From Chitinophagales bacterium (GTDB lineage Bacteria > Bacteroidota > Bacteroidia > Chitinophagales > UBA2359), in contig JAEUUX010000234.1 of the NCBI GenBank assembly GCA_016787295.1, positions 1 through 64,000 on the forward strand: a DNA stretch of 64,000 nucleotides. Direction: 5' to 3'. Below the pieces are notes generated by a model that saw only the letters and a list, made by a program, of their open reading frames with translations, ran no database searches and was not told the DNA's origin. Positions 1 to 64,000 of the stretch are shown here, piece by piece. How positions within the stretch are numbered: position 1 is the stretch's first letter; every line of letters begins with the position of its first letter. The position numbers and the translations under genes were made by a program.

Positions 1-3000
1 TGTGTAGCTAATGATGGTCACTTTTATTTTTAGTGGTTCAAATTCTTTGGCATCAAAAGGAATATCTAATAGTTTGGCGGTCTCCAAATTGGTCACTCTA
101 ATCACTTTTTCGGCAATGATTTGTATGCCTTCGCCTTTGAAGCCGGTGCTTTCCCATTTCTGCCACAATTCGTCGCCCGGAATAAGGTCTATGTACATCA
201 ATTGTTCGAGGGCTTCGGTGCTGCCCTCAGATATTTTGTCTAAGGTAATATCCAAGTTTTTGACATAATCGTTGTTGTTGGCAATCAAGATGATGCTGGG
301 GTGTCCATATGAAATAATGTTGCCCGACGGACCGCCGTCTGGTGCCATGCCCACAATGCCGGGGTCGGCAAGGAAGGTGTTGCGGGTGACGATGTTGTTG
401 CTGTTGAGAACATTTTGGGTGGTGTTTGCTGTTTCTATGCCGAAGATGGGGTTGTCTAAGGACTGCAAGCGGGCGAGGAGACAGATTTCTACTTTGTCGT
501 TATTGTCTGCATCTGCATTAATGCTGGGGCAGTTATCAATAACGCTGGTGAAGGGATAATAATCGTCAACTGTTGGGTCGGTGAAGTTGGGTGGAGACCA
601 GTGGACATAACCTTCCCAAGTGCTGTTCTCAGCCAGAGGGTCGATGACAACGGGATATGGGTCGCCGTTGCTTTGGATAGTGATTTCCTGCCCCACGAGA
701 CAGTCGTTATCTACATAGTGGTTAATCCAATGGTCGGGCCACATTTCGCCTGTGCTGGCAATTGTCCAGTAGAGGTGCAGGCTGGCGGGCTGTGTGGTGC
801 ATCCGTTGCTGGAGGGGGTGTTGATGTTGTAGCGGATATAGTTGTCTAATAGTTCGTTGCTGGTACTGTCAATAAAGTCGGGTTCTTTGTTCTCTGACCC
901 TAATAATGCTTCATAGTTTTCGGTGTCAATATCGGTATTGAAAGCGACGGTGGTGTTCCACAAATCGGGGCTTTCCCAAATGTCGTACCAACTGTTGTCA
1001 ATAAGGGCAGTTTGGTTGGGTTCGTTGTTGGAGTTGTCCCAAGGGTTGTCTTTTAGGTAGATTTCGCAGTTTTGTACTTCCACTGCTCCCATGCTGTTAG
1101 TGGTACTGCCTAAATGTGTTTTTAGGCTATGTCTTTTTTCGTAGTCGGTGATGGTGGCTCCTCCTGCGCTGGTGGGGTCTTCTATTTGTTTGGCTGTTTG
1201 GGTATTCCAATTTGTACCTTCGGTGGGGACGTGGTCATAATAGTACCAAAAGCGACCATAGTGCGTTAGCATATTATTATTGCCATTAGGATGAGAAAAT
1301 TGTGGCATGGTGGCATTTATTCTACATTCGCCTGGCCCGCCACTCAATGTCCCTATGAGTTGCCCCGCGGGATTAAAATAACCACTACCCGATGAACCAC
1401 CCAAAACTGACCCACGGTCAAATGTTAATCCAAAGTAGCTGCCATGATTGTTGTTGTTGCTATCTGTGGTTGAGATATTAGCAATATAGTTGGGATTGTT
1501 GTTTCTGAATGGGCGCACTCCATTATAGACTTCGGGGGTAATAGTAATTTGGCTAATAGAATCATCTTGCAGCGCAAAACGTTTGTCATAACCGCTGGGG
1601 TGACTCACGCTCACGCCTTTGTCGGGCAAGGTTTGCTCGGCATTCCAGCCTGCAAACGTGGCGTTATATTCGGGTGGAATACTTTGGTTTAGTTCTAACA
1701 ACATAAAGTCACCAATACCCGTAGCATTTTCTGAAGCGTCTATCCCCGTTGTATTGAGGCGTACAGAAATAGCATGAAGTTTGGCACCAGTTTCAATTGT
1801 TTGATTGATATTTTCTGCGGGAGATAAGGCTATATTACAAGATTCGCTATCAAAATTGAAATCAAAACGGAAATATACCTCTTGGCTTTGTTCGCTATTA
1901 TAAGGAATTAATAGTTCAGGATTTAGCCCCCGTCTTAGGCAATGCGAAGCAGTAAGAACATAAGGTTTGCAATCTGCATTGTTTAGTAGGGTGCCCGTGC
2001 AGAATGGAGGAAGACCGCCTGGTTCATACACTTCGACTCCTGTGCCACCAGGCTCCTGTAAGCAGAGCGAATCGGGAGTAGATGCCGCACAAGGAAAATA
2101 ACGGCGTATTCTCACCACTGAAGGTTTGAGCATTTCAGGCAGGTCAAGTAGTGAAGTGCCGCAAAAAGTGGGAGTAGTAGTAACAGTGTCTATAAATTCA
2201 TCACAATCACACACCACATTGGGCGAGCATGTAGGTTCGCCTAAATCTTGCTCTTCTCTATCGCCCCGTTCCAGAGCAGCGGTATGCCATTTTGTAATGT
2301 TTAACTTTACTCTTAATATTTGTACACTGCCTTTGCCTTTGGCGTTTTTAGGCTCGTAGTATTCTACAATCAATTCTTTTCCGGGCATATCGCTTGTATG
2401 CAGGTCATCGTTATAGCTATTACCGGGTGCGGTATAGAGTGAACTAACATAATAGCCATCGGGAGAATAATAAGCAAAATAGCCACCTTTGGGAATTACA
2501 ATTTTTGTCCATAAACTTATGGCATATCCCAATTCACATCGTATACCCAAGCGCCAAACTCTGTCCCCATTGGGCAAAGTCTCCCATACGCCTGAATTGT
2601 CGAGCGTATAGTTAGTAGGTTGTTCTGCAACGCTACCAAGTTGTTTTAATGGCATTTTCTCAATAGTTTCACTAATGTGTTCATTTCGCCATTTAGAATA
2701 AGGACTTGCAATAGGCACTGTTTTTTTGAGACGGTGGGTGCTACTGTAGGGAAAATCATTGAGGCGGTATAATAAAAAATCTATATTAAACAAACCTTTT
2801 CCTTTTTGTGCTTTGGGTTCGTAGTATTCAATACAAATGTCTTTGCCTGCAATGGTATTGACCATTCTTTGGCGGGTGCCTAATGGGTCGGCGGGCAATA
2901 CGGGACCAACTAACTGTTTCTTGTCGGGGCTATAAAAAAACAAAGTGCAACCTTCGGGCAGTATTAATTCGGTGGTTTGCACACCAATGCCTTTTAGCCA

Positions 3001-3402
3001 GTCACTATTAGAATGCAATTGCATTCGCCACACACGGTCGCCATTCGGCAATGTTTCCCATACGCCGCTGGTGTCCATGCTACTTTTAAATCCTGATGCA
3101 ATACCCACATAAAAACTAAAGTCTAAGTAGGGGTTTTTGCGTTTCAAGAATTTGTTGTAAGCATATTCTGAGTTAACTCCTCTTAGAGGTACTTTCGTTT
3201 TCATTTTGTGTTTAAAACTGTGGGGTTGTTGTTTTTTAGCACCGTTGTTGGGAGTGTTGGTGGTGGTGACGGTGGTTGTGGTCGTTGTGGCGACGGCGGT
3301 TGTGGTCGTTGTCTTAGCAATGGTGCTGCTGCTGTTGAGACACACTGACAACGTGAGGGTTATGGCAACAAAGATGCTGCGAAAGTTCAAAAAATCTTTC
3401 AT
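1..3402 (-). CDS. Secreted Lys-C/trypsin-like serine endopeptidase, partial at left edge
   Basis: I translated this minus-strand frame by hand from the ATG at 3402 down to base 1 without meeting a stop, giving at least 1134 residues. A short hydrophobic signal segment (residues about 8-28) and a Thr-rich low-complexity stretch (30-48) come first. Then a domain of about 100 residues occurs twice (about 112-212 and 269-366), each copy starting with SGVWETLPNGDRVWR. The peptidase core follows: His486 in LTASHC, Asp564 in GDFMLLEL and Ser670 in LGGSSGSG, the arrangement of lysyl endopeptidase-type chymotrypsin-fold proteases. Residues beyond about 700 are beta-rich and unassigned. The C-terminus, probably with a T9SS sorting domain by analogy with other secreted proteins here, lies outside the window. 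Likely role: extracellular protein digestion. Substrate specificity is inferred from family resemblance only. Confidence 0.85.
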   Translation of the reverse strand, partial: MKDFLNFRSIFVAITLTLSVCLNSSSTIAKTTTTTAVATTTTTTVTTTNTPNNGAKKQQPHSFKHKMKTKVPLRGVNSEYAYNKFLKRKNPYLDFSFYVGIASGFKSSMDTSGVWETLPNGDRVWRMQLHSNSDWLKGIGVQTTELILPEGCTLFFYSPDKKQLVGPVLPADPLGTRQRMVNTIAGKDICIEYYEPKAQKGKGLFNIDFLLYRLNDFPYSSTHRLKKTVPIASPYSKWRNEHISETIEKMPLKQLGSVAEQPTNYTLDNSGVWETLPNGDRVWRLGIRCELGYAISLWTKIVIPKGGYFAYYSPDGYYVSSLYTAPGNSYNDDLHTSDMPGKELIVEYYEPKNAKGKGSVQILRVKLNITKWHTAALERGDREEQDLGEPTCSPNVVCDCDEFIDTVTTTPTFCGTSLLDLPEMLKPSVVRIRRYFPCAASTPDSLCLQEPGGTGVEVYEPGGLPPFCTGTLLNNADCKPYVLTASHCLRRGLNPELLIPYNSEQSQEVYFRFDFNFDSESCNIALSPAENINQTIETGAKLHAISVRLNTTGIDASENATGIGDFMLLELNQSIPPEYNATFAGWNAEQTLPDKGVSVSHPSGYDKRFALQDDSISQITITPEVYNGVRPFRNNNPNYIANISTTDSNNNNHGSYFGLTFDRGSVLGGSSGSGYFNPAGQLIGTLSGGPGECRINATMPQFSHPNGNNNMLTHYGRFWYYYDHVPTEGTNWNTQTAKQIEDPTSAGGATITDYEKRHSLKTHLGSTTNSMGAVEVQNCEIYLKDNPWDNSNNEPNQTALIDNSWYDIWESPDLWNTTVAFNTDIDTENYEALLGSENKEPDFIDSTSNELLDNYIRYNINTPSSNGCTTQPASLHLYWTIASTGEMWPDHWINHYVDNDCLVGQEITIQSNGDPYPVVIDPLAENSTWEGYVHWSPPNFTDPTVDDYYPFTSVIDNCPSINADADNNDKVEICLLARLQSLDNPIFGIETANTTQNVLNSNNIVTRNTFLADPGIVGMAPDGGPSGNIISYGHPSIILIANNNDYVKNLDITLDKISEGSTEALEQLMYIDLIPGDELWQKWESTGFKGEGIQIIAEKVIRVTNLETAKLLDIPFDAKEFEPLKIKVTIISYT

Positions 3403-3577
3403 AGGTAGAAGTGTTTTATAATAAATCGAAAATCGGAGCTAAGTTAGCTGTTTTTGTTGATTTTTGTTCCTTTTGGCGCAAAAAAATATCGCCTTTTTTT
3501 TGCATTTTATGTTGCATGATTTTCAACCTTTACAGGTACAACAAAGCTCAAGCAGTAACAAGTTTTATTGTTGCATA

Positions 3578-3621
3578 ACACAAAAACCTTGTCATACAGC
3601 CGCATGACAAGGTTTTTGTGT
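3578..3621 (-). terminator. Perfect hairpin downstream of rnpB
   Basis: Two perfectly complementary 18-nt arms (3578-3595 and 3604-3621) enclose an 8-nt loop. Each arm contains AAAAACC/GGTTTTT. It lies just past the 3' end of rnpB and before the stretch leading to the protease gene, so it probably ends or protects the rnpB transcript. There is no separate long U-run outside the stem. Confidence 0.65.
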
Positions 3622-3648
3622 GTTTAGAGGCTACCACTGCCCTCCATT

Positions 3649-4047
3649 CCGCAAATCTATAAGCCGGATTCTGTACTAAGCGTTTTGAGGCGATTAGCTT
3701 CTATCATTTATCTAGACAATGGATCACTCCATTGTTCCAACGACCTACCCCTCGACATTGGACGAGCAGCCCTTTGTAATTGCCATGTAGCAATACGTGC
3801 CGATGTATTTGGTCTTTCAACGCACAAGGTTTACCCTATTATTTAGTTGCCTAAACAATACGTGCGCACTTATCGCACGTTTTCACCCTTACCACACTTC
3901 TAATTAACAGAAGCGGGCGGTTATTTTCTGTGGTACTTGCTGTAACAGTTGCCTGTCCCCACCAGTTAGGTGGTGTGCTACTCTGTGTTGTCCGGACTTT
4001 CCTCTTTTCTATTTTTGATTATAGAACAGCGATAGAACGATTTGCGG
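3649..4047 (-). ncRNA. rnpB: RNase P RNA (bacterial type A), ribozyme subunit
   Basis: Catalytic RNA of RNase P, which removes the 5' leader from pre-tRNAs. Read on the minus strand, the 5' part holds the conserved GAGGAAAGTCCGGAC element (P4 5' strand region) near 4000. The 3' part holds the conserved ACAGAATCCGGCTTA element near 3661-3680. The ends pair as helix P1: CCGCAAATC (4047-4039) with GATTTGCGG (3657-3649). About 399 nt is normal for a type A molecule. The ends are set by the P1 pairing and mature ends may differ by a few bases. Confidence 0.95.
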
Positions 4048-4147
4048 AAAATTATTTAGGCAGTTAATTTATACGTACAATAGGAAATAAACAAGATTTG
4101 AACGGATATTGTTCCTAAATGTTCAGTTTTTTTGTTTGCCTGTCTTT

Positions 4148-4954
4148 TTATCCGTGTAATACCAAGATAGGAATGGTAGCTTCATTGACTAATGCTTTGA
4201 CTTTGTTTTTTCTGAACAAACTTTGTAGGAACGAATGTTGGTGGGTGATACTACACAATAGGTTGCTGGGTTGTTGTACCAAAAATTCGTGGATAGCATC
4301 GTTCACGTCGTCGTGTTTAATATAATGAAACTGTAGGTCGAGCGGTGCCAAATCGGCTTTTAATTGTGTTTCGGCTTCGGCTTTGGGTATGCTGGCACCT
4401 TCTTTATAAACATGGAGGACGGCAACGGTTGGGATAGTTAGTGCCGTACAAAGTTGTGTAAGTTGTTGTTTGTTGGCATCGGTCAATGGCGAAAAATCGG
4501 TAGCTAATGTAAAGGTAACAACATCTGCGGGACGAGCATCTATAGGTACAATAATAGCAGGTATTTGGGTGTTGCTGATGATGCTGGCGGCGTTGGAGCC
4601 GAGTATTCCACTAATGCCTGTTGAACCTGTGCTGCCAATAATGAGCAGGTCTATACTTTGCTCCGCTACATAATTCATAATGCCTTCGGTGAGGTAATCT
4701 ACTTGGCAGAGAGCATTGATAGTGACATCAGGAGCTGAAAAACGAGCTACCCAATGGTTAAGGGCTTCGTTTTTGGCTTCTAATAGGTCTTCGGTAAAAT
4801 ACATGGCCCAAACGTTGTTGTCTACTAACTGGGTGGGATGTACAAAGTGAATGACCGTAATGCCTGCGCCTATTTTAGGAGCTAAGTGCAAGGCGTAGCG
4901 CATGGCATTTTCTGCTGCGGGAGAAAAATCGGTGGCTACTACAATTTTTTTCAT
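4148..4954 (-). CDS. Universal stress protein, tandem UspA domains
   Basis: A cytoplasmic protein of 268 aa with two Usp domains. The first begins MKKIVVATDFSPAAENA and has the nucleotide-binding loop GSTGSTGISGILGS near residues 108-121. The second begins FTLATDFSPLTDANKQ near 148 and lacks an obvious glycine loop, so only the N-terminal domain is likely to bind nucleotide. It lies downstream of the cbb3 oxidase cluster on the same strand with a 94-bp gap. Tandem Usp proteins commonly accompany respiratory and low-oxygen genes in this phylum, so a link to redox or oxygen stress is plausible but inferred. Confidence 0.85.
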   Translation of the reverse strand: MKKIVVATDFSPAAENAMRYALHLAPKIGAGITVIHFVHPTQLVDNNVWAMYFTEDLLEAKNEALNHWVARFSAPDVTINALCQVDYLTEGIMNYVAEQSIDLLIIGSTGSTGISGILGSNAASIISNTQIPAIIVPIDARPADVVTFTLATDFSPLTDANKQQLTQLCTALTIPTVAVLHVYKEGASIPKAEAETQLKADLAPLDLQFHYIKHDDVNDAIHEFLVQQPSNLLCSITHQHSFLQSLFRKNKVKALVNEATIPILVLHG

Positions 4955-5048
4955 ACAAATAAAGTTGGTAAATGGGTGGAAAAAAGAAAGGACTATATCG
5001 TGATTAGCAAATTTGACTTTGAAAGTGGGTTATACGAAGGAGTTGGCA

Positions 5049-5567
5049 TTAATGTTCGTTTTCTTCTTCCTCTTCTTTGGGATTTTCGGGTGTATTATGT
5101 GTGCCTTCGGGTGTTGTTAGGTTGGCATTGGCGCGTATTTCGGTGTGGCGTATTTCGCCTCCTGATGTTCCTGCTTGTTTTCCAAGGAAAATACCCACGA
5201 ATGCTAATAGTGTTATTGCTATTTTTAGATAGTTTCGCCATGTTTTTTGCTGGAGACTTGCCCAAAGTGTTATTAATGACAATATACCCAACAGATAGTT
5301 CATAAAAGCAAGTTTTTCGCCCGCTTCTTCGTGTTCGTGCATCATCGATTCATTGAGATTGGGTAAGTTTTCGACTATTTCTTCGGCACGTTCGCCTGTC
5401 CAGCTTGTTAGAAAAGCGGTGACAGCACCCAAAACAAACAAAGCATAAGCGGTTCGGCTAAGGGTTTCGGAGCGAAATAGCCAGCTACTTAGCAAGATAA
5501 GCAAAGCAATAATGGGAACAATGATTGGGAAATGATTGATAGCTAAATGGAGATGTGCATCGTTCAT
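5049..5567 (-). CDS. DUF2231-like four-helix membrane protein
   Basis: This 172-aa inner-membrane protein starts MNDAHLHLAINHFPIIVP. The HLxxNHFP pattern with membrane segments near residues 15-30, 38-56, 86-104 and 110-125 is what I know from DUF2231-type predicted membrane proteins, which often bind or sit near cytochromes. The tail (140-172) is hydrophilic, ending in a Glu-rich ENPKEEEEENEH. It follows the SafE-like gene by 21 bp and so is probably the last membrane gene of the ccoG-ccoH operon. The function is not established. Confidence 0.65.
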   Translation of the reverse strand: MNDAHLHLAINHFPIIVPIIALLILLSSWLFRSETLSRTAYALFVLGAVTAFLTSWTGERAEEIVENLPNLNESMMHEHEEAGEKLAFMNYLLGILSLITLWASLQQKTWRNYLKIAITLLAFVGIFLGKQAGTSGGEIRHTEIRANANLTTPEGTHNTPENPKEEEEENEH

Positions 5568-5588
5568 AATACTATAAAGATAATATGG

Positions 5589-6320
5589 TTATTTGGGTTT
5601 GTGGCAGCAACTGACAGCGCATTTTTCACCTTGTTGTTCAATGGCGGGGCTAAGGTACGGAATATTTAGTCCCATTCCTCTCACAAACAAAGAAATTCCT
5701 AAAAAAAGTACAAAAATAGGTACTAAACGGTTGATTCTTTGTCGCCAGTGTAGGGCAATGTACTTGCTAAATACCATAAGGCTCACCATAAGGGGCATGG
5801 TGCCTAAACCAAAGGCAAACATGGCTAAGGCACTGTTGATGGGGTGTGCAAAGGCTAAGGCAGCCGCAAGGGCTACATAGACCAAACCACAGGGCAAATA
5901 GGCATTGAGTAGCCCGACGGTGAAATAGGTAGTTGGTTTTTGGACGGTGTGGAGGTAATGACTAAGTTTTTGGTGTAATATACTAAAATTGGGCAGCCAA
6001 TTGGACTTGGGTAGGAGGTGTGGGAAAGTGCGCAGGAGCAAAAACAATAGAATGATAATGCCTGCTATCATGGACAATCCTTGTTGCCAACCAAATACTT
6101 GCGATATGGTTTTGCCGAGACCTCCAATGACCAAACCCATAAGCGAATAGCCTGTGGCTCGCCCTATGTTATACAAAAAAATAGCTGCGAGGCGGTTGGC
6201 GGGAGACAGTTGGTGGGTGGGCAGAGCAAGAGCAATGGGACCACACATACCTATACAATGGAAACTACCCAGTATTCCGATACTACCGCCTGTCATTATA
6301 GCAAGGAGAAGTTCGTTCAT
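5589..6320 (-). CDS. Sulfite exporter TauE/SafE-family protein of the cbb3 cluster
   Basis: A polytopic membrane protein of 243 aa starting MNELLLAIMTGGSIGILGS, followed by HCIGMCGPIALAL, whose HCxGMCG motif is typical of the SafE-like proteins (CcoG/CcoH neighbours, DsbD-related fold) thought to act in copper or thiol traffic during oxidase assembly. A longer reading frame opens upstream at 6374, but the ATG at 6320 overlaps the ccoH stop as ATGA, which indicates translational coupling and decides the start. Cysteines at the extreme C-terminus (KCAVSCCHKPK) may add a metal-binding site. Six membrane segments are visible. Confidence 0.8.
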   Translation of the reverse strand: MNELLLAIMTGGSIGILGSFHCIGMCGPIALALPTHQLSPANRLAAIFLYNIGRATGYSLMGLVIGGLGKTISQVFGWQQGLSMIAGIIILLFLLLRTFPHLLPKSNWLPNFSILHQKLSHYLHTVQKPTTYFTVGLLNAYLPCGLVYVALAAALAFAHPINSALAMFAFGLGTMPLMVSLMVFSKYIALHWRQRINRLVPIFVLFLGISLFVRGMGLNIPYLSPAIEQQGEKCAVSCCHKPK

Positions 6321-6769
6321 TGTTCGATGGAGATTTTTTGTTCGTGGTAGTAGGGTGTTCCTTCGCTTTCCCAATAAACGCGTGCCAAATAGTAACCCTT
6401 ATTAAGGTCTTTGCTGGCAATAACTTGCTGTCCCATGCTGTCGGGTTGTAGGGAAAATAAAAGGTCTTTACTGCTGTCGTTGGGCTTTAATAACTCAATA
6501 CTACCTTTTTGGATAGCCTGATAGGTATTGGGAGGTAATTGGAGTGTTATGCCGTTAGCAGCGGTATTTAAAATACTATGGTTGTTGGTTTGTTTTTGGA
6601 GGTTAGCTGTTGCGTTGATGATGTTTTGGTATTTGAGTTCTTGGGCATAATAATTTTTGTCTATCATTTCGTTAGTCTGTTGCGAGGCAAGATATACCAT
6701 ACCTATCATGCCTACTAAAAACAAAATAATGACCAATGTTATGCCATGTCCCCAGTTTATTCCTGACAT
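6317..6769 (-). CDS. ccoH: FixH/CcoH-like cbb3 oxidase assembly protein
   Basis: A 150-aa protein with one N-terminal membrane helix (GITLVIILFLVGMIGMVYLA, residues about 9-28) and a periplasmic beta domain, as in FixH/CcoH, the assembly factor that associates with the cbb3 oxidase. I place the start at MSGINWGHG (6769). The longer frame to 6892 overlaps the end of ccoG by 77 bases and has a Lys-rich, low-complexity extension that does not look native. It sits directly between ccoG and the SafE-like gene, the usual order. Confidence 0.8.
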   Translation of the reverse strand: MSGINWGHGITLVIILFLVGMIGMVYLASQQTNEMIDKNYYAQELKYQNIINATANLQKQTNNHSILNTAANGITLQLPPNTYQAIQKGSIELLKPNDSSKDLLFSLQPDSMGQQVIASKDLNKGYYLARVYWESEGTPYYHEQKISIEQ

Positions 6770-6815
6770 GTTTGATTTGGTTTTTTTAATGGGCTTTTTT
6801 TGGAAAATGTTGAGG

Positions 6816-8222
6816 CTAATTTTTGAAAGGACCCAAGAATTTGGTTTTGACTGTTTGGATTTTTTCGCCTTCTTTATATACTCCAATGGCAATATTGTTG
6901 CTTCTGCTTATAACATTGGCTTTGGGAATATCTACGAAAAAAGTTAAATCGTTAACCGCTTCTTTTTTAAGTACGACGTGTTGGTTGCCCACCAATCGGA
7001 CTGTTCCGTCAATGCCTTCGAGTTTCAAATCTACTGGAATATCCTTATTGGTTTTGTTGATGATTTTTGCTTCAAAAAGGTTGCTGATTTTGTTATCTTC
7101 TGTTTCTTGAAACAATTGTCCTTTGACGCGTGCGATATAGGTGTCGACGGGTTTGCGGGTAATCAACAATCCCAACATGAATAAGAACAATAGACTTAAC
7201 AAAACGGTATAGGCTTTTGTACGGGTGTTGAAACCAGTTTTTTGCCCTGTATGTATTTCGTTTTCAGACGCATAACGGATTAATCCTGGCGGCAGATTAA
7301 GTTTTTGCATAACATTGTTGCAGGCATCAACACATGCAGTACAACCAACACATTCCATTTGTATGCCGTTTCTGATGTCTATGTTTGTTGGGCAAACATG
7401 GACACATTTTTTGCAATCGATACAGTCTCCAAAGGCGCGTTCTTGGTTTTTGGTCATTTTGCCGCGTGGTTCGCCGCGTTGGTAGTCATAAGAGATTTGC
7501 ATAGTATCTTTATCCAACATAACGCTTTGTAACCTTCCATATGGACAGATGGTTGTGCAAACTAAGTCGCGTACAAAAGCAAAAACGCCATAGAACATTA
7601 CTGTAAAGAACAGCATACCCAATAAAAGCCCTATGTGTTGGCTAATCGGTTCGTTGATGATTGCCCAAACGCGGTCGACTCCCAAGATGTAGGAGAGGAA
7701 AGTGTTGGCAATGAGGAACGAAAAGGTAAAAAATAGGAGGTGTTTGCTGACTTTTTTAATGATTTTTTCTGTTGTCCATTCGCTTTCGTTAAGTTTTTTC
7801 TGTTGTGTGGGCGAGCCTTCAATTAACCATTCAATTCGTCGGAACACAAATTCCATGAAGATAGTTTGTGGGCAAGCCCAGCCACAGAACAAACGTCCAT
7901 ACGCAACCGTAAACAGGGCAATGAAGATGATAAATGTTATCATGCCTATTGCAAAAATAAAAAAGTCTTGGGGCCAGAATATTTTGCTGAACAAAATGAA
8001 CTTACCTTCCACAACATTCACCATAAAAAAAGGCATGTCGTTGACTTTGATGAAAGGTAAGATAAAAAATACCGCTAAATATAGCCAAGCGAGTTTTTCC
8101 CTAATGCTGTAGAACGAGCCTTCGGGTTTTTGTGCATATACCCAATTACGGTTGCCTTTTTCGGTAACAGTACTTACTCGGTCTCTATAGGTTTTGGCTT
8201 GTACTAAATCGGATTCTTTCAT
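6816..8222 (-). CDS. ccoG: Cytochrome c oxidase accessory protein CcoG (FixG/RdxA)
   Basis: A membrane iron-sulfur protein of 468 aa that reduces or handles copper for CuB site assembly of cbb3 oxidase. Visible features are FCGWACPQT (about 112-120), membrane segments near 45-60, 86-108, 165-182 and 198-220, TTICPYGR (223-230) and two 4Fe-4S ferredoxin motifs: C267, C270, C273, C277 and C291, C294, C297, C301. The C-terminal part after a final helix (about 337-354) is an Ig-like periplasmic domain. Length and motif order match the family well. The gene is 32 bp downstream of a small unknown gene. Confidence 0.95.
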   Translation of the reverse strand: MKESDLVQAKTYRDRVSTVTEKGNRNWVYAQKPEGSFYSIREKLAWLYLAVFFILPFIKVNDMPFFMVNVVEGKFILFSKIFWPQDFFIFAIGMITFIIFIALFTVAYGRLFCGWACPQTIFMEFVFRRIEWLIEGSPTQQKKLNESEWTTEKIIKKVSKHLLFFTFSFLIANTFLSYILGVDRVWAIINEPISQHIGLLLGMLFFTVMFYGVFAFVRDLVCTTICPYGRLQSVMLDKDTMQISYDYQRGEPRGKMTKNQERAFGDCIDCKKCVHVCPTNIDIRNGIQMECVGCTACVDACNNVMQKLNLPPGLIRYASENEIHTGQKTGFNTRTKAYTVLLSLLFLFMLGLLITRKPVDTYIARVKGQLFQETEDNKISNLFEAKIINKTNKDIPVDLKLEGIDGTVRLVGNQHVVLKKEAVNDLTFFVDIPKANVISRSNNIAIGVYKEGEKIQTVKTKFLGPFKN

Positions 8223-8254
8223 GTTTATTAAAGTTATTTCTTGAGCGTCGGAAA

Positions 8255-8671
8255 TTAGTCGCGCTCGGTATAATCTATGATTTCGGGTTTATTGTCGATG
8301 GGAGTTTCTGCTTCGATGCTGTGCTTTGTTTGTTGTTCGAGCGTCCATTGGTCTGTTTTGGAGGTAGCTATCCATGAAGGACCCATTTTGCGAAATACTT
8401 GTGCATGGATATTAAATAGTTGCTCTAACTTTTGCTCTACTTCCCAAACAGTGTCTTTCAGATGCCAAGTGATACTTGTTTCTTTGGTATGGGTCTTGAG
8501 GTATTGTTCTAAGGTGTCGTCGTCGTTGTGCAACAGGTGGCTTTGGTGTGTTAGCCCACCTTTGGGGTGTGTGGTACTAAAAAATTCCATTTTTAGTTGA
8601 GGAAAAGCCTCATGAAATACCTTTTTGATGTCACCAAGTGTGGTAGTTGGGATAATTTTGATGGTTATCAT
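8255..8671 (-). CDS. Unrecognised 138-aa protein inside the cbb3 cluster
   Basis: Cytoplasmic, no signal peptide or membrane segment. The N-terminal 65 residues (MITIKIIPTTTLGDIKKVFH...) have the alternating pattern of a small alpha/beta fold and a region HPKGGLTHQ. The C-terminal half has LKDTVWEVEQKLEQLF and FRKMGPSWIATS, with conserved-looking Trp residues. I do not recognise a family. Its position between ccoP and ccoG, same strand, 32 bp from ccoG, suggests a role linked to the oxidase or its assembly, but that is by location only. A strong hairpin upstream (8771-8802) may separate it from ccoP. Confidence 0.6.
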   Translation of the reverse strand: MITIKIIPTTTLGDIKKVFHEAFPQLKMEFFSTTHPKGGLTHQSHLLHNDDDTLEQYLKTHTKETSITWHLKDTVWEVEQKLEQLFNIHAQVFRKMGPSWIATSKTDQWTLEQQTKHSIEAETPIDNKPEIIDYTERD

Positions 8672-8770
8672 TGTAAAAAAAAATTAGGGTGAATGTTATT
8701 TGGATATTGCCTAATAAAAAATACGATTAGAGAGGTTAGCTAAATGGGAAGGTGTATTTTCCTTTTCCCT

Positions 8771-8802
8771 ATCCCGCTCCTATTGTTTGTTTGGAGCGGG
8801 AT
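8771..8802. terminator. GC-rich hairpin between ccoP and the downstream ccoG operon
   Basis: Perfect 10-bp arms (ATCCCGCTCC and GGAGCGGGAT) around a 12-nt loop, lying in the 254-bp gap after ccoP. No U-run follows on either strand, so it may be an attenuator or an mRNA-stabilising 3' end rather than a strict terminator. Confidence 0.5.
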
Positions 8803-8925
8803 TTGGGTAGCATTATTTTATTAAAAAAAACTTAACTACCTTAGAGTCAGGAAAAGGTTAGGCAAATGCCAAGGATGAGGTTAGCATTACATTGTCCTAT
8901 CAACTAAAAATTTACCAACTGAATA

Positions 8926-10098
8926 TTATTTTTGGGAAGTCGTGTCTGTTTTAGCAGTTGTTGCTGTGGAGTCGGCGGCGGAACTGTCTGTCGCTGCTTC
9001 GAGTTCGCCTTGAGGTTCTTTACCTCCTGCAACGTTAGTACCTTTGATGCTTTCGATATAGCTGGTTAATTGGGCGATTTGGTTGGGCGTAAAATCGTCT
9101 TTCCATGATTTCATACCTTTGTCGGGGTAGCCGTATTTAACGGTTTTGAAAACATTTTGTATTGAACCACCATGTATCCAATGATTGTCGGTCAAGTTGG
9201 GTCCAACGCCGCCGGGCTGACTATTACCTTTGGCTCCGTGACAAGCAGCGCAACTGGCTACAAACAACTTTTCTCCTGCGGCTATGTCATTAGCTCCGAG
9301 CATTTTCACGTTGTTTTCGTCCACATTGTTGGACTGTTTTTTGAGGTATTCGGCTTGTGCTATGCGGGCTTGTTCGACGGCAATGTTGTATTCTTGTATC
9401 TGCAAAGGAGCAGATTGTGCCACGTGGTAGCGCCACAAGTATGTAACTGCAAAAATGATAGACATGGCAAAGCTAAACGTAAACCAAGGCGGTGTGATGT
9501 TATTGAGTTCGCGTATGCCGTCATAGTTGTGTCCCGAGTCGATATTAACTTCTTGTTCAATAGGAACAAAGTTATTGATTTTATTCCACCATTTTGCCAA
9601 AGCACTTTTTTGTGCAACAGTCGTATTAGCTGTGGGTTTTATGAACCGCATTGCTCTGGAAGCAAGGTAGAACACAGCAAGGCTTTCAATGAGAATAGTA
9701 ATGCCAAATGCCCCGAGTATCCAATCCATTTTTGAGGGAGTAGCCCAGAAAGAAGGAGTAGGTGCGGCGGCGGCGGCATCTTGGGCATAACCGCTCATGG
9801 GTAGTGCAAACAATAACACAAAAGGTAATAAGACTCTAAAGTAGTCTAATTTTGAGCTATTGTTGTCGGGTCGGGATTGTATGGTGGCAGCTTGCACCAA
9901 TACGTTGCCTAAGATGTAGATAACAATAAGCAATACTATGGCTACAAAAGTAAGGAGTAGATAGGTGCCAGTATTGTCGGTAGCTACACTTGGAGCGGCA
10001 ACGGCGGCATCGGCAGCGGCGGATTGTGCGAAAAGTGGGAAAGCGGCTATCATAGCAAAGATAGCAGCGCTGCTATAGAAAAGGAGTTTATTATTCAT
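8926..10098 (-). CDS. ccoP: cbb3 oxidase cytochrome c subunit III (CcoP/FixP), mono-heme, with long N-terminus
   Basis: Membrane-anchored cytochrome c that feeds electrons to CcoO/CcoN. The CcoP signature YDGIRELNNITPPW lies at about 192-205, followed by a helix (208-222). A single heme c site C283-A-A-C-H287 with likely Met ligand M329 is present, whereas classical proteobacterial CcoP carries two. The N-terminus is extended: signal-like segment (8-24), helices near 46-66, 88-104 and 125-146. Two Ala-rich segments, AQSAAADAA and AQDAAAAA, each follow a hydrophobic stretch and look like an internal duplication. At 390 aa it is longer than the usual size of roughly 300. The C-terminal 30 residues are Ala/Ser/Thr-rich. 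Confidence 0.9.
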   Translation of the reverse strand: MNNKLLFYSSAAIFAMIAAFPLFAQSAAADAAVAAPSVATDNTGTYLLLTFVAIVLLIVIYILGNVLVQAATIQSRPDNNSSKLDYFRVLLPFVLLFALPMSGYAQDAAAAAPTPSFWATPSKMDWILGAFGITILIESLAVFYLASRAMRFIKPTANTTVAQKSALAKWWNKINNFVPIEQEVNIDSGHNYDGIRELNNITPPWFTFSFAMSIIFAVTYLWRYHVAQSAPLQIQEYNIAVEQARIAQAEYLKKQSNNVDENNVKMLGANDIAAGEKLFVASCAACHGAKGNSQPGGVGPNLTDNHWIHGGSIQNVFKTVKYGYPDKGMKSWKDDFTPNQIAQLTSYIESIKGTNVAGGKEPQGELEAATDSSAADSTATTAKTDTTSQK

Positions 10099-10162
10099 TG
10101 TTTATGGCTATATCATAAAGAGTTTAGCGGAAAATAAGCCACACCAAAGTGGCTACTGTTTG

Positions 10163-10324
10163 TTAGTCTTCCATAGGTAGTTTTTCTATCTCTTCCAATG
10201 TTTTTTTGTCAATGGAATAAACCCAAAGGGTAGTGAGAACAAAAAACACCACAAACAGAAGCAAAGATATGATAGGATAAATACTTACCCCCATGATTTG
10301 CTCAAGATAGGTAGAGAATTTCAT
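10163..10324 (-). CDS. ccoQ: Small CcoQ-like cbb3 oxidase subunit IV
   Basis: I translated 53 residues beginning MKFSTYLEQIMGVSIYP, then one hydrophobic helix (about 17-36) and an acidic cytoplasmic tail ending EEIEKLPMED. Size, topology and placement between ccoNO and ccoP match CcoQ, the small subunit that stabilises cbb3 oxidase. Sequence similarity in this family is low, so the call rests mainly on position and topology. Confidence 0.8.
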   Translation of the reverse strand: MKFSTYLEQIMGVSIYPIISLLLFVVFFVLTTLWVYSIDKKTLEEIEKLPMED

Positions 10325-10434
10325 GTTATTTTAACTATGATAAAAGTTATGAAGAAATTACTCAGTCTTTTCCTCCTTATCCATTGTGGGAGCATGATAA
10401 AGAGGAAAAGAACAGAGCTATATACTTTGGATTA

Positions 10435-12567
10435 TTATTGATTAGACAATTTAGGCGCTTCGGCTTTGATGTCTTTTCCTAATCTTTGTAGATAAGCAAT
10501 CAAGGCAATAATTTCTTTATCGCTGGCGATTTCGATTTTGTTTTCTGTTTTTAACTTATCTGTAATAGATTTGGCTTGTTTATCGAGGTCTTGGTCGGCA
10601 ATGGCTTCGTAACCGTCAGGATAAGGCACGCCCAATTGTCGCATGGCATGGATTTTGGAACGTGTTGTTACTTTGTCGATGCTATTTTCAAACAAAGACG
10701 GATAAGATGGCATGATGGAGCCAGGAGCCATAGAAGTCGGGTCTAACATGTGGTTAAAGTGCCAACTATCACCATATTTGCCTCCGATACGAGCGAGGTC
10801 GGGTCCTGTTCTCTTACTGCCCCATTGGAATGGATGGTCATATACAAATTCACCTGCTTTGGAGTATTCGCCATAGCGTGTTACTTCGTAGCGGAACGGA
10901 CGAATCATTTGAGAGTGACAGTTGTAGCAACCTTCACGCACATAGATATCGCGTCCTTGCAGTTCAAGTGGAGTATATGGTTTTACACTTGCAATAGTAG
11001 GCACGTTTTGTTTGATAAGGAAGGTAGGTATCAATTCAATAATGCCACCCAAACCCACAACAATAAGACTTAGTACCAACAACAAAATAGGTTTTCTTTC
11101 AATAAAACTGTGCCAAATACTACCTGCGGGAGCAACATAATTTTTGGCAAGAGGTGCTGCTTGGGCTTCTTCTTCGGCAACAAATTCACCCGATTGTGCT
11201 GTTTTGACAAGGTTATATATCATCACAAACACACCACATAGATAAATAGTACCGCCAATGGCTCTTAAGATATAGAAAGGAATAACGGTTTGAACAACAT
11301 CCATGAATTGGTATTGCAACTGACCTTCGGGAGTGAAAGACGACAGCATGAAATAGGTTCTGAAGGCGCTCCAATACATCGGAATAGCATACAGAATAAT
11401 ACCTAATGTGCCAATCCAGAAGTGTGTGGCAGCCAAAGGACGCGAATATAATTGTGTTTTAAACAATTTGGGAATGAGCCAATACATCATACCAAAGGTC
11501 AAGAAACCATTCCAACCCAAAGCGCCAATATGAACGTGTGCTATCGTCCAGTCGCTATAGTGAGAAATAGCATTGACGTTTTTGAGTGACAACATCGGTC
11601 CTTCAAAAGTACTCATACCATAGCAGGTAACGGCTACTACAAAGAATTTTAAAACAGGATCGGCACGTACCTTGTCCCATGCTCCTCTTAATGTGAATAA
11701 ACCGTTTAGCATACCACCCCAACTGGGCAGAATGAGCATGATGGAAAATACTGTTCCCAACGATTGCGCCCATTCAGGTAAGGCGGTATATAATAGATGG
11801 TGAGGACCTGCCCAGATATATAGAAATATCAAACTCCAAAAGTGGACAATACTTAGTCTGTAGGAATAAACAGGTCGTTCGGCGGCTTTGGGCAGGAAGT
11901 AGTACATCAATCCCAAATAGGGAGTGGTTAAGAAAAATGCTACCGCATTGTGTCCATACCACCATTGTACCAAAGCATCTTGGACACCCGCATACATTGA
12001 GTAACTTTTGAACAAAGTAACGGGAATTTCCAACGAATTGACGATGTGTAGCATGGCAACTGTTACCCAAGAGGCAATGAAAAACCAAATCGCCACATAT
12101 AAGTGTCGTTCGCGTCGAGTTAGGATAGTGCCAAACATATTGATACCAAATATGACCCAAATAAGGGTAATCAAAATGTCAATGGGCCATTCCAATTCGG
12201 CATATTCTTTACCTGTGGTAAATCCTGATAGTAGAGTTACGGCTGCCAAGACAATAATGGTTTGCCAACCCCAGAAGTGAATACGTCCTAATGCTTTGCT
12301 CCACATAGGGGTTTTGAGCAGACGTGGAATAGCATAATACACGGCTGTAAAAATACCATTGCCCACAAAAGCAAAGATAACAGCATTGGTGTGTACGGGT
12401 CTCAATCTGCCAAAGGCTAAATGCGGGAAATACTCGGAAAAATTGAGCGCAGGAAAAGCTAACTGAAAAGCGGCTATTACGCCCAACAACATACCAACTA
12501 CCCCCCAAGTAATGCAGGCAAAGGCAAACATTCGGGCAATCCTGTTGTCGTAATAAAATTTATCCAT
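10435..12567 (-). CDS. ccoNO: Fused cbb3 oxidase subunits I and II (CcoN-CcoO)
   Basis: A 710-aa oxygen-reducing subunit. Residues about 1-490 are CcoN, with heme/CuB ligand regions RPVHTNAVIFAF, WWYGHNAVAFF, AGPHHLLY and AHVHIGALGWNG. After a linker, residues about 510-710 are CcoO, with one helix and a single heme c site GCYNCHSQMIRPF. The fusion is characteristic of Bacteroidota. I start at MDKFYYDNRIARMF (12567). The open frame extends to 12720 but the extra residues overlap ccoS in another frame and carry no conserved signal. Confidence 0.97.
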   Translation of the reverse strand: MDKFYYDNRIARMFAFACITWGVVGMLLGVIAAFQLAFPALNFSEYFPHLAFGRLRPVHTNAVIFAFVGNGIFTAVYYAIPRLLKTPMWSKALGRIHFWGWQTIIVLAAVTLLSGFTTGKEYAELEWPIDILITLIWVIFGINMFGTILTRRERHLYVAIWFFIASWVTVAMLHIVNSLEIPVTLFKSYSMYAGVQDALVQWWYGHNAVAFFLTTPYLGLMYYFLPKAAERPVYSYRLSIVHFWSLIFLYIWAGPHHLLYTALPEWAQSLGTVFSIMLILPSWGGMLNGLFTLRGAWDKVRADPVLKFFVVAVTCYGMSTFEGPMLSLKNVNAISHYSDWTIAHVHIGALGWNGFLTFGMMYWLIPKLFKTQLYSRPLAATHFWIGTLGIILYAIPMYWSAFRTYFMLSSFTPEGQLQYQFMDVVQTVIPFYILRAIGGTIYLCGVFVMIYNLVKTAQSGEFVAEEEAQAAPLAKNYVAPAGSIWHSFIERKPILLLVLSLIVVGLGGIIELIPTFLIKQNVPTIASVKPYTPLELQGRDIYVREGCYNCHSQMIRPFRYEVTRYGEYSKAGEFVYDHPFQWGSKRTGPDLARIGGKYGDSWHFNHMLDPTSMAPGSIMPSYPSLFENSIDKVTTRSKIHAMRQLGVPYPDGYEAIADQDLDKQAKSITDKLKTENKIEIASDKEIIALIAYLQRLGKDIKAEAPKLSNQ

Positions 12568-12598
12568 ATTCTTGTTAATTATTTTGTTTTTAGTACTG

Positions 12599-12745
12599 TT
12601 AGTGCTGGTTGTCGTCAAAAATAGCACGTTGTGCTGGCGTTTCGCTGTCGTCATATTGTCCGCTATCCACGCTCCACCAAAAGGCGAGCAAAAAACCACC
12701 CGCAATACAAAGACTAACACTTAGTAGAATGACGATGACACTCAT
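12599..12745 (-). CDS. ccoS: cbb3 oxidase assembly protein CcoS
   Basis: A short frame translated by hand: 48 residues starting MSVIVILLSVSLCIAGGFL, then AFWWSVDSGQYDD and an ETPAQRAIFDD tail. CcoS proteins have this pattern: one helix, the F(A/x)W-x-GQYDD segment, and a short acidic tail. They are needed for heme/copper insertion into cbb3. It lies between ccoI and ccoNO, the usual place, with a 31-bp gap to ccoNO. Confidence 0.92.
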   Translation of the reverse strand: MSVIVILLSVSLCIAGGFLLAFWWSVDSGQYDDSETPAQRAIFDDNQH

Positions 12746-12845
12746 ATCGCAATATTTTATTTTTTAAAGTCGCTTGAATTATGCACAAGTGATGGTTGTG
12801 TCGTGGTAGAATTGTTTGTTTTTTTTGGGGACACACTCCACATCT

Positions 12846-15302
12846 TTATACTTTGGTTGTTGTTGTTGGCGTGTTAATACCATATTTTCGAGCTGCAAAG
12901 TGTGTTAAACTATAGGTTAGTAATACTACCGAAATGGCACTACAAGGCATCAATATCGCCGCAATGAAAGGGGAAAGCGTACCAGTAACAGCATAGCTCA
13001 ACCCAATGAAGTTGTAGACAAAAGAAAAAGCAAAACTAAGATAGATAATAGGTCTGCTGGTTTGAGCAAATGCAATAAATTGGTCTAAGCGGTGCAACTG
13101 ATTAGCAGCCAGAATAGCATCGGAGGCAGGTGTAAATGTGTTGTTATTATCAGCAATTGCCACACCAACAGTAGCCGTCTTCAAGGCAGCGGCATCGTTC
13201 AGTCCGTCGCCTATCATCATGGTAGTTTGGTGCTGTTGGGTTTCTAATTGTTGTATATATTGCCATTTTTGGTCGGGTTGTTGCTCAAACAACATTTCGC
13301 TATCCTTACCGATGTGTCGCTGCAAAGTTGCTTTTTCGGTGGGTTTGTCACCCGATAAAATACTGACCTTAAATTGGCGTTTGAGGCGATGAATAAGGTC
13401 AAAAATGCCATTTCGATAGGTATTAGCAACACTAAATTTGCCGATAATCTGCTGGTCGATGCTTATCCATAATTCGCTGCCGACTGTTGTGGGCTTGAGG
13501 CTATTGGGAGCAATGGTTTCGTTTTTCACAAAAGACTCGCTACCCATTTTATAGTATTGTTCCTCTACCCATGCTTCTATGCCTTTTCCTTGTGTTTCTC
13601 TGAAATGTTGCAAATCGGCGGGACTGGCGGGTGCTAAATAGTTGACAATGGCACGGCTGATAGGGTGCGAACTGTGTTGTAGGATAGCTGCTATGAGCGT
13701 TTTTTGTTCGCTTGCCAAAGTTTGCCCTTCATAGGAGATTTGGTTGTTTTGGCTTTGGGTAAGCGTCCCTGTTTTGTCAAACACTATGCAAACCACCCGA
13801 GACAGTTGGTCGATGACTTGGGCATTTTTGAGATAAAACTGCTGGCGTGTCAAAAGACTGATGATGTTGCCGTTGGTATAAGTGGCTGCGAGGAGCAACG
13901 TACATGGACAAGCAACAATTAAAACAGTGGTTAGGGCGTTCCACGCCAATTGGCTTTGTCCTTGTGTTGTCCAATAAATGGCTGCGGCAGCGCCAATCGC
14001 CAATATCAAATAGGTAAAGTACTTAGCAATAAGGTCTAAGAAATTAGAAGTAGGGGTGTGTGTAGCATTGTCATTGTCTTTGTTCCAGATATTGGTCAAA
14101 TAACTTTGTGCCACACTTTTCAAAGCTACCACCTCGATTAAACCATTGGTTTGCTTGCCACCAGCATAAATAAACTCGCCAATTTGGAGCGAAACGGGAA
14201 GGCTTTCGCCACTCACAAAACTGTAATCTATGGCTGCATTGCCTTTCGAAAGCACAGCATCGACGGGAATAATTTCTTGGTGATGGATTTGGAGTATGTC
14301 GTTAGGGCTTATTTGTTCGATGGGTTTGGGAACAATGCCTTGAGGTGTTTTGACACTAACAGCAATTGGGAAAAAAGACTGGTAGTTGCGGTCAAATCGG
14401 AGGCGTTGTTCTGTTTGGTTTTGTAGCCATCTACCAATAAGCATAAAAAACACAATGCCTGCCAAACTATCTAAATAACCTGTGCCTGTGTGGGTGTAGA
14501 TTTCGTAAAGGCTGCGTCCAAAGGTGATAAGCAAAGCTAAGGCAATCGGAGCATCGATGTTCAGGTAGCGATATTTTAAACTTTTCCATGCCGATACAAA
14601 AAAATCGCTGGCACAATAAAACAAGACCGGAAGCGAGAGCAATACAATAAGATTTTTTAGAAAAAACTGTATCAATGGTTCAACTTCTGTGCCATTGGCA
14701 ACGTATTCGGGCAGGCTCATCATCATAATATTCCCAAAACAAAAACCGGCAACACCAATTTTCAATAAAACTTTTTTTCGGGTTTTTGCTGCTATTTTTT
14801 GACTTTGTTCGGCGGTGTCTTGCAGTTGTAGATGGGGTTCATAGCCTATTTGAGCCAAATTAGATACCAACTGTCGCAAAGAAATTTTGCTGGGGTCAAA
14901 AGTGACAAAGAGTTCTTTTCTCTCAAAATTGACTCTTGCATGTTGTACGCCATGGTTGAGTTGAGGCAGTTTTTCTAAAAGCCACAAGCAACTGCTACAA
15001 TGTATTTGTGGTAAGTAAAAAGTAATTTGCGCGATTTTTCCGTCATTGAACTGTAGCAGTTGTGTTTGTATGTCGGGCAAATCTAAAAAGGCAAATCTTT
15101 CTGTTTGTGTGTCTTGAGGAGGGCTATAACCAGGCGTTTCGTTGAGGTCGTAGTAGGTGCATAGTTGATTTTTGTTGAGTATTTCAAACACTGTTTTACA
15201 ACCATTACAACAGAAGTGTTTGTTTTGGTAGGTGATGTCTTGCTCGTGGCAAGTACTGCCGCAATGATAGCAAATAGTGGTGGTAGATATGCGTGGTGGC
15301 AT
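12846..15302 (-). CDS. ccoI: Copper-translocating P1B-type ATPase CcoI (FixI)
   Basis: An 818-aa inner-membrane pump supplying copper for cbb3 assembly. The N-terminus has a Cys-rich zinc-ribbon-like segment (CYHCGSTCHE, then CCNGCKTVFE at 31-40) and an HMA domain with C102-SS-C105. Eight membrane segments surround SGES (364-367), the CPC copper site (465-467), the phosphorylated Asp509 in DKTGTLT and GDGLNDAAAL near residue 694. The frame is complete with all key residues. Downstream ccoS is 100 bp away. A small helical gene precedes it by 54 bp on the same strand, so the two may be cotranscribed. Confidence 0.96.
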   Translation of the reverse strand: MPPRISTTTICYHCGSTCHEQDITYQNKHFCCNGCKTVFEILNKNQLCTYYDLNETPGYSPPQDTQTERFAFLDLPDIQTQLLQFNDGKIAQITFYLPQIHCSSCLWLLEKLPQLNHGVQHARVNFERKELFVTFDPSKISLRQLVSNLAQIGYEPHLQLQDTAEQSQKIAAKTRKKVLLKIGVAGFCFGNIMMMSLPEYVANGTEVEPLIQFFLKNLIVLLSLPVLFYCASDFFVSAWKSLKYRYLNIDAPIALALLITFGRSLYEIYTHTGTGYLDSLAGIVFFMLIGRWLQNQTEQRLRFDRNYQSFFPIAVSVKTPQGIVPKPIEQISPNDILQIHHQEIIPVDAVLSKGNAAIDYSFVSGESLPVSLQIGEFIYAGGKQTNGLIEVVALKSVAQSYLTNIWNKDNDNATHTPTSNFLDLIAKYFTYLILAIGAAAAIYWTTQGQSQLAWNALTTVLIVACPCTLLLAATYTNGNIISLLTRQQFYLKNAQVIDQLSRVVCIVFDKTGTLTQSQNNQISYEGQTLASEQKTLIAAILQHSSHPISRAIVNYLAPASPADLQHFRETQGKGIEAWVEEQYYKMGSESFVKNETIAPNSLKPTTVGSELWISIDQQIIGKFSVANTYRNGIFDLIHRLKRQFKVSILSGDKPTEKATLQRHIGKDSEMLFEQQPDQKWQYIQQLETQQHQTTMMIGDGLNDAAALKTATVGVAIADNNNTFTPASDAILAANQLHRLDQFIAFAQTSRPIIYLSFAFSFVYNFIGLSYAVTGTLSPFIAAILMPCSAISVVLLTYSLTHFAARKYGINTPTTTTKV

Positions 15303-15356
15303 GATGGTTTTAGTTTGGTGGCTTGGCTGTCAGGCTAAATTTGAGGAGTGTTTAGT

Positions 15357-15869
15357 CTATGATTTGATTTCTACTTGTATGGGTTGTAATACTTTCAGGC
15401 ATTTGCATTTTTGTTGCCATTCTGCAAAAAAATCATTTCTTTCGCGATATGCCACCAAAAAAGAATGTTCCATATAGAAGAAAAAATCAAAAATAGAGCG
15501 GGTAAAAGGTGTGTGTTCTATGATTTGTGGTTGTAGGGAGATGGCTTGTTGTGTCAACAAGGTCAATTTTTGTATCATACTCCTAAACAACATATTGACC
15601 TCTCCTATATTGATTTGTGGGCTTTGGTCTTTGGCGCGATGTTCCAATTGCTCCAAAGCGGGCATGACCAATTGCGTATCGTATTTAATCAGTTGATCAA
15701 CTTTTTCTTTGGTGATAATGAGCAAAGACAATAGCCGTTGCTCTGCATCTACGGCTGCTATGCCGCCATGCTCCACTACTGTTTGTTGCAATAATTGCTG
15801 AACAGCAGGATAAAGCGTATCGGAAAATTGCTGCACCAATTGGGTGGCATTCTGGTGACGTTGACACAT
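15357..15869 (-). CDS. Unrecognised all-helical 170-aa protein upstream of ccoI
   Basis: No signal peptide. The sequence is almost entirely amphipathic helix (QFSDTLYPAVQQLLQQTVVE, then EQRLLSLLIITKEKVDQ) with scattered His and Glu (EHGG, LEHRAKD, MEHSFLV). This resembles a four-helix bundle, possibly a degenerate hemerythrin-like or regulatory bundle, but the full ligand pattern is not there and I do not assign a function. It ends 54 bp before ccoI on the same strand, so a role in copper or oxidase regulation is possible from position only. Confidence 0.6.
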   Translation of the reverse strand: MCQRHQNATQLVQQFSDTLYPAVQQLLQQTVVEHGGIAAVDAEQRLLSLLIITKEKVDQLIKYDTQLVMPALEQLEHRAKDQSPQINIGEVNMLFRSMIQKLTLLTQQAISLQPQIIEHTPFTRSIFDFFFYMEHSFLVAYRERNDFFAEWQQKCKCLKVLQPIQVEIKS

Positions 15870-15897
15870 TGGAACTATATTTGGTTTTTTCTTGGTG

Positions 15898-15905
15898 CAA
15901 AGTTC
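15898..15905 (-). promoter_or_regulatory. Near-consensus -7 box upstream of the ccoI operon
   Basis: On the minus strand this reads GAACTTTG, one mismatch from TAnnTTTG, in the context ACTTTGCACC shared with other promoters in this window. Predicted transcription start lies about 20 nt before the ATG at 15869. Confidence 0.4.
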
Positions 15906-16064
15906 CCGCCTTTAGAAAAAGTTTCCAATGATATTGCTTAGGACAAAACATGATTTTAATCAGGTTTTTCGAGATAATGAAAACAAAGGAAATGTGTTTG
16001 TAGAGCTTTTGGGCATAAATGATTTAACAACATTGTTGCTGTCGTTGTTTTGAGGTGTTTAGTA
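15906..16064. other. Intergenic stretch between pdhB and the ccoI operon
   Basis: With its flanks this is part of a 328-bp gap (15870-16197) that holds only the near-consensus promoter and the pdhB terminator. I see no gene, RNA or repeat in the remainder. Confidence 0.5.
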
Positions 16065-16106
16065 CAAAAAAAAGCAGTCTGCTAATGGTAAAAATCATTA
16101 ACAGAC
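16065..16106 (-). terminator. Intrinsic terminator of pdhB
   Basis: Minus-strand stem GTCTGTTAATG / CATTAGCAGAC (16106-16077) with an 8-nt loop and a following U-rich run (16073-16065). It lies about 90 bp past the pdhB stop. Confidence 0.8.
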
Positions 16107-16197
16107 CACCAACTAAAGGGGCGAAATAAATATGGTGTTGTCCAAGTTTCCAAGTCGTAAATTATGGATTTTGGATTAGAAGAGAACGACCATACAT

Positions 16198-17181
16198 CTA
16201 TTTTTTTAGGTACATAACTTCTTTAACAGCTTTGATAATGCGTGTTGGATTGGGCAAAAAGGCACTCACCAAATTGGGAGCATACGATACAGAGGTATCG
16301 GCACCCATAACACGGATAACAGGTGCGTCCATATAATCAAAGGCTCGGCGTTGGATTTGGTAGGTAATTTCGGTGGCAACAGACGCAAAGGGCCACGACT
16401 CTTCGACAACGACCATGCGGTTAGTCTTCTTGACCGATTCTATCAACGTATCATAGTCCATCGGACGAATGGTGCGCAAGTCGATAACTTCGGCTTCGAT
16501 GCCTTCTTCTGCTAAGGTTTTGGCGGCAGACAGTGCCACTTTCACCATTTTGTTAAATGTCACAAGGGTTACATCGGTGCCTTGTCGTTTCACGTCGGCT
16601 TTGCCAATTGGAATGAGGTATTCTTCTTCGGGAACATCGCCTTCGACTCCATATTCCACTTCCGATTCCATGAACATGATGGGGTTTTCATCACGAATGG
16701 CAGATTTCAACAAACCTTTGGCATCATAGGGAGTTGCAGTAGAAATAACTTTTATGCCGGGTGTGTTGGCTAACCAACTTTCAAAGGATTGGGAGTGTTG
16801 TGCGCCCAACTGCCCTGCCACACCCGAAGGACCACGAAAAACAATGGGACAGCCAAATTGTCCGCCCGACATGGAACGCACTTTTGCTGCTGAGTTGATG
16901 ATTTGGTCCCATGCCAATATGGAAAAGTTCCAAGTCATAAACTCGATAATGGGTCTAAGTCCGTTCATAGCAGCGCCAACGCCTATGCCCGCAAAACCAA
17001 GTTCGGTGATAGGGGTATCAATAACACGTTGGCTACCAAATTCTGCCAACATGCCTTTGCTCACTTTGTAGGCACCATTGTATTCTGCCACTTCTTCGCC
17101 CATCAAAAAAACACGTGGGTCGCGACGCATTTCTTCGGTCATGGCTTCGCGCAAAGCATCGCGCAAGGTAATTAGTCTCAT
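16198..17181 (-). CDS. pdhB: Pyruvate dehydrogenase E1 component, beta subunit
   Basis: A 327-aa partner of E1-alpha in the pyruvate dehydrogenase complex (thiamine diphosphate-dependent decarboxylation of pyruvate). Typical segments are MRLITLRDALREAMTEEM, FLMGEEVAEYNGAYKVS, DTPITELGFAGIGVGAA, GPSGVAGQLGAQHSQ and VEESWPFASVATEI. Length and motifs match alpha-ketoacid dehydrogenase beta subunits. No E1-alpha gene is adjacent, so pdhA is encoded elsewhere, which is common in Bacteroidota. It has its own promoter (17227-17262) and terminator. Confidence 0.95.
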   Translation of the reverse strand: MRLITLRDALREAMTEEMRRDPRVFLMGEEVAEYNGAYKVSKGMLAEFGSQRVIDTPITELGFAGIGVGAAMNGLRPIIEFMTWNFSILAWDQIINSAAKVRSMSGGQFGCPIVFRGPSGVAGQLGAQHSQSFESWLANTPGIKVISTATPYDAKGLLKSAIRDENPIMFMESEVEYGVEGDVPEEEYLIPIGKADVKRQGTDVTLVTFNKMVKVALSAAKTLAEEGIEAEVIDLRTIRPMDYDTLIESVKKTNRMVVVEESWPFASVATEITYQIQRRAFDYMDAPVIRVMGADTSVSYAPNLVSAFLPNPTRIIKAVKEVMYLKK

Positions 17182-17226
17182 AGTATTTGGGTCACTTTTT
17201 TATTATGGTCTGTCCGAATTTTGCCG

Positions 17227-17262
17227 CAAAGGTAGCAAATAAAATGCGATTGTACTTACAAA
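17227..17262 (-). promoter_or_regulatory. Promoter of pdhB
   Basis: Minus-strand -7 box TACCTTTG (17234-17227) and -33 TTTG (17262-17259), separated by 24 bp, slightly longer than the usual 19-21. The leader to the ATG at 17181 is about 40 nt. Confidence 0.65.
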
Positions 17263-17370
17263 TCGGACTATTATTTTTTTTATAGTACACTAAAGTGTAT
17301 AAAGTGAGTGACTTTTTGGTAGTAAAGTTGTCCTAAAACTACTTTTATTTACCCCAAATAATACTTACGT

Positions 17371-18174
17371 ATGGAAAATTTTAACATTGATTCTATCATC
17401 GCTCTACTACAGTCCTATGGCTTGCGAATTATTGGAGCTGTGGTCATGCTTATCGTCGGTTGGTGGATTATCGGCGCTATTACAAATTCATTGAATCGTT
17501 TTCTTGCCAAACGTGATATCGATTCAACTTTACGTCCATTTTTGGTATCTATCATAGATGCGTTAATGAAAGTCATGTTGGTGATTTCAGTAGCAGGTTA
17601 TGTAGGTATCGAAACGACATCTTTTGTTGCAGTATTGGGCGCTGCGGGTTTGGCTGTTGGTTTGGCGCTACAAGGTAGCTTGAGTAATTTTGCAGGTGGT
17701 GTGTTGATTATCATCTTCAAACCTTTCAAATTGGGCGATTATATTATGGCACAAGGACAAGAGGGTTTTGTGGACGAAATCCAAATATTCACCACTATTT
17801 TACGTACCCACGATAACCGCAAAATTATCCTTCCCAATGGACCTTTGCTCAATGGAGTTATTACCAACGTGACTGCCAATGGTACTTTGCGTGTGGCTAC
17901 TGGAGCTTCTATTGCCAATATCACTGATTTGGAAAAAGCCCGCCAAGCTATGCTGACAATGGCATACCACAACCCCAAAGTATTACAAAACCCAGCTCCC
18001 GAAGTAGTTGTTAGTGGTTTGCGTGACAATGGTTGCGACCTCACCATGACAACTTGGTGTGCTGCTGGCGATGCTATTGGCGTGGGTTTTGCGATGAGCG
18101 AAGGCGTGAAAAAAGCCTTAACCGAATTTAATATCGAAGGACCTTCGCAAGTAAGACACGTATTCAGTCATTAA
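17371..18174 (+). CDS. Small-conductance mechanosensitive channel, MscS family
   Basis: A 267-aa membrane protein that opens under membrane tension to release solutes in hypo-osmotic shock. Three N-terminal helices (about 18-38, 62-85, 88-115) lead into the pore helix with the small-residue pattern AAGLAVGLALQGSLSNF and GGVLIIIFKPF. The beta domain follows with GDYI, GFVDEIQIFTTILRTHDNR and PNG. The C-terminal alpha/beta domain is complete. It is divergent from pdhB and followed by a good terminator. Confidence 0.93.
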   Translation: MENFNIDSIIALLQSYGLRIIGAVVMLIVGWWIIGAITNSLNRFLAKRDIDSTLRPFLVSIIDALMKVMLVISVAGYVGIETTSFVAVLGAAGLAVGLALQGSLSNFAGGVLIIIFKPFKLGDYIMAQGQEGFVDEIQIFTTILRTHDNRKIILPNGPLLNGVITNVTANGTLRVATGASIANITDLEKARQAMLTMAYHNPKVLQNPAPEVVVSGLRDNGCDLTMTTWCAAGDAIGVGFAMSEGVKKALTEFNIEGPSQVRHVFSH

Positions 18175-18210
18175 TATCAATAAGGTTGAGAAATAATGCA
18201 AAACGTTATT

Positions 18211-18249
18211 TAATACACTTCTTTTTTGCGAGGAAGTGTATTTTTTTGT
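18211..18249 (+). terminator. Intrinsic terminator of the MscS gene
   Basis: AATACACTTC (18212-18221) pairs with GAAGTGTATT (18233-18242), followed by a T-run. It lies between convergent genes and may serve both. Confidence 0.85.
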
Positions 18250-18277
18250 GTTTGCCAAACAATAAATTAGCAGTGTG

Positions 18278-19390
18278 CTACGTTTTTTGCATCAGAAAAA
18301 GGTATTCCGAATACTTGCCATCACTATTAATCCATTCGTTTGTCCAGCGCATTTGTCCCATAACATTTTTTTTATAATCTATTTCCACCGCTTTTACCAA
18401 CTTGCCTTCGGAATGTATAATATCAAATAAGGCAGTTTTGGTAGCCCGCCCACCAGAACTGTAGGACAATAGAATATAGTTTGCATTGGTTTGATGTATG
18501 AGTTTTTGAATGGCTTGTAATGCAATAAAATGCCCTTTTTCGTCTTTTCTAAATTCCTCAAAAACAGAACCAGCTATGTCGTCGCGGCTGTCTGTTCGTC
18601 TGTTAGCTTTGCCAAAAAGAAGTGGTTGGTCGTTGAGTATAACGGTTTTCCAGATGTGGTAATAAGCATTGTAGCGCACACGGCTGGGCGGCATTTTTTC
18701 GTTATTGGAGCCATATGGTGGGTCAAAATAAGCTATATCAAACGAACGTTGTGCAACAAGGTCAAAAATGTCGCTTCGGCTTACGGTGTTTTTGCCATGA
18801 CTACAAAACAAAAGCGGAAGTTGTAGCTGCAAATCGTTGTAGGAACGTGGTGACCAATCAGCCAAATAAGCCACATAATGCCCCAAGGTGCTGTCAACAG
18901 CATCTAAAGCCAAGATCAAGCTGGTGAGTGCAACGGCTTTTTCGGTTTCGTCCAAGTTCATTTGGTCTATTTCGTGCCGAATGGCATCGAGTTTCATGGT
19001 GTTTTTTAGCTGAAAAGGTTTTTTTTGCGGACTATCGGATGTGCCGCCATAGTTTTCCGAAAACCAACCATATTCACCCTTTAACCCGTTGAGATGCTCA
19101 ATGATGGGTAGGTAGTGGTTGGGGTTTCGCTGATTGAGGAGGTAAGCTTTGGCGAGTGTTTCTGACCACACTGAAATGTCGTTCGCAGTGGTGTCGTACC
19201 CCAATTTGGCAAAGGCTTGTGATACGCGCGTAGAACCGCTAAAGCCGTCCAATATACTTTTTATGGGTAGTTGCGACAACATATCCAATATATATGGAAG
19301 GATTTTTAGCTTCGAACCTGCGTATTTTATCCCTTGTGTGATGGGAACGCTAAGGCGGTTCTGACCAAATAAGTTGATATTTAGAGTCAT
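18278..19390 (-). CDS. Orphan D12-class DNA N6-adenine methyltransferase
   Basis: A 370-aa protein that transfers methyl from S-adenosylmethionine to adenine in DNA. It has the D12/Dam-type N-terminal motif IKYAGSKLKILPYI, the SAM-binding LDGFSGSTRVSQAF and the catalytic DPPY in DIAYFDPPYGSN. I start at MTLNINLFGQN (19390). The open frame to 19453 adds a Cys-rich, unlikely leader. No restriction endonuclease gene is next to it: the neighbours are an MscS channel and a TonB receptor. It may be a solitary regulatory methylase or a leftover of a restriction-modification system. Target sequence cannot be read from the protein. Confidence 0.85.
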   Translation of the reverse strand: MTLNINLFGQNRLSVPITQGIKYAGSKLKILPYILDMLSQLPIKSILDGFSGSTRVSQAFAKLGYDTTANDISVWSETLAKAYLLNQRNPNHYLPIIEHLNGLKGEYGWFSENYGGTSDSPQKKPFQLKNTMKLDAIRHEIDQMNLDETEKAVALTSLILALDAVDSTLGHYVAYLADWSPRSYNDLQLQLPLLFCSHGKNTVSRSDIFDLVAQRSFDIAYFDPPYGSNNEKMPPSRVRYNAYYHIWKTVILNDQPLLFGKANRRTDSRDDIAGSVFEEFRKDEKGHFIALQAIQKLIHQTNANYILLSYSSGGRATKTALFDIIHSEGKLVKAVEIDYKKNVMGQMRWTNEWINSDGKYSEYLFLMQKT

Positions 19391-19540
19391 TTTGGGTAGA
19401 TTTATAAGGTTATTTAGTATACAAAAGCATGTTTCAATGCCACACTGTTGCAAGTATTGAAATTTTTAACATTCTTATCCAAATTTTAACACCAGCATTC
19501 GCCCAAAAAGCCGTTACTTTGCACCTTCAAAATGCAAATT

Positions 19541-21787
19541 ATGTCATTATTAAACAAAATATGGGGCAGTGTTGCCTATTTATTCGTTGTCATGTCTTTG
19601 TGGGCGCAGGATAATACTTCTTTTAGCGGAACAGTAGTCGAACAAACCGCCAACAACGAAAAAGAGAGTATTGTGGGAGCTAATTTGCATTGGGCAAATA
19701 CCAATATCGGCACCGTCACAGACGAAAATGGACATTTTACGCTAACTTTTCCGCCCAAACCTGCTACCTTAGTGGTGAGTTTTGTGGGCTACCAAAACGA
19801 TTCTATCGCCTACGACCAAGTTGGTGACGGCATGGAAATATTGTTGCGCAATGGTGTGAACCTGAAAGAAGTGGTCATTACAGTGCGCGACAGGGGGAGT
19901 TATGTGTCAACACTGCAACCCATTAAAACCGAAATGATTACTACTGCCGAATTGCGCAAAGCCGCTTGTTGCAACCTATCCGAAAGTTTCGAAACATCTG
20001 CCTCCGTCGAAGTGTCTTATAGCGATGCTGTGAGCGGAGCAAAAGAAATTCGCATGTTAGGTCTTGATGGCGTGTATGCACAATTGACCACCGAAAACAT
20101 ACCGAATCTGCGCGGCTTGGGTGGTACTTTTGGCTTGACCTATATTCCGGGTTCGTGGATAGAGTCTATTCAGGTGGGTAAAGGTAGCGGGTCGGTTTTG
20201 AATGGTTATGAATCCATTACAGGACAAATAAATGTGGAATACAAAAAACCATTTCGTTGTCCACAAGAAAAACTGCACCTGAATCTCTATGCCAATCATT
20301 GGGGCAGAATGGAGGGCAATATCAATTGGACAAACAAAATCAACCACCACTGGTCAACAACGACATTTGGACAAGTAACCAATTTTAACCGCTCTCTTGA
20401 TGATAATAATGATGGTTTTCGCGATGCGCCGCGCGTGCAAACCTATACTGCCAAAAACCGTTGGCATTATCAGGGCGAAAAGTTTGAGTCGCAATTTGGT
20501 GTGCAGGGGCTTGTCGAAAAACGCACAGGCGGACAACTGACCTATAATCCCGACGAACCGCGCACAACTGCCAACGGTTATGGCATTGGCATTGATACGC
20601 GCCGTTTGGAAGGTTTTGCAAAATTGGGTATTTTCTTTCCGCAAGAATATCGTTCTTTGGGCAATATGGTATCGGCAACATATCATGAACAGGATATGTT
20701 TTTCGGGCTGAAAAATTATAGTGGCAACCAAAAATCGCTTTATTATTCCAGCATCTACCAAACTATTTTGTGGAACAGCCTCGACCACGAATTGCGAACA
20801 GGTATTAGCTATCAATATGATCGTTATCACGAAGTATACCAAGACTCACTATACCAACGCTTAGAGAGTGTTCCGGGCGTTTTTGCGGAATATACTTATA
20901 AATATAAGGAAAAAGTGACAGCGGTAGGTGGTTTGCGTGCCGACCTGCACAACCTTTATGGCTTTTTTGTCACACCACGCCTGCACCTTCGCTATCAATC
21001 TTCGCCCAATACCACTTGGCGTATGTCGGCGGGGCGCGGTTTGCATGTTGCCAATATCTTTGCCGAAAATACAGGTATTTTTGCCTCTGCTCGACAACTC
21101 CAAATCCTCGAACCCTTACAACCCGAAGTGGCTTGGAACTATGGCATCAGTTGGTATCAAAAATTCCACCTTCGCGAGCGCGACGGTGGCCTTAGCATAG
21201 ATATTTATCGCACCGATTTTCAGAATCAGGTGGTGGTGGATATGTATAGTACCAACAACCTCATACAGTTCTATAATCTCAAAGGACGTTCTTTTGCCAA
21301 TGCTTTTCAGGTTGAATGGCAATATGAAGTCCTAAAAAATTGGGGTATAAAACTTGCTTATAAATTTGATGATGTTCGCAGTACTTTTGGCGACAGATTG
21401 CTCAATATTCCTTTCAATACGCGACACAAAGCTTTGTTTAATACCAACTATATGACTCCCAACGAGCGCTGGCGATTTGATGCTACCTTGCAGTATTATG
21501 GTAGCAAATTTTTGGTTAACGAACAGTTGGACGGCACCACCATCAGCGGCAACCAGATTCTTTCGCCCAATTATGTGCAGGTTTTGGGGCAAGTCACCTT
21601 TGCTTTGCCCAAATGGGAATGGTATATTGGCAGCGAAAATCTCAACAATTTTACCCAACAAAATTTAATTGTTGCCGCAGACAATCCCTTTGGCAACAAC
21701 TTTGATGCTACCAATCTTTGGGGACCCATCATGGGGCGAATGCTGTATGTTGGTATGCGATTTACCTTGAAAGGAAAAGAAGAATAG
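19541..21787 (+). CDS. TonB-dependent outer-membrane receptor with carboxypeptidase-regulatory-like domain
   Basis: About 748 aa. Signal peptide ends at WAQ (about residue 23). A beta-sandwich domain follows (FSGTVVEQ... GTVTDENGHFTLTFPP, about 28-105). The plug domain contains AACCNLSESFETSASVEV, LGLDGVYAQLTTENIPNL and GYESITGQINVEYKKP. A 22-strand barrel completes the protein, ending RMLYVGMRFTLKG. The CC pair at about 143-144 in the plug occurs in a receptor subgroup I associate with heavy-metal uptake, so copper or another metal is a possible substrate. An ATG at 19532 is in frame, but a -7-like ACTTTG lies only about 12 bases before it, so 19541 is preferred. Confidence 0.9.
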   Translation: MSLLNKIWGSVAYLFVVMSLWAQDNTSFSGTVVEQTANNEKESIVGANLHWANTNIGTVTDENGHFTLTFPPKPATLVVSFVGYQNDSIAYDQVGDGMEILLRNGVNLKEVVITVRDRGSYVSTLQPIKTEMITTAELRKAACCNLSESFETSASVEVSYSDAVSGAKEIRMLGLDGVYAQLTTENIPNLRGLGGTFGLTYIPGSWIESIQVGKGSGSVLNGYESITGQINVEYKKPFRCPQEKLHLNLYANHWGRMEGNINWTNKINHHWSTTTFGQVTNFNRSLDDNNDGFRDAPRVQTYTAKNRWHYQGEKFESQFGVQGLVEKRTGGQLTYNPDEPRTTANGYGIGIDTRRLEGFAKLGIFFPQEYRSLGNMVSATYHEQDMFFGLKNYSGNQKSLYYSSIYQTILWNSLDHELRTGISYQYDRYHEVYQDSLYQRLESVPGVFAEYTYKYKEKVTAVGGLRADLHNLYGFFVTPRLHLRYQSSPNTTWRMSAGRGLHVANIFAENTGIFASARQLQILEPLQPEVAWNYGISWYQKFHLRERDGGLSIDIYRTDFQNQVVVDMYSTNNLIQFYNLKGRSFANAFQVEWQYEVLKNWGIKLAYKFDDVRSTFGDRLLNIPFNTRHKALFNTNYMTPNERWRFDATLQYYGSKFLVNEQLDGTTISGNQILSPNYVQVLGQVTFALPKWEWYIGSENLNNFTQQNLIVAADNPFGNNFDATNLWGPIMGRMLYVGMRFTLKGKEE

Positions 21788-21792
21788 CCACA

Positions 21793-23157
21793 TTATTGCC
21801 AATGTTTTTGCAAGTCTATCATATCTAAACCTCCAAAATTACCCGAACTCATAAGCAATAAATTGGTGTTGTGATAATCTTGTTGGTCGAGAAAAGTTTG
21901 CAAATCTTTGGTATTGTTAAACACCAACAAATCGGCGCGTTGAAAACCTTTTTGCACATCGGCTATTGTCAGTAAAGGCAATTTTTTGATAGCAAAAGTG
22001 TGTTCCTCAAAAAATACTATTGCCACATCAGCAGCAGCTAAGGCGTGTTGGTATTGGTGCAAAAAATCTTTATTGAGGCTACTATAGGTGTGCAACTCAA
22101 AGCAGGCAATAAGGCGGCGATGGGGATATTGCGTTTTCAAGGCTTCGGTGGTGGCTTTCACTTTGGAAGGTGCGTGTGCAAAATCTTTGAAACAAACACT
22201 ATGCTTGTTTTGTGCTACTTTCTCCAATCGGCGAGCAGCACCCGCAAAAGTGGTCATGGCTTTTAGGAAATCGTGGGGATTAATGCCAATTTTTTCGCAT
22301 ACCACTTGGGCAGCCGCCATGTTTTGGAGGTTGTGTTTGCCAAAAATCAACAAATCAAAAGACTCGCCTTCGTAGCAGATATTACTGCCCGTTTCGGTGG
22401 ATTCATAATCGGGCGTACCATAGGGAATTAACTGCAATTGTTCCGCCCAAAGTTCGTCTTGCAGCAAGCGTACCAAGTGTTTATCGTGTTGATAATAGAC
22501 CAAAATAGCTTGTGGTGGTAGTGTACGGATAAAAATCCTGAACTGCTCTACATATTCCTCAAAAGTAGGAAAAACATTGACATGATCCCAAGCAATGCCG
22601 GTCAAAATGGCAATGTGTGGTTGATAGAAATGAAATTTGGGAAAAGGCGTAAGCGGCGATGCCAAGTATTCGTCTCCCTCGATGACCATCAGCGGGGCAT
22701 CGTTGGTGAGGCGCACCGACGAATCGAAATCGGCGAGCCGCGCACCCACCAAATAGTCGAAATCGCGCCCCAATTGGCGCAAAACGTGCATAATCATGGC
22801 AGTTGTGGTGGTTTTGCCGTGACTTCCACCCACCATAATGCGTCTTTTATAGCGGGCATGTTCATAGATATATTGTGGATAACCATGAATCGGAATGCCT
22901 TGCTGTTGGGCTGCCAGCAATTCAGGATTATCTGCTTTGGCGTGCATACCCACAATAACTGCATCAAGTTGGGCATCAATTTTGTTGGGAAACCAGCCAA
23001 GGGTAGCAGGCAAGAGTCCTTGTTGCGCCAAATTGCTGCGGGCAGGTTCGAAAATTTCGTCGTCGGAGCCGGTCACTTCCCAGCCCGCTTGCTGCAAACA
23101 AATCGCTAATTGGTGCATAATGCTGCCACCAATAGCAATAAAATGTATTTTTTTCAT
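21793..23157 (-). CDS. mpl: Peptidoglycan-recycling Mur ligase (Mpl-type)
   Basis: 454-aa ATP-dependent ligase that joins recycled L-Ala-gamma-D-Glu-mDAP tripeptide to UDP-N-acetylmuramate. Seen: Rossmann-like MKKIHFIAIGGSIMHQLA, P-loop GGSHGKTTTTAMIMHVL, metal-site EGDEYLAS, GIAWDHVNVFPTFEEY and the C-terminal DFAHAPSKVKATTEALK. The order matches Mur ligases and the start motif fits Mpl rather than MurC. I start at 23157. A frame extends to 23220 but crosses the promoter. Only 5 bp separates its stop from that of the convergent receptor gene. Confidence 0.9.
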   Translation of the reverse strand: MKKIHFIAIGGSIMHQLAICLQQAGWEVTGSDDEIFEPARSNLAQQGLLPATLGWFPNKIDAQLDAVIVGMHAKADNPELLAAQQQGIPIHGYPQYIYEHARYKRRIMVGGSHGKTTTTAMIMHVLRQLGRDFDYLVGARLADFDSSVRLTNDAPLMVIEGDEYLASPLTPFPKFHFYQPHIAILTGIAWDHVNVFPTFEEYVEQFRIFIRTLPPQAILVYYQHDKHLVRLLQDELWAEQLQLIPYGTPDYESTETGSNICYEGESFDLLIFGKHNLQNMAAAQVVCEKIGINPHDFLKAMTTFAGAARRLEKVAQNKHSVCFKDFAHAPSKVKATTEALKTQYPHRRLIACFELHTYSSLNKDFLHQYQHALAAADVAIVFFEEHTFAIKKLPLLTIADVQKGFQRADLLVFNNTKDLQTFLDQQDYHNTNLLLMSSGNFGGLDMIDLQKHWQ

Positions 23158-23167
23158 GTTTTTTCTG

Positions 23168-23196
23168 CAAAAGTAAGGCAATATACCGTAACTTTG
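23168..23196. promoter_or_regulatory. Divergent promoter pair for mpl and the cyclophilin gene
   Basis: Minus-strand -7 TACTTTTG (23175-23168) faces mpl. Plus-strand -7 TAACTTTG (23189-23196) faces the cyclophilin gene. Both match TAnnTTTG exactly and are 13 bp apart. The mpl leader would be only a few nucleotides, so mpl may be nearly leaderless. Confidence 0.6.
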
Positions 23197-23237
23197 CACC
23201 CATAATTCCATTTTTTTCAATTTTCTTTACCCAAAGT

Positions 23238-23903
23238 ATGCAAAAAATTTCATTATTTTTATTTTTCGTGGCAGTAAGTCTTTTTTCAACAGCCTATACT
23301 GCCGATAAACCAACCAAAGAACCAATGGTTATTATTAGTACTAGTTTGGGCGACATCAAAGTAAAACTATACAATGAAACGCCCTATCACCGCGACAATT
23401 TTTTGAAATTGGCAAAAGAAGCCTATTATGACAACACCCTTTTCCATCGTGTCATCAAAGGGTTTATGATACAAGGCGGTGACCCCGATTCTAAAAATGC
23501 TACTCCCGAACAAAGTTTGGGTATGGGCGGCCCTGGCTATACTTTGCCTGCTGAAATCAACCCTAATTTGTTCCACAAAAAAGGAGCTTTGTCGGCTGCT
23601 CGCACAGGCGACCAAATGAACCCACAACGTCGTTCGTCGGGTAGTCAGTTCTATGTTGTGCAAGGCAAAACCTATACCGATGAAGAACTGAAACAAATGG
23701 AAGCACGCGGTTTTGTGTTTAGCGATGCCCAAAAAACTGCCTATAAAACCATCGGCGGAACGCCTTTCTTAGATGCTCAATACACCGTTTTTGGCGAAGT
23801 CGTAGAAGGTTTGGACGTGTTGGACAAAATTGCCGCCACCGAAACTAAACCCGGCGACCGTCCTGCAAAAGACGTAAAAATGACCGTGAAAATCGTAGAA
23901 TAA
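23238..23903 (+). CDS. Secreted cyclophilin-type peptidyl-prolyl cis-trans isomerase
   Basis: A 221-aa folding catalyst that isomerises X-Pro bonds. The signal peptide (KISLFLFFVAVSLFSTAYT, cleaved near residue 22) places it in the periplasm or at the surface. The cyclophilin domain follows with FHRVIKGFMIQGGDP, GSQFYVV and TVFGEVVEGLDVLDKI. It carries the bacterial insertion LSAARTGDQMNPQRRSSG. No lipobox is seen. It is transcribed alone from the divergent promoter at 23189-23196. Confidence 0.93.
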   Translation: MQKISLFLFFVAVSLFSTAYTADKPTKEPMVIISTSLGDIKVKLYNETPYHRDNFLKLAKEAYYDNTLFHRVIKGFMIQGGDPDSKNATPEQSLGMGGPGYTLPAEINPNLFHKKGALSAARTGDQMNPQRRSSGSQFYVVQGKTYTDEELKQMEARGFVFSDAQKTAYKTIGGTPFLDAQYTVFGEVVEGLDVLDKIAATETKPGDRPAKDVKMTVKIVE

Positions 23904-23931
23904 GATTTTCGTTTGTTGGGTGTTTATCCAC

Positions 23932-24026
23932 TTTTTGGCTGTCTCAAAAGTTGTGAAAAGTTTTTATTGTATATTCATTTTGTTTACAATAAGATACTAT
24001 CAACACTTTTGAGATAGCCATTTTTT
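23932..24026. repeat. MITE-like inverted repeat pair
   Basis: TTGGCTGTCTCAAAAG (left, within 23932-23955) and its imperfect reverse complement (right, within 24001-24026) enclose about 45 bp of AT-rich DNA. GGCTGTCTCAAAA resembles terminal inverted repeats of several transposase families. The loop is too long for an ordinary intrinsic terminator. There is no ORF inside, so it would be a non-autonomous remnant. T-rich flanks could be a short target duplication but are not convincing. Confidence 0.5.
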
Positions 24027-24100
24027 AGGCATTAATACCCAAAGAATGTTTGTTTGAGTCTTTTATTGACATCAATTACAAAAAAAACGATTATTTGTCT

Positions 24101-24108
24101 TATCTTTG
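24101..24108 (+). promoter_or_regulatory. -7 box of the PD-(D/E)XK-like gene
   Basis: TATCTTTG, an exact TAnnTTTG match, followed by CA. An upstream TTG codon at 24106 overlaps it, so translation must start at the ATG at 24127. Confidence 0.6.
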
Positions 24109-24126
24109 CATGAAAAATCTGTAGTT

Positions 24127-24777
24127 ATGGCAAAAAAACAAAAATCTTTAGACCTTTTAGAGCCAATACTCATCAAAACTTTTGGCTTGGAACGCCTTCG
24201 TCCACCCAAACCTATACTTCAAGAGTGGATAACAATAGAACAAGAACTCACCTTAGAACCAGAAGCCATGACAATTTTGGATAGGATATTGATTAAAATT
24301 ATTGACAATGGAGACTCTTGGAACGAGGAAGAGTTGAAAATGAATTTTATTAGTATACTCATGTTTTTGGCGGACTTTAACGACCCTATCAAAGGTTACT
24401 ATGATCGTGAAATTTCTGCTACTGTTGGAGGTATTTATCTAAATTGTAAAGCAGATATGATGCTATCCAAGGGCATAGGTGAATTGATAGAAACACCCTA
24501 CTTTTTTTTGCACGAATATAAACGCGAAAAAAAATATTCAGGCGACCCAATAGGGCAAATGCTCGGTGGAATGCTTATAGGACAGGCAAAAAACAATAAC
24601 AACAAGCCGATATACGGCTGTTATGTGCAGGGACGTTATTGGTATTTTTCTGTTTTGGAAGGCAAAAAATACGTCATAAGTAATTCGTTTAATGCCTCCG
24701 AATTGGAAGATGTCTGCCAAATTGTTTTTATTTTGCGCAAACTGAAAAAAATTATTTTGGAATATTTGATAGAATAG
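24127..24777 (+). CDS. PD-(D/E)XK nuclease-like orphan protein
   Basis: A 216-aa cytoplasmic protein. The motif CKAD (Asp110), then Glu130-Tyr-Lys132 in FFLHEYKRE, then Gln144 in DPIGQMLGGML has the spacing of the PD-(D/E)XK nuclease core, and Glu70 could supply the upstream acidic residue. The C-terminal IYGCYVQGRYWYF and GKKYVISNS resemble an uncharacterised family that I have seen repeated in Bacteroidota genomes. Nuclease activity is not proven and no restriction or toxin partner is adjacent. A second protein with the same motif order lies at 33137-33754. A MITE-like repeat lies just upstream. Confidence 0.65.
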   Translation: MAKKQKSLDLLEPILIKTFGLERLRPPKPILQEWITIEQELTLEPEAMTILDRILIKIIDNGDSWNEEELKMNFISILMFLADFNDPIKGYYDREISATVGGIYLNCKADMMLSKGIGELIETPYFFLHEYKREKKYSGDPIGQMLGGMLIGQAKNNNNKPIYGCYVQGRYWYFSVLEGKKYVISNSFNASELEDVCQIVFILRKLKKIILEYLIE

Positions 24778-24941
24778 GATAGCGCCTTAGTTCAGGATAA
24801 AAACACAAAAAATTACTGATGATACTATTCAAACCACCTCAACCACCCATTTCACAACAAAAAACGCACATTATTTGGAAAATCCAAAAAGTGTACTTAA
24901 CTTAGCCGCCAAATTCACCCCCCAAAACAACCAATAGCATT

Positions 24942-25937
24942 ATGTACGGAGGAGGCTATATTTTTGATGACGAAAAAAACAAATCGCAAGCAACGCGTGT
25001 GCAAGACGACCCCGAATTGTTAGCAGCTTTTGAAGCCCGAATCGATAGAGGTGAAAAAATTGAACCACACGACTGGATGCCTGTCGAATACCGTCGGCAG
25101 TTGTTGCGCATGATAGAACAACACGCACACTCCGAAATCATTGGTGCTTTGCCCGAAGGCACATGGATAACGCGCGCACCCAACCTCAAACGCAAAATGG
25201 CGCTTATTGCGAAAGTGCAAGACGAAATTGGTCATGGTCAGTTGCTCTATGCCGCCGCCGAAACACTCGGCAAATCGCGCGAAGAAATGATAAACGACCT
25301 TTTGTCGGGTAAAGCCAAATACTCCAACGTGTTTAACTATCCCGCCAAAACGTGGGCAGATATTGCCGTTATTGGTTTCCTGATTGACGGAGCCGCCATC
25401 GTCAACCAACTTGCCAACGCCAAAGGTTCGTATGGTCCATATGTGCGTGCTTTGAAGCGCATTTGTGTAGAAGAATCTTTCCATCTCAAACAAGGACACG
25501 AAGCGTTTGTGTACCTTGCCACAGGCACGTCCCAACAACGCGCCATGTTGCAAGATGCCATGAATCGCTGGTATAGACCACTGATTCACTTCTTTGGTCC
25601 GCCTGATACAATTTCGCAACATACCGAAAAATTGATGCGCTGGAAAGTCAAAATGGCGAGCAATGATGATATGCGCAACCAATTCTTAGACCAATATATT
25701 CCAAAAATCCAAGAGGTAGGCATTACTTTGCCCGACCCCAATTTGCGCAAAAATCCAAATACAGGTATATGGGAATTTTCGGATCCCAATTGGGACGAAT
25801 TTTTTGCCGTTATCAGAGGCAATGGACCTTGCAATAAGGAGCGCTTGGCTGTTCGACAATGGGCAGAAGAAAATGGAGCATGGGTCAAAAATGCTTTGCT
25901 CAAAACCAACGAAAAATATACTATTCCATTAGCATAA
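24942..25937 (+). CDS. paaA: Phenylacetyl-CoA 1,2-epoxidase catalytic subunit PaaA-like, without paaBCDE
   Basis: A 331-aa ferritin-like di-iron protein. Family hallmarks are [11 protein letters not shown] at the start, the iron-ligand segments [25 protein letters not shown] and [14 protein letters not shown], and [10 protein letters not shown]-like [11 protein letters not shown] near the end. In characterised bacteria PaaA works in the PaaABCDE complex. Here none of paaB-E is next to it and it is transcribed alone with its own terminator, so the partners are elsewhere or this is a stand-alone relative. The aromatic-catabolism role is therefore tentative. Confidence 0.88.
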
Positions 25938-25950
25938 TTCCATACACACT

Positions 25951-25990
25951 CCAAGCAGTCAACATGATAAATTTGGCTGCTTGGGGTTTT
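25951..25990 (+). terminator. Terminator of paaA
   Basis: CCAAGCAG (25951-25958) pairs with CTGCTTGG (25977-25984), followed by GGTTTT. The loop is 18 nt. Confidence 0.65.
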
Positions 25991-26089
25991 GTAGTCGATA
26001 TATATGCAATTTTGAGTAATTTTTTAACTTTTTTTATAGCAAATTTGTCATTTCTTTGTCAAAAAATGTAAAGATGATAAAAAATGCTG

Positions 26090-26097
26090 TACCTTTG
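26090..26097 (+). promoter_or_regulatory. -7 box of the ZU5-like secreted protein gene
   Basis: TACCTTTG followed by CAG, matching TAnnTTTG. The leader to the ATG at 26174 is about 70 nt. No well-spaced -33 element was found. Confidence 0.6.
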
Positions 26098-26173
26098 CAG
26101 CGGTAAAAACCGTATCTAAGCCTCTATTGCGCTTAGATTTTCTATCAAACAATCCCACCATTAATTTTTTAGT

Positions 26174-27526
26174 ATGAGGAAAGCTCTACTATCTCTAACC
26201 ATTATTTTAATTGTTGTTGCCAATTTTTGGCTACGCAAACAACAATGGTCTGTCAATGACTTTCGCCAACTCCTTGCCACTGCTGCTACCCCTGCCCCCG
26301 TTAATACTCCCGATAAATATACTACCACCAAAGACGAGTGGTGCAACGATTTGATGAACATAAGCACGGATTCGGCTTTTGTTGCCCAATTCCTACATAC
26401 AGAAGACAATATTGTTGCTCCCGAAGACGAAAAACGCTTCCAACAGTTAGCGCCTGTCTTTGAAAAAACCATCGCTCCTACCCAATACTTTACGGCTGAT
26501 GCCAACAAAACTATCTTGCTAAAGGGGAAAAATGGCACCAAAATAACGTTGCCAGTAGGCTGTTTTTTATTGCCCAACAACCAAGTTGCCACAGGTGCCA
26601 TACAATTACAACTCAAAGAATTGTATGATGCCTCCAGCTTGCTGTTAGCTAATTTGCCAACGCTGACCGATTATGGCATTTTGACCTCCGACGGAACAGT
26701 CTATCTCAATGCCCTGACCGCCGATAACCAAGTGCTGAAAATCACCAAAAACTGCACCGTAGAAATCCCTACCGCCCTCAAAGAAACTAACCGTTGGCTT
26801 TTTTATGGCAACCACGAAGCAAATGGCAAATTGCGCTGGATTGCGTCGGCAGGCATGAAAAACACAACACCCACCACCGATACTGACAACTATTATAATG
26901 GCGATGAATCTGCTTCGCTGACTCCGCCCACCACCATTCAATTGGGACAAGTGAGCGAGCAAGTTGCGCAACTGTGGCAATATGTGCAACGCTGGCTTGG
27001 CGAAGCGCAGCATTTTCATTGGTTAGGTTTTGACCCTGCCAACTCAACAGAACCCGCCGAAGCCTATACGCCTGCCTCCACTATTTCCGACGATGCCAAT
27101 TATGCGGAATATAGCGACCCGACTCCGCGCGAATTTCCCACAGGCAAACGCCTACCACGCACAGGTAACACTTTTTCACTCAACCAAACAGGCTGGTTTA
27201 GTATTAATCGATACGAACCTTATCATGCGGGCAAACGCACCATTGTTGCACAAATCAACAATACAAACGACATGGTAACTTCGATGTTTTTGATTATGAA
27301 AAACCGCGATGTGGTGATTGCAAGCGAAAAAACCGCTGATGGCAATTTTGTGTTCCAAAAAGTGCCACGCGGACAACGTGCCTATATGGTGGCATTGGGA
27401 TACCAACAAAAACAAACTTTTGTGGATATTGTGGAAATAACAACAGGCGAAAAACCTGTGGAAACCTTGTCGCTGCGCCCCACCACCATCGACCAACTGA
27501 AATACCAAGTGTCGCAATTGCATTAG
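26174..27526 (+). CDS. Secreted or membrane-anchored protein with ZU5-like beta domain
   Basis: A 450-aa protein of unknown function. An N-terminal hydrophobic segment (ALLSLTIILIVVANFWL) serves as signal anchor. Residues about 114-200 (ILLKGKNGTKITLPVGCF, then TDYGILTSDGTVYLNALT) have the pattern of ZU5-like/G-x-x-I-x-x-P beta domains found in many uncharacterised Bacteroidota surface proteins. The middle is Thr/Glu-rich. The C-terminal part (GWFSINRYEPYHAGKRT onward) looks like another beta domain. No sorting domain or lipobox is seen. Confidence 0.6.
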   Translation: MRKALLSLTIILIVVANFWLRKQQWSVNDFRQLLATAATPAPVNTPDKYTTTKDEWCNDLMNISTDSAFVAQFLHTEDNIVAPEDEKRFQQLAPVFEKTIAPTQYFTADANKTILLKGKNGTKITLPVGCFLLPNNQVATGAIQLQLKELYDASSLLLANLPTLTDYGILTSDGTVYLNALTADNQVLKITKNCTVEIPTALKETNRWLFYGNHEANGKLRWIASAGMKNTTPTTDTDNYYNGDESASLTPPTTIQLGQVSEQVAQLWQYVQRWLGEAQHFHWLGFDPANSTEPAEAYTPASTISDDANYAEYSDPTPREFPTGKRLPRTGNTFSLNQTGWFSINRYEPYHAGKRTIVAQINNTNDMVTSMFLIMKNRDVVIASEKTADGNFVFQKVPRGQRAYMVALGYQQKQTFVDIVEITTGEKPVETLSLRPTTIDQLKYQVSQLH

Positions 27527-27605
27527 GGGAAGTATTTTGTGATACGTTTTAAACAATAGTGATCTATTTGCGCTATTCTGTCGGATATATTATTATCTCT
27601 GATTC

Positions 27606-27711
27606 TTTTGGGCGTTCCCTGCGGGTCGGGCTTTACAGGGCTTCGCTATGCTACGGTGCAAGCACCAGCCTTAACAGGCTGCCCTTACAATCCCTAACGC
27701 GCTTCGCCACT
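27606..27711 (+). repeat. GC-rich Bacteroidota-type interspersed repeat
   Basis: Begins TTTTGGGCGTTCCCTGCGGG, continues GTCGGGCT and ends ATCCCTAACGCGCTTCGCC. This head and tail resemble an intergenic element I have seen scattered through many Bacteroidota genomes. It is clearly richer in GC than the sequence on either side. Inside, GGTGC-AA-GCACC and AGCCTTAACAGGCT can form hairpins. The 318-bp gap (27527-27844) holds nothing else except three copies of AACAATAGT (near 27552, 27737 and 27770). A 61-codon frame over it is judged spurious. Confidence 0.65.
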
Positions 27712-27844
27712 CGAACAAATGATGATATTTGTGCAGAACAATAGTATTTCATTCCGACATGTAAAGTAAAACAATAGTATTGCGGCAACATTACTTGGCA
27801 TTAAAAAAGAATCTCACTCAACAAGAATTATCATTTTTTAAAAT

Positions 27845-28576
27845 ATGCTCCAAACCAACGATATTGTATTTGAGGACGACAGCGTTGTCTGTCTCAACAA
27901 ACCCGCCGGCATTCTCTCCATACCCGACCGCTACAATCCCAATTTGCCTAATGCACAGACTTTTTTGCAAAAATTATATGGGCAAATTTTTACGGTGCAT
28001 CGTTTAGACAAAGAAACCAGCGGTATTTTGTGTTTTGCCAAAACAGAAGCGGCTCACCGACACCTTTCTTTGCAGTTTAACCAGCATAGCGTCACCAAAA
28101 TCTACCATTGTTTGTTGCAAGGTAGTCTACTCACCCCCGAAGGCACTATCGACCTGCCTATTGGCGAAAATCCTTTGCGAGCAGGCACGATGCGCATCGA
28201 CCGACAACACGGCAAACCGTCCGTGACCCACTACAAAGTCATTGAGCGATTTCGGCACTATACCTACGCCGAAGCCCAAATCCTCACAGGACGAATGCAC
28301 CAAATTAGGGTACATTTCAAAGCCTTGGGTTTTCCGCTAATGGTTGATGCCATTTATGGCAAACAACAAAAATTCCTTTTGTCGAGCATCAAACCGAAAT
28401 ACCATCTTCAAAAAAATGCTGAAAACGAACTCCCTTTATTGCAAAGAGTACCGCTTCATGCCCACACGCTTATACTGACTCATCCCGAAACAGCGGCACC
28501 CATCCACCTAAGTGCAGACCTACCCAAAGACTTGCGCGCCACCCTCAACCAATTACGCAAGCACGACACGCTATAA
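27845..28576 (+). CDS. RluA-family RNA pseudouridine synthase
   Basis: A 243-aa enzyme that converts uridine to pseudouridine in rRNA or tRNA. The catalytic Asp sits in HRLDKETSGIL. KIYHCLLQG and GRMHQIRVHFKALGFPLM complete the conserved core. There is no N-terminal S4 domain, as in the shorter RluA-type members. Substrate site cannot be assigned. It shows weak spacing (about 50 bp) to the downstream M23 peptidase gene, so they may share a transcript. Confidence 0.9.
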   Translation: MLQTNDIVFEDDSVVCLNKPAGILSIPDRYNPNLPNAQTFLQKLYGQIFTVHRLDKETSGILCFAKTEAAHRHLSLQFNQHSVTKIYHCLLQGSLLTPEGTIDLPIGENPLRAGTMRIDRQHGKPSVTHYKVIERFRHYTYAEAQILTGRMHQIRVHFKALGFPLMVDAIYGKQQKFLLSSIKPKYHLQKNAENELPLLQRVPLHAHTLILTHPETAAPIHLSADLPKDLRATLNQLRKHDTL

Positions 28577-28625
28577 GCACAGGCTAATATGCCGAAATTC
28601 CACACACACAAAAATTTAATATCTC

Positions 28626-30044
28626 TTGGACAAGACCATTTTTTATAGTTTAATAGCATTGTCCGTAGGCGGCATGGCGTTTCTTGGTGCTTTTGCTCCT
28701 GCCAACCCAAATGCCTTATCCCTACCCGACCCACCAGCTAACTTTGTCGAAAACGATACCAATATGCTTTCGACCGACAGTCTGGCGCTCCAACTCAACA
28801 GCGACGAAGCAGAAGAAGCACCCATAGACGCTTTTGAAGCCGCTGCAACCTATTGGAGCAATATGCAACATATTTCCAATATCTATGACATAGACCCTGC
28901 CAAGCAGTATACGGTTCATGAAGGTGTAGTGGGCAAAAACGAATTTTTGAGCGATATTCTGAACGGCTGCAACCTTTCTGCCGCCGAAATCAGCACAGTA
29001 GCCAATAACACCAAAAAGATATTTGCCAAAAACTTCAAAAGCGAAAAACCCTATATTGTGCTATGCGACGAAAACCAAAAAGCACAATGTTTTATCTATG
29101 AACAAACACCCACCGACTATATTGTTGTCGACCTCCAGAATGGCGTTAATGCCTATAGCTGCCAAAAGGAGGTAGAAAGCCGCCTATTGGTGGGTGCAGC
29201 CGAAATTCATGGCTCGCTCGGAGGCACTATGGCACGCACGGGTCTCAATCCCAATTTGTCTATTTCGTTGGCAAAAGCCTTTGCATGGTCTATCGACTTT
29301 TTCAAAATCAAAGATGGCGATAAATTTAAGGCAGTTTATGAACAAAAATATATCGCAGGCAAACCTATCGGTACACCCGAACTAAAAGCTGCCTATATGC
29401 AACACAAAGGCGAAGATTTTTATGCTTTTAGCTATTATGCTGACGACGAAGACCAAAAAGATTACTACGACGAAAAAGGCAAATCGGTGCGCAAAGGCTT
29501 TTTGAAAGCACCTTTGAAATTTACCCGCATATCGTCGCGCTTTTCCATGAATCGTTTCCACCCTGTTTTGCACCGCAATAAAGCGCATTTAGGCACAGAC
29601 TATGCCGCTCCATATGGCACACCAATTATGAGTGTGGGTGATGGTGTGGTGCTTAATGCAGAATATGGACGTGGTAATGGCAATTTTGTGAAAATCAAAC
29701 ACGATGGCACCTACACCACCCAATATCTCCATATGTCGCGCTTTGCAAAAGGTGTGCGTCGCGGTGTGAGAGTCAAACAAGGGCAGGTTATTGGTTATGT
29801 TGGCAGCACAGGTTTGGCAACAGGACCGCACCTTTGCTATCGTTTGTGGAAAAATGGCACACAGGTAGACCCGTATCGTCAAAAAAATATTACGATGATG
29901 ACCAAAACAGTGCCACACAAAGAAGCAACCGCTTTCAAAGAATATGCCCGTCAAATGCAAGCCGTGCTTGACCAAACACCTTATCCAATCCAGCAAGAAG
30001 ACCTTAATCCCGAAGAATTTGAAGAAGTAGCCTTGAACAAATAA
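28626..30044 (+). CDS. M23-family zinc metallopeptidase (peptidoglycan endopeptidase), TTG start
   Basis: A 472-aa envelope protein. Signal segment FYSLIALSVGGMAFLGAF is followed by an N-terminal domain (about 80-310, LysM-like/helical region not clearly assigned) and the M23 domain: HLGTDYAAPYGTPI (first zinc ligands), then TTQYLHMSRF and GPHLCYRLWKNG with the H-x-H pair. All zinc and catalytic residues are present. An in-frame TAA at 28617 leaves TTG at 28626 as the only start that keeps the signal peptide. Probable role: cell-wall turnover or division. Confidence 0.88.
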   Translation: MDKTIFYSLIALSVGGMAFLGAFAPANPNALSLPDPPANFVENDTNMLSTDSLALQLNSDEAEEAPIDAFEAAATYWSNMQHISNIYDIDPAKQYTVHEGVVGKNEFLSDILNGCNLSAAEISTVANNTKKIFAKNFKSEKPYIVLCDENQKAQCFIYEQTPTDYIVVDLQNGVNAYSCQKEVESRLLVGAAEIHGSLGGTMARTGLNPNLSISLAKAFAWSIDFFKIKDGDKFKAVYEQKYIAGKPIGTPELKAAYMQHKGEDFYAFSYYADDEDQKDYYDEKGKSVRKGFLKAPLKFTRISSRFSMNRFHPVLHRNKAHLGTDYAAPYGTPIMSVGDGVVLNAEYGRGNGNFVKIKHDGTYTTQYLHMSRFAKGVRRGVRVKQGQVIGYVGSTGLATGPHLCYRLWKNGTQVDPYRQKNITMMTKTVPHKEATAFKEYARQMQAVLDQTPYPIQQEDLNPEEFEEVALNK

Positions 30045-30071
30045 AAACACGCTATTTTTTCGAAAAATACC

Positions 30072-30111
30072 AACGGCTTGCCCTATTTTTGTGGAGCAAG
30101 CCGTTTTTTTG
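30072..30111 (+). terminator. Terminator of the M23 gene
   Basis: AACGGCTTGC (30072-30081) pairs with GCAAGCCGTT (30096-30105), followed by a run of T. Confidence 0.9.
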
Positions 30112-30133
30112 TTATTCCGATATTAACTCCTTG

Positions 30134-31234
30134 ATGAACATTCTAATTATCACCTATCAAGGTGACGTAGCAGGCTCGACCTATTCTATCAGCTATTTAG
30201 CCAAAGGTCTATCCGAGCGCGGACACCATATTTGTGTGGCGTGTCGGCGCGAGTCTTTGCTATACCGCCTATTAACCGATACTGCTGTTGTACTTATTCC
30301 CATGACTTTTCGCTCCAAATGGGATAGCCTTGCGATGCAAAAAATTCGCGATATAGTAATCCAGCACCACATTCAAATCATCAACGCGCAGTCGAGCAAA
30401 GACCGCTATTTGAGCATTTTTGCCAAATGGCGCTATCGTTTGCCTGTAGCTATTGTCCACACCCGCCGCCAAAAGCCTGAAAGCATGGGAGGATATTTGC
30501 AACGGCAATTTTATGTTCACAATACAGCAAAAATAGTGGCCATTAGCTCCGAATTGAAAAAAGAGATGGTGCGAAATGGTTTTCCTGAACACCATTTGCA
30601 AGTCATTATGAACGGCATTGATCCCCAAAAATTTGCTGTGGATATACCCAAAGAAAAACAGGAACAACTGCGCCAGCACCTCCAATTATCTTCTGCCGAC
30701 ACGGTGATATTGTGTGTGGCGCGCCGCAAAAATCAAGAACAATTGATAGCTGCGTTGCCTTTTTTAGCCAATTCGATAAAAGTAGTGTTGGTAGGTGTTG
30801 CAGCAGATAGTTATTCAGATTTGGCGCAAAAATTGGGTGTTGCCAACCGTTTGCGTTATGCTGGCGTTGTGCCATTTGAAGAGTTATTGGCATATTATAG
30901 CATTGCTACGCTCAAAGTTTTGCCTTCAACAATGGATGGTTTTGGTATGGCATTGATAGAAGCAATGGGTATGGGTGTTCCGGTCATTGGCACGCGTTCG
31001 CAAGGAATTATTGATGTGATTGGAGCAGATGAAAAAAATGGCTTGTTGTTTGATGACAACAATATCCCGCAGTTAGTACAACAAATCCAACGTTTTTTGT
31101 CGGACGAAATGCTGCGAAAACACTATATCGAGCAAGGCAAAAAAGCTCTTGTTGAGCAATTTTCTATTCAACGAACTATACAAGAATACGAACAATTTTT
31201 CCAAACATTGCTTGTCAAACATACCAAACAATAG
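30134..31234 (+). CDS. GT4-family glycosyltransferase
   Basis: A 366-aa GT-B fold enzyme that adds a sugar from a nucleotide-sugar donor, probably to a lipid or polysaccharide acceptor. The N-terminal domain begins MNILIITYQGDVAGST. The C-terminal Glycos_transf_1 domain holds VPFEELLAYYSIATLKVLP and the E-x7-E nucleotide-binding segment DGFGMALIEAMGMGVPVIG. I start at ATG 30134. The frame opens at 30089 but the extra codons overlap the preceding terminator region. There is no neighbouring polysaccharide cluster, so the product is unknown. Confidence 0.88.
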   Translation: MNILIITYQGDVAGSTYSISYLAKGLSERGHHICVACRRESLLYRLLTDTAVVLIPMTFRSKWDSLAMQKIRDIVIQHHIQIINAQSSKDRYLSIFAKWRYRLPVAIVHTRRQKPESMGGYLQRQFYVHNTAKIVAISSELKKEMVRNGFPEHHLQVIMNGIDPQKFAVDIPKEKQEQLRQHLQLSSADTVILCVARRKNQEQLIAALPFLANSIKVVLVGVAADSYSDLAQKLGVANRLRYAGVVPFEELLAYYSIATLKVLPSTMDGFGMALIEAMGMGVPVIGTRSQGIIDVIGADEKNGLLFDDNNIPQLVQQIQRFLSDEMLRKHYIEQGKKALVEQFSIQRTIQEYEQFFQTLLVKHTKQ

Positions 31235-31300
31235 CTGTCACTTTGTCAGGATTTTAAAATTGGCAAGATATTTGGAACATTTTAGCAAAAACATTGCCGA

Positions 31301-31870
31301 ATGAATCCCAATATACCTGAAAATAACGCAGAAAATAGCGAAAACGCTTTACATATGGTGGAAGAAACCCCTCAGACAGAAGAAACACCGCTTACAGATG
31401 CCCCTGAACCGACTTCAACTACGTCAGAAACTTCTGCCGAAACCGACAAATTGGCAGCAGATTTGGCAGCGATGAAGGACAAATATCTGCGCTTAATGGC
31501 AGAGTTTGACAATTTTAAGCGCCGTAGTGCCCGCGAACGTATCGAATTTTCGCGCACCGCCGCCAGCGGAATCATTGTAGATTTGTTGCCTGTTTTGGAC
31601 GATTTTGAACGAGCTTTCAAATCGGCAGGCGATGCCAATGTTAAAGGTTTTGAGTTGATTTATAACAAACTCAAACACATCTTAGACGCACAAGGGCTAA
31701 AAGCCATGGAGAGCATTGGCAACGATTTTGACCCCGACTTGCACGAGGCTGTTACCGAATTTCCTGCTCCGTCCGACAATTTGCGCGGCAAAGTCATAGA
31801 CGAAGTAGAATGTGGGTATTATCTGCACGAAAAAATTATCCGTCATGCCAAAGTCATTGTGGGCAAGTGA
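31301..31870 (+). CDS. grpE: Nucleotide exchange factor GrpE
   Basis: A 189-aa cochaperone that releases ADP from DnaK. An acidic, Thr-rich disordered N-terminus (1-50) leads to a long coiled coil (KDKYLRLMAEFDNFKRRSAR) and the C-terminal beta domain with EVECGYYLHEKIIRHAKV. Length is typical. Placed 57 bp before dnaJ, so probably one operon. dnaK is not in the window. No heat-shock operator (CIRCE) was recognised upstream. Confidence 0.95.
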   Translation: MNPNIPENNAENSENALHMVEETPQTEETPLTDAPEPTSTTSETSAETDKLAADLAAMKDKYLRLMAEFDNFKRRSARERIEFSRTAASGIIVDLLPVLDDFERAFKSAGDANVKGFELIYNKLKHILDAQGLKAMESIGNDFDPDLHEAVTEFPAPSDNLRGKVIDEVECGYYLHEKIIRHAKVIVGK

Positions 31871-31927
31871 CTTGCTTGGTTGCACCAACTTTTCAATTAA
31901 TTTTTTTCCTAAATCCACACTAAAATT

Positions 31928-33094
31928 ATGTCTAAAAGAGACTTCTATGATATTTTGGGCGTGAGCAAAACCGCTACTCCCGAAGAGATAAAAAAAGCAT
32001 ATCGCAAAGTAGCGATGCAATATCACCCCGACCGCAATCCGGGAGACAAAGAAGCCGAAGAGAAATTTAAAGAAGCCGCCGAAGCGTATGAAGTTTTGAG
32101 CGACCAGCAAAAGCGCGCCCGCTATGACCGCATGGGACACGAAGGTGTGCGCGGCGGAGCAGGTGGTTTTGGTGGCAGCGGCGGCGTGACGATGGAAGAC
32201 ATTTTGCGCAACTTTGGCGACATTTTTGGTAACTTTGGTGGAGGCGATTTTGGCGACATGTTTGGGCAACGAACAAGCTCGCGCCATGGTGGTAGAACAG
32301 GTAGCAATTTGCGCATCAAAGTCAAAATGACCTTAGCCGAAATTGCCAACGGCGCACAAAAGAAAATAAAAGTCAAAAAGCATGTGACTTGTGATACCTG
32401 TCAAGGTTCGGGCGCTCGTGATGCCAATTCTGTGACCACTTGCCAAACCTGCGCCGGTCATGGTGTTGTTCGTCAAGTAACCAACACCTTTTTGGGACAA
32501 ATGAGTAGCACCACCACCTGCCCTAAATGCCAAGGTTCAGGCAAAATGATTACCAATGCCTGCAATACTTGCAAAGGTGAAGGACGTGTTTATGGCGAAG
32601 AAACTTTGACCATCGACATTCCTGCGGGTGTGAACGAAGGTATTCAATTGTCAATGAGTGGTTATGGCAATGTGGGTGAGCGCGGCGCACCTGCGGGTGA
32701 TTTATTGGTATCTATCGAAGAAATACCCGACGAACACCTCCAACGCAAAGAAAACGATGTGCATTATACGTTGCATGTCAGTTTTATTGATGCCACATTG
32801 GGCAACAATGCCATCGAAATTCCAACCATTAATGGTAAAGTCAAAATCAAAATTCCCGCAGGCACACAGTCAGGTAAAGTGTTTCGCCTAAAAGGTAAGG
32901 GCTTGCCGCAACTCAATGGCAGAACTGTGGGCGACCAATTGGTGGAAGTGCAAGTTTGGATACCCAAACAACTCACCTCACAAGAAACAGAACTGTTGGA
33001 ACGTTTGCGCAATGCACCCAATTTTCAACCTAATCCGAGCAAAACCGAAAAAAAATCGGGCATTTTTGATAAAATGAAAGATTATTTTGGTTAA
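31928..33094 (+). CDS. dnaJ: Chaperone protein DnaJ
   Basis: A 388-aa Hsp40 that delivers substrates to DnaK and triggers its ATPase. The J domain starts [20 protein letters not shown], with the HPD motif in [11 protein letters not shown] Gly/Phe-rich linker (about 75-125) follows. Four zinc-binding CxxCxGxG repeats are present: [24 protein letters not shown] and CNTCKGEG. The C-terminal substrate domains are complete. It is a full type I DnaJ. Confidence 0.97.
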
Positions 33095-33136
33095 TTTTGT
33101 GGCGTTTTTCAGCAATTCTCCAAAAATTGAATAAAC

Positions 33137-33754
33137 ATGTCTTACTCCAAGTTTAACCTAAACAATATACAAACAAAGTTAGGACTCAACGTGGTGAGAA
33201 AACCTATATTTGATGGCGCAAATATCGAATCGATTCCGTTATCAGAGTGGTTGACTACAAGCTTGAGTATGGGCGAGCAAATATCATTGGTCAGCGAAAA
33301 AGCGCGAAGTGAATTCATTGTTACGCCAATATTATTGGAAGTATTGCACAAAAATAATTACAACTTTTCGCTCTTATCAGGGATTAATTTAGATATTGAC
33401 CCTGCAAAAGGCTTGATAGGAGAATGTGATTTTATCATTGCAGCCAAAGCCCACATTTTGTCGATACAAAGCCCTATATTAGCCATTATAGAGGCAAAAG
33501 ACAATGATATTCAGCGGGGAATACCACAATGTGCTGCCCAAATGTATGCAGCTCGGATTTGTAATGAAGAAAATAATACCTCTCAAACAACTATTTGGGG
33601 TTGCGTAACAACAGGAACAGATTGGCAATTTTTGTGCTTAATCGACCATACTATCTATGTGCATTTGCAATTATATTATCTGAATCAAGTGCCAGAATTA
33701 TTGGGCATATTGCAATATATTGTAGATAGTTCTATTGTTGTTACAAATGATTAG
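33137..33754 (+). CDS. PD-(D/E)XK nuclease-like orphan protein (second family member)
   Basis: A 205-aa cytoplasmic protein with the core motif Asp98 in GECDFIIAA, Glu119-Ala-Lys121 in AIIEAKDND, Gln131 and a following QMYAARIC helix, plus Glu60 upstream. This is a good PD-(D/E)XK arrangement, of the sort seen in HsdR N-terminal domains. The C-terminal WGCVTTGTDWQFLCL parallels the C-terminus of the protein at 24127-24777. No partner restriction or modification gene adjoins. It starts 42 bp after dnaJ but is AT-richer and is probably a later acquisition at the edge of the accessory island. Confidence 0.65.
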   Translation: MSYSKFNLNNIQTKLGLNVVRKPIFDGANIESIPLSEWLTTSLSMGEQISLVSEKARSEFIVTPILLEVLHKNNYNFSLLSGINLDIDPAKGLIGECDFIIAAKAHILSIQSPILAIIEAKDNDIQRGIPQCAAQMYAARICNEENNTSQTTIWGCVTTGTDWQFLCLIDHTIYVHLQLYYLNQVPELLGILQYIVDSSIVVTND

Positions 33755-33920
33755 TGTTTGTTTTTAATGTGTTTTCCCAAAAAAGCAAAATAGTGTTTGA
33801 CATTATCAAATGTAGTGACAAAACAACATTTCTGACACAAAACGCCAACAATTGTTGTTTTTTTATACATTTTGGGAACTTTTTGGTGGTTGATATTGTT
33901 TTACTACAAAAGACTTCGCA

Positions 33921-34559
33921 ATGCTAAAAAATATTGTCGACTCTGTACTCTCTAATTTTAAAAGTATGAGCAAGAAAGAACAAGCACAAAAAGTTGTGCA
34001 AAACCACATGTTGTTTGCGGGTGGTGCGGGTTTGGTGCCGCTTCCCGGTCTCGATTTGATTGCTGTTACGGCGGTTCAGATTGAGATGTTGCGCCAATTG
34101 TCTAACCTTTATGGCAAGGACTTTTCGGAAAACCAAATCAAAAACTATATTTCTGCCATTACAGGCGGCTTGGTGGCACGCGCTGGTGCTTCTGCCCTCA
34201 AAGGTATTCCGGTAGTGGGGCAGTTGTTGGGTAGCGCTACCATGGCAATTACATCGAGTGCAACAACTTATGCCATTGGACAAGTGTTTGTGACACACTA
34301 CGAAAGTGGCGGGTCTAACGAAGATTTCGATGTAGAAACTTTTAAAAAAATGTATGAGCAAGAGTTGAAGAAAGGCAAAGAAATCGCCAAAAAACAACAG
34401 CAACCAAACAAAAGTGCTAGTACAGTTGTTAACGAAGACAACAATGGCGGTACAGATATCTATGAACAAATTCGCCGTTTGGGAGAACTGAAAGAAAAAG
34501 GATTGCTCTCCGACGAAGAATTTGCCGCCGCCAAAGCCAAATTGTTGAGTAATTTATAA
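33921..34559 (+). CDS. DUF697 membrane-associated protein with C-terminal SHOCT domain
   Basis: A 212-aa protein. The DUF697 region (about 25-135) shows PLPGLDLIAVTAVQIEML, ALKGIPVVGQLLGSAT and AIGQVFVTHYESGG, with hydrophobic segments that could insert in a membrane. A charged linker follows. The last 35 residues are a SHOCT domain (GELKEKGLLSDEEFAAAKAK), a short helical hairpin seen at the ends of many oligomeric or membrane proteins. The last 11 codons plus stop are duplicated at 36636-36670 beyond the ATPase/TOPRIM cassette. In the sampled line 34141-34200, 32 of 60 bases are G or C, much higher than the cassette. Confidence 0.85.
   Translation: MLKNIVDSVLSNFKSMSKKEQAQKVVQNHMLFAGGAGLVPLPGLDLIAVTAVQIEMLRQLSNLYGKDFSENQIKNYISAITGGLVARAGASALKGIPVVGQLLGSATMAITSSATTYAIGQVFVTHYESGGSNEDFDVETFKKMYEQELKKGKEIAKKQQQPNKSASTVVNEDNNGGTDIYEQIRRLGELKEKGLLSDEEFAAAKAKLLSNL
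34521..34555 (+). repeat. 35-bp direct repeat, left copy (3' end of the DUF697-SHOCT gene)
   Basis: Begins TTTGCCGCCGCC and ends GTTGAGTAATTT. It is identical in all 35 positions to 36636-36670. Here it is followed by ATAAG, giving the host gene stop TTA TAA. It marks the left boundary of the ATPase/TOPRIM cassette. The repeats are 2115 bp apart start to start. Confidence 0.95.
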
Positions 34560-34597
34560 GTTTTAAGTGTGGAATAATAAAATTTAATCAAAGTTGG

Positions 34598-34646
34598 GTT
34601 TACGGCTGTAGGTATTTTTATAAGTAATATATTTACAGCCGTAAAC
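34598..34646. repeat. Perfect 13-bp inverted repeat near the left end of the cassette
   Basis: GTTTACGGCTGTA (34598-34610) and its exact complement (34634-34646) enclose 23 AT-rich bases. No T-run follows on either strand. It could be a terminator-like hairpin for the DUF697 gene, a regulatory hairpin ahead of the ATPase gene, or a recombination site. Confidence 0.7.
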
Positions 34647-34788
34647 TATAAAACTTGCGATAATAAATCTTTCCAATCTTTATTTGGACCACGACAAAAT
34701 AATAAAAAAACAAATGATGCGTAATCTATATATTCAAGCCTTCGTGTTTTTTAGGTGTGTCAAATAGTCAAAAATATTATTTTAAACA

Positions 34789-35898
34789 ATGATAAAGTCA
34801 ATAAGTATCAATAATTTCCGATGCTATGGAAATACCACAATTGAAGGTTTTAAAAGAATTAACCTTATAGGAGGTTTAAATAATTCTGGCAAAACAATAT
34901 TATTAGAAGCATTGCTTCTTAGTTGTTCTCCCACAACAGCAAGTATTTCGCTTTTGAAACAATTGCGTGACAACGATTCAGACATAAAGGAACTTCCTGA
35001 ATATGCTTGGAGCAGTTTTTTTCTTAATCAGATTATTGACAAACGCATTGAAATAAACACAATATATGATGATGGAAAGAGTATTGCGATAGTTATGGAA
35101 TGTAACGAAAAAACAGATGAATTTGAGCAATTAGATGAAAAAGATTTAGAAGAAACCAATGACATTCAAACTATATTTAACGATTTTGTTATAGACGAAA
35201 GAGTGCTAAAGTCGGTCTTACATATCAAATACAAAAACAGGATCGATGCGAAAGAGATTCCTATATTGACCCTTATGGCTCATAAAAAAGGTACCACTGC
35301 CAAAGAATTAAATGTACCATTCACATTTGCCACCTATATTCCTGCTTCTATGAAGCGAAAATCTGCTATTTTGGCAAGAGAATATGGCATTGCTGAAAGA
35401 AAAGGCAAAGAAAAGCAAGTTTTAGAAGCTCTTCAAATTATTGATAATAATATCGAAACAATCCGAGTTTCGGTAATCGGAGGCGTGCATCTTGAGGTTA
35501 AAAAGAAAAATGGCTCATTTATGCCGATTTCTTTGTATGGAGATGCTATCAACAGAATACTAAACATGATATTATCGCTAATTAACAATGGCAAGAAAAC
35601 TGTTTTGTTGATAGATGAAATAGAAAATGGAATCCACTATAAAAATCATCAAAGTTTTTGGCGTTTCCTTTTTCAATTAGCCTCCAAAGAACATTTTGAT
35701 GTTCAAATTTTCGCCACTACACACAGTATAGAGATGATGGAAGCGTTTGTAAAAACATCTTTCGAATTTCCTGACGAATGTGCATATATCGAACTGTATT
35801 ATAGAGAATTAACCAACGAAATTGACTATAATATACATAATATGTCAACTTTAGCTTTTGAACTTTCTAATAAAATGGCAGTAAGGGGGGAACAATAA
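34789..35898 (+). CDS. OLD-like AAA ATPase of a two-gene module
   Basis: A 369-aa ABC/SMC-type ATPase of the OLD-like (AAA_15/AAA_21) group. Starts MIKSISINNFRCYGN. Walker A is GLNNSGKT (29-36), with a signature-like SLYGDAINRIL (248-258), Walker B LLIDEIENG (D276, E277) and the H-loop THSIEMMEAF (H312). The long insert between Walker A and the signature is Asp/Glu-rich. There is no TOPRIM domain in this protein: it is in the next gene, which starts 1 bp after the stop. Such split ATPase/TOPRIM pairs include the PARIS anti-phage system. Sequence composition is low GC (17 of 60 in 34861-34920). A defence role is inferred from architecture and context. Confidence 0.85.
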   Translation: MIKSISINNFRCYGNTTIEGFKRINLIGGLNNSGKTILLEALLLSCSPTTASISLLKQLRDNDSDIKELPEYAWSSFFLNQIIDKRIEINTIYDDGKSIAIVMECNEKTDEFEQLDEKDLEETNDIQTIFNDFVIDERVLKSVLHIKYKNRIDAKEIPILTLMAHKKGTTAKELNVPFTFATYIPASMKRKSAILAREYGIAERKGKEKQVLEALQIIDNNIETIRVSVIGGVHLEVKKKNGSFMPISLYGDAINRILNMILSLINNGKKTVLLIDEIENGIHYKNHQSFWRFLFQLASKEHFDVQIFATTHSIEMMEAFVKTSFEFPDECAYIELYYRELTNEIDYNIHNMSTLAFELSNKMAVRGEQ

Positions 35899-35899
35899 T

Positions 35900-36574
35900 A
35901 TGAAAAATAGTTTAATCGTAGAAAGTAAGAATGATAAATTTTTCGTTCAGGCTGTTATCAAACATTTGGAAATTACCAATACAGAATATGTCAATATTTG
36001 TGATGAAAATTATGAACTTTTGAACGGTTTGAGTCATGACCGTCTTGTTACTGTCTTGGATACTATTAAAAACAAAGCAAAAAAAGAAAATATAGAGCGC
36101 ATAGGTATCATTATAGACCAAGACAAAGCAGATAACAATAGAATCGATTTTGTGAATAATGCTATCAAAGAAGTTTTTGGTGTTCCACAACTTTTTACGA
36201 AAACTGGAGAATTCAAAACGGCACCTATCGATTCGCGCCAAACAATAGATATCGCAACTTATTTTACCAACGTAAATAATGAGGGCGAGTTAGAGACGCT
36301 ATTGAAACAAATTAAAAAAGGAGATTCTGTTTATGCAGATAAATTAGCATGTTGGCAAGATTGTTTGCGAATGGAAAGGAAAGAATTGAAAAAGAAAGAT
36401 TTTGATAAATTGTGGGTGCAATTGTATATTAGATATGACCAATGCAGTAAAAAGGAGCAAAAACAAGCAGATGGAAAATGCAATTTTGAAACGTCTCTAC
36501 TACAAAAAGACATTTGGGATTTTGAACACGAATGTTTGTCTAATTTGAAAAACTTTCTATGTTTATTCAAGTAA
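35900..36574 (+). CDS. TOPRIM-like protein (DUF3226/DUF4435-type) coupled to the ATPase
   Basis: A 224-aa protein starting MKNSLIVESKNDKFFVQAVI. Conserved TOPRIM acidic residues are Glu8 in LIVESKNDKFF and Asp73/Asp75 in GIIIDQDKADNNR, so metal-dependent nuclease or nucleotidyl chemistry is possible. The C-terminal half is Lys-rich and helical. It starts one base after the ATPase stop (TAA T ATG), implying translational coupling and a stoichiometric complex. 16 of 60 bases in 36061-36120 are G or C, far below the flanking genes. Family naming is by motif; whether it is DUF3226 or DUF4435 proper is uncertain. Confidence 0.8.
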   Translation: MKNSLIVESKNDKFFVQAVIKHLEITNTEYVNICDENYELLNGLSHDRLVTVLDTIKNKAKKENIERIGIIIDQDKADNNRIDFVNNAIKEVFGVPQLFTKTGEFKTAPIDSRQTIDIATYFTNVNNEGELETLLKQIKKGDSVYADKLACWQDCLRMERKELKKKDFDKLWVQLYIRYDQCSKKEQKQADGKCNFETSLLQKDIWDFEHECLSNLKNFLCLFK

Positions 36575-36635
36575 TTAGCAAAATTTATTGAAATATTGGT
36601 ATAACATTATTCAAACATTCACCAAAAACTCTCCT

Positions 36636-36670
36636 TTTGCCGCCGCCAAAGCCAAATTGTTGAGTAATTT
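36636..36670 (+). repeat. 35-bp direct repeat, right copy
   Basis: Identical to 34521-34555. It is followed by GTAGA, so if read in the host frame it also ends in a stop (TTG TAG). A CTCTCC at 36629-36634 resembles CTCTCC at 34506-34511 just before the left copy, but with 8 fewer bases between it and the repeat. Beyond that the flanks are unrelated. It has no gene of its own. Confidence 0.95.
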
Positions 36671-36758
36671 GTAGAACAATAGCGTAACTTTTTGGTAGAT
36701 TTTGCGTCTAAATAATAGCAACAAAAAACTTTTTTATTACAAAATAAATTAATACAAT

Positions 36759-37022
36759 ATGAATACCATCGTGCGTTATATCACATTAGTAGTTATTGGT
36801 GCCTTATTGGGTACTATCGGTGCATTATTGCTGGCACCAAGTAGCGGACGCAAAACCCGCAAAAAACTTCGCAACCAAGCCAAACGTTGGCAATTGGAAT
36901 TTGAAGCACAAACAGAAAAAGGCTTCGACCGTGTTAACAATTGGAAACAAAGCGTGGAAGACATGGCAGAAGATGCTGCTAAAAACATGAATGGACATCG
37001 CACCAGCGAATTGTATAACTAA
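36759..37022 (+). CDS. YtxH-domain small membrane protein
   Basis: An 87-aa protein with one N-terminal helix (YITLVVIGALLGTIGALLLAP) followed by the basic YtxH signature SSGRKTRKKLRNQAKR and an amphipathic tail. YtxH proteins are envelope-stress-related and often precede small membrane and coiled-coil proteins, as here. The gene is followed by a strong hairpin (37039-37083). Confidence 0.85.
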   Translation: MNTIVRYITLVVIGALLGTIGALLLAPSSGRKTRKKLRNQAKRWQLEFEAQTEKGFDRVNNWKQSVEDMAEDAAKNMNGHRTSELYN

Positions 37023-37038
37023 TTCATATTCATCTCAT

Positions 37039-37083
37039 TTTATCCGTTGTTGACCTTGTTACTGTGGTCAGCAACGGATAAAA
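37039..37083 (+). terminator. Terminator-like hairpin after the YtxH gene
   Basis: TATCCGTTGTTGACC (37041-37055) pairs with GGTCAGCAACGGATA (37066-37080), one G-U pair, 10-nt loop. It is followed by AAAGTGTTTTT. It may cut back, not end, read-through into the next genes. Confidence 0.65.
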
Positions 37084-37169
37084 GTGTTTTTATACAAACA
37101 ACAACAATTTGCTATATACTGCTTTAATAAAACATATTTTTTATTCTATTAAAATCATCTCTTTGTTGC

Positions 37170-37538
37170 GTGGCAAACCAAGACGTTTCTATCTACGAAA
37201 AATTGCTCACCGATGTGAAAATATACATTGAGCTACAATTGGATTATATGAAGCTCACCACTGCCGATAAAGCTTCGAGCGCAGTGGCTAATTTAATACT
37301 AGCCATTATGCTGGTCATATTGCTCATATTTTTATTTTTGTATGGCAATATTTTTTGGGCTATTGCACTCGGTTGGTATTTTGAGTCCTACCTCATCGGC
37401 TTTGCAGCTTTTACTGGAGGGTATTTTTTGCTAATAATATTTCTTCTATTATTATGGTCTCCCCTTCGGAGGGCTATCCGCAACCGATTCGTCGATGCTT
37501 TGGTAGATAACGATTTTTCATCACCCAAAAAATCTTAA
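37170..37538 (+). CDS. Holin-X/DUF1469-like two-helix membrane protein
   Basis: A 122-aa protein starting at GTG (no ATG near). Two long hydrophobic helices (LILAIMLVILLIFLFLYGN and GFAAFTGGYFLLIIFLLLLW) sit between short basic ends, with KLLTDVKIYIELQLDYMKL before them. This pattern is what I know from phage-holin-superfamily III/actinobacterial holin-X proteins, which in this phylum are chromosomal and travel with YtxH proteins. It is not evidence of a prophage. It is 3 bp from the next gene, so the two are coupled. Confidence 0.75.
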   Translation: MANQDVSIYEKLLTDVKIYIELQLDYMKLTTADKASSAVANLILAIMLVILLIFLFLYGNIFWAIALGWYFESYLIGFAAFTGGYFLLIIFLLLLWSPLRRAIRNRFVDALVDNDFSSPKKS

Positions 37539-37541
37539 GCC

Positions 37542-37988
37542 ATGACCAGAAAAATACAATTAGAAAAAGAGCGTATTCGTCTTAAAATAAAGCAACAAGA
37601 GTACGAAATCAAAAAAAGTTTTTTGGACGTACAACGCCGTTTCGATCCTTTGCAATTAGGTCTCAATTTTGTTAGCGATTGGCTATCGGGTGACGATGAG
37701 TTGGATAAAATTGCCGATGCAATGACCGCTACCGATGACCCAAATTTGCAAAAAGCTATTGCAGAAGCCGGTTTACAACGCCAACAACGCCAACAACAAG
37801 TCCGCCGCGCCGCCGACCTTTTGACCAATATCTATTTGGCACTACGCAATTTTATTCAAATGACTTTTGGTGGAGATGATATTGGAGCTGGTTTGGAGAA
37901 AAAAAAACCAAAAAAGAAAAGAAAACCAACAACGCCCAAAGAATATGATGAAGAAGATATTTATATGATTGGGCGTGATGATATATAA
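37542..37988 (+). CDS. Unrecognised charged 148-aa protein with coiled coil
   Basis: Begins MTRKIQLEKERIRLKIKQ, a basic helix, then Gln/Arg-rich AGLQRQQRQQQVRRAAD and a Lys-rich segment KKKPKKKRKPTT before an acidic end. No membrane segment. It overlaps functionally with the preceding holin-X-like gene (3-bp gap) and probably is its soluble partner. No family recognised. Confidence 0.6.
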   Translation: MTRKIQLEKERIRLKIKQQEYEIKKSFLDVQRRFDPLQLGLNFVSDWLSGDDELDKIADAMTATDDPNLQKAIAEAGLQRQQRQQQVRRAADLLTNIYLALRNFIQMTFGGDDIGAGLEKKKPKKKRKPTTPKEYDEEDIYMIGRDDI

Positions 37989-38003
37989 CCCAAATAGTCT
38001 AAC

Positions 38004-38045
38004 AAAAATCCGAGTATGTTTTTTCGAACATACTCGGATTTTTTG
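38004..38045. terminator. Bidirectional terminator
   Basis: AAAATCCGAGTATGTT and AACATACTCGGATTTT form a 16-bp stem with a short loop. It lies between convergent genes, with A/T runs at both ends suitable for either strand. Confidence 0.9.
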
Positions 38046-38069
38046 CAAAAGGTTACTTGATTTGCACGT

Positions 38070-39041
38070 TTATTCATCATCGTCGTCGTCATCATCATCT
38101 TCGTTGTCAAGACTATTGCCACTGATTAGACGCATAATAATTTCGAATAATTGAGGTGGGGGAGCAATAAAATGTTCGTTTTGGGCAGTCACACCTGTTA
38201 CAAAACGTTGATATTTACCTTCATAAAACCAATAAAATTCATCAGTGATAGGATATTCGTCTTTTTGGTAAAAATCTTGAATCAACTGTATGATAAAAGC
38301 AACATAGTTCATTACACTTGCATCATTGACAGGATAAATAAAACAAGCACTTTTGCTCGGAATAGCCACTACTGCTCCGTATTGCCCAATGGTATAATAG
38401 AAATTTTGATTTAAATGAACTGCCAAACTTGCTGCATAATTGCCACTAAAGACTCCAAACATTTTAATGTCTTCTGTCAATTCCACTTCTTTGACAGTAG
38501 CTTCCTCTTGCAAAAGGTTTTGAAAGGCATCTTCGAACAATTGTTCTTCGGGTTGTTCCCACTCCGTAACATGTTGACGGTTCACAAAATGAAATTTATC
38601 CTCAAAATCGATGACCACAAAACTGTAGGTGTTGGGAAAGTCTTCGCGATGCACTAATTGGTCGATGGTATCAGGAAAACAGTCGGAAGGTTTTACTAAT
38701 ACTTTTAACAAAGTGCGCGCAAATTCGTAGTCTTTGAAAATATAGTTTAAGGCGGCTTCGTTCATAGATAAATGGCTAAAATGCTCCTCAATGATTTCTT
38801 GCCACTCGTCGCGCTCACATCGCGCACATTTGCGCACCAAACTATCTAAACTGACCTGCATTTGTGTAGAATTATTGGGGTGTGGAACCGTAAAACGAAT
38901 ACAACCCTCTTTGACCGATTCCAATTGTCCATGCCTACTTAATAGTTTGAGGCATATATCAAGGATATGATGATAATCTGTTTCAGAAATCAGGTGTCCA
39001 TAACTTGAAGGCATTTGGCGGTCTATGGTGGAATTTATCAT
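38070..39041 (-). CDS. Unrecognised 323-aa protein with acidic tail
   Basis: A soluble protein with no signal. The mid part (LVKPSDCFPDTIDQLVHRED, then YSFVVIDFEDKFHFV) and DEFYWFYEGKYQRFV look like an alpha/beta domain of unknown family. The C-terminus is a run of Asp/Glu after SGNSLDNE. I start at MINSTIDRQMPSS (39041). The open frame to 39074 crosses the -7 promoter box at 39072, so the shorter start is better. Function unknown. Confidence 0.65.
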   Translation of the reverse strand: MINSTIDRQMPSSYGHLISETDYHHILDICLKLLSRHGQLESVKEGCIRFTVPHPNNSTQMQVSLDSLVRKCARCERDEWQEIIEEHFSHLSMNEAALNYIFKDYEFARTLLKVLVKPSDCFPDTIDQLVHREDFPNTYSFVVIDFEDKFHFVNRQHVTEWEQPEEQLFEDAFQNLLQEEATVKEVELTEDIKMFGVFSGNYAASLAVHLNQNFYYTIGQYGAVVAIPSKSACFIYPVNDASVMNYVAFIIQLIQDFYQKDEYPITDEFYWFYEGKYQRFVTGVTAQNEHFIAPPPQLFEIIMRLISGNSLDNEDDDDDDDDE

Positions 39042-39071
39042 GCTAAAAAAATTAAATGCCGTAAAACGTGC

Positions 39072-39079
39072 CAAAGGTA
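39072..39079 (-). promoter_or_regulatory. -7 box of the acidic-tail gene
   Basis: Minus-strand TACCTTTG (39079-39072), an exact TAnnTTTG match, about 30 bp before the chosen start. Confidence 0.6.
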
Positions 39080-39125
39080 AGGAAAAAATCTCATTTTATG
39101 GTTAAAATTTTACAAGAGTGGACAA

Positions 39126-39311
39126 AAAATCAGAGGGTACCTTTTTACGGGTACCCTCCTTCAAAACAACACTACTTCAAACACTACACTCTTTTGGGGG
39201 GCATTGCACCTACTATGCCTTGCTAAAATTATATAGAGGCTATTAGAAGCCTAAAAAGGAGGAAAATTTAATCCTCAAATTAGCAAAGGCAAAATAACTT
39301 AAATATACAAT
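39126..39311 (-). ncRNA. Candidate small RNA between promoter and terminator
   Basis: On the minus strand a consensus -7 box TAACTTTG lies at 39325-39318, and a strong terminator (stem GAGGGTACC/GGTACCCTC, 39158-39133, followed by TGATTTTTT) ends about 190 nt later. Between them are hairpins (GGCTTC-TAATA-type AGCC and GGCATAGTAGG...ATGCC) and no ORF longer than a few codons. The arrangement suggests a stand-alone structured RNA. A 6S-like role is conceivable but unproven. Confidence 0.4.
39133..39158 (-). terminator. Terminator of the candidate sRNA
   Basis: GAGGGTACC (39133-39141) pairs with GGTACCCTC (39150-39158). Read on the minus strand it is followed by CTGATTTTTT, a good U-run. Confidence 0.75.
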
Positions 39312-39317
39312 GCGTGG

Positions 39318-39325
39318 CAAAGTTA
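39318..39325 (-). promoter_or_regulatory. -7 box ahead of the candidate sRNA
   Basis: Minus-strand TAACTTTG, exact TAnnTTTG. A CTTGG about 20 bp upstream could be a weak -33. Confidence 0.5.
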
Positions 39326-39361
39326 CAATTTTTATTCAACTACGCCAAGTTTTTGGGACAA

Positions 39362-39415
39362 AAAAAACTTTTTTAATAAAATTTTGCAACAAATAGCAAA
39401 ATTTTATTAAAAAAT
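39362..39415 (-). terminator. Terminator hairpin of the glycosidase gene (distal)
   Basis: TTTTTTAATAAAATTTTGC pairs with GCAAAATTTTATTAAAAAA around an 8-nt loop. On the minus strand it is followed by a long U-run. Confidence 0.75.
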
Positions 39416-39427
39416 TCAAGATTTAAC

Positions 39428-39481
39428 AACAATATAGTGGCTTGTAAAAATGCACATATTTTTACAAGTCACTATATTGTT
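39428..39481 (-). terminator. Long hairpin of the glycosidase gene (proximal)
   Basis: Two 24-nt arms, nearly perfect, flank the loop GCACAT. The sequence AACAATATAGTG appears at one end and its complement at the other. It is directly downstream of the glycosidase stop, in tandem with the hairpin at 39362-39415. It has no strict U-run itself. Confidence 0.65.
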
Positions 39482-39516
39482 ATACATAAAGATGTTTTAC
39501 AATAACTTATTTTGGT

Positions 39517-42087
39517 TTATTGAACAATTATTTTGCGTGTAACAGATAGCATTTGTACATTATCTTTACTTGAATTAATAACAGTTCGTATAAAATACAT
39601 ACCTGCTGGAATATCTGTTAAAACAAAATCTACATCAAAATTACCTATTTCATAATTGCCTGATAATAGATTTCTTACTACCTGTCCTTGCAAATTCACC
39701 AACTCGGTATTGATAGTTGCATTAATGGGCAATTCGTAGCGCAACAAGACTTGACGGCTATTGTTGTTCAATACTTCAAATTTGCTTTCGACTTGTTCTG
39801 TGGTGCTAATAGGTGCGGCATATTTTCCGTTGGCAGGCTGCACTGCAATGACTGTGGGAGCAGTAGAAAGGTTTAATATGATTTTACCATTGCTATAGTT
39901 TGGCGTACTAACCAAGGCTGGACTACCATTTGCCGAATTACCATTTATACGCCATGCAGCAGTGGGCAAATAAGCATAATTTTGTTGCAAAATAGCTGTT
40001 CCTGTTATTTCGGCAGCAATTGGTCGCCATGCAATTAGGTGTGTCACGGTTCCATCTGCCTCGCCAAAGGCATAGATATAAGCAAAATAATCTTCTCTAA
40101 CCACGCCCAAAAAATGTTTATCTCCTACCAAAGACAATAATTCTTGCACTGCGTAGTAGCTTTTCTTTTTCTGAAAATTATTTGCGCAAGACCCTGTCAT
40201 ACCAGAACGGCTATATAATGAAGAAGGAGCATTCAAATTGGCATAAAAAAACCAATTGAGGTTATCCACACCCAAACGCATGAACCACAAAGCCCCACGA
40301 ATGGCATAATAGGCTTGTGCTTGCTCTGATACACATTCGCTATGAACACAATCATCACCACCACCACTACTATCCCAACCCCATTCGGTAACAAACAATT
40401 TTTTGCCCGGCATATTGGTATTGCGAAAGCGAATGTCATTCAATATGGCTCGCATCGAGGAAATTGGATTTTCGGGATATGTGCTTATACGTGCGCCAGT
40501 AGCATTATACATATAGCTATAATGATGAACGTTAATGCCATCTAAATAGGTAGCTTCGTTTGGTGTTATTCGTGCGCCCATATAGTTTTTCATATAAGTT
40601 TGCTCGGCACGTGGAAAAGCAGATTGTAAGGCACAGGGCATTACTATCATGGCAGGGTCTCCCGCTTTGGCACCTGCTGCCATACCTCGCAAAACGGTGC
40701 TGTAGAACTCGGCGGGATAGTCCCATGGTTCGTTACCTACTTCCATACAACTAACCAACCCATTGCCCGAAGTGGGACCAAAGTGTTGAGCAAAGGCATA
40801 ACCATAGTTATAAGCGGCTTGGTAGGGATTGTCCCAAACATTCATAGGGTGACTCAGATTGGAAAATTGAATCGTTGCAATAACGTCCATGTTGTTTGTT
40901 TTCCATTGGTTGTATTCCGTATCCCAATTCAACCACCACAAAGCCTGTGTACCATTACCGTTTGCCATATTGGTGTAATTAGGTGTGATGTCGGGGTCGG
41001 TAACGTCCCAAGATAGTTCGTGATAATTTCTTGCCGAACTCGCCACAGCCCCATACAATAAACTACCATTGTTGCTTGCCATTGGTACGCATTCGCTATT
41101 GCCCCATTGCCAAATACCATTGATTCCCATCGTTCCGCGCACTGTTTTAGCAGATGTTTGAGCAGCAGGTGTGGCACCATATGGTCCCAATTGGTCATAA
41201 ATGCGAAAGTCAAACAAACTACCTTTCTGCCAATCTTGTTCTGTCAGAAGAAATTCCAATTTCACATAACGAGCCAAACGCGACGGATTGACGTATGTGG
41301 TAATCGTGGGTATAGCTGTTGGGTTGAGAGTAGCTATGGGAGTAAGTGAGTTTGGGCTGTTGCCCGCCAAAATTTTTACACTTGTTGCCCCCAATGGTGT
41401 AAATTGTTTGCTGTCTATCCAACCGATTCTTTGGGCAACTCCTAAATCGAACAAAACCCATTCTGAAGGTTGTCGCCAAAGCAAACCCACATCAAATATC
41501 ATCATATTAGATGTCGAAAAAAAACGGAAAGAACGAAAACTCATATTGGTCGTTGTTGCCGTAAAACGACGCACTTGGTAAGCATCAGTAGGACTATATA
41601 CGCCCAAACTGACCGAGTCGCCTGTGCTACTATAACCATAAATCATAATAGGACTTGCCGATTGTGCTTTCATAGATATTGAACGAAAATTCAAATTAGA
41701 CACAAACGCAAAACGCACACTTGCCTGATTGCCTTGTTTGGGAATAGTGACCGCATTGCCCAAATTGCCATCGGTCATAGCACTAAGATTAGTTCCAGCA
41801 GGGGCAGTCGTCTGACAAATAGTGCTGCTGGTTCCCAAAGCATAAAAAGCATTTAAGTCGGTACGAGAGAAAAAACCAGTGGGTAAAGGAGCTTCTGACT
41901 GCCAAGAGGTGTTGTCGTCGTCGTCCATAATGGCATTAATGCTGCCCGACGATACAGAAGAAGTAGTAATTACAGCAGGATACGGAGCAATAACCCCTGC
42001 ACGTGGATTCCATTGTTCCTGAGCCATAGTAGAAAAACAGCCTGCGAATAACAAGAAGAATAAGCTAATTTGATTGAAGCATTTCAT
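39517..42087 (-). CDS. Secreted clan GH-A-like glycosidase with discoidin-like domains and T9SS sorting domain
   Basis: An 856-aa exported protein. Signal peptide ends at SAMTMAQ-like FSTMAQ (about 23). Two discoidin/F5-8C-like beta domains (about 45-205 and 208-300) precede a catalytic domain. It has the (beta/alpha)8 clan GH-A pattern: acid/base Glu453 in VGNEPWDY and nucleophile Glu568 in FVTEWGWDS, with IHHYSY-like INVHHYSY between. The C-terminal 85 residues have the T9SS pattern ELVNLQGQVVRNL and IPAGMYFIRT, ending KIIVQ. Exact GH family is unclear (GH39/GH5-like). Start at MKCFNQISLF (42087), with an upstream -7 box at 42186. Confidence 0.8.
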   Translation of the reverse strand: MKCFNQISLFFLLFAGCFSTMAQEQWNPRAGVIAPYPAVITTSSVSSGSINAIMDDDDNTSWQSEAPLPTGFFSRTDLNAFYALGTSSTICQTTAPAGTNLSAMTDGNLGNAVTIPKQGNQASVRFAFVSNLNFRSISMKAQSASPIMIYGYSSTGDSVSLGVYSPTDAYQVRRFTATTTNMSFRSFRFFSTSNMMIFDVGLLWRQPSEWVLFDLGVAQRIGWIDSKQFTPLGATSVKILAGNSPNSLTPIATLNPTAIPTITTYVNPSRLARYVKLEFLLTEQDWQKGSLFDFRIYDQLGPYGATPAAQTSAKTVRGTMGINGIWQWGNSECVPMASNNGSLLYGAVASSARNYHELSWDVTDPDITPNYTNMANGNGTQALWWLNWDTEYNQWKTNNMDVIATIQFSNLSHPMNVWDNPYQAAYNYGYAFAQHFGPTSGNGLVSCMEVGNEPWDYPAEFYSTVLRGMAAGAKAGDPAMIVMPCALQSAFPRAEQTYMKNYMGARITPNEATYLDGINVHHYSYMYNATGARISTYPENPISSMRAILNDIRFRNTNMPGKKLFVTEWGWDSSGGGDDCVHSECVSEQAQAYYAIRGALWFMRLGVDNLNWFFYANLNAPSSLYSRSGMTGSCANNFQKKKSYYAVQELLSLVGDKHFLGVVREDYFAYIYAFGEADGTVTHLIAWRPIAAEITGTAILQQNYAYLPTAAWRINGNSANGSPALVSTPNYSNGKIILNLSTAPTVIAVQPANGKYAAPISTTEQVESKFEVLNNNSRQVLLRYELPINATINTELVNLQGQVVRNLLSGNYEIGNFDVDFVLTDIPAGMYFIRTVINSSKDNVQMLSVTRKIIVQ

Positions 42088-42185
42088 ACAATTACTTGTT
42101 TTGGTAAAAAGTGAGTTAGATATAATTTTAAAAAACATTGACTAAACCGAAAGTGTTGTATTTGCTTGTACGACAAACTTCCTTT

Positions 42186-42193
42186 CAAAGTTA
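42186..42193 (-). promoter_or_regulatory. -7 box of the glycosidase gene
   Basis: Minus-strand TAACTTTG (42193-42186), exact TAnnTTTG, about 100 bp before the start. Confidence 0.5.
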
Positions 42194-42889
42194 TCTAACT
42201 TGCCTATTGCTTGTGCTTGAATAGATACAAAACTTTTTATAGTCTGCAAAATAGGCATGTTCTTGTCAAACAAGCACACTGTATAGTTAATCAAACAAAC
42301 CGTATTCGTTCCTATACACTTCCTATTAGTGACAAATAAGCACAATTTTTTGTGCTAATTTTATTCTCTATCCAACAAAAATAATGCTCTTAGCAGGGTT
42401 AGTTTTTCTTGTATCATAAACTTTCCCATATATAGTTTGTTTGTTTATGGGCAAAAAAACAAACTTTTATTAGTGTTTTGCTTTTTAAAATTACATTTTT
42501 CGCAAAAAAAACACAAAATACTTTTATTTTTAACAAAAATTAAAATTCGCCAAACAATTCCAATGCTTCTATTATTGCCAATAACTGCCCTATTTATTTT
42601 TAAGTGCAGTTGTTAGTTTGTTCACAAAAACTTTGTTTTTTGTGCATACTTTTTATTTGTTTTATTAAGCAATTAGGCGTGTTTAGATACATGATAAAAA
42701 ATCAATACATGTATAATTGGCGTTCAATAGTTTAGTTTAAGACTTCTTTGTTTTTTTTTAGTAAAAAAAATATTTTGCTAATGAGGCTCATATCATGCTC
42801 TCCCAAACCGCCAAGCTTATCCTGTTTTGTTGTGCCATATAGTTGCCGTATAGCACATTTTTGCGACTCTATTGTTAATCAGAAAACGA
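42194..42889. other. Long AT-rich intergenic stretch
   Basis: About 700 bp with no supported gene. It is very AT-rich, with T-runs and no convincing ribosome site or ORF. An ORF of 67 codons (42142-42345, minus) has no family features and overlaps the promoter. Nothing else was seen. Confidence 0.5.
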
Positions 42890-42933
42890 CAAAAAAATAC
42901 CGCCCGCCAATGAAATGAATCATTGACAGACGG
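42890..42933 (-). terminator. Intrinsic terminator of the PKD-protein gene
   Basis: Read on the minus strand, CCGTCTGTCAATGA pairs (with some G-U) with the arm TCATTGGCGGGCGG, followed by a run of T. It is about 65 bp past the stop at 42998. Confidence 0.8.
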
Positions 42934-42997
42934 TAAAATTGTGTTTTTAATACCCAAACGACATTGTCATAAAGAGACAAAACCATCGTTTTTAGAC

Positions 42998-44992
42998 CTA
43001 TTGTACTACTATTTTTGTGCGATGTGCGTTTCCGTTAGTATCCAATATTTCGCAAATATAATAACCTTTTGCCCAATTATTTAACTGTATGGTGGTGTTA
43101 TTGTTGTTGAGTTTTTGGACATATACTGTGCTTCCCAACATATCTACTACCTTCACTTGTTGGATAATTGTTTGGCTTTCGATGGTTACTAAGGCATTCG
43201 CAGCCAACAAAGTGGGGCGAACATTGACGCTTGCAGGCTGTACTGTGCTGGTGCCAAGCGACAAAGCTCCTGCAAAATGGTCGTTGTTTTTGACAAAGTT
43301 AGCCGCTACAACGCCTGGATTGGCATTCACAGCAATTTGGTCGGAGCTAGCTCCTAAGTATTCAACCACCACAAAATAGTTACCTGTCGGAATATTGCTG
43401 AATTGATAGTTACCATCAGCATCTGTGTATGCCACCGCCACAGGAAGATAGTTGGAATCATACAAAATGACTTCGATACCTGCCATGCCTGCCGAAGTGC
43501 TACGACCTGCACCATCACTCACAACACCACCCACAAATCCTGGTCCGCCACTATTTTCACCTGCAATTAGTGTAATGTTCGCAGTATTGGGAGCAATGCC
43601 ACCGATGGTCATAGAGGTTGCATACTGCCAGTTCAAAGAATTGCCATAATAGGTAGGCAAATGACTGGAGTAGCCCGCCGAACCTGGTGCCAAAGCCGCT
43701 TTGATGTAGTAAGTATCACCAAATGCTAGGTTGTTAAAACAATAATTGCCATAGTTTCCCCATGCGGTCAAAGTTAAGGTATCTACTGCCGTCAAAATAT
43801 CGGTTACTGGGTCATATTGAATAAGGTACACTTCGTAGGTATAGACACTTGACGAGTCAATCGCTCCTACAATACCCACAGTACCGCATAAACTATAGCC
43901 ACTGTCACCGAAATAAATGCTCTGACAGAAAGTGTCACTACATTGTTCTGTAGCAGGGTCAGGAACGGTAGCAATCGTTAAGCAGACTTCATAAGTTCCC
44001 AATGCATTATAGGTGTGAATGGGATCTATTTCGGTAGAGGCTGTTCCATCGCCAAATGTCCAAGTGTAGGTATTGTTCCAACTTGGCGAGCTAGAATAGT
44101 TCTGGAATGCAATACTTGCATTACCCATAGTATAATAAAACGCTGCATTACAAGTCAATGTATCGACGACAAGATTATTGATAGTTATCCATTGACAATT
44201 GGTGTCTGTACAGCCGCTCGATGTGGTCATGGTTAAGCAAACATTATAGTCACCCTGAATCGTGTATTCGTGTGTGGGATTAGCTTCTGTACTTGTTGTT
44301 CCGTCACCAAAAGACCAAGAATAGGTCGCGGCTTCGCCCGGTGCTACTTGTGAAAAGTTGTTAAAAACCGCTAATATGACATTAGTTGTTGCTGAAAAAG
44401 CGGCTTGGCAGCTAGAAGTATTACCACCACTCAAAACACTGCAATAATTACCCACACAACCGTCCATAGTAACAGTATTAAGGCAAATCCATAAACTATC
44501 TCCGGTACCACTTGCAGGAATTGTCACTGTCGAACCTGTCAATGCCATGCCAGCAAATTGCCATGAATAGCTTGCAATTGGCGTATTGAAGGGAGGTGTT
44601 GCGGTTAGTGTATAAGACCCATCAGGATTTTCTGAGCTAGTAAAAGGTACATCGCAATCTACATTTGACGTGACAACAATATTTTCGCAAATCGTATTGG
44701 CACAACAAGAGCCGCTGTAGGATAAACAAACAGTATAGGTGCCAGGAGCATTAAAATCATAAGATGCATTATAGCCCGTTCCAAAAACTGCACCTCCCAT
44801 CTGCCAACTGAAAGTCCAATTGTTGATGATTGTCGAATCAACACCCGGCACGATATTGATAATTGGATAAAAATAGTAGGACATTCCTCCATTCGTATAG
44901 CCAATGCTTACATCTACTGGTTGTTGTGCCATAGTTTGGTTTTGCAACAAAACAGTCGTCAAAAAACTGATTAATAAAAATAATTTTTTCAT
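42998..44992 (-). CDS. Secreted PKD-repeat protein with T9SS sorting domain
   Basis: A 664-aa surface protein. Signal peptide ends at TMAQ (about 23). Two clear PKD domains are at about 197-272 and 283-360, with WSFGDGTTSTEANPTHEY and WTFGDGTASTEIDPIHTY, and a weaker PKD/Ig-like domain precedes them (about 25-110). A Cna-B/SdrD-like domain (VEVILYDSN... TDADGNYQFSNIPTGNY) is near 500-560. The C-terminus is a T9SS domain (VKVVDMLGSTVYVQKL, ending TKIVVQ). Cys-rich segments are visible. Likely adhesin or matrix protein. The next gene (45068) has a 75-bp gap and is on the same strand. Confidence 0.85.
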   Translation of the reverse strand: MKKLFLLISFLTTVLLQNQTMAQQPVDVSIGYTNGGMSYYFYPIINIVPGVDSTIINNWTFSWQMGGAVFGTGYNASYDFNAPGTYTVCLSYSGSCCANTICENIVVTSNVDCDVPFTSSENPDGSYTLTATPPFNTPIASYSWQFAGMALTGSTVTIPASGTGDSLWICLNTVTMDGCVGNYCSVLSGGNTSSCQAAFSATTNVILAVFNNFSQVAPGEAATYSWSFGDGTTSTEANPTHEYTIQGDYNVCLTMTTSSGCTDTNCQWITINNLVVDTLTCNAAFYYTMGNASIAFQNYSSSPSWNNTYTWTFGDGTASTEIDPIHTYNALGTYEVCLTIATVPDPATEQCSDTFCQSIYFGDSGYSLCGTVGIVGAIDSSSVYTYEVYLIQYDPVTDILTAVDTLTLTAWGNYGNYCFNNLAFGDTYYIKAALAPGSAGYSSHLPTYYGNSLNWQYATSMTIGGIAPNTANITLIAGENSGGPGFVGGVVSDGAGRSTSAGMAGIEVILYDSNYLPVAVAYTDADGNYQFSNIPTGNYFVVVEYLGASSDQIAVNANPGVVAANFVKNNDHFAGALSLGTSTVQPASVNVRPTLLAANALVTIESQTIIQQVKVVDMLGSTVYVQKLNNNNTTIQLNNWAKGYYICEILDTNGNAHRTKIVVQ

Positions 44993-45067
44993 GTTTTACT
45001 GATATTTTTAGGTTTTTAGAAATAGATTAAAATGAAGATGACAAGTAGTGTTTTTTTTGAACAGAGA

Positions 45068-46468
45068 TTATTTAATAATTTTTCGATACGTCCAACGTTC
45101 GTCACTCCAAACACCAACAACATAAATGCCTACAGGAATTTGTTCTAACGAAATAGTGGTCAAGTTGGTGGAGGTCAGCTTTTGGTCAATCAATACGCGT
45201 CCATGCAAATCTATCAACTGCACACGTTCCATATTGTTGGCGGATTTTACCCAAATTTGGTCGGCGGCAGGCATAGGATACAATAATACATCGGGCAACA
45301 AAGAAGAAGGTGTGCCCAAAACCACCGTTATTGAGTCATTCTGAACGGAGACATTACTATAGGTTAACACTTGCTCCGAATTGGCATAAATAAGCACGTT
45401 TTTTAGTTCCAACGACAAAACTGCTTCTGTAGCTTCATCTTTGCCACCTTCAATAATATCTTCCATCACAAATCGCACCCGTGCCACAATGCCGTTGCCA
45501 TTGACAATCTGGTGGTCGATGCGCGTCAATGCCAAATCTAATTGCGTAGGGTTGGATTTGCGATACACCGAAATAATATCATCGGTATTGGTGTTTACAA
45601 AAGATTCGGGAAATTCTACCGTTGCGGTGTTGCCATCATCTACATTATAGAACATATTGCAGGCAAAACCATATACGTTGTAATTCTCTGCCACATTGCC
45701 TATCCGAACATTCGCCACAATGGTATCGCCAATACTTACTGTATCGTTTTCGATGTCTACCGCAATTTGCAAATTTTGTGCGAGGGTAGCGGGCGTAAAT
45801 GTGGTGGTAGGAGTGGTGTGGGTTTTGCCATAATTGTTGAGTATCGCCCAAAAATCGGTCATTCCTACAATACCATTACCATTGCAATCGGCATATTTAA
45901 AATTGGGACCACCAAACAAAAACTGCTGCTGCCAATCCAAGACAGGGAAAGGCAACCAGTCGCTTGATACAAATTCTCGGGAAGGTCCCGTCACACCGTA
46001 AGCTATTCCCAAAGGCAAAATATCATGAACTGACACCTCTCCATTGTTGTCAATATCGCCAGGATAAACGCAACCAATGTCGCAGGATAAACTATCAAAA
46101 TTGGCAACAAAATAGACCCACGCTACATCAGAAACAGCATAGCTCGAATCGGGATTTGGGTGTTCATAAACCGCAACGCCCATATATAACATGGAGTCAA
46201 TAAAAATGGTATTGCCAAAGTTTAGGTTCGGAACAAAATTGTAGTTATTGTTACCATTGCTTATTACTACGCCATGGTTGGGCGGCGAGAGCACAATCAA
46301 GGTATCTAACAACAAAACATTGGACAAACTATCATTAGCAAAAACATTGGCGAAGTTGCTGCTATAACTGTCAATGTATTGTACATCGGTATTGGCTGTG
46401 TAGGTTTGTGCAGATAAGGACTGACAAAGCCCAACTAAACAGCAAAAACATAAAAAACAAAATTTCAT
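45068..46468 (-). CDS. Secreted protein with dockerin-like, cohesin-like and T9SS domains
   Basis: A 466-aa exported protein. Signal ends at SLSA (about 20). Residues about 137-217 contain two calcium-loop repeats, PGDIDNNGEVSVHDI and YADCNGNGIVGMTDF, each followed by a helix ending in YG, as in dockerin type I. Residues about 233-360 form a beta domain (VDIENDTVSIGDTIVANVRI, then VARVRFVMEDI) with the pattern of cohesin modules. The end (VQLIDLHGRVLIDQKL, IPVGIYVVGV, KIIK) is a T9SS sorting domain. Both modules in one polypeptide, outside a cellulosome, suggest assembly with other surface proteins. Binding partners are unknown. Confidence 0.78.
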   Translation of the reverse strand: MKFCFLCFCCLVGLCQSLSAQTYTANTDVQYIDSYSSNFANVFANDSLSNVLLLDTLIVLSPPNHGVVISNGNNNYNFVPNLNFGNTIFIDSMLYMGVAVYEHPNPDSSYAVSDVAWVYFVANFDSLSCDIGCVYPGDIDNNGEVSVHDILPLGIAYGVTGPSREFVSSDWLPFPVLDWQQQFLFGGPNFKYADCNGNGIVGMTDFWAILNNYGKTHTTPTTTFTPATLAQNLQIAVDIENDTVSIGDTIVANVRIGNVAENYNVYGFACNMFYNVDDGNTATVEFPESFVNTNTDDIISVYRKSNPTQLDLALTRIDHQIVNGNGIVARVRFVMEDIIEGGKDEATEAVLSLELKNVLIYANSEQVLTYSNVSVQNDSITVVLGTPSSLLPDVLLYPMPAADQIWVKSANNMERVQLIDLHGRVLIDQKLTSTNLTTISLEQIPVGIYVVGVWSDERWTYRKIIK

Positions 46469-46550
46469 ACTTAGGCGGGCTTTAGGTTTTGGGGAGCTAT
46501 TTGAGTGGTATGTTGGTTATTCAAAAATAGGATTGTGTTGTTTTGTGTAG

Positions 46551-46558
46551 CAAAGGTA
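46551..46558 (-). promoter_or_regulatory. -7 box of the dockerin-like gene
   Basis: Minus-strand TACCTTTG (46558-46551), exact TAnnTTTG, about 80 bp before the start. It probably drives both this gene and the PKD-protein gene. Confidence 0.6.
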
Positions 46559-46755
46559 GGGTGTGTTTTGGTGCAAAAAAAATACATTTTTGGAAAGTTC
46601 TCAAAAAAAACCTACTTTTGCAAATGTTTGCAAAAAGGCATATTTTGCTGCATTTGAGGCAAAAAAACAAAAAAAACGCCTTTTTATAGCATAAAATACA
46701 CTTTTTTGCCCAAATAATGTTCTTCAAAAAACGACAAAAAAAACAATTTCTCAAA

Positions 46756-48180
46756 ATGAACCATAGTAAATTAGTAAAACTTTTGCAATTTTTTTCGGAA
46801 AAACAGCACCAAAAATTTCAACTTTTTTTGGATTCTCCTTATTTCAATACCCAAAAAGATGTACAACAACTCTACCAACAACTCCATATTGCCTTACAAC
46901 AAAACAACCCCCATGCCTTGAAAAAAGAAACCATCTTTGCCAAACTTTTTCCCAACACTTCTTACGACGCACCGCAAATCTACTATTTAATGAGTGGTTT
47001 GTTGCAAACAGTCGAAAAATTTATCATGGTCGAAAACCTGCAAGAAGACAGCGCCACACAAGCCGATTATTTGCTCAACTACTACAGGCAGCAAAATTTG
47101 GAGAAGCATTTCCAGCATCACCTGCGCGAACACCACAAACAACAGCAAAAAAAACCTCAATCGGCGGACAGCTATCATTATCGCTTTTTGCTACACCAAC
47201 AAGAAAACCTTTATTTTGACCAACAAAAAAAACACCTTTTTGACCAAAGTCTACAGCAAGCCATCGACTCTTTAGACCTTTATTATTTGGTGTTGAAACT
47301 CAAATATAGTTGCGAAATGTATAACCGCTTGCAAATGGTGAGCGGTCAGTACGAACTGCGCCTCTTGGACGAAATTGTGCGGTATTTGGAACAACACCCA
47401 CAGCACGAACACCCTATTGTGATGGTATATGTCAATATTTTTCGGTGTTTGACCGATTTTGTCAACGAACAACATTTTAACGACCTAATGACTTTGTTGC
47501 AACAACATACCGATCAATTTGCCATTGCAGAAGCTCGGGATATGTATGCCTACACCATCAACTACTGTGTGCGGCACATCAATCGTGGCAATACATACTA
47601 TTTACGCGAACTGCTGAACATCTATAAACGTATGCTTGGTGGTGCTATTTTGCTCACCGAAGAAGGTTTGTTGTCGCCTTGGACATATATGAACATTATT
47701 TTGGTGGGCATACGGAACGAAGAATATTTTTGGACAGAAAATTTCATCGAGCAATACAAAACCTATATCGCACCACAATTTAGAGAAAATGCCTATACCT
47801 ACAATTTGGCATTGCTTTATTTTTACCAAAAACAATATGACCGAACCCTACAATTGCTCAACCAAGTGGTGTTCGAAGATGTGTATTACAGCACAGAAGC
47901 AAAAATGCTATTGTTGCGAAGTTATTATGAATTGGACGAAAGTGATGCTTTTGAGTCCTTGGCAGCGGCTTATATCAACTATTTGCGACGCAACAAATTG
48001 GTAGCAGAACAAAAAAAACAACGCTACGAAACTTTTATTAAACTATTGGTGCGCCTTCATCGACTTTTGCCGCGCGACAAAAAAGCTTTACAACAACTTA
48101 AACAAAAAATAGAAGCCACTCCCACACTACTCAATAAAGCATGGCTGCTCGAAAAATGGACTTTGAAAGCACAACGCTAA
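46756..48180 (+). CDS. Unrecognised helical-repeat protein (TPR-like)
   Basis: A 474-aa soluble protein, mostly amphipathic helices, with a Gln/His-rich middle ([13 protein letters not shown]) and TPR-like spacing in [18 protein letters not shown]. No signal or membrane segment. Length and helix density suggest a protein-interaction scaffold. Start at [13 protein letters not shown] (46756). The open frame to 46717 adds a Lys-rich leader of low plausibility. Function unknown. The stop is 32 bp before the obgE promoter. Confidence 0.6.
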
Positions 48181-48212
48181 ACCTTTTTGACAAGATAATG
48201 GCTAAAATTCCG

Positions 48213-48220
48213 TACCTTTG
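48213..48220 (+). promoter_or_regulatory. Promoter -7 box of obgE
   Basis: TACCTTTG, exact TAnnTTTG, with TTTTG ending at 48189 as a likely -33 (23-bp spacer). The leader is about 65 nt to the chosen ATG. This rejects the upstream in-frame ATG at 48141, which lies before the promoter. Confidence 0.7.
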
Positions 48221-48284
48221 CACCCTGATTAGAAAAATCGGATTTTTGGAGTCATTATCGACCCCTATTAGACACCCAACAATT

Positions 48285-49295
48285 ATGGATAAAGGAGCTA
48301 ATTTTGTAGATTATGTGCGTGTCAACTGTCGTTCGGGCAGGGGTGGCGCTGGTTCGGCGCACTTTAGGCGCGAAAAATTTGTACCCAAAGGCGGACCCGA
48401 CGGTGGCGACGGTGGCAGGGGTGGTCATATCATCTTGAAAGGCAGCCGCAATTTGTGGACACTCTTGCACTTGCGCTATCGCAAACACCTTATTGCTGGC
48501 AATGGCGAAAATGGTGCAGGCGCACTCAAAACAGGTGCCGATGGTGACGATGTAACTATCGAAGTACCGCTTGGCACCATCGCCCGCAACGATGAAACAG
48601 GCGAAATAGAACACGAAATCATCGAGGACGGACAAACCGTTATCCTCACACGCGGCGGACGCGGTGGCTTGGGCAACGACCATTTTAAATCTGCCACCAA
48701 CCAAACACCACGCTATGCACAACCCGGCGAAGAGGGTATCGATGAATGGAAAGTGCTGGAACTGCGCGTTTTGGCAGATGTGGGATTGGTGGGTTTTCCC
48801 AATGCGGGTAAATCTACCTTTTTGGCAAGCGTGACGGCTGCTAAACCCGAAATAGCACCCTACCCTTTCACCACCATCATACCCAACCTCGGTATGGTGC
48901 AGTATCGCGATTCGCGCTCGTTTTGCATTGCCGATATTCCCGGAATTATTGAGGGGGCGCACCTCGGCAAAGGGCTGGGAGACCGTTTCTTGCGACATAT
49001 CGAGCGAAACGCTACCTTACTGTTCATGGTAGCTGCCGATTCTGATGACATTCGCGAACAATACCAAATTTTGTTAAACGAATGCGAACAATACAATCCC
49101 GATTTATTGCACAAACAGCGCATTCTTGCTATCACCAAAGCCGATTTGATAGACGAAGAACTCGAACAAATGTTGCAAGAAGAGTTGCCAACCGATGTGC
49201 CAGTGATATTCATTTCGGCAGTGACCAACAAAAATATCCAACGCCTCAAAGATATGCTTTGGCAGAGTGTTGCCAATTTGCGGTATCAGTTGTGA
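48285..49295 (+). CDS. obgE: GTPase ObgE/CgtA
   Basis: A 336-aa ribosome-assembly GTPase. Starts [19 protein letters not shown] with the Gly-rich Obg fold (1-160: [12 protein letters not shown]). The G domain has GFPNAGKST (G1), DIPGIIEG (G3) and TKADLID (G4). Complete, including C-terminal helix. Start chosen at 48285 by alignment with the family and by the promoter at 48213. Confidence 0.96.
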
Positions 49296-49317
49296 TTCGA
49301 AACAAAGCTTTAAAGCA

Positions 49318-49356
49318 AAAACAGCCGACACTATCCAATAGCGTCGGCTGTTTTGT
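49318..49356 (+). terminator. Intrinsic terminator of obgE
   Basis: ACAGCCGAC (49321-49329) pairs with GTCGGCTGT (49343-49351), followed by TTTGT. A-rich flank allows use by the converging lipoprotein gene. Confidence 0.85.
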
Positions 49357-49428
49357 GTTTAGATGTGCGAAAAACGAAAAAGAACGCTAAACTATATAAT
49401 GTTTAGTAGATTCGTTTTCATAGATAGC

Positions 49429-50085
49429 CTATTGACGATCCAACAATACAGTACAATCGTCAGTAGTGTTATCAGCAAATTTAACGTTATAGGAAAGAGC
49501 AACGTTGTTAGTTGTTGTATCAACACTACCCAACGCTGTACCTTTAACAGTTAAACCCCAGTTAGCTTGTGTTTGTTCAGGTAATTCGAATTTGGTAATG
49601 TCTTTTACAGTAGCTTTTGGTGTGATAACAGGAGCATCAAAACCACCTAAACCTTCGATAACGAATTTAGTTACATCTGAATCGTTATACATTTTTGCAC
49701 TATAGTTGTAAGAACCTGATGTACAAACATCTTGGTTGGCAGTATAGTTAACAGTTCCACCATTAGTATAACGGTTACGGATTTGTACAGTACAGTCACC
49801 AGCAGCATCTGTTTCATAACCATCGTTGCAATAACATTCAGCAATACCACTTGTTGCGTCTACTTCGCAGCTAGCGTTAGTACCGCAAGTAACCACACTA
49901 CAAGCAATAGCATTTTCGCAAAGGTCGCCACCAAAACCTGTAGGACAGTCACAAACACCATCAGTACAAGTGCCACCGTTTAAACAACTTACTGAATCGC
50001 AGTCATTTTCACAGCTTTGTGCAAAGAACATACCTGCACACATCAAAACCAATGCCATTACTTTGGCAAAATTAAAATTTTTCAT
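49429..50085 (-). CDS. Lipoprotein with EGF-like domains
   Basis: A 218-aa protein. Signal peptide with a lipobox-like FFAQSC (Cys25) suggests an outer-membrane lipoprotein. Residues about 25-100 are two EGF-like modules (CLNGGTCTDGVC, then CGTNASCEVD and CYCNDGYET), unusual in bacteria but known in Bacteroidota surface proteins. The C-terminal half is a beta domain of unknown type. No T9SS sorting domain. It may bind protein or glycan ligands. Confidence 0.75.
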   Translation of the reverse strand: MKNFNFAKVMALVLMCAGMFFAQSCENDCDSVSCLNGGTCTDGVCDCPTGFGGDLCENAIACSVVTCGTNASCEVDATSGIAECYCNDGYETDAAGDCTVQIRNRYTNGGTVNYTANQDVCTSGSYNYSAKMYNDSDVTKFVIEGLGGFDAPVITPKATVKDITKFELPEQTQANWGLTVKGTALGSVDTTTNNVALSYNVKFADNTTDDCTVLLDRQ

Positions 50086-50131
50086 CGGGGAGATTGATTT
50101 TTTTAAGTTTAAGAAATGTATTTTTTATTGT

Positions 50132-50530
50132 TTATTTAGTTAGAGAGAGAATACCATTGTCATACCCAATATTCCATGTAAATGTACCTTTGTGGACTAC
50201 ATTTAAATCGTTGTAACGTTCGGATCCTTTTTTATCTAATGAAATGGTATCTGAACCTACCAAAAAATCTACAAAAATACCATAATAGTGAGTGTTATAG
50301 CTGTCAAAACACAAAGAGTCCTTTGCATGGGGAGGTATTGTGCGTTGAATTTGCTTTTCTTTGTAGGGTATTTTTCCTTTTTTATACAAACTATTGGTTT
50401 TAATTTGTAGAATAGGGTATTTTGAGGTATTATTGAAAACCACCCAAACGCAGTTATTGCCATCATTTTTATCAAGTTCACAGGCACTTAATAAAAAACA
50501 AGTGAATAAGGCGGCAAGTAGTTTATTCAT
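50132..50530 (-). CDS. Small unrecognised lipoprotein
   Basis: A 132-aa protein with signal and lipobox LLSAC (Cys17). The mature part is beta-rich (VWVVFNNTSKYPILQIKT). No family recognised. It is 46 bp upstream of the EGF-like lipoprotein gene on the same strand, so cotranscription is likely. Confidence 0.65.
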   Translation of the reverse strand: MNKLLAALFTCFLLSACELDKNDGNNCVWVVFNNTSKYPILQIKTNSLYKKGKIPYKEKQIQRTIPPHAKDSLCFDSYNTHYYGIFVDFLVGSDTISLDKKGSERYNDLNVVHKGTFTWNIGYDNGILSLTK

Positions 50531-50674
50531 TTACATATTAGAAAATTTTTATAAAAACACAAGGAATTTTATGAGATGTATCTTTGGTTGGAATAGGAGT
50601 CGAGTTTTGTTATTTAGAATTTTCAGCAACTAAAAAGTTTAACCGTAAATAAAAAAAATATGTATTAGTCAAGA

Positions 50675-51664
50675 TTAATCTTGTTTGCTACATTGTGGTT
50701 GAAAATATTCTGTTTTGATTTCATGTTCACTCCAATCTGCCTGTGATATGTCGTAGGTTGCGCCTTCTTGCGAGAGGTAGGTTTGGGCAAAAGCGGGTCG
50801 TGCTTCGGTGAGGAAAGGTAGCAAATCATAATAGCTGGTGGAATAGTGTCCTAATAAGAGTCGTTTGACATTAGCTTTTTGGGCAATAGTAGCGGCTTGT
50901 TCGGCGGTTGAGTGTCCGCGTTGTTGTGCCTGTTGTATTTTGTCGTTGAGGTAGGTCGATTCGTGATACAACAGGTCTACATTTTGCAAATATGGCAATA
51001 AAGATTCGGTGTAAGCTGTATCGGAGCAATAGGCATATTTTTGGGGTATTCGGCTGTCAGTGGTGAGTTCTTCGTTAGGAATAATTTTTCCGTCTGGCAG
51101 TTCAAAATGGTTGCCTTTTTTTATGCCATCTATCAAAATGAATGGAATTTGGTATTCTTCTATTTTGTCTTTTCGCATTTTTCGGGCTGCTTTTTTCTCT
51201 TCAAAAACAAAACCTGTGCAATGGATTTTATTGTGTACCAATGGAACGGAATAAATAGATAAATGGTTGCCTTCGTACAATAATTTTTTTTCGGTATTGT
51301 CTGTTGGGTGAAAGATGAGTGGATAGGGATAGGTTGCGTCGGGAATGACAGCGGATAAATGGGCTTGGATAATGGTTTGGAGAGGGGCAGGCGCGTAGAT
51401 ATGCAGGGGATGTTGGCGGTCAGATAAAGCATAAGTATCTAACAAGCCCATCAGCCCCAAATAATGGTCGCCATGGAGGTGGGAAATAAAGATGTGGTTA
51501 ATGCGCCACGATTTTACTCTATAGCGCAGCATTTGCACTTGTGTGCCTTCGCCGCAGTCGATAAGGAATGGTTCGTCATTGCAATACACAACTTGGGCGG
51601 CGGGATGTCTTTGAAGAAGGGGGCGAGCTGAATTGTTGCCCAGTATGGTGATTTTTAGTCCCAT
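50675..51664 (-). CDS. rnz: Ribonuclease Z (tRNA 3' processing endonuclease)
   Basis: A 329-aa metallo-beta-lactamase-fold enzyme that trims tRNA 3' ends. The zinc-binding HLHGDH motif is in FISHLHGDHYLGLMGLL. Later ligands are in CSDTAY (about residue 220), LLYHESTYL and LLGHYSTSYY. A C-terminal arm is present. Start MGLKITILGNNSARP is near the catalytic fold, with no extra leader. Neighbours are unrelated. Confidence 0.93.
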   Translation of the reverse strand: MGLKITILGNNSARPLLQRHPAAQVVYCNDEPFLIDCGEGTQVQMLRYRVKSWRINHIFISHLHGDHYLGLMGLLDTYALSDRQHPLHIYAPAPLQTIIQAHLSAVIPDATYPYPLIFHPTDNTEKKLLYEGNHLSIYSVPLVHNKIHCTGFVFEEKKAARKMRKDKIEEYQIPFILIDGIKKGNHFELPDGKIIPNEELTTDSRIPQKYAYCSDTAYTESLLPYLQNVDLLYHESTYLNDKIQQAQQRGHSTAEQAATIAQKANVKRLLLGHYSTSYYDLLPFLTEARPAFAQTYLSQEGATYDISQADWSEHEIKTEYFQPQCSKQD

Positions 51665-51943
51665 TTATCTATGGTACGTCAAAAGTTTAGTTGATGGTAA
51701 AAAAGGATAGCGAACAATAAACATTAGACAACATGAACACAAAAATGTTATATGCTTATACGAATCGGCAACTTGGCGGCTTCTATCGCGACATAAAGAT
51801 GGTGGTGGTCACGTTTGTTCAAAGAGGAGGCATAAATTTCATATACTCCTGTGCTTCAGCGGTATTTTACCAACAAACGATATTGGTTTAGAATTGCAGA
51901 GGTAGAAATTAATATTAACAACTAACCAAAGCGGGAATACATT
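51665..51943. other. Gap between rnz and a membrane-protein gene
   Basis: 279 bp. A 52-codon plus-strand frame beginning MNTKMLYAYTNRQ exists but has no family resemblance. I see no RNA or repeat; possibly a decayed gene. Confidence 0.3.
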
Positions 51944-53023
51944 TTACTCAAAATCCCTTAAATATAGCTTGTCTAAAAAAAATAAGGTTATCGGCAACCA
52001 TACAAGCACATAGGGTACTAAAAAAAGCCGTGATTCTTCGGCAGCACTTAGGCTGAAATGAAGTATTATCCAAAAGGGAGTGATGAGCCAGAAAAGGAAT
52101 TTAAAGAATAAGTCTGTTTTTTTCAACCACCATAAAGCTATAAATGGTGTGAGGGTTACAGTACCAAAGAGATTTAATCCGACATATATAGTGTTTAATG
52201 ACATTAAATTGTGAAATAAAGCAATTGAATGTCCTTCAGATGGTTTAACCCAGCCAAAATAGAGGCGGGGCATCAAAAAAGCAATAATAAACACTAACAA
52301 ACCAATAAGCAATTTGAATATATTTTGTCTATTTAATAGCGATTCTTTTAAATCCCAATTAGGCTGTATTTTTTTATCGTTCAGAAAAAAAACAAAAAAT
52401 GGTATTAGTACACTGGTTTCGCGGTTCAACCCTGCTAAAAAAATAACAAATAAGAGGTAGAGATATGACTTTTTGTAAAGGCAAATATAACAAGCCAGCA
52501 AATAAAATATTATTTCAAAATAAACTGATAAAGCAAAATCAGAATTAAATATGGCATTAGCAAACGACAAAGATAAAAATGGAATAGCCAAGTAGAACCA
52601 CATCTGGTTTTTTAAAAAAGGGCGCAAAAGTAAGCCCCAAAGCCCAAAAATTATCAGGTGTTGTAGAAACCTAATAATCGCAAAAGTGAGCGTATAAGTC
52701 ATGGTTGCTTTATCTGAAAGCATCGCCAAAAAAAAACCATTTGGCGAATGTATAACCTGATTTGTATTTATTGAATGGGGCGTATAAATTAGAAATAAGA
52801 TTTTATAGAGGGTGTTGTCTAATATATAGTTTATTAATTCTACGCTTAATGGGCTTAATATGCGATACTGCCAAGGGTTATAAAATAGCGACTTATTGTT
52901 GAGCCAGTCCAAATGGTTTTGATAGGTTGTTTCACCAATGCCATATAAAACATTAGTATATATGGGATATATAGAACACAAGCATATCAGTATAATAAAC
53001 AAACATTTCGTTTTTGTTTGCAT
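51944..53023 (-). CDS. Unrecognised polytopic membrane protein (glycosyltransferase-like topology)
   Basis: A 359-aa integral membrane protein with about 9-10 helices (FIILICLCSIYPIYTNVL, then FLQHLIIFGLWGLLL, IIFYLLACYICLY and more). A loop NPWQYRILSPLS (near residue 48) and GLNRETSVLIPFFVFF resemble segments of DUF2029/GT-C-like proteins, which would suggest lipid-linked sugar transfer. I do not assign it. It is AT-rich relative to its neighbours. Start MQTKTKCLF (53023); the open frame reaches 53077 but the leader is weak. Confidence 0.6.
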   Translation of the reverse strand: MQTKTKCLFIILICLCSIYPIYTNVLYGIGETTYQNHLDWLNNKSLFYNPWQYRILSPLSVELINYILDNTLYKILFLIYTPHSINTNQVIHSPNGFFLAMLSDKATMTYTLTFAIIRFLQHLIIFGLWGLLLRPFLKNQMWFYLAIPFLSLSFANAIFNSDFALSVYFEIIFYLLACYICLYKKSYLYLLFVIFLAGLNRETSVLIPFFVFFLNDKKIQPNWDLKESLLNRQNIFKLLIGLLVFIIAFLMPRLYFGWVKPSEGHSIALFHNLMSLNTIYVGLNLFGTVTLTPFIALWWLKKTDLFFKFLFWLITPFWIILHFSLSAAEESRLFLVPYVLVWLPITLFFLDKLYLRDFE

Positions 53024-53131
53024 TGTGTAGTAAATTATAGATGTTAGAAATAAAACTATATATTGGCTATCTCGCAAGTAGACTCAGCAATGTTGCTATT
53101 GAAAAGGAGGGGTAGCAAATTTGGTGTATGA

Positions 53132-53542
53132 TTATTCGTCGTCGTCGGTATAATCGGTGTTTTTTTCTTCTTCGTTGTCACCCAATTCGCGCATCAATTC
53201 GTCCATCATTACATAGTCGCGTGCTTCTTGTAGTGTGGGAATTAGGTTTAGCACCGATTCGAGTTGTGATATGCGCAATAAGCGCAGCACGTTGTCGTTG
53301 GCACCCGATAGCACAAATGTACCATTACTGTTTTCACAGAGCCGTCTTCCCACCAGAATAGCACTTAATCCTGATGAGTCGATAAATGTAACACCATTTA
53401 TATCTAAGATGATATTGCGGATACCTTCGTTGTTTAATAGGGTGAGTTCTGTTTTCAGGGTAGGAGCGTTGAGAGAGTTCAATTTGGGGTCGGTTACACT
53501 AAATATTGTGTAGCTTTCTTGTTTATCGCATGCAAATTTCAT
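53132..53542 (-). CDS. STAS-domain anti-sigma factor antagonist
   Basis: A 136-aa protein. The STAS fold has the phosphorylation motif DSSGLSAIL (Ser56/57) after a beta strand LDINGVTFI. It probably takes part in a partner-switching pathway with an anti-sigma kinase, none of which is next to it. The C-terminus is an acidic tail (LGDNEEEKNTDYTDDDE) beyond the STAS core. The -7 box at 53637 lies about 95 bp upstream. Confidence 0.85.
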   Translation of the reverse strand: MKFACDKQESYTIFSVTDPKLNSLNAPTLKTELTLLNNEGIRNIILDINGVTFIDSSGLSAILVGRRLCENSNGTFVLSGANDNVLRLLRISQLESVLNLIPTLQEARDYVMMDELMRELGDNEEEKNTDYTDDDE

Positions 53543-53636
53543 AATGCTTCTCTACTTTTTAGCAATTGGGTTTATAGAAATTAAGTTGATAGCCAACAAA
53601 AAGTTATTAGAGAGTGTATAGCGATAAATTTGGGTG

Positions 53637-53644
53637 CAAAGATA
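53637..53644 (-). promoter_or_regulatory. -7 box of the STAS gene
   Basis: Minus-strand TATCTTTG (53644-53637), exact TAnnTTTG match. A -33 was not found at the usual distance. Confidence 0.5.
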
Positions 53645-53716
53645 GGGCTTTTTTAGATATTTTTCACATTTGTCACGTTATTAGTAGACAAAGTATAGAC
53701 AAAATTGGTGTATTTT

Positions 53717-54445
53717 CTACTTAACATAGATAATTTGCTCGTTTGTCAGTGTATTTTGTTGTTTAAAATGTTGCATGATGCGGGCTATGGCTACCACGTC
53801 GGCTTGGCAATACTGACTAATGCGTTCTATGTTTTGGGTGTTCCAATAAACGGCAGCTACTTCGCTACCTTCCATATCATTCTTGGGGCTAGGAATGCCA
53901 AGAACGGTGGTAAGCAGGTGGAGGGAAGTATAGTTTCGGTAATCACCGAAACGCCAAAGGTGCATGGTGTCGATGTGTTTGATTTCCCAAGGTCGGGCTG
54001 TGGTAGTGTCTAATATTTTGGGTATTGGCAAGCCCAATACCATGGCGCGGCGACAGAGGAATGGAATATCGAACTCTTTGATGTTGTGTCCACAAATATA
54101 GCGGTCGCTAGCATCGGTGTATCGGCTTAGGAGGGTCAGAAAATCGGTTAAGAGTTGTTTTTCATCGTGCGAATAAAAACTTTTTACCCTAAATTGTTCG
54201 TCACCTGTTTCGGGATTGGCAGCAAAAAATCCCAACGAAATGCAAATTGTTTTGCCAAATTCGGCATAGACACCTGCTTTCTCGAAGTAATAATCTGCCA
54301 AAGGTGCTTCTTCGGGTTTAAATCGGTGGATTCTGTATTCCCAAAGTTTTTGCATGGTTTCGTCCAATTGTCCAAACGACGGACTCTGTGGAACAGTTTC
54401 TATATCTAAGAAAAAAATACTTTTCAATGAAATACTTTCTAGCAT
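53717..54445 (-). CDS. Predicted 3'-5' exonuclease, DnaQ/PolB-like
   Basis: A 242-aa RNase H-fold nuclease. Motif I is FLDIETVP with Asp-x-Glu. Motif II is CGHNIKEFDIPFL with Asp, and motif III is CQADVVAIA with Asp near residue 210. PolB-type exonuclease domains are closest. Start MLESISLKS (54445); the frame to 54520 overlaps the promoter. Probably DNA repair or proofreading; the neighbours give no further hint. Confidence 0.8.
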   Translation of the reverse strand: MLESISLKSIFFLDIETVPQSPSFGQLDETMQKLWEYRIHRFKPEEAPLADYYFEKAGVYAEFGKTICISLGFFAANPETGDEQFRVKSFYSHDEKQLLTDFLTLLSRYTDASDRYICGHNIKEFDIPFLCRRAMVLGLPIPKILDTTTARPWEIKHIDTMHLWRFGDYRNYTSLHLLTTVLGIPSPKNDMEGSEVAAVYWNTQNIERISQYCQADVVAIARIMQHFKQQNTLTNEQIIYVK

Positions 54446-54479
54446 AAAAAGGCATTTTATTGACCGATGAATATTGTTG

Positions 54480-54511
54480 CAAAGATAGTAAAAAATAAGG
54501 AGTTTGCCAAA
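54480..54511 (-). promoter_or_regulatory. Canonical Bacteroidota promoter of the exonuclease gene
   Basis: Minus-strand -33 TTTG (54511-54508) and -7 TATCTTTG (54487-54480), with a 20-bp spacer. The spacing and match are ideal. Confidence 0.8.
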
Positions 54512-54518
54512 ATTTGGC

Positions 54519-54556
54519 ATAAAAAAAGCCTTACCAAACCAATTTAGTAAGGCTTT
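54519..54556 (-). terminator. Terminator of the coiled-coil gene
   Basis: AAAGCCTTAC pairs with GTAAGGCTTT; on the minus strand it is followed by a run of T. It sits about 20 bp past the stop at 54576, between the two minus-strand genes. Confidence 0.85.
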
Positions 54557-54575
54557 AATGTTCTGATAGTAAAAA

Positions 54576-55592
54576 TTATTTTAGCGTAACTTGACCAGCT
54601 CCGATGTAGTAACCATCGTTATAGAGTTCGATTTTGTAGGCTCCGTCATCAAAAGTTGCATTGTGTTTGCAGTTGATACATGCTTTACCGCCGCTGCCGT
54701 TGTAGTTGACATAGCCTTTTTGGGTATATTGCATGTCTTCGCCGGTTTGTTCGTTGGTAAATATACCACCGCCCAGCTCTTGTACCGAAAGCACTTCGCC
54801 TTTGGGGTTAGTAATTCGCACCATGATTTCTTTTTCGCCTGGCTGTGTGGCGCTGTTAGAAGTCATATCAAAACAAACTTTTAGTTCATCGACGCGTTTG
54901 TTGTTTTTGGTGTTAACTTCTTTGCCGTTTTTACGCAAGCGCACTGCTTCGGCGCTGATGTTCGCGGCTTTAACAACAGCATTGGCGCGATTAACGCGGG
55001 TGGTCAGTTCATTTTTGGTTCGGGTGAGGTCTTCTTTTGTTTTGGTGAGTTGTTCTTTTTCTTGTGTAAGGGTTTCTTTTTCTTGCACAAGAGTTGTTTT
55101 TTCTGTCTTGAGTCCCGAAATGGTATCTTGTTGTTTGCGTTTATCGTCTTGCAAACCCACATTTTGGGCGGTCAATTGTGTATTGGCTTGTTCGAGTTCG
55201 GTGATGCGTTGTTTGTAGCTATCGACCTCTGTTCTCAAAGAAACAAGGCTCGCTCGGGCTTGTGCCAACTCTGCTTTGCTGGCATTACTTTTGCGCAGCA
55301 CCTGCTCAACTTCTGCTTTGCGGGTCTCGATTTCTTGCAGACGAGCATTGGCAGTACTATCTAAAACCTGATTTTGAGACTTGTAGCTTTCCAATTCTTG
55401 TAACAAATTGTCATAGTCTGCTTGAAGTTGCGACTTTTCTTCGGTCAAGGTGGTTACTTGTTCTTTGTTGGAGTTTTTTAGCTTAATGTTGCTATAAATT
55501 AGTAAACCATTAATAAGCAACAACACACCAATAAGGGCTAAATAAAGCGGTTTTCGTGAGTTGCTGTTAGATTGCTCTTGATAATCAGTCAT
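54576..55592 (-). CDS. Membrane-anchored coiled-coil protein
   Basis: A 338-aa protein with one N-terminal helix (LYLALIGVLLLINGLLIY), a long coiled coil (about 40-205, rich in Glu/Lys/Gln, e.g. LTQEKEQLTKTKEDLTRTK) and a C-terminal beta domain (about 230-338) with KACINCKH, a possible metal or disulfide site. It most likely spans the inner membrane and reaches into the periplasm. Function unknown. A palindrome overlies its promoter. Confidence 0.7.
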   Translation of the reverse strand: MTDYQEQSNSNSRKPLYLALIGVLLLINGLLIYSNIKLKNSNKEQVTTLTEEKSQLQADYDNLLQELESYKSQNQVLDSTANARLQEIETRKAEVEQVLRKSNASKAELAQARASLVSLRTEVDSYKQRITELEQANTQLTAQNVGLQDDKRKQQDTISGLKTEKTTLVQEKETLTQEKEQLTKTKEDLTRTKNELTTRVNRANAVVKAANISAEAVRLRKNGKEVNTKNNKRVDELKVCFDMTSNSATQPGEKEIMVRITNPKGEVLSVQELGGGIFTNEQTGEDMQYTQKGYVNYNGSGGKACINCKHNATFDDGAYKIELYNDGYYIGAGQVTLK

Positions 55593-55646
55593 GGGTTTCT
55601 TGTGGTTTTATTATGTTAGACAATTTGCATTGGGAGTTTTGAGGTG

Positions 55647-55678
55647 CAAAATTATGACAGTTTTCTGACAAAACCAAA
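55647..55678 (-). promoter_or_regulatory. Canonical promoter of the coiled-coil gene
   Basis: Minus-strand -33 TTTG (55678-55675) and -7 TAATTTTG (55654-55647), 20-bp spacer. The left arm of an inverted repeat (55654-55672) fills the spacer. Confidence 0.7.
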
Positions 55679-55723
55679 ATAACAATGTTAAATTTAGTGA
55701 ATATTTGTCAGAAAAACTGTCAT
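55654..55723. repeat. Inverted repeat over the coiled-coil gene promoter
   Basis: ATGACAGTTTTCTGACAAA (55654-55672) pairs with TTTGTCAGAAAAACTGTCAT (55704-55723), 19 pairs with one bulge, 31-nt interior. One arm lies between -33 and -7, so binding or cruciform formation could control transcription. It could alternatively end the ilvE transcript. Confidence 0.6.
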
Positions 55724-55742
55724 ACTTGCCTATATATGTACG

Positions 55743-56807
55743 TTAGATTCGCACTAACCAATTAAAAATATCGGATTCTGCTCCGCATTTAATGGCATTC
55801 ATGTTTGCTTTGAGTTCAGCAGACAATAGTTTATTTGTAATAGGTGGCAATTCGATGTGTTGGTCTTTGTAGCCTATGGCAGAGATATTGGTAATAGTAG
55901 CTGCTGTTCCTGCTCCAAATGCTTCTTGTAATGTGCCATTTTGGTGAGCTTCAAAAATTTCGTGGATATTGATGTGTTTTTCGATAACCTCAACTCCCTT
56001 GTGGCGCAACAATTGAATGATGCTATCACGCGTGATACCGTTCAGGATAGTACCGTCTAAACTGGGCGTATAGGCTTTATTGTTGATGACAAAAAAGACG
56101 TTCATCGTGCCAATTTCTTCTAAGTATTCGTGTGTCATGCCATCTGTCCACAACACTTGGTCGTAGCCCGCTTTTTTGGCAAGTACAGTTGGATACATAC
56201 TTGCAGCATAGTTACCTGCTGCTTTGGAGCTACCTGTTCCGCCGGGAAATGCCCTAACATACTTGTCGGCAACCAACACTTTGAGTGGTTGTGCATAGTA
56301 GGGTCCTACGGGGCAAGTGATTATCATAAAACGGTAGGTGTCGGACGGACGGACTCCTATCATGGGGTCGGTGGCAAACATAAACGGACGCATATAGAGT
56401 GCATAGCCTTCACGCGTGGGTATCCAATCACGGTCGGTACTAATGAGGTCATACAAACCTTGGAGATATATATCTACAGGAATGGAAGGCATGCCCATCC
56501 TTGCAGCCGATATATTGAAGCGCAGCGCGTTTTGTTCGGGACGAAACACCAAAACATCTCCCGATTTTATGTCGCGATTACATTTCATACCTTCAAAAAT
56601 AGCTTGACCATAATGCAAGGCGGAAGTGGCAGGACTCAAGGGCATATCGCCATATGGCATAATATATCCTTGTTGCCATTTTCCGTCGGCATAGTCTATT
56701 ACAAACATATGGTCAGAGAAAATTTTTCCGAAAGGCAAACTTTCAAAATCAACTTCTTTTAAACGCGATTGGGTAGTTGGATTTACTATGGTTTTTAAAT
56801 TTGTCAT
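55743..56807 (-). CDS. ilvE: Branched-chain amino acid aminotransferase
   Basis: A 354-aa PLP-dependent class IV aminotransferase for the last step of leucine, isoleucine and valine synthesis. Motifs are SPATSALHYGQAIFEGMKC, GGTGSSKAAGNYAASM with the catalytic Lys, and EEIGTMNVFFVI. Length matches the longer IlvE type. Start MTNLKTIVNPTTQ. No other branched-chain gene is adjacent. Confidence 0.95.
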   Translation of the reverse strand: MTNLKTIVNPTTQSRLKEVDFESLPFGKIFSDHMFVIDYADGKWQQGYIMPYGDMPLSPATSALHYGQAIFEGMKCNRDIKSGDVLVFRPEQNALRFNISAARMGMPSIPVDIYLQGLYDLISTDRDWIPTREGYALYMRPFMFATDPMIGVRPSDTYRFMIITCPVGPYYAQPLKVLVADKYVRAFPGGTGSSKAAGNYAASMYPTVLAKKAGYDQVLWTDGMTHEYLEEIGTMNVFFVINNKAYTPSLDGTILNGITRDSIIQLLRHKGVEVIEKHINIHEIFEAHQNGTLQEAFGAGTAATITNISAIGYKDQHIELPPITNKLLSAELKANMNAIKCGAESDIFNWLVRI

Positions 56808-57154
56808 GATACATTATATTTTAGTAGTGTACAAAAAAACAGACTATTAGTTTTGAGTTATAGGTCTCAAATAGCCTCAAAACGAGCATTTACTGATATT
56901 TGAACGATTTTTTGATAATAGGTCACTTTTTATTCGCAACATTATAGAAAATTCTGAAGCCCAAATGACACAAAAGCATTGTTTTTGGCAAAAAGTTTGT
57001 AACTTTGCCTCCAAGCAGCCATACTTTAAAACATTAACGTTTTATTGCCTTAAACAATCAAACTATGTATTGTTTATGTTGCTCTACACAAACACACTTT
57101 ATATTGGTTGGGTTTTGCTAACTGCTTATTCAGCGAAATTTCGCTTTTCGCTGC
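56808..57154 (-). other. Long untranslated leader or RNA region upstream of ilvE
   Basis: About 350 bp between a canonical minus-strand promoter (57155-57186) and ilvE. It contains a palindrome AGCGAAATTTCGCT near the start and no attenuator-type peptide rich in Leu/Ile/Val. A 26-codon frame beginning MAAWRQSYKLF is present but lacks branched residues. A plus-strand -7-like TAACTTTG lies at 57000-57007. No protein gene is supported. Confidence 0.45.
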
Positions 57155-57186
57155 CAAAGATACGGTTTTTTCTCGAATCGTCCAAA
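57155..57186 (-). promoter_or_regulatory. Canonical promoter facing ilvE
   Basis: Minus-strand -33 TTTG (57186-57183) and -7 TATCTTTG (57162-57155), 20-bp spacer. It is the only good promoter upstream of ilvE that I find. Confidence 0.7.
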
Positions 57187-57265
57187 CATTTAGGGATTTT
57201 ACCTAAAAAATTCTACCAAAATTCGTTTTTTATTAAAAAAAATTAAATTATCACGACTTGTCTGT

Positions 57266-57739
57266 ATGGAAAAACTAAACAACTTAACCGCTATTTTTGA
57301 CCATGATGTCTTGTATCAGATGCCCGATTATCCTGTGGTGCAAGGAAAATTTGATACTTCGGCAAGTTGCCGCATTGTTATTGCCCATAAAATAGTTACT
57401 CCTTTATCGGCAGTTGAGGCAGATTTGTTAGAAAAAATGATGTTGGGTATCAAAACACGTCTTTTATCCAACAAAACAATGGACTATAGCGTGCAAATAA
57501 ATCTGCACACTCATCCACATACATTGGCACAAATGGTCAGCCTCTATCAACCCACACATTTCTTAGGGTTTGGGGTGACACGCTTAGATTTGGGCTTGAA
57601 CATTTTGGCAGGTCTATATCAACCTATTCAGTTTCTTAACATCTGGTTGTTGTTTTCCGAAAGTCTATCGGTTTTGTCTCAAGCAGCCGACAAAAAAGCC
57701 AAGTTGTGGGAGGGTATGAAAATAGCTTTTGGACAATGA
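57266..57739 (+). CDS. Unrecognised 157-aa protein
   Basis: Soluble, no signal. Begins MEKLNNLTAIFDHDVLYQM; the C-terminus (LLFSESLSVLSQAADKKAKL) is helical. Middle: HTHPHTLAQMVSLYQ. No family recognised. It lies convergent to a small membrane gene, 7 bp apart. Confidence 0.5.
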   Translation: MEKLNNLTAIFDHDVLYQMPDYPVVQGKFDTSASCRIVIAHKIVTPLSAVEADLLEKMMLGIKTRLLSNKTMDYSVQINLHTHPHTLAQMVSLYQPTHFLGFGVTRLDLGLNILAGLYQPIQFLNIWLLFSESLSVLSQAADKKAKLWEGMKIAFGQ

Positions 57740-57746
57740 TATCCTG

Positions 57747-58214
57747 CTATAATAAATGAGTATTCACCTCACTGTCGCTCAAAGACAAAGCGGTAGCAAT
57801 TTTGTCGGCACTTGGACGCAAGAGTACAAAACCTGCAAGCGAAATCAGTACCATATATAAAAACCACTGATTAACCGTAAGAAGATAGGCAACAATGGCA
57901 AGCAAGGTGGGTCCCTCATGCAGGGCTAATCTTATGATAAAAGCTGTTCGGTAGGTTTCCAATTTTTGTTGGACAGTTGCCGCTTGGTTAATCCCTTCAA
58001 GGCGTTTGTTGTAGAGCCAATTACCAATGACAATGCCTCCTACCAGCACAATAGGAACAAACGTTATAAATATGTTGCTTAGTTCGGGCATACTTTCCCA
58101 AGCACCACTACCATGTAACACAAAACAAATAACTAAAAATGATGTCATGCCCATTCCAAGAGCAAAGTGAACCATCTGAAGGCTTCGCAAATAAGGGGTG
58201 TTTGTCGGATTCAT
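57747..58214 (-). CDS. Unrecognised four-helix membrane protein
   Basis: 155-aa inner-membrane protein. Helices at about 16-32, 48-68, 92-112 and 115-131 (LLAIVAYLLTVNQWFLYMV). No family recognised. Starts MNPTNTPYLRSLQMVHF, 7 bp from the convergent gene's stop. Confidence 0.6.
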   Translation of the reverse strand: MNPTNTPYLRSLQMVHFALGMGMTSFLVICFVLHGSGAWESMPELSNIFITFVPIVLVGGIVIGNWLYNKRLEGINQAATVQQKLETYRTAFIIRLALHEGPTLLAIVAYLLTVNQWFLYMVLISLAGFVLLRPSADKIATALSLSDSEVNTHLL

Positions 58215-58331
58215 AATAATACATTTTTATTAAGAACTACTACCACAAATTTTATGCAAAGTTAGGTCTTTCTTGGCACTTTTTGCAATATTTTTCTTAT
58301 TTTATTTTATTTTTAACTGCAAACTAAAATT

Positions 58332-58457
58332 ATGGACTCAAAAAAATGGCAACTTTGGCTCAAAAGAACAGGTTGGGTAGGTTTTTTGTTTTTTCTAATC
58401 AAAGGCATCGTCTGGTTAGTATTATTCTACTTTGCAGGCAAAGCTGTTGTTGAATAA
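58332..58457 (+). CDS. Small single-helix membrane protein
   Basis: I translated 41 residues starting MDSKKWQLWLKRTGWVG, with a helix (FLFFLIKGIVWLVLFYFAG) and a short C-terminus ending KAVVE. Clear basic N-terminus and hydrophobic core suggest an inner-membrane micropeptide. It lies about 100 bp before the PBP gene on the same strand. Similar short proteins are common in Bacteroidota but I cannot name a family. Confidence 0.6.
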   Translation: MDSKKWQLWLKRTGWVGFLFFLIKGIVWLVLFYFAGKAVVE

Positions 58458-58506
58458 TTAGGGCAATGTAATTGACACAAAATTATTTTTTTACTGAAAA
58501 AAACCG

Positions 58507-58514
58507 TACCTTTG
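58507..58514 (+). promoter_or_regulatory. -7 box of the PBP1A-type gene
   Basis: TACCTTTG followed by CACC, exact TAnnTTTG. About 48 bp before the start. Confidence 0.6.
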
Positions 58515-58561
58515 CACCCACCCTACAAAGGCACACCCCAAATTGTTTTATTATATAATTT

Positions 58562-61006
58562 ATGGATATTCGCAAGTTATTGAGTGGTATCTGGCGCAAC
58601 CCAAATGGCTCAAAAAATGTTGCCGACACACACTCTTCCTACAACAACGATTGGCAAAACAATGCTACCCCTTCACCCAAAAATAAAGGGACAGATAAAA
58701 ATATTCGCTACTATATCCGTTTGATGTGGTGGTGGTTTGTGGGAATAATAGGCGGTATTGTGGCACTTTTTGTGGCAGTATCATTTGGCTTGTTTGGCAA
58801 AATGCCCACATTCACCGAATTGGAAAGCCCGCGAAGCGCCTTAGCAACCGAAGTATATGCCGCCGATGGCACTTTGTTAGGAAAGTTTTTTGTGGAAAAC
58901 AGAACCAATACCACCTACGAAGAACTCCCGCATCATTTGGTAGGAGCCTTGGTTTCGACCGAAGATGTGCGTTTTTATGAACATTCGGGCATCGATTATG
59001 AAGGAACAATTAATGCCGCTTTGCAAATATTTTTGCCGAGCCGCAGGGGTGGAGCTAGTACTATTACACAACAGTTAGCCAAAAATTTGTTTCACGAAAA
59101 ACCCCAAAGCATGATTGGGCGTATGAAGCAAAAATTCAAAGAGTGGATTATTGCCATTAAATTGGAACGAAATTATACAAAAGAGGAAATCATTAATATG
59201 TACCTCAATACCGTAGAATTTAGCAACAACGCACATGGCATCAAGGCTGCTTCACGCGTATATTTTAATACAAGTCCCGACTCACTACAACTGCACCAAG
59301 CCGCTTTGCTGGTTGGTATGCTCAAAGGACCTTCGATGTATAACCCCATCAGACATCCCGAAAGAGCCAAAGATCGCCGTAATACAGTTATCGACCAAAT
59401 GAAAAAATATGGCAATATCCCCGCCGATACTGCCCAAGCATACGCCCAAAAAACACTCGACCTCCACGTCAACCTTCAAGACACCCAAAGCGAATTTGCT
59501 CCTTATTTCTTGGAATATATCAAACAAGAATCAAAAACATGGGCAAAAACAGTTACAAAAGTTGATGGCGAACCCTACGATATTTATCGTGATGGACTAA
59601 AAATCTATACTACGCTCAATACCAAAATGCAGTTATATGCCGAACAAGCCGTGCATGAACATATGCGCGACCTCCAAAAACAATTTGATGAACACTGGCG
59701 CGGACAAAACCCTTGGGACGCTCTCCCCAAAGCCAGCATGGATAAAAATAGCCCTTGGATAGGCGAAAACGAACTGGTTTATCGAGCTGTCAAAAATTCG
59801 GAACGTTATTTGGACATGAAGGCAGCAGGCGTAAAAGAAGCAGACATCAAAAAAGCATTCTCTACTCCTACCAAAATGAACCTTTTTACGTGGAAAAATA
59901 GTGCCAACGAACAGCGCGACACCATGCTTTCGCCCTTAGATTCGATTAAATATGTCAAACGATTTTTACATACAGGCTTCTTAGCTACCGACCCCATGAC
60001 CGGTTATGTATTGGCTTGGGTAGGTGGAATTGATTTTCGCTACTTTAAATACGACAATGTACGTGTTAACTCAAAACGGCAGGCAGGTTCTACCTTCAAA
60101 CCATTTACGTATGCCGTAGCAGTAGATAATGGTTGGTCGCCTTGCCGCATGGTGCCAAATATGCCTGTGGTGTTCGAAGAATACCAAAATTGGAGTCCTC
60201 AAAATGCAAGCAGTTATATGAATGGTCAAATGGTGTCTCTAAAAACAGGTTTGGCATTTTCTATCAACCGCGTCACCGCCTATTTGATGAAACAAGTAGG
60301 TCCCCAACCTGTTGTTGATGTGGCTCGCCGCATGGGTATTGAAAGCCCCATGAAACCTGTACCTTCCTTGTGTTTGGGGTCTATGGATATTTCTGTATTG
60401 GAGATGGTCGGAGCGTATGGCACTTTTGTGAATAGAGGATTTTTTGCCAAACCCCTAAGTATTTTGCGCGTAGAAGACAAAAATGGCAATGTTATCCAAA
60501 ATTTCACCACCACCAAAGCAGAAGCAGTAAGCGAGCAGGTTGCGTATGCCATGATAAGCATGTTGAAAGGTGTTGTTGACTTTGGAACAGCTAAACGTTT
60601 GCGGTCGGTATATGGGTTGCGTGCCGAAATGGCAGGCAAAACAGGAACTACTAACGATAATTCCGATGGCTGGTATATTGGTATGGTGCCTAAAGTGTGT
60701 GCAGGAGCATGGGTAGGTGGAGATGAAAAAACAATCCATTTCCGTTCCACTGCCTTGGGGTCGGGTTCAAATATGGCATTGCCTATTTGGGGAAAATTTA
60801 TGACCAAAGTATATAAAGATGCTTCACTTGGCGTAACACAAAACGACCGTTTTATTCGCCCTGTGGACATGCAAATCGAGTTAGATTGTTACAAATATAG
60901 TGGCACAGGAGGCTATAATGCCCTTAATCCACAAGACTCCAGTGTTGTGGTGCCAAACGATACAACACCCAAAAAAGAATTTGATTACAACAACCAATTC
61001 GATTAG
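58562..61006 (+). CDS. Bifunctional penicillin-binding protein (PBP1A-type)
   Basis: An 814-aa peptidoglycan glycosyltransferase and transpeptidase. One N-terminal helix anchors it. The GT51 domain has STEDVRFYEHSGIDYEG (catalytic Glu) and GGASTITQQLAKNLF. The transpeptidase domain has SxxK in GSTFKPFTY, SxN in FSINRV and KTG in AGKTGTTNDNSDG. A C-terminal extension (about 40 residues) ends in an acidic/Asn tail. All catalytic residues are present. Confidence 0.96.
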   Translation: MDIRKLLSGIWRNPNGSKNVADTHSSYNNDWQNNATPSPKNKGTDKNIRYYIRLMWWWFVGIIGGIVALFVAVSFGLFGKMPTFTELESPRSALATEVYAADGTLLGKFFVENRTNTTYEELPHHLVGALVSTEDVRFYEHSGIDYEGTINAALQIFLPSRRGGASTITQQLAKNLFHEKPQSMIGRMKQKFKEWIIAIKLERNYTKEEIINMYLNTVEFSNNAHGIKAASRVYFNTSPDSLQLHQAALLVGMLKGPSMYNPIRHPERAKDRRNTVIDQMKKYGNIPADTAQAYAQKTLDLHVNLQDTQSEFAPYFLEYIKQESKTWAKTVTKVDGEPYDIYRDGLKIYTTLNTKMQLYAEQAVHEHMRDLQKQFDEHWRGQNPWDALPKASMDKNSPWIGENELVYRAVKNSERYLDMKAAGVKEADIKKAFSTPTKMNLFTWKNSANEQRDTMLSPLDSIKYVKRFLHTGFLATDPMTGYVLAWVGGIDFRYFKYDNVRVNSKRQAGSTFKPFTYAVAVDNGWSPCRMVPNMPVVFEEYQNWSPQNASSYMNGQMVSLKTGLAFSINRVTAYLMKQVGPQPVVDVARRMGIESPMKPVPSLCLGSMDISVLEMVGAYGTFVNRGFFAKPLSILRVEDKNGNVIQNFTTTKAEAVSEQVAYAMISMLKGVVDFGTAKRLRSVYGLRAEMAGKTGTTNDNSDGWYIGMVPKVCAGAWVGGDEKTIHFRSTALGSGSNMALPIWGKFMTKVYKDASLGVTQNDRFIRPVDMQIELDCYKYSGTGGYNALNPQDSSVVVPNDTTPKKEFDYNNQFD

Positions 61007-61029
61007 CTTTGATTAATGATCGTCGAAAT

Positions 61030-61068
61030 GCCATAAAAAAAAAGAGACCGTGTCAAAACGGTCTCTTT
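61030..61068. terminator. Bidirectional terminator between the PBP and Spy-like genes
   Basis: AAAGAGACCGT and ACGGTCTCTTT form an 11-bp stem, 6-nt loop. On the minus strand a T-run of about nine follows. Confidence 0.85.
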
Positions 61069-61101
61069 CGTTGTTTATATGAGCTAAGAAGAAAATATTA
61101 A

Positions 61102-61587
61102 CTATTTTTTCTTCTTTTTGTCTTTGATTTTCGCAACATACGCATCATATTTGCCCAATTGGTCGGGAGTTAACATGGCACGGAAGTCTGCTTGCATTTT
61201 TTTCTGGGCTTCGGAGGCTCTTTTAGAGTATTCACCTGTTTTGTCACCAGCAATTTTTGTTTGAACTTCGTCCATAGTAGCATAGTATTGTTTAACAATA
61301 CCTTCGGCTTTGGCGCGTTGATCTTTGCTAAGTCCTACCACTTTGGTAAATTCGTCCAAACGACGCTCCGTTTTTTCTTCTACTGACATTTTCTTTTTGT
61401 CAGCATCTTTATATTCTTTAACGGTGCTTTCTTTTTTGACTTTTTCGACTTCGCTATTTTTAGTATTTTTACCTTTTTTGGGTTCAGCATTGATTTGTTC
61501 TTTGCCTTCAGTTGCTTTTTGAGCCAAAACGGGTTGTGCAATAAAGCCAACGCTTACGATACTAAGAAGAAAAAATAATTTTTTCAT
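61102..61587 (-). CDS. Periplasmic Lys-rich Spy/CpxP-like protein
   Basis: A 161-aa protein with a clear signal (FLLSIVSVGFIAQPVLA, cleaved about 22). The mature part is strongly basic (KKGKNTKNSEVEKVKKE) and helical. The motif FRAMLTPDQLGKYDAY resembles the LTxxQ repeat of Spy/CpxP chaperone-like proteins. Ends KDKKKKK. Possible role in envelope stress. Weak relation only. Confidence 0.65.
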   Translation of the reverse strand: MKKLFFLLSIVSVGFIAQPVLAQKATEGKEQINAEPKKGKNTKNSEVEKVKKESTVKEYKDADKKKMSVEEKTERRLDEFTKVVGLSKDQRAKAEGIVKQYYATMDEVQTKIAGDKTGEYSKRASEAQKKMQADFRAMLTPDQLGKYDAYVAKIKDKKKKK

Positions 61588-61630
61588 TTGATTTACAATT
61601 GTTTTTTTTGTTGATGATTAATTTGCAACG

Positions 61631-61638
61631 CAAAAGTA
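61631..61638 (-). promoter_or_regulatory. -7 box of the Spy-like gene
   Basis: Minus-strand TACTTTTG (61638-61631), exact TAnnTTTG. About 45 bp before the start. Confidence 0.55.
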
Positions 61639-61639
61639 G

Positions 61640-61924
61640 CGCTTTTTAGCAAAAGGCGGCAATGAGTATGAAAAAAAACACTAATTAAGCCCTTTTTTTC
61701 AAGCTACTTAACAAAACCTTAGACATTACAGCCATGCAGAAGGTTTAAAAAAACGATATTTTTTTTTGCTGCTGGCATTTTTCTGTTTCGCTGCTGTTAT
61801 GACGTTTAGATGGTAACAGTAGTAAAAGGTTTAAAAAAGATTTTGTTTTTTTGCTATTTTTTTTTGCGATGACGATTCAAAAACCTTGCTATGCCCAAAA
61901 AGAGGCACTTTGGGGGACAAACAA
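61640..61924. repeat. AT-rich gap with two imperfect direct repeats
   Basis: AAGGTTTAAAAAA followed by a T-run and TTTGCT occurs at 61740-61770 and again at 61826-61855. No gene is seen. Nothing else in this 285-bp stretch. Confidence 0.4.
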
Positions 61925-63478
61925 TTACGAATGTTTTTTGTTGTGTAAAGTTAAGTTTATTTGCACCAAAATCTCTTGGCGATAAAAAATAAGATTGGCA
62001 GTAACACTAATGCGCGTTTTTTTGTGGTTGTTCAACACCAAATTAAAGACACACACACGGTTTGTTTCGCCTGTATAACATTGTTGAATACCGGTTTTGG
62101 CTCTCAACACATCATTAGAACCAATGAAGTCATATATAGTATATAGGCGGTTATCTTCGAGCGACAATAGGTTGTTCAGATGTTGGTTATGCCAAACGAG
62201 AGTGCCATCTTGGCGAACCAAAGCAATAGGGTTTGGCATATTTTCTAACAACGAACAATAGTTATTGGTGCTTCTTTCAAAAGCATATTCTGCCATGATA
62301 ATGTCTGTGACATTGCGGGCAATGCCCATCACTTCTTTATCATTAATGGGCGAAAGTCTAACTTCGTAGTAAGTGTTATTTTCGTCGATGGCGTATTCGA
62401 AGTTGAAAATTTGCAAAGTTTGTTCTTCTAAACAAGTGGTAATGGCGCGCATAAGTCCTTCTGCTACTTCTATTGGTAGCAGGTTCATCACATTATTATC
62501 TATATAGGTAGCTCCTGGTATAATGTCGTTTAGCGCAGGAATATAGTCTAAATAAGTACCATCGGCGCGCACCCTAAACAAAGTGTCGGGCAAGGTGTGG
62601 AGCAAGGCTCTGTGTCGGCGCTCACTATCAGCAAGTTCCATTTCGGCTTGTTTGCGGTCCGATATATCACTCATAATAATAAGGCAGCCTTTGTCTAAGT
62701 GTTGTTGATAGGTAATAAGTGGTTGTATGCTCAAAGAAACATGGTAGCCTCCCATATTTTGTTCTTTGGGTTTGATATATAACTCCAAACTCGACACGCG
62801 ATAACCTTTTAACGATTTTAGAAAAGGATTTTGTTCATCTGCCAATACAATTTCGTTTGGGTTAATTTCGGAAGGCACATAAAAAAGATGCGCATGTATC
62901 CATTGTAGCAATGTAATGCCCTTTTGGAACAAAGGACTCATTTTGCGTGCGGCTTCGTTGCATAAAGCAAAATAACCATCATTATCCATTACCAAAACTG
63001 CTTCGGGCATATTGGCAAGAATCGATTGCAACAAATCCTCTTGTTGTTCGAGTTCGCTGTAGGTTTTTTGCCGCTGTTTGAGTACCTCAACTCCTTGCAA
63101 CTCTATTTCGCGCATCAAGTTGCTCAACAAATCGGTATATAGCGACTCGTTGGTTTGCATGGTCACTGTAAACAGCCATTCGCCTTCGGTTGTGGAAGTG
63201 GGCTGAACAGTAGCTAACAATCGTTCATTTTGTTTGCTTCTAAATTCCCATTGGTGTGCATTGCTGATGTCTGTCACCGCATTTCGCAAAGCGTCTGTCA
63301 CCGAAGATGGTACATCAGGCAACTCGAAAAGCAATTTGCCAATATGCCCTTCGCCCACATTGATCAGTTGTTCGACAGATGGGTTACTATTGACAACTGC
63401 TAAATGTTTATCAATAACCAATATAGGGGTCACTGAGTTAGTTAGTAGATGTTCAGTAGAGAGATTGTTATGACGCAT
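61925..63478 (-). CDS. Multi-PAS sensor protein without an output domain
   Basis: A 517-aa cytoplasmic protein with about four PAS domains: 10-120, 148-275 (SILANMPEAVLVMDNDG), 285-395 (LLHTLPDTLFRVRADG) and 400-515 (LLENMPNPIALVRQDG). PAS/PAC signatures such as IIMSDISDRKQAE and GIARNVTDIIMAEY end domains 2 and 3. No histidine kinase, GGDEF or DNA-binding domain follows, and the gene is complete, so it must act through a partner. Start MRHNNLSTEHLL is preceded by a -7 box at 63510-63517. Confidence 0.8.
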   Translation of the reverse strand: MRHNNLSTEHLLTNSVTPILVIDKHLAVVNSNPSVEQLINVGEGHIGKLLFELPDVPSSVTDALRNAVTDISNAHQWEFRSKQNERLLATVQPTSTTEGEWLFTVTMQTNESLYTDLLSNLMREIELQGVEVLKQRQKTYSELEQQEDLLQSILANMPEAVLVMDNDGYFALCNEAARKMSPLFQKGITLLQWIHAHLFYVPSEINPNEIVLADEQNPFLKSLKGYRVSSLELYIKPKEQNMGGYHVSLSIQPLITYQQHLDKGCLIIMSDISDRKQAEMELADSERRHRALLHTLPDTLFRVRADGTYLDYIPALNDIIPGATYIDNNVMNLLPIEVAEGLMRAITTCLEEQTLQIFNFEYAIDENNTYYEVRLSPINDKEVMGIARNVTDIIMAEYAFERSTNNYCSLLENMPNPIALVRQDGTLVWHNQHLNNLLSLEDNRLYTIYDFIGSNDVLRAKTGIQQCYTGETNRVCVFNLVLNNHKKTRISVTANLIFYRQEILVQINLTLHNKKHS

Positions 63479-63509
63479 TAGGACTGGTGAGATTTTAGAT
63501 TTCGGTTGC

Positions 63510-63517
63510 CAAAGATA
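63510..63517 (-). promoter_or_regulatory. -7 box of the PAS gene
   Basis: Minus-strand TATCTTTG (63517-63510), exact TAnnTTTG, about 32 bp before the start. Confidence 0.6.
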
Positions 63518-63883
63518 CAGCTTTTTTTTGACATTTTGTCAATAGTTTGGCATATTTATTTTGATGGAGCAATAATGCCGTTAGACACTACCCACAAATC
63601 CGCCAAATCAATAGGCAAGTTGCATAAAATATTTTAGTCTTTGTTAAACTTTTTGGCATTTTGTTCGTCTAATAGGAACTTTATGGCTATCACTGTTGTT
63701 AATAATACAAAATCTTGGTACAAATTGCACAAAAGTTTGTTTTTTTTAAGCAAAAAGCGAGCCACATCAATTAGAATCAATTTTTTTTTACTTTTTTTTT
63801 GATTCTATACAATAAAACTTTAGCTATGGCGTTATTGCCTTGTTTCTAATTTTATTCACAAATTCTAAAATAAACTGTTTACT
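63518..63883. other. AT-rich intergenic stretch
   Basis: 366 bp between the divergent PAS gene and the last gene. T-runs only; no promoter, RNA or repeat I can support. Confidence 0.4.
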
Positions 63884-64000
63884 ATGAAACATCTTCGTTT
63901 TTTGGCTATTTTAGTAGCCCTTGTTGGTTTTACTTCCACAAACCAAGCCATTGCTCAAAGCAATTCCAATTCGTCTTATGGTGATTGGTGGGAAAGAATC
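63884..64000 (+). CDS. Secreted protein, 5' end only (runs off right edge)
   Basis: ATG at 63884 starts 39 visible residues. The first 25 (MKHLRFLAILVALVGF, ending NQAIAQ) are a signal peptide. The mature start SNSNSSYGDWWERI gives no family. No stop in the window. Confidence 0.7.
   Translation, partial: MKHLRFLAILVALVGFTSTNQAIAQSNSNSSYGDWWERI

Follow-up and report, generated by a model that had tools for sequence, protein, structure and literature searches.

A two-gene segment of a Chitinophagales genome, encoding an ATPase and a TOPRIM protein, lies between two copies of the end of the gene upstream. We consider this segment to be probably a horizontally acquired defence cassette that entered behind the DUF697-SHOCT gene and duplicated its end, as one case of a route that is seen at several loci of the same genome. 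Defence systems turn over fast, and many sit singly in chromosomes without a surrounding mobile element. How such single units arrive becomes a testable question in a genome where six or more ATPase cassettes are bracketed independently of one another. Each bracket gives the borders of the insert to the base, and it predicts both the empty site and the precise loss of the cassette.

The duplicated gene end and its insert

The features of the locus are given below by their positions in the window, i.e. the whole 64-kb stretch of DNA that was analysed.

33921-34559, + strand: host (target) gene, DUF697 and SHOCT protein, 212 aa, intact, ending in TTA TAA (Pfam DUF697 2.9e-11, SHOCT 1e-7)
34521-34555, + strand: left repeat copy, the final coding bases of the host gene
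34556-34788, + strand: insert leader, presumably with the promoter
34789-35898, + strand: AAA_15/AAA_21 ATPase of AbiLi / PDC-M38A type, 369 aa (PADLOC AbiLi 1e-52, PDC-M38A 5.5e-48)
35900-36574, + strand: DUF3226 TOPRIM-type partner (PDC-M38B), 224 aa (Pfam DUF3226 4e-23, PDC-M38B 3.7e-9)
36636-36670, + strand: right repeat copy, with homology on to the former stop codon as TTG TAG
36759-37022, + strand: YtxH protein, first gene past the insert

The first-pass annotation had described a 35-bp repeat bracketing an ATPase/TOPRIM insert, and both coordinates and letters are as claimed: 34521-34555 and 36636-36670 form a perfect direct repeat. This pair is the only one in the 64-kb window among exact direct repeats of at least 18 bp spaced by no more than 15 kb, the longest direct repeat in first-order Markov shuffles (n = 10) being 15-16 bp. 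Allowing up to three mismatches, exactly two copies exist in the 5.42-Mb genome. Beyond the 35 bp, the homology extends on the right as far as the stop codon, interrupted by two A/G differences that are both synonymous, and the copies do continue, as described earlier, into Leu and a stop through different codons (TTA TAA on the left, TTG TAG on the right); similarity ends after the stop codon. To the left of the copies CTCTCC alone recurs, beyond an 8-nt gap. The Pfam matches listed above bear out the earlier reading of the host gene as DUF697 and SHOCT. The YtxH gene is the first of a YtxH / 122-aa / 148-aa group, which is also found in relatives, there with no SHOCT gene close by. Directly upstream of the SHOCT gene, at 33137-33754, lies a gene for a PD-DExK-family protein (PADLOC PD_DExK 9e-47); one homologue, at locus L222 of the same genome (12093-12695), itself lies between two copies of a hairpin, and a second one adjoins an ATPase gene in a relative (genome G002, locus L031).

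The insert between the repeats measures 2080 bp and has a GC content of 31%, compared with about 40% in its genome surroundings (5 kb on either side: 42.5% left, 38.7% right). It codes for the ATPase and the TOPRIM protein only, two intact ORFs with no integrase or transposase, in agreement with the initial description. The leader contains an imperfect hairpin (arms 34598-34618 and 34626-34646). Inspected by eye, the Walker A (GGLNNSGKT) and Walker B (VLLIDEIEN) motifs of the ATPase are intact, as are the TOPRIM Glu (VESKND) and DxD (IIDQDKAD) of the DUF3226 partner. An AbiLi/PDC-M38A ATPase thus adjoins a PDC-M38B / DUF3226 partner, which is the composition of AbiL / PDC-M38. These family models suggest an anti-phage function, in which the ATPase would be the sensor and the TOPRIM protein a nuclease-type effector. 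The earlier proposal of a minimal mobile defence cassette holds in that the genes lie between two copies of a gene 3' end, have no recombinase of their own and are lower in GC than their surroundings; their mobility is only probable.

Bracketed cassettes elsewhere in the genome

We sampled 1.34 of the 5.42 Mb of the genome, a fragmented assembly in 296 contigs, with simple gene calling. The 1.14 Mb that were read in stretches contain 14 isolated two-copy repeats, four of which bracket ATPase cassettes (the window, L135, L271 and L272). Further ATPase loci were collected by homology alone, which added L274 and L286. Together with two single-gene cases, the bracketed loci outside the window are:

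L135: another DUF3226 pair, downstream of a WG-repeat gene; 53-bp hairpin repeat overlapping the upstream gene's stop codon
L271: PDC-M07 pair behind a cyclomaltodextrinase gene; exact repeat of the gene's last 62 bp, TAA included
L272: HEC-02 pair behind a 215-aa gene; 50-bp repeat
L274: AbiLi/RloB pair behind the ValRS gene; 39-bp perfect copy of the presumed ValRS terminator (39/39 identical, loop included)
L286: ATPase/AriB-like pair; hairpin copy as bracket
L265: single-gene case, Rpn/PDDEXK_2 nuclease; 74-bp repeat, 15949-16022 and 17031-17104
L222: single-gene case, PD-DExK protein (12093-12695); repeated hairpin

The inserts share an anatomy of host gene, copy, leader, cargo, stop and copy. 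In every bracket the left copy coincides with the end of a host gene of the same direction or follows it closely, the cargo has the direction of the upstream gene in all 8 of the 8 cases examined, and at every bracketed locus the GC content of the insert is lower than that of its own flanks. A TAnnTTTG box, which we take to be the Bacteroidetes -7 element, is present in 7/8 leaders vs. 0.87 expected from shuffles, the window leader being without an exact box. The repeats are 35 bp long in the window and 39-62 bp at the other five ATPase cassettes, with five cassette types in all. Between the repeats of any two cassettes, shared words are at most 8 bp long, and no common core, common insert ends or terminal inverted repeats were found among the bracketed inserts. 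The hairpin copies of L135 and L222 align better when one is inverted. A dispersed hairpin family was considered as the source of the L135 bracket and dismissed, this hairpin occurring at two places in the genome only. Besides the window, the genome has two AbiL/TOPRIM pairs, of which L135 is bracketed and L136 is not; a further ATPase/DUF3226 remnant, with DUF3226 in two frames, is cut by the contig end at L193 (1-942, contig C23). At L265, a second hairpin pair lies further out (14205 and 17416).

Under one bracket rule for all genes of at least 200 aa, settled after the first cases were known, isolated repeats of 35-62 bp bracket 6/24 testable ATPase genes vs. 10/465 other genes (p = 4e-5). 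Two of the ten bracketed non-ATPase genes are partners inside the ATPase cassettes; with partners and the window case excluded, the counts are 5/23 vs. 8/463 (p = 1.5e-4). Among the ATPases collected afterwards, 2/19 are bracketed (p = 0.055; from 60 bits upwards, p = 0.014), which gives modest independent confirmation of the enrichment. None of 41 ATPase genes of related genomes is bracketed (p = 0.0016 vs. the studied genome).

Loci of the AbiL / PDC-M38 / RloAB kind (PADLOC models) have the same cargo, with the TOPRIM partner gene behind that of an AAA_15/AAA_21 ATPase, but in other genomes of the order (about 41 ATPase loci, about 29 of these being DUF3226 pairs) they carry no bracketing repeats. 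DUF3226 itself occurs in 30 of the order's 398 genomes, with an ATPase gene beside nearly every match inspected. Roughly 30 DUF3226 loci of the order yielded no bracketing repeat, so brackets were discarded as a general property of DUF3226 cassettes. The missing brackets at ATPase loci of other genomes suggest that a bracket reflects entry into the studied genome and not the system as such. Within the family, SHOCT orthologues share about 40% identity and in no case adjoin YtxH, synteny around the SHOCT locus is lost at family level, and the ValRS/TIGR02757-type and amylase neighbourhoods are likewise unconserved. No empty-site genome was found among the relatives compared, which are of the same family at closest and have lost synteny, and we therefore infer the insertion from the bracket. 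As to possible sources, a phage-borne origin of the cassette was rejected, viral contigs holding no DUF3226 relative and phage records two distant ATPase matches only; plasmids gave no DNA match to the cassette.

Possible routes of entry

A gene end duplicated across cargo recalls integration at an attachment site, and the SHOCT gene had at first been read as such a site. A role as a dedicated site, like a tRNA-type att, finds no support: the site is present at a single locus of the genome and the other cassettes use unrelated sequences, and even with three mismatches the 35-bp sequence has no further genomic copy. A further 104 SHOCT gene ends, taken from relatives and from other phyla, include no case of duplication across cargo, and the single repeat found among them is a paralogous SHOCT gene. 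An attachment-site family based on DUF697-SHOCT was consequently abandoned (no further genomic copy, no viral copy, 0/104 other SHOCT ends duplicated). The layout of host gene, copy, cargo and copy is nonetheless that of elements integrated at gene ends, and could be produced by a site-specific recombinase acting in trans on gene 3' ends, with the cassette as a defective or satellite integrative element (CIME-like). We regard this as highly improbable, given six repeats with no common word above 8 bp, inserts with no common ends, a site that has no further copy in the genome and other SHOCT ends that are unused. That each of the other five ATPase cassettes has a bracket sequence of its own, unrelated to the rest and without a shared core, argues against any one site-specific recombinase or integrase. 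The window insert, with its two ORFs, also has no recombinase gene such as an integrase-dependent element would carry, and no terminal inverted repeats like those of a DNA transposon, the longest inverted word shared by its ends being 7 bp.

Campbell-type integration, in which a circle carrying the cassette and the gene end of another strain enters through one crossover within the 35 bp that both have, would account for allelic differences between the copies (TTA TAA vs. TTG TAG) and for homology that ends at the stop codon, as it does in the window and at L271. However, the circle must already carry the correct gene end for each unrelated site, loop-identical copies of an intergenic terminator (L274, 39/39) are improbable for a donor that has diverged enough to differ elsewhere, and the hairpin pairs of L135 and L222 are inverted, which together make this route unlikely. 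The exact copies of intergenic hairpins thus argue against a donor that brings its own allele. The differing stop codons had been taken to mean that the right copy came with the element or has aged, and of these ageing suffices: two differences in about 41 bp fall within the range of the other bracket pairs, which diverge by 0-4%, with one at 8%. The right copy might instead be the last trace of a second, tandemly duplicated SHOCT gene, the rest of which was replaced by the cassette. The CTCTCC upstream of it could then be older homology, and the genome does have tandem duplications with decayed ends (L233), but no other part of the SHOCT gene is left on either side and a separate duplication and replacement would be needed for each cassette, behind single-copy genes such as ValRS; we give this reading very little credence. 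Assembly errors or chance repeats, which the division of a metagenome-type assembly into 296 contigs might bring to mind, hardly come into consideration: the copies differ by point changes and sit inside long contigs, and such artefacts would not predict an enrichment around ATPase genes.

With a site-specific integrase and an own-allele donor both disfavoured, target duplication on entry remains. Such an event would probably start with a break or stalled fork at the gene end that is healed by capture of foreign DNA, after which repair synthesis would rejoin a few dozen bases behind its exit point (template switch) or fill a widely staggered break. About 35-41 bp of the host gene end would be duplicated, leaving the gene intact and a spare end on the far side, and the duplicates could later permit clean loss of the cassette by recombination. 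As a recurrent route, this would bring defence or nuclease cassettes, small in size and rich in AT, to positions behind genes that run the same way, and would copy the gene end or its terminator hairpin. That they lie at gene ends may be a matter of selection, as the host gene stays intact, or of terminator hairpins that are prone to breakage, and the flipped loops would speak for a template switch or for recombination within the palindrome. A broader proposal, which we offer tentatively and would not yet rely on, is that a general, recombinase-free capture route puts defence cassettes other than restriction-modification systems behind host genes by copying the gene end or terminator hairpin, the hairpin serving as break or template-switch point (two flipped-loop pairs). 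The lineage would draw on this route time and again to build up its defences, and by way of the duplicates each cassette would be open to clean loss. At L194, a 60-bp terminator-like hairpin is duplicated around the gene for a 1144-aa secreted FG-GAP protein (10506-10565 and 14116-14175); local hairpin duplication is therefore not limited to defence cargo, which counts against a defence-specific reading.

Relation to known insertions and further repeats

Insertion with long target duplication is known for restriction-modification genes (Nobusato et al. 2000; Furuta et al. 2010; summarised in PMC3031569, PMC3874152 and PMC1643837). As far as these accounts describe it, the similarity lies in a small selfish or defence unit that has no transposase and is flanked by long, variable direct target repeats; in the genome studied here the repeats are likewise long, direct, present at both borders and variable in length and sequence. 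They are shorter, at 35-74 bp compared with about 100 bp in the restriction-modification cases of those accounts, and the cargo is not restriction-modification genes but ATPase-based Abi/RloAB/PARIS-like cassettes and single nucleases. In addition, the duplicated piece is here a gene's coding end or a terminator hairpin, and several cases occur in one genome, two of them as inverted hairpins. The process appears to work like insertion with long target duplication, extended to ATPase defence cassettes and targeting gene ends or terminator hairpins. With integrative elements at gene 3' ends and CIMEs, the cassettes share a gene end that is duplicated at both borders and a host gene that stays intact; unlike them, they have no integrase, no core common to the sites and a new target sequence each time.

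Isolated repeats at gene ends could serve as a search method that flags uncharacterised defence genes, here and in related genomes. Several other repeats came to light in the sampled sequence. A weak AT-rich inverted repeat surrounds the gene for a KilA-N protein (PADLOC PDC-S22, 1e-119) at L254 (12193-12227 and 13243-13277), and an 83-bp inverted repeat surrounds an NAD-dependent epimerase gene at L236 (14105-14187 and 15323-15405). Two short contigs end in exact direct repeats, of 139 bp in L217 (1-139 and 3694-3832) and of 55 bp in L231 (1-55 and 3112-3166), and are either small circles or collapsed tandem repeats.
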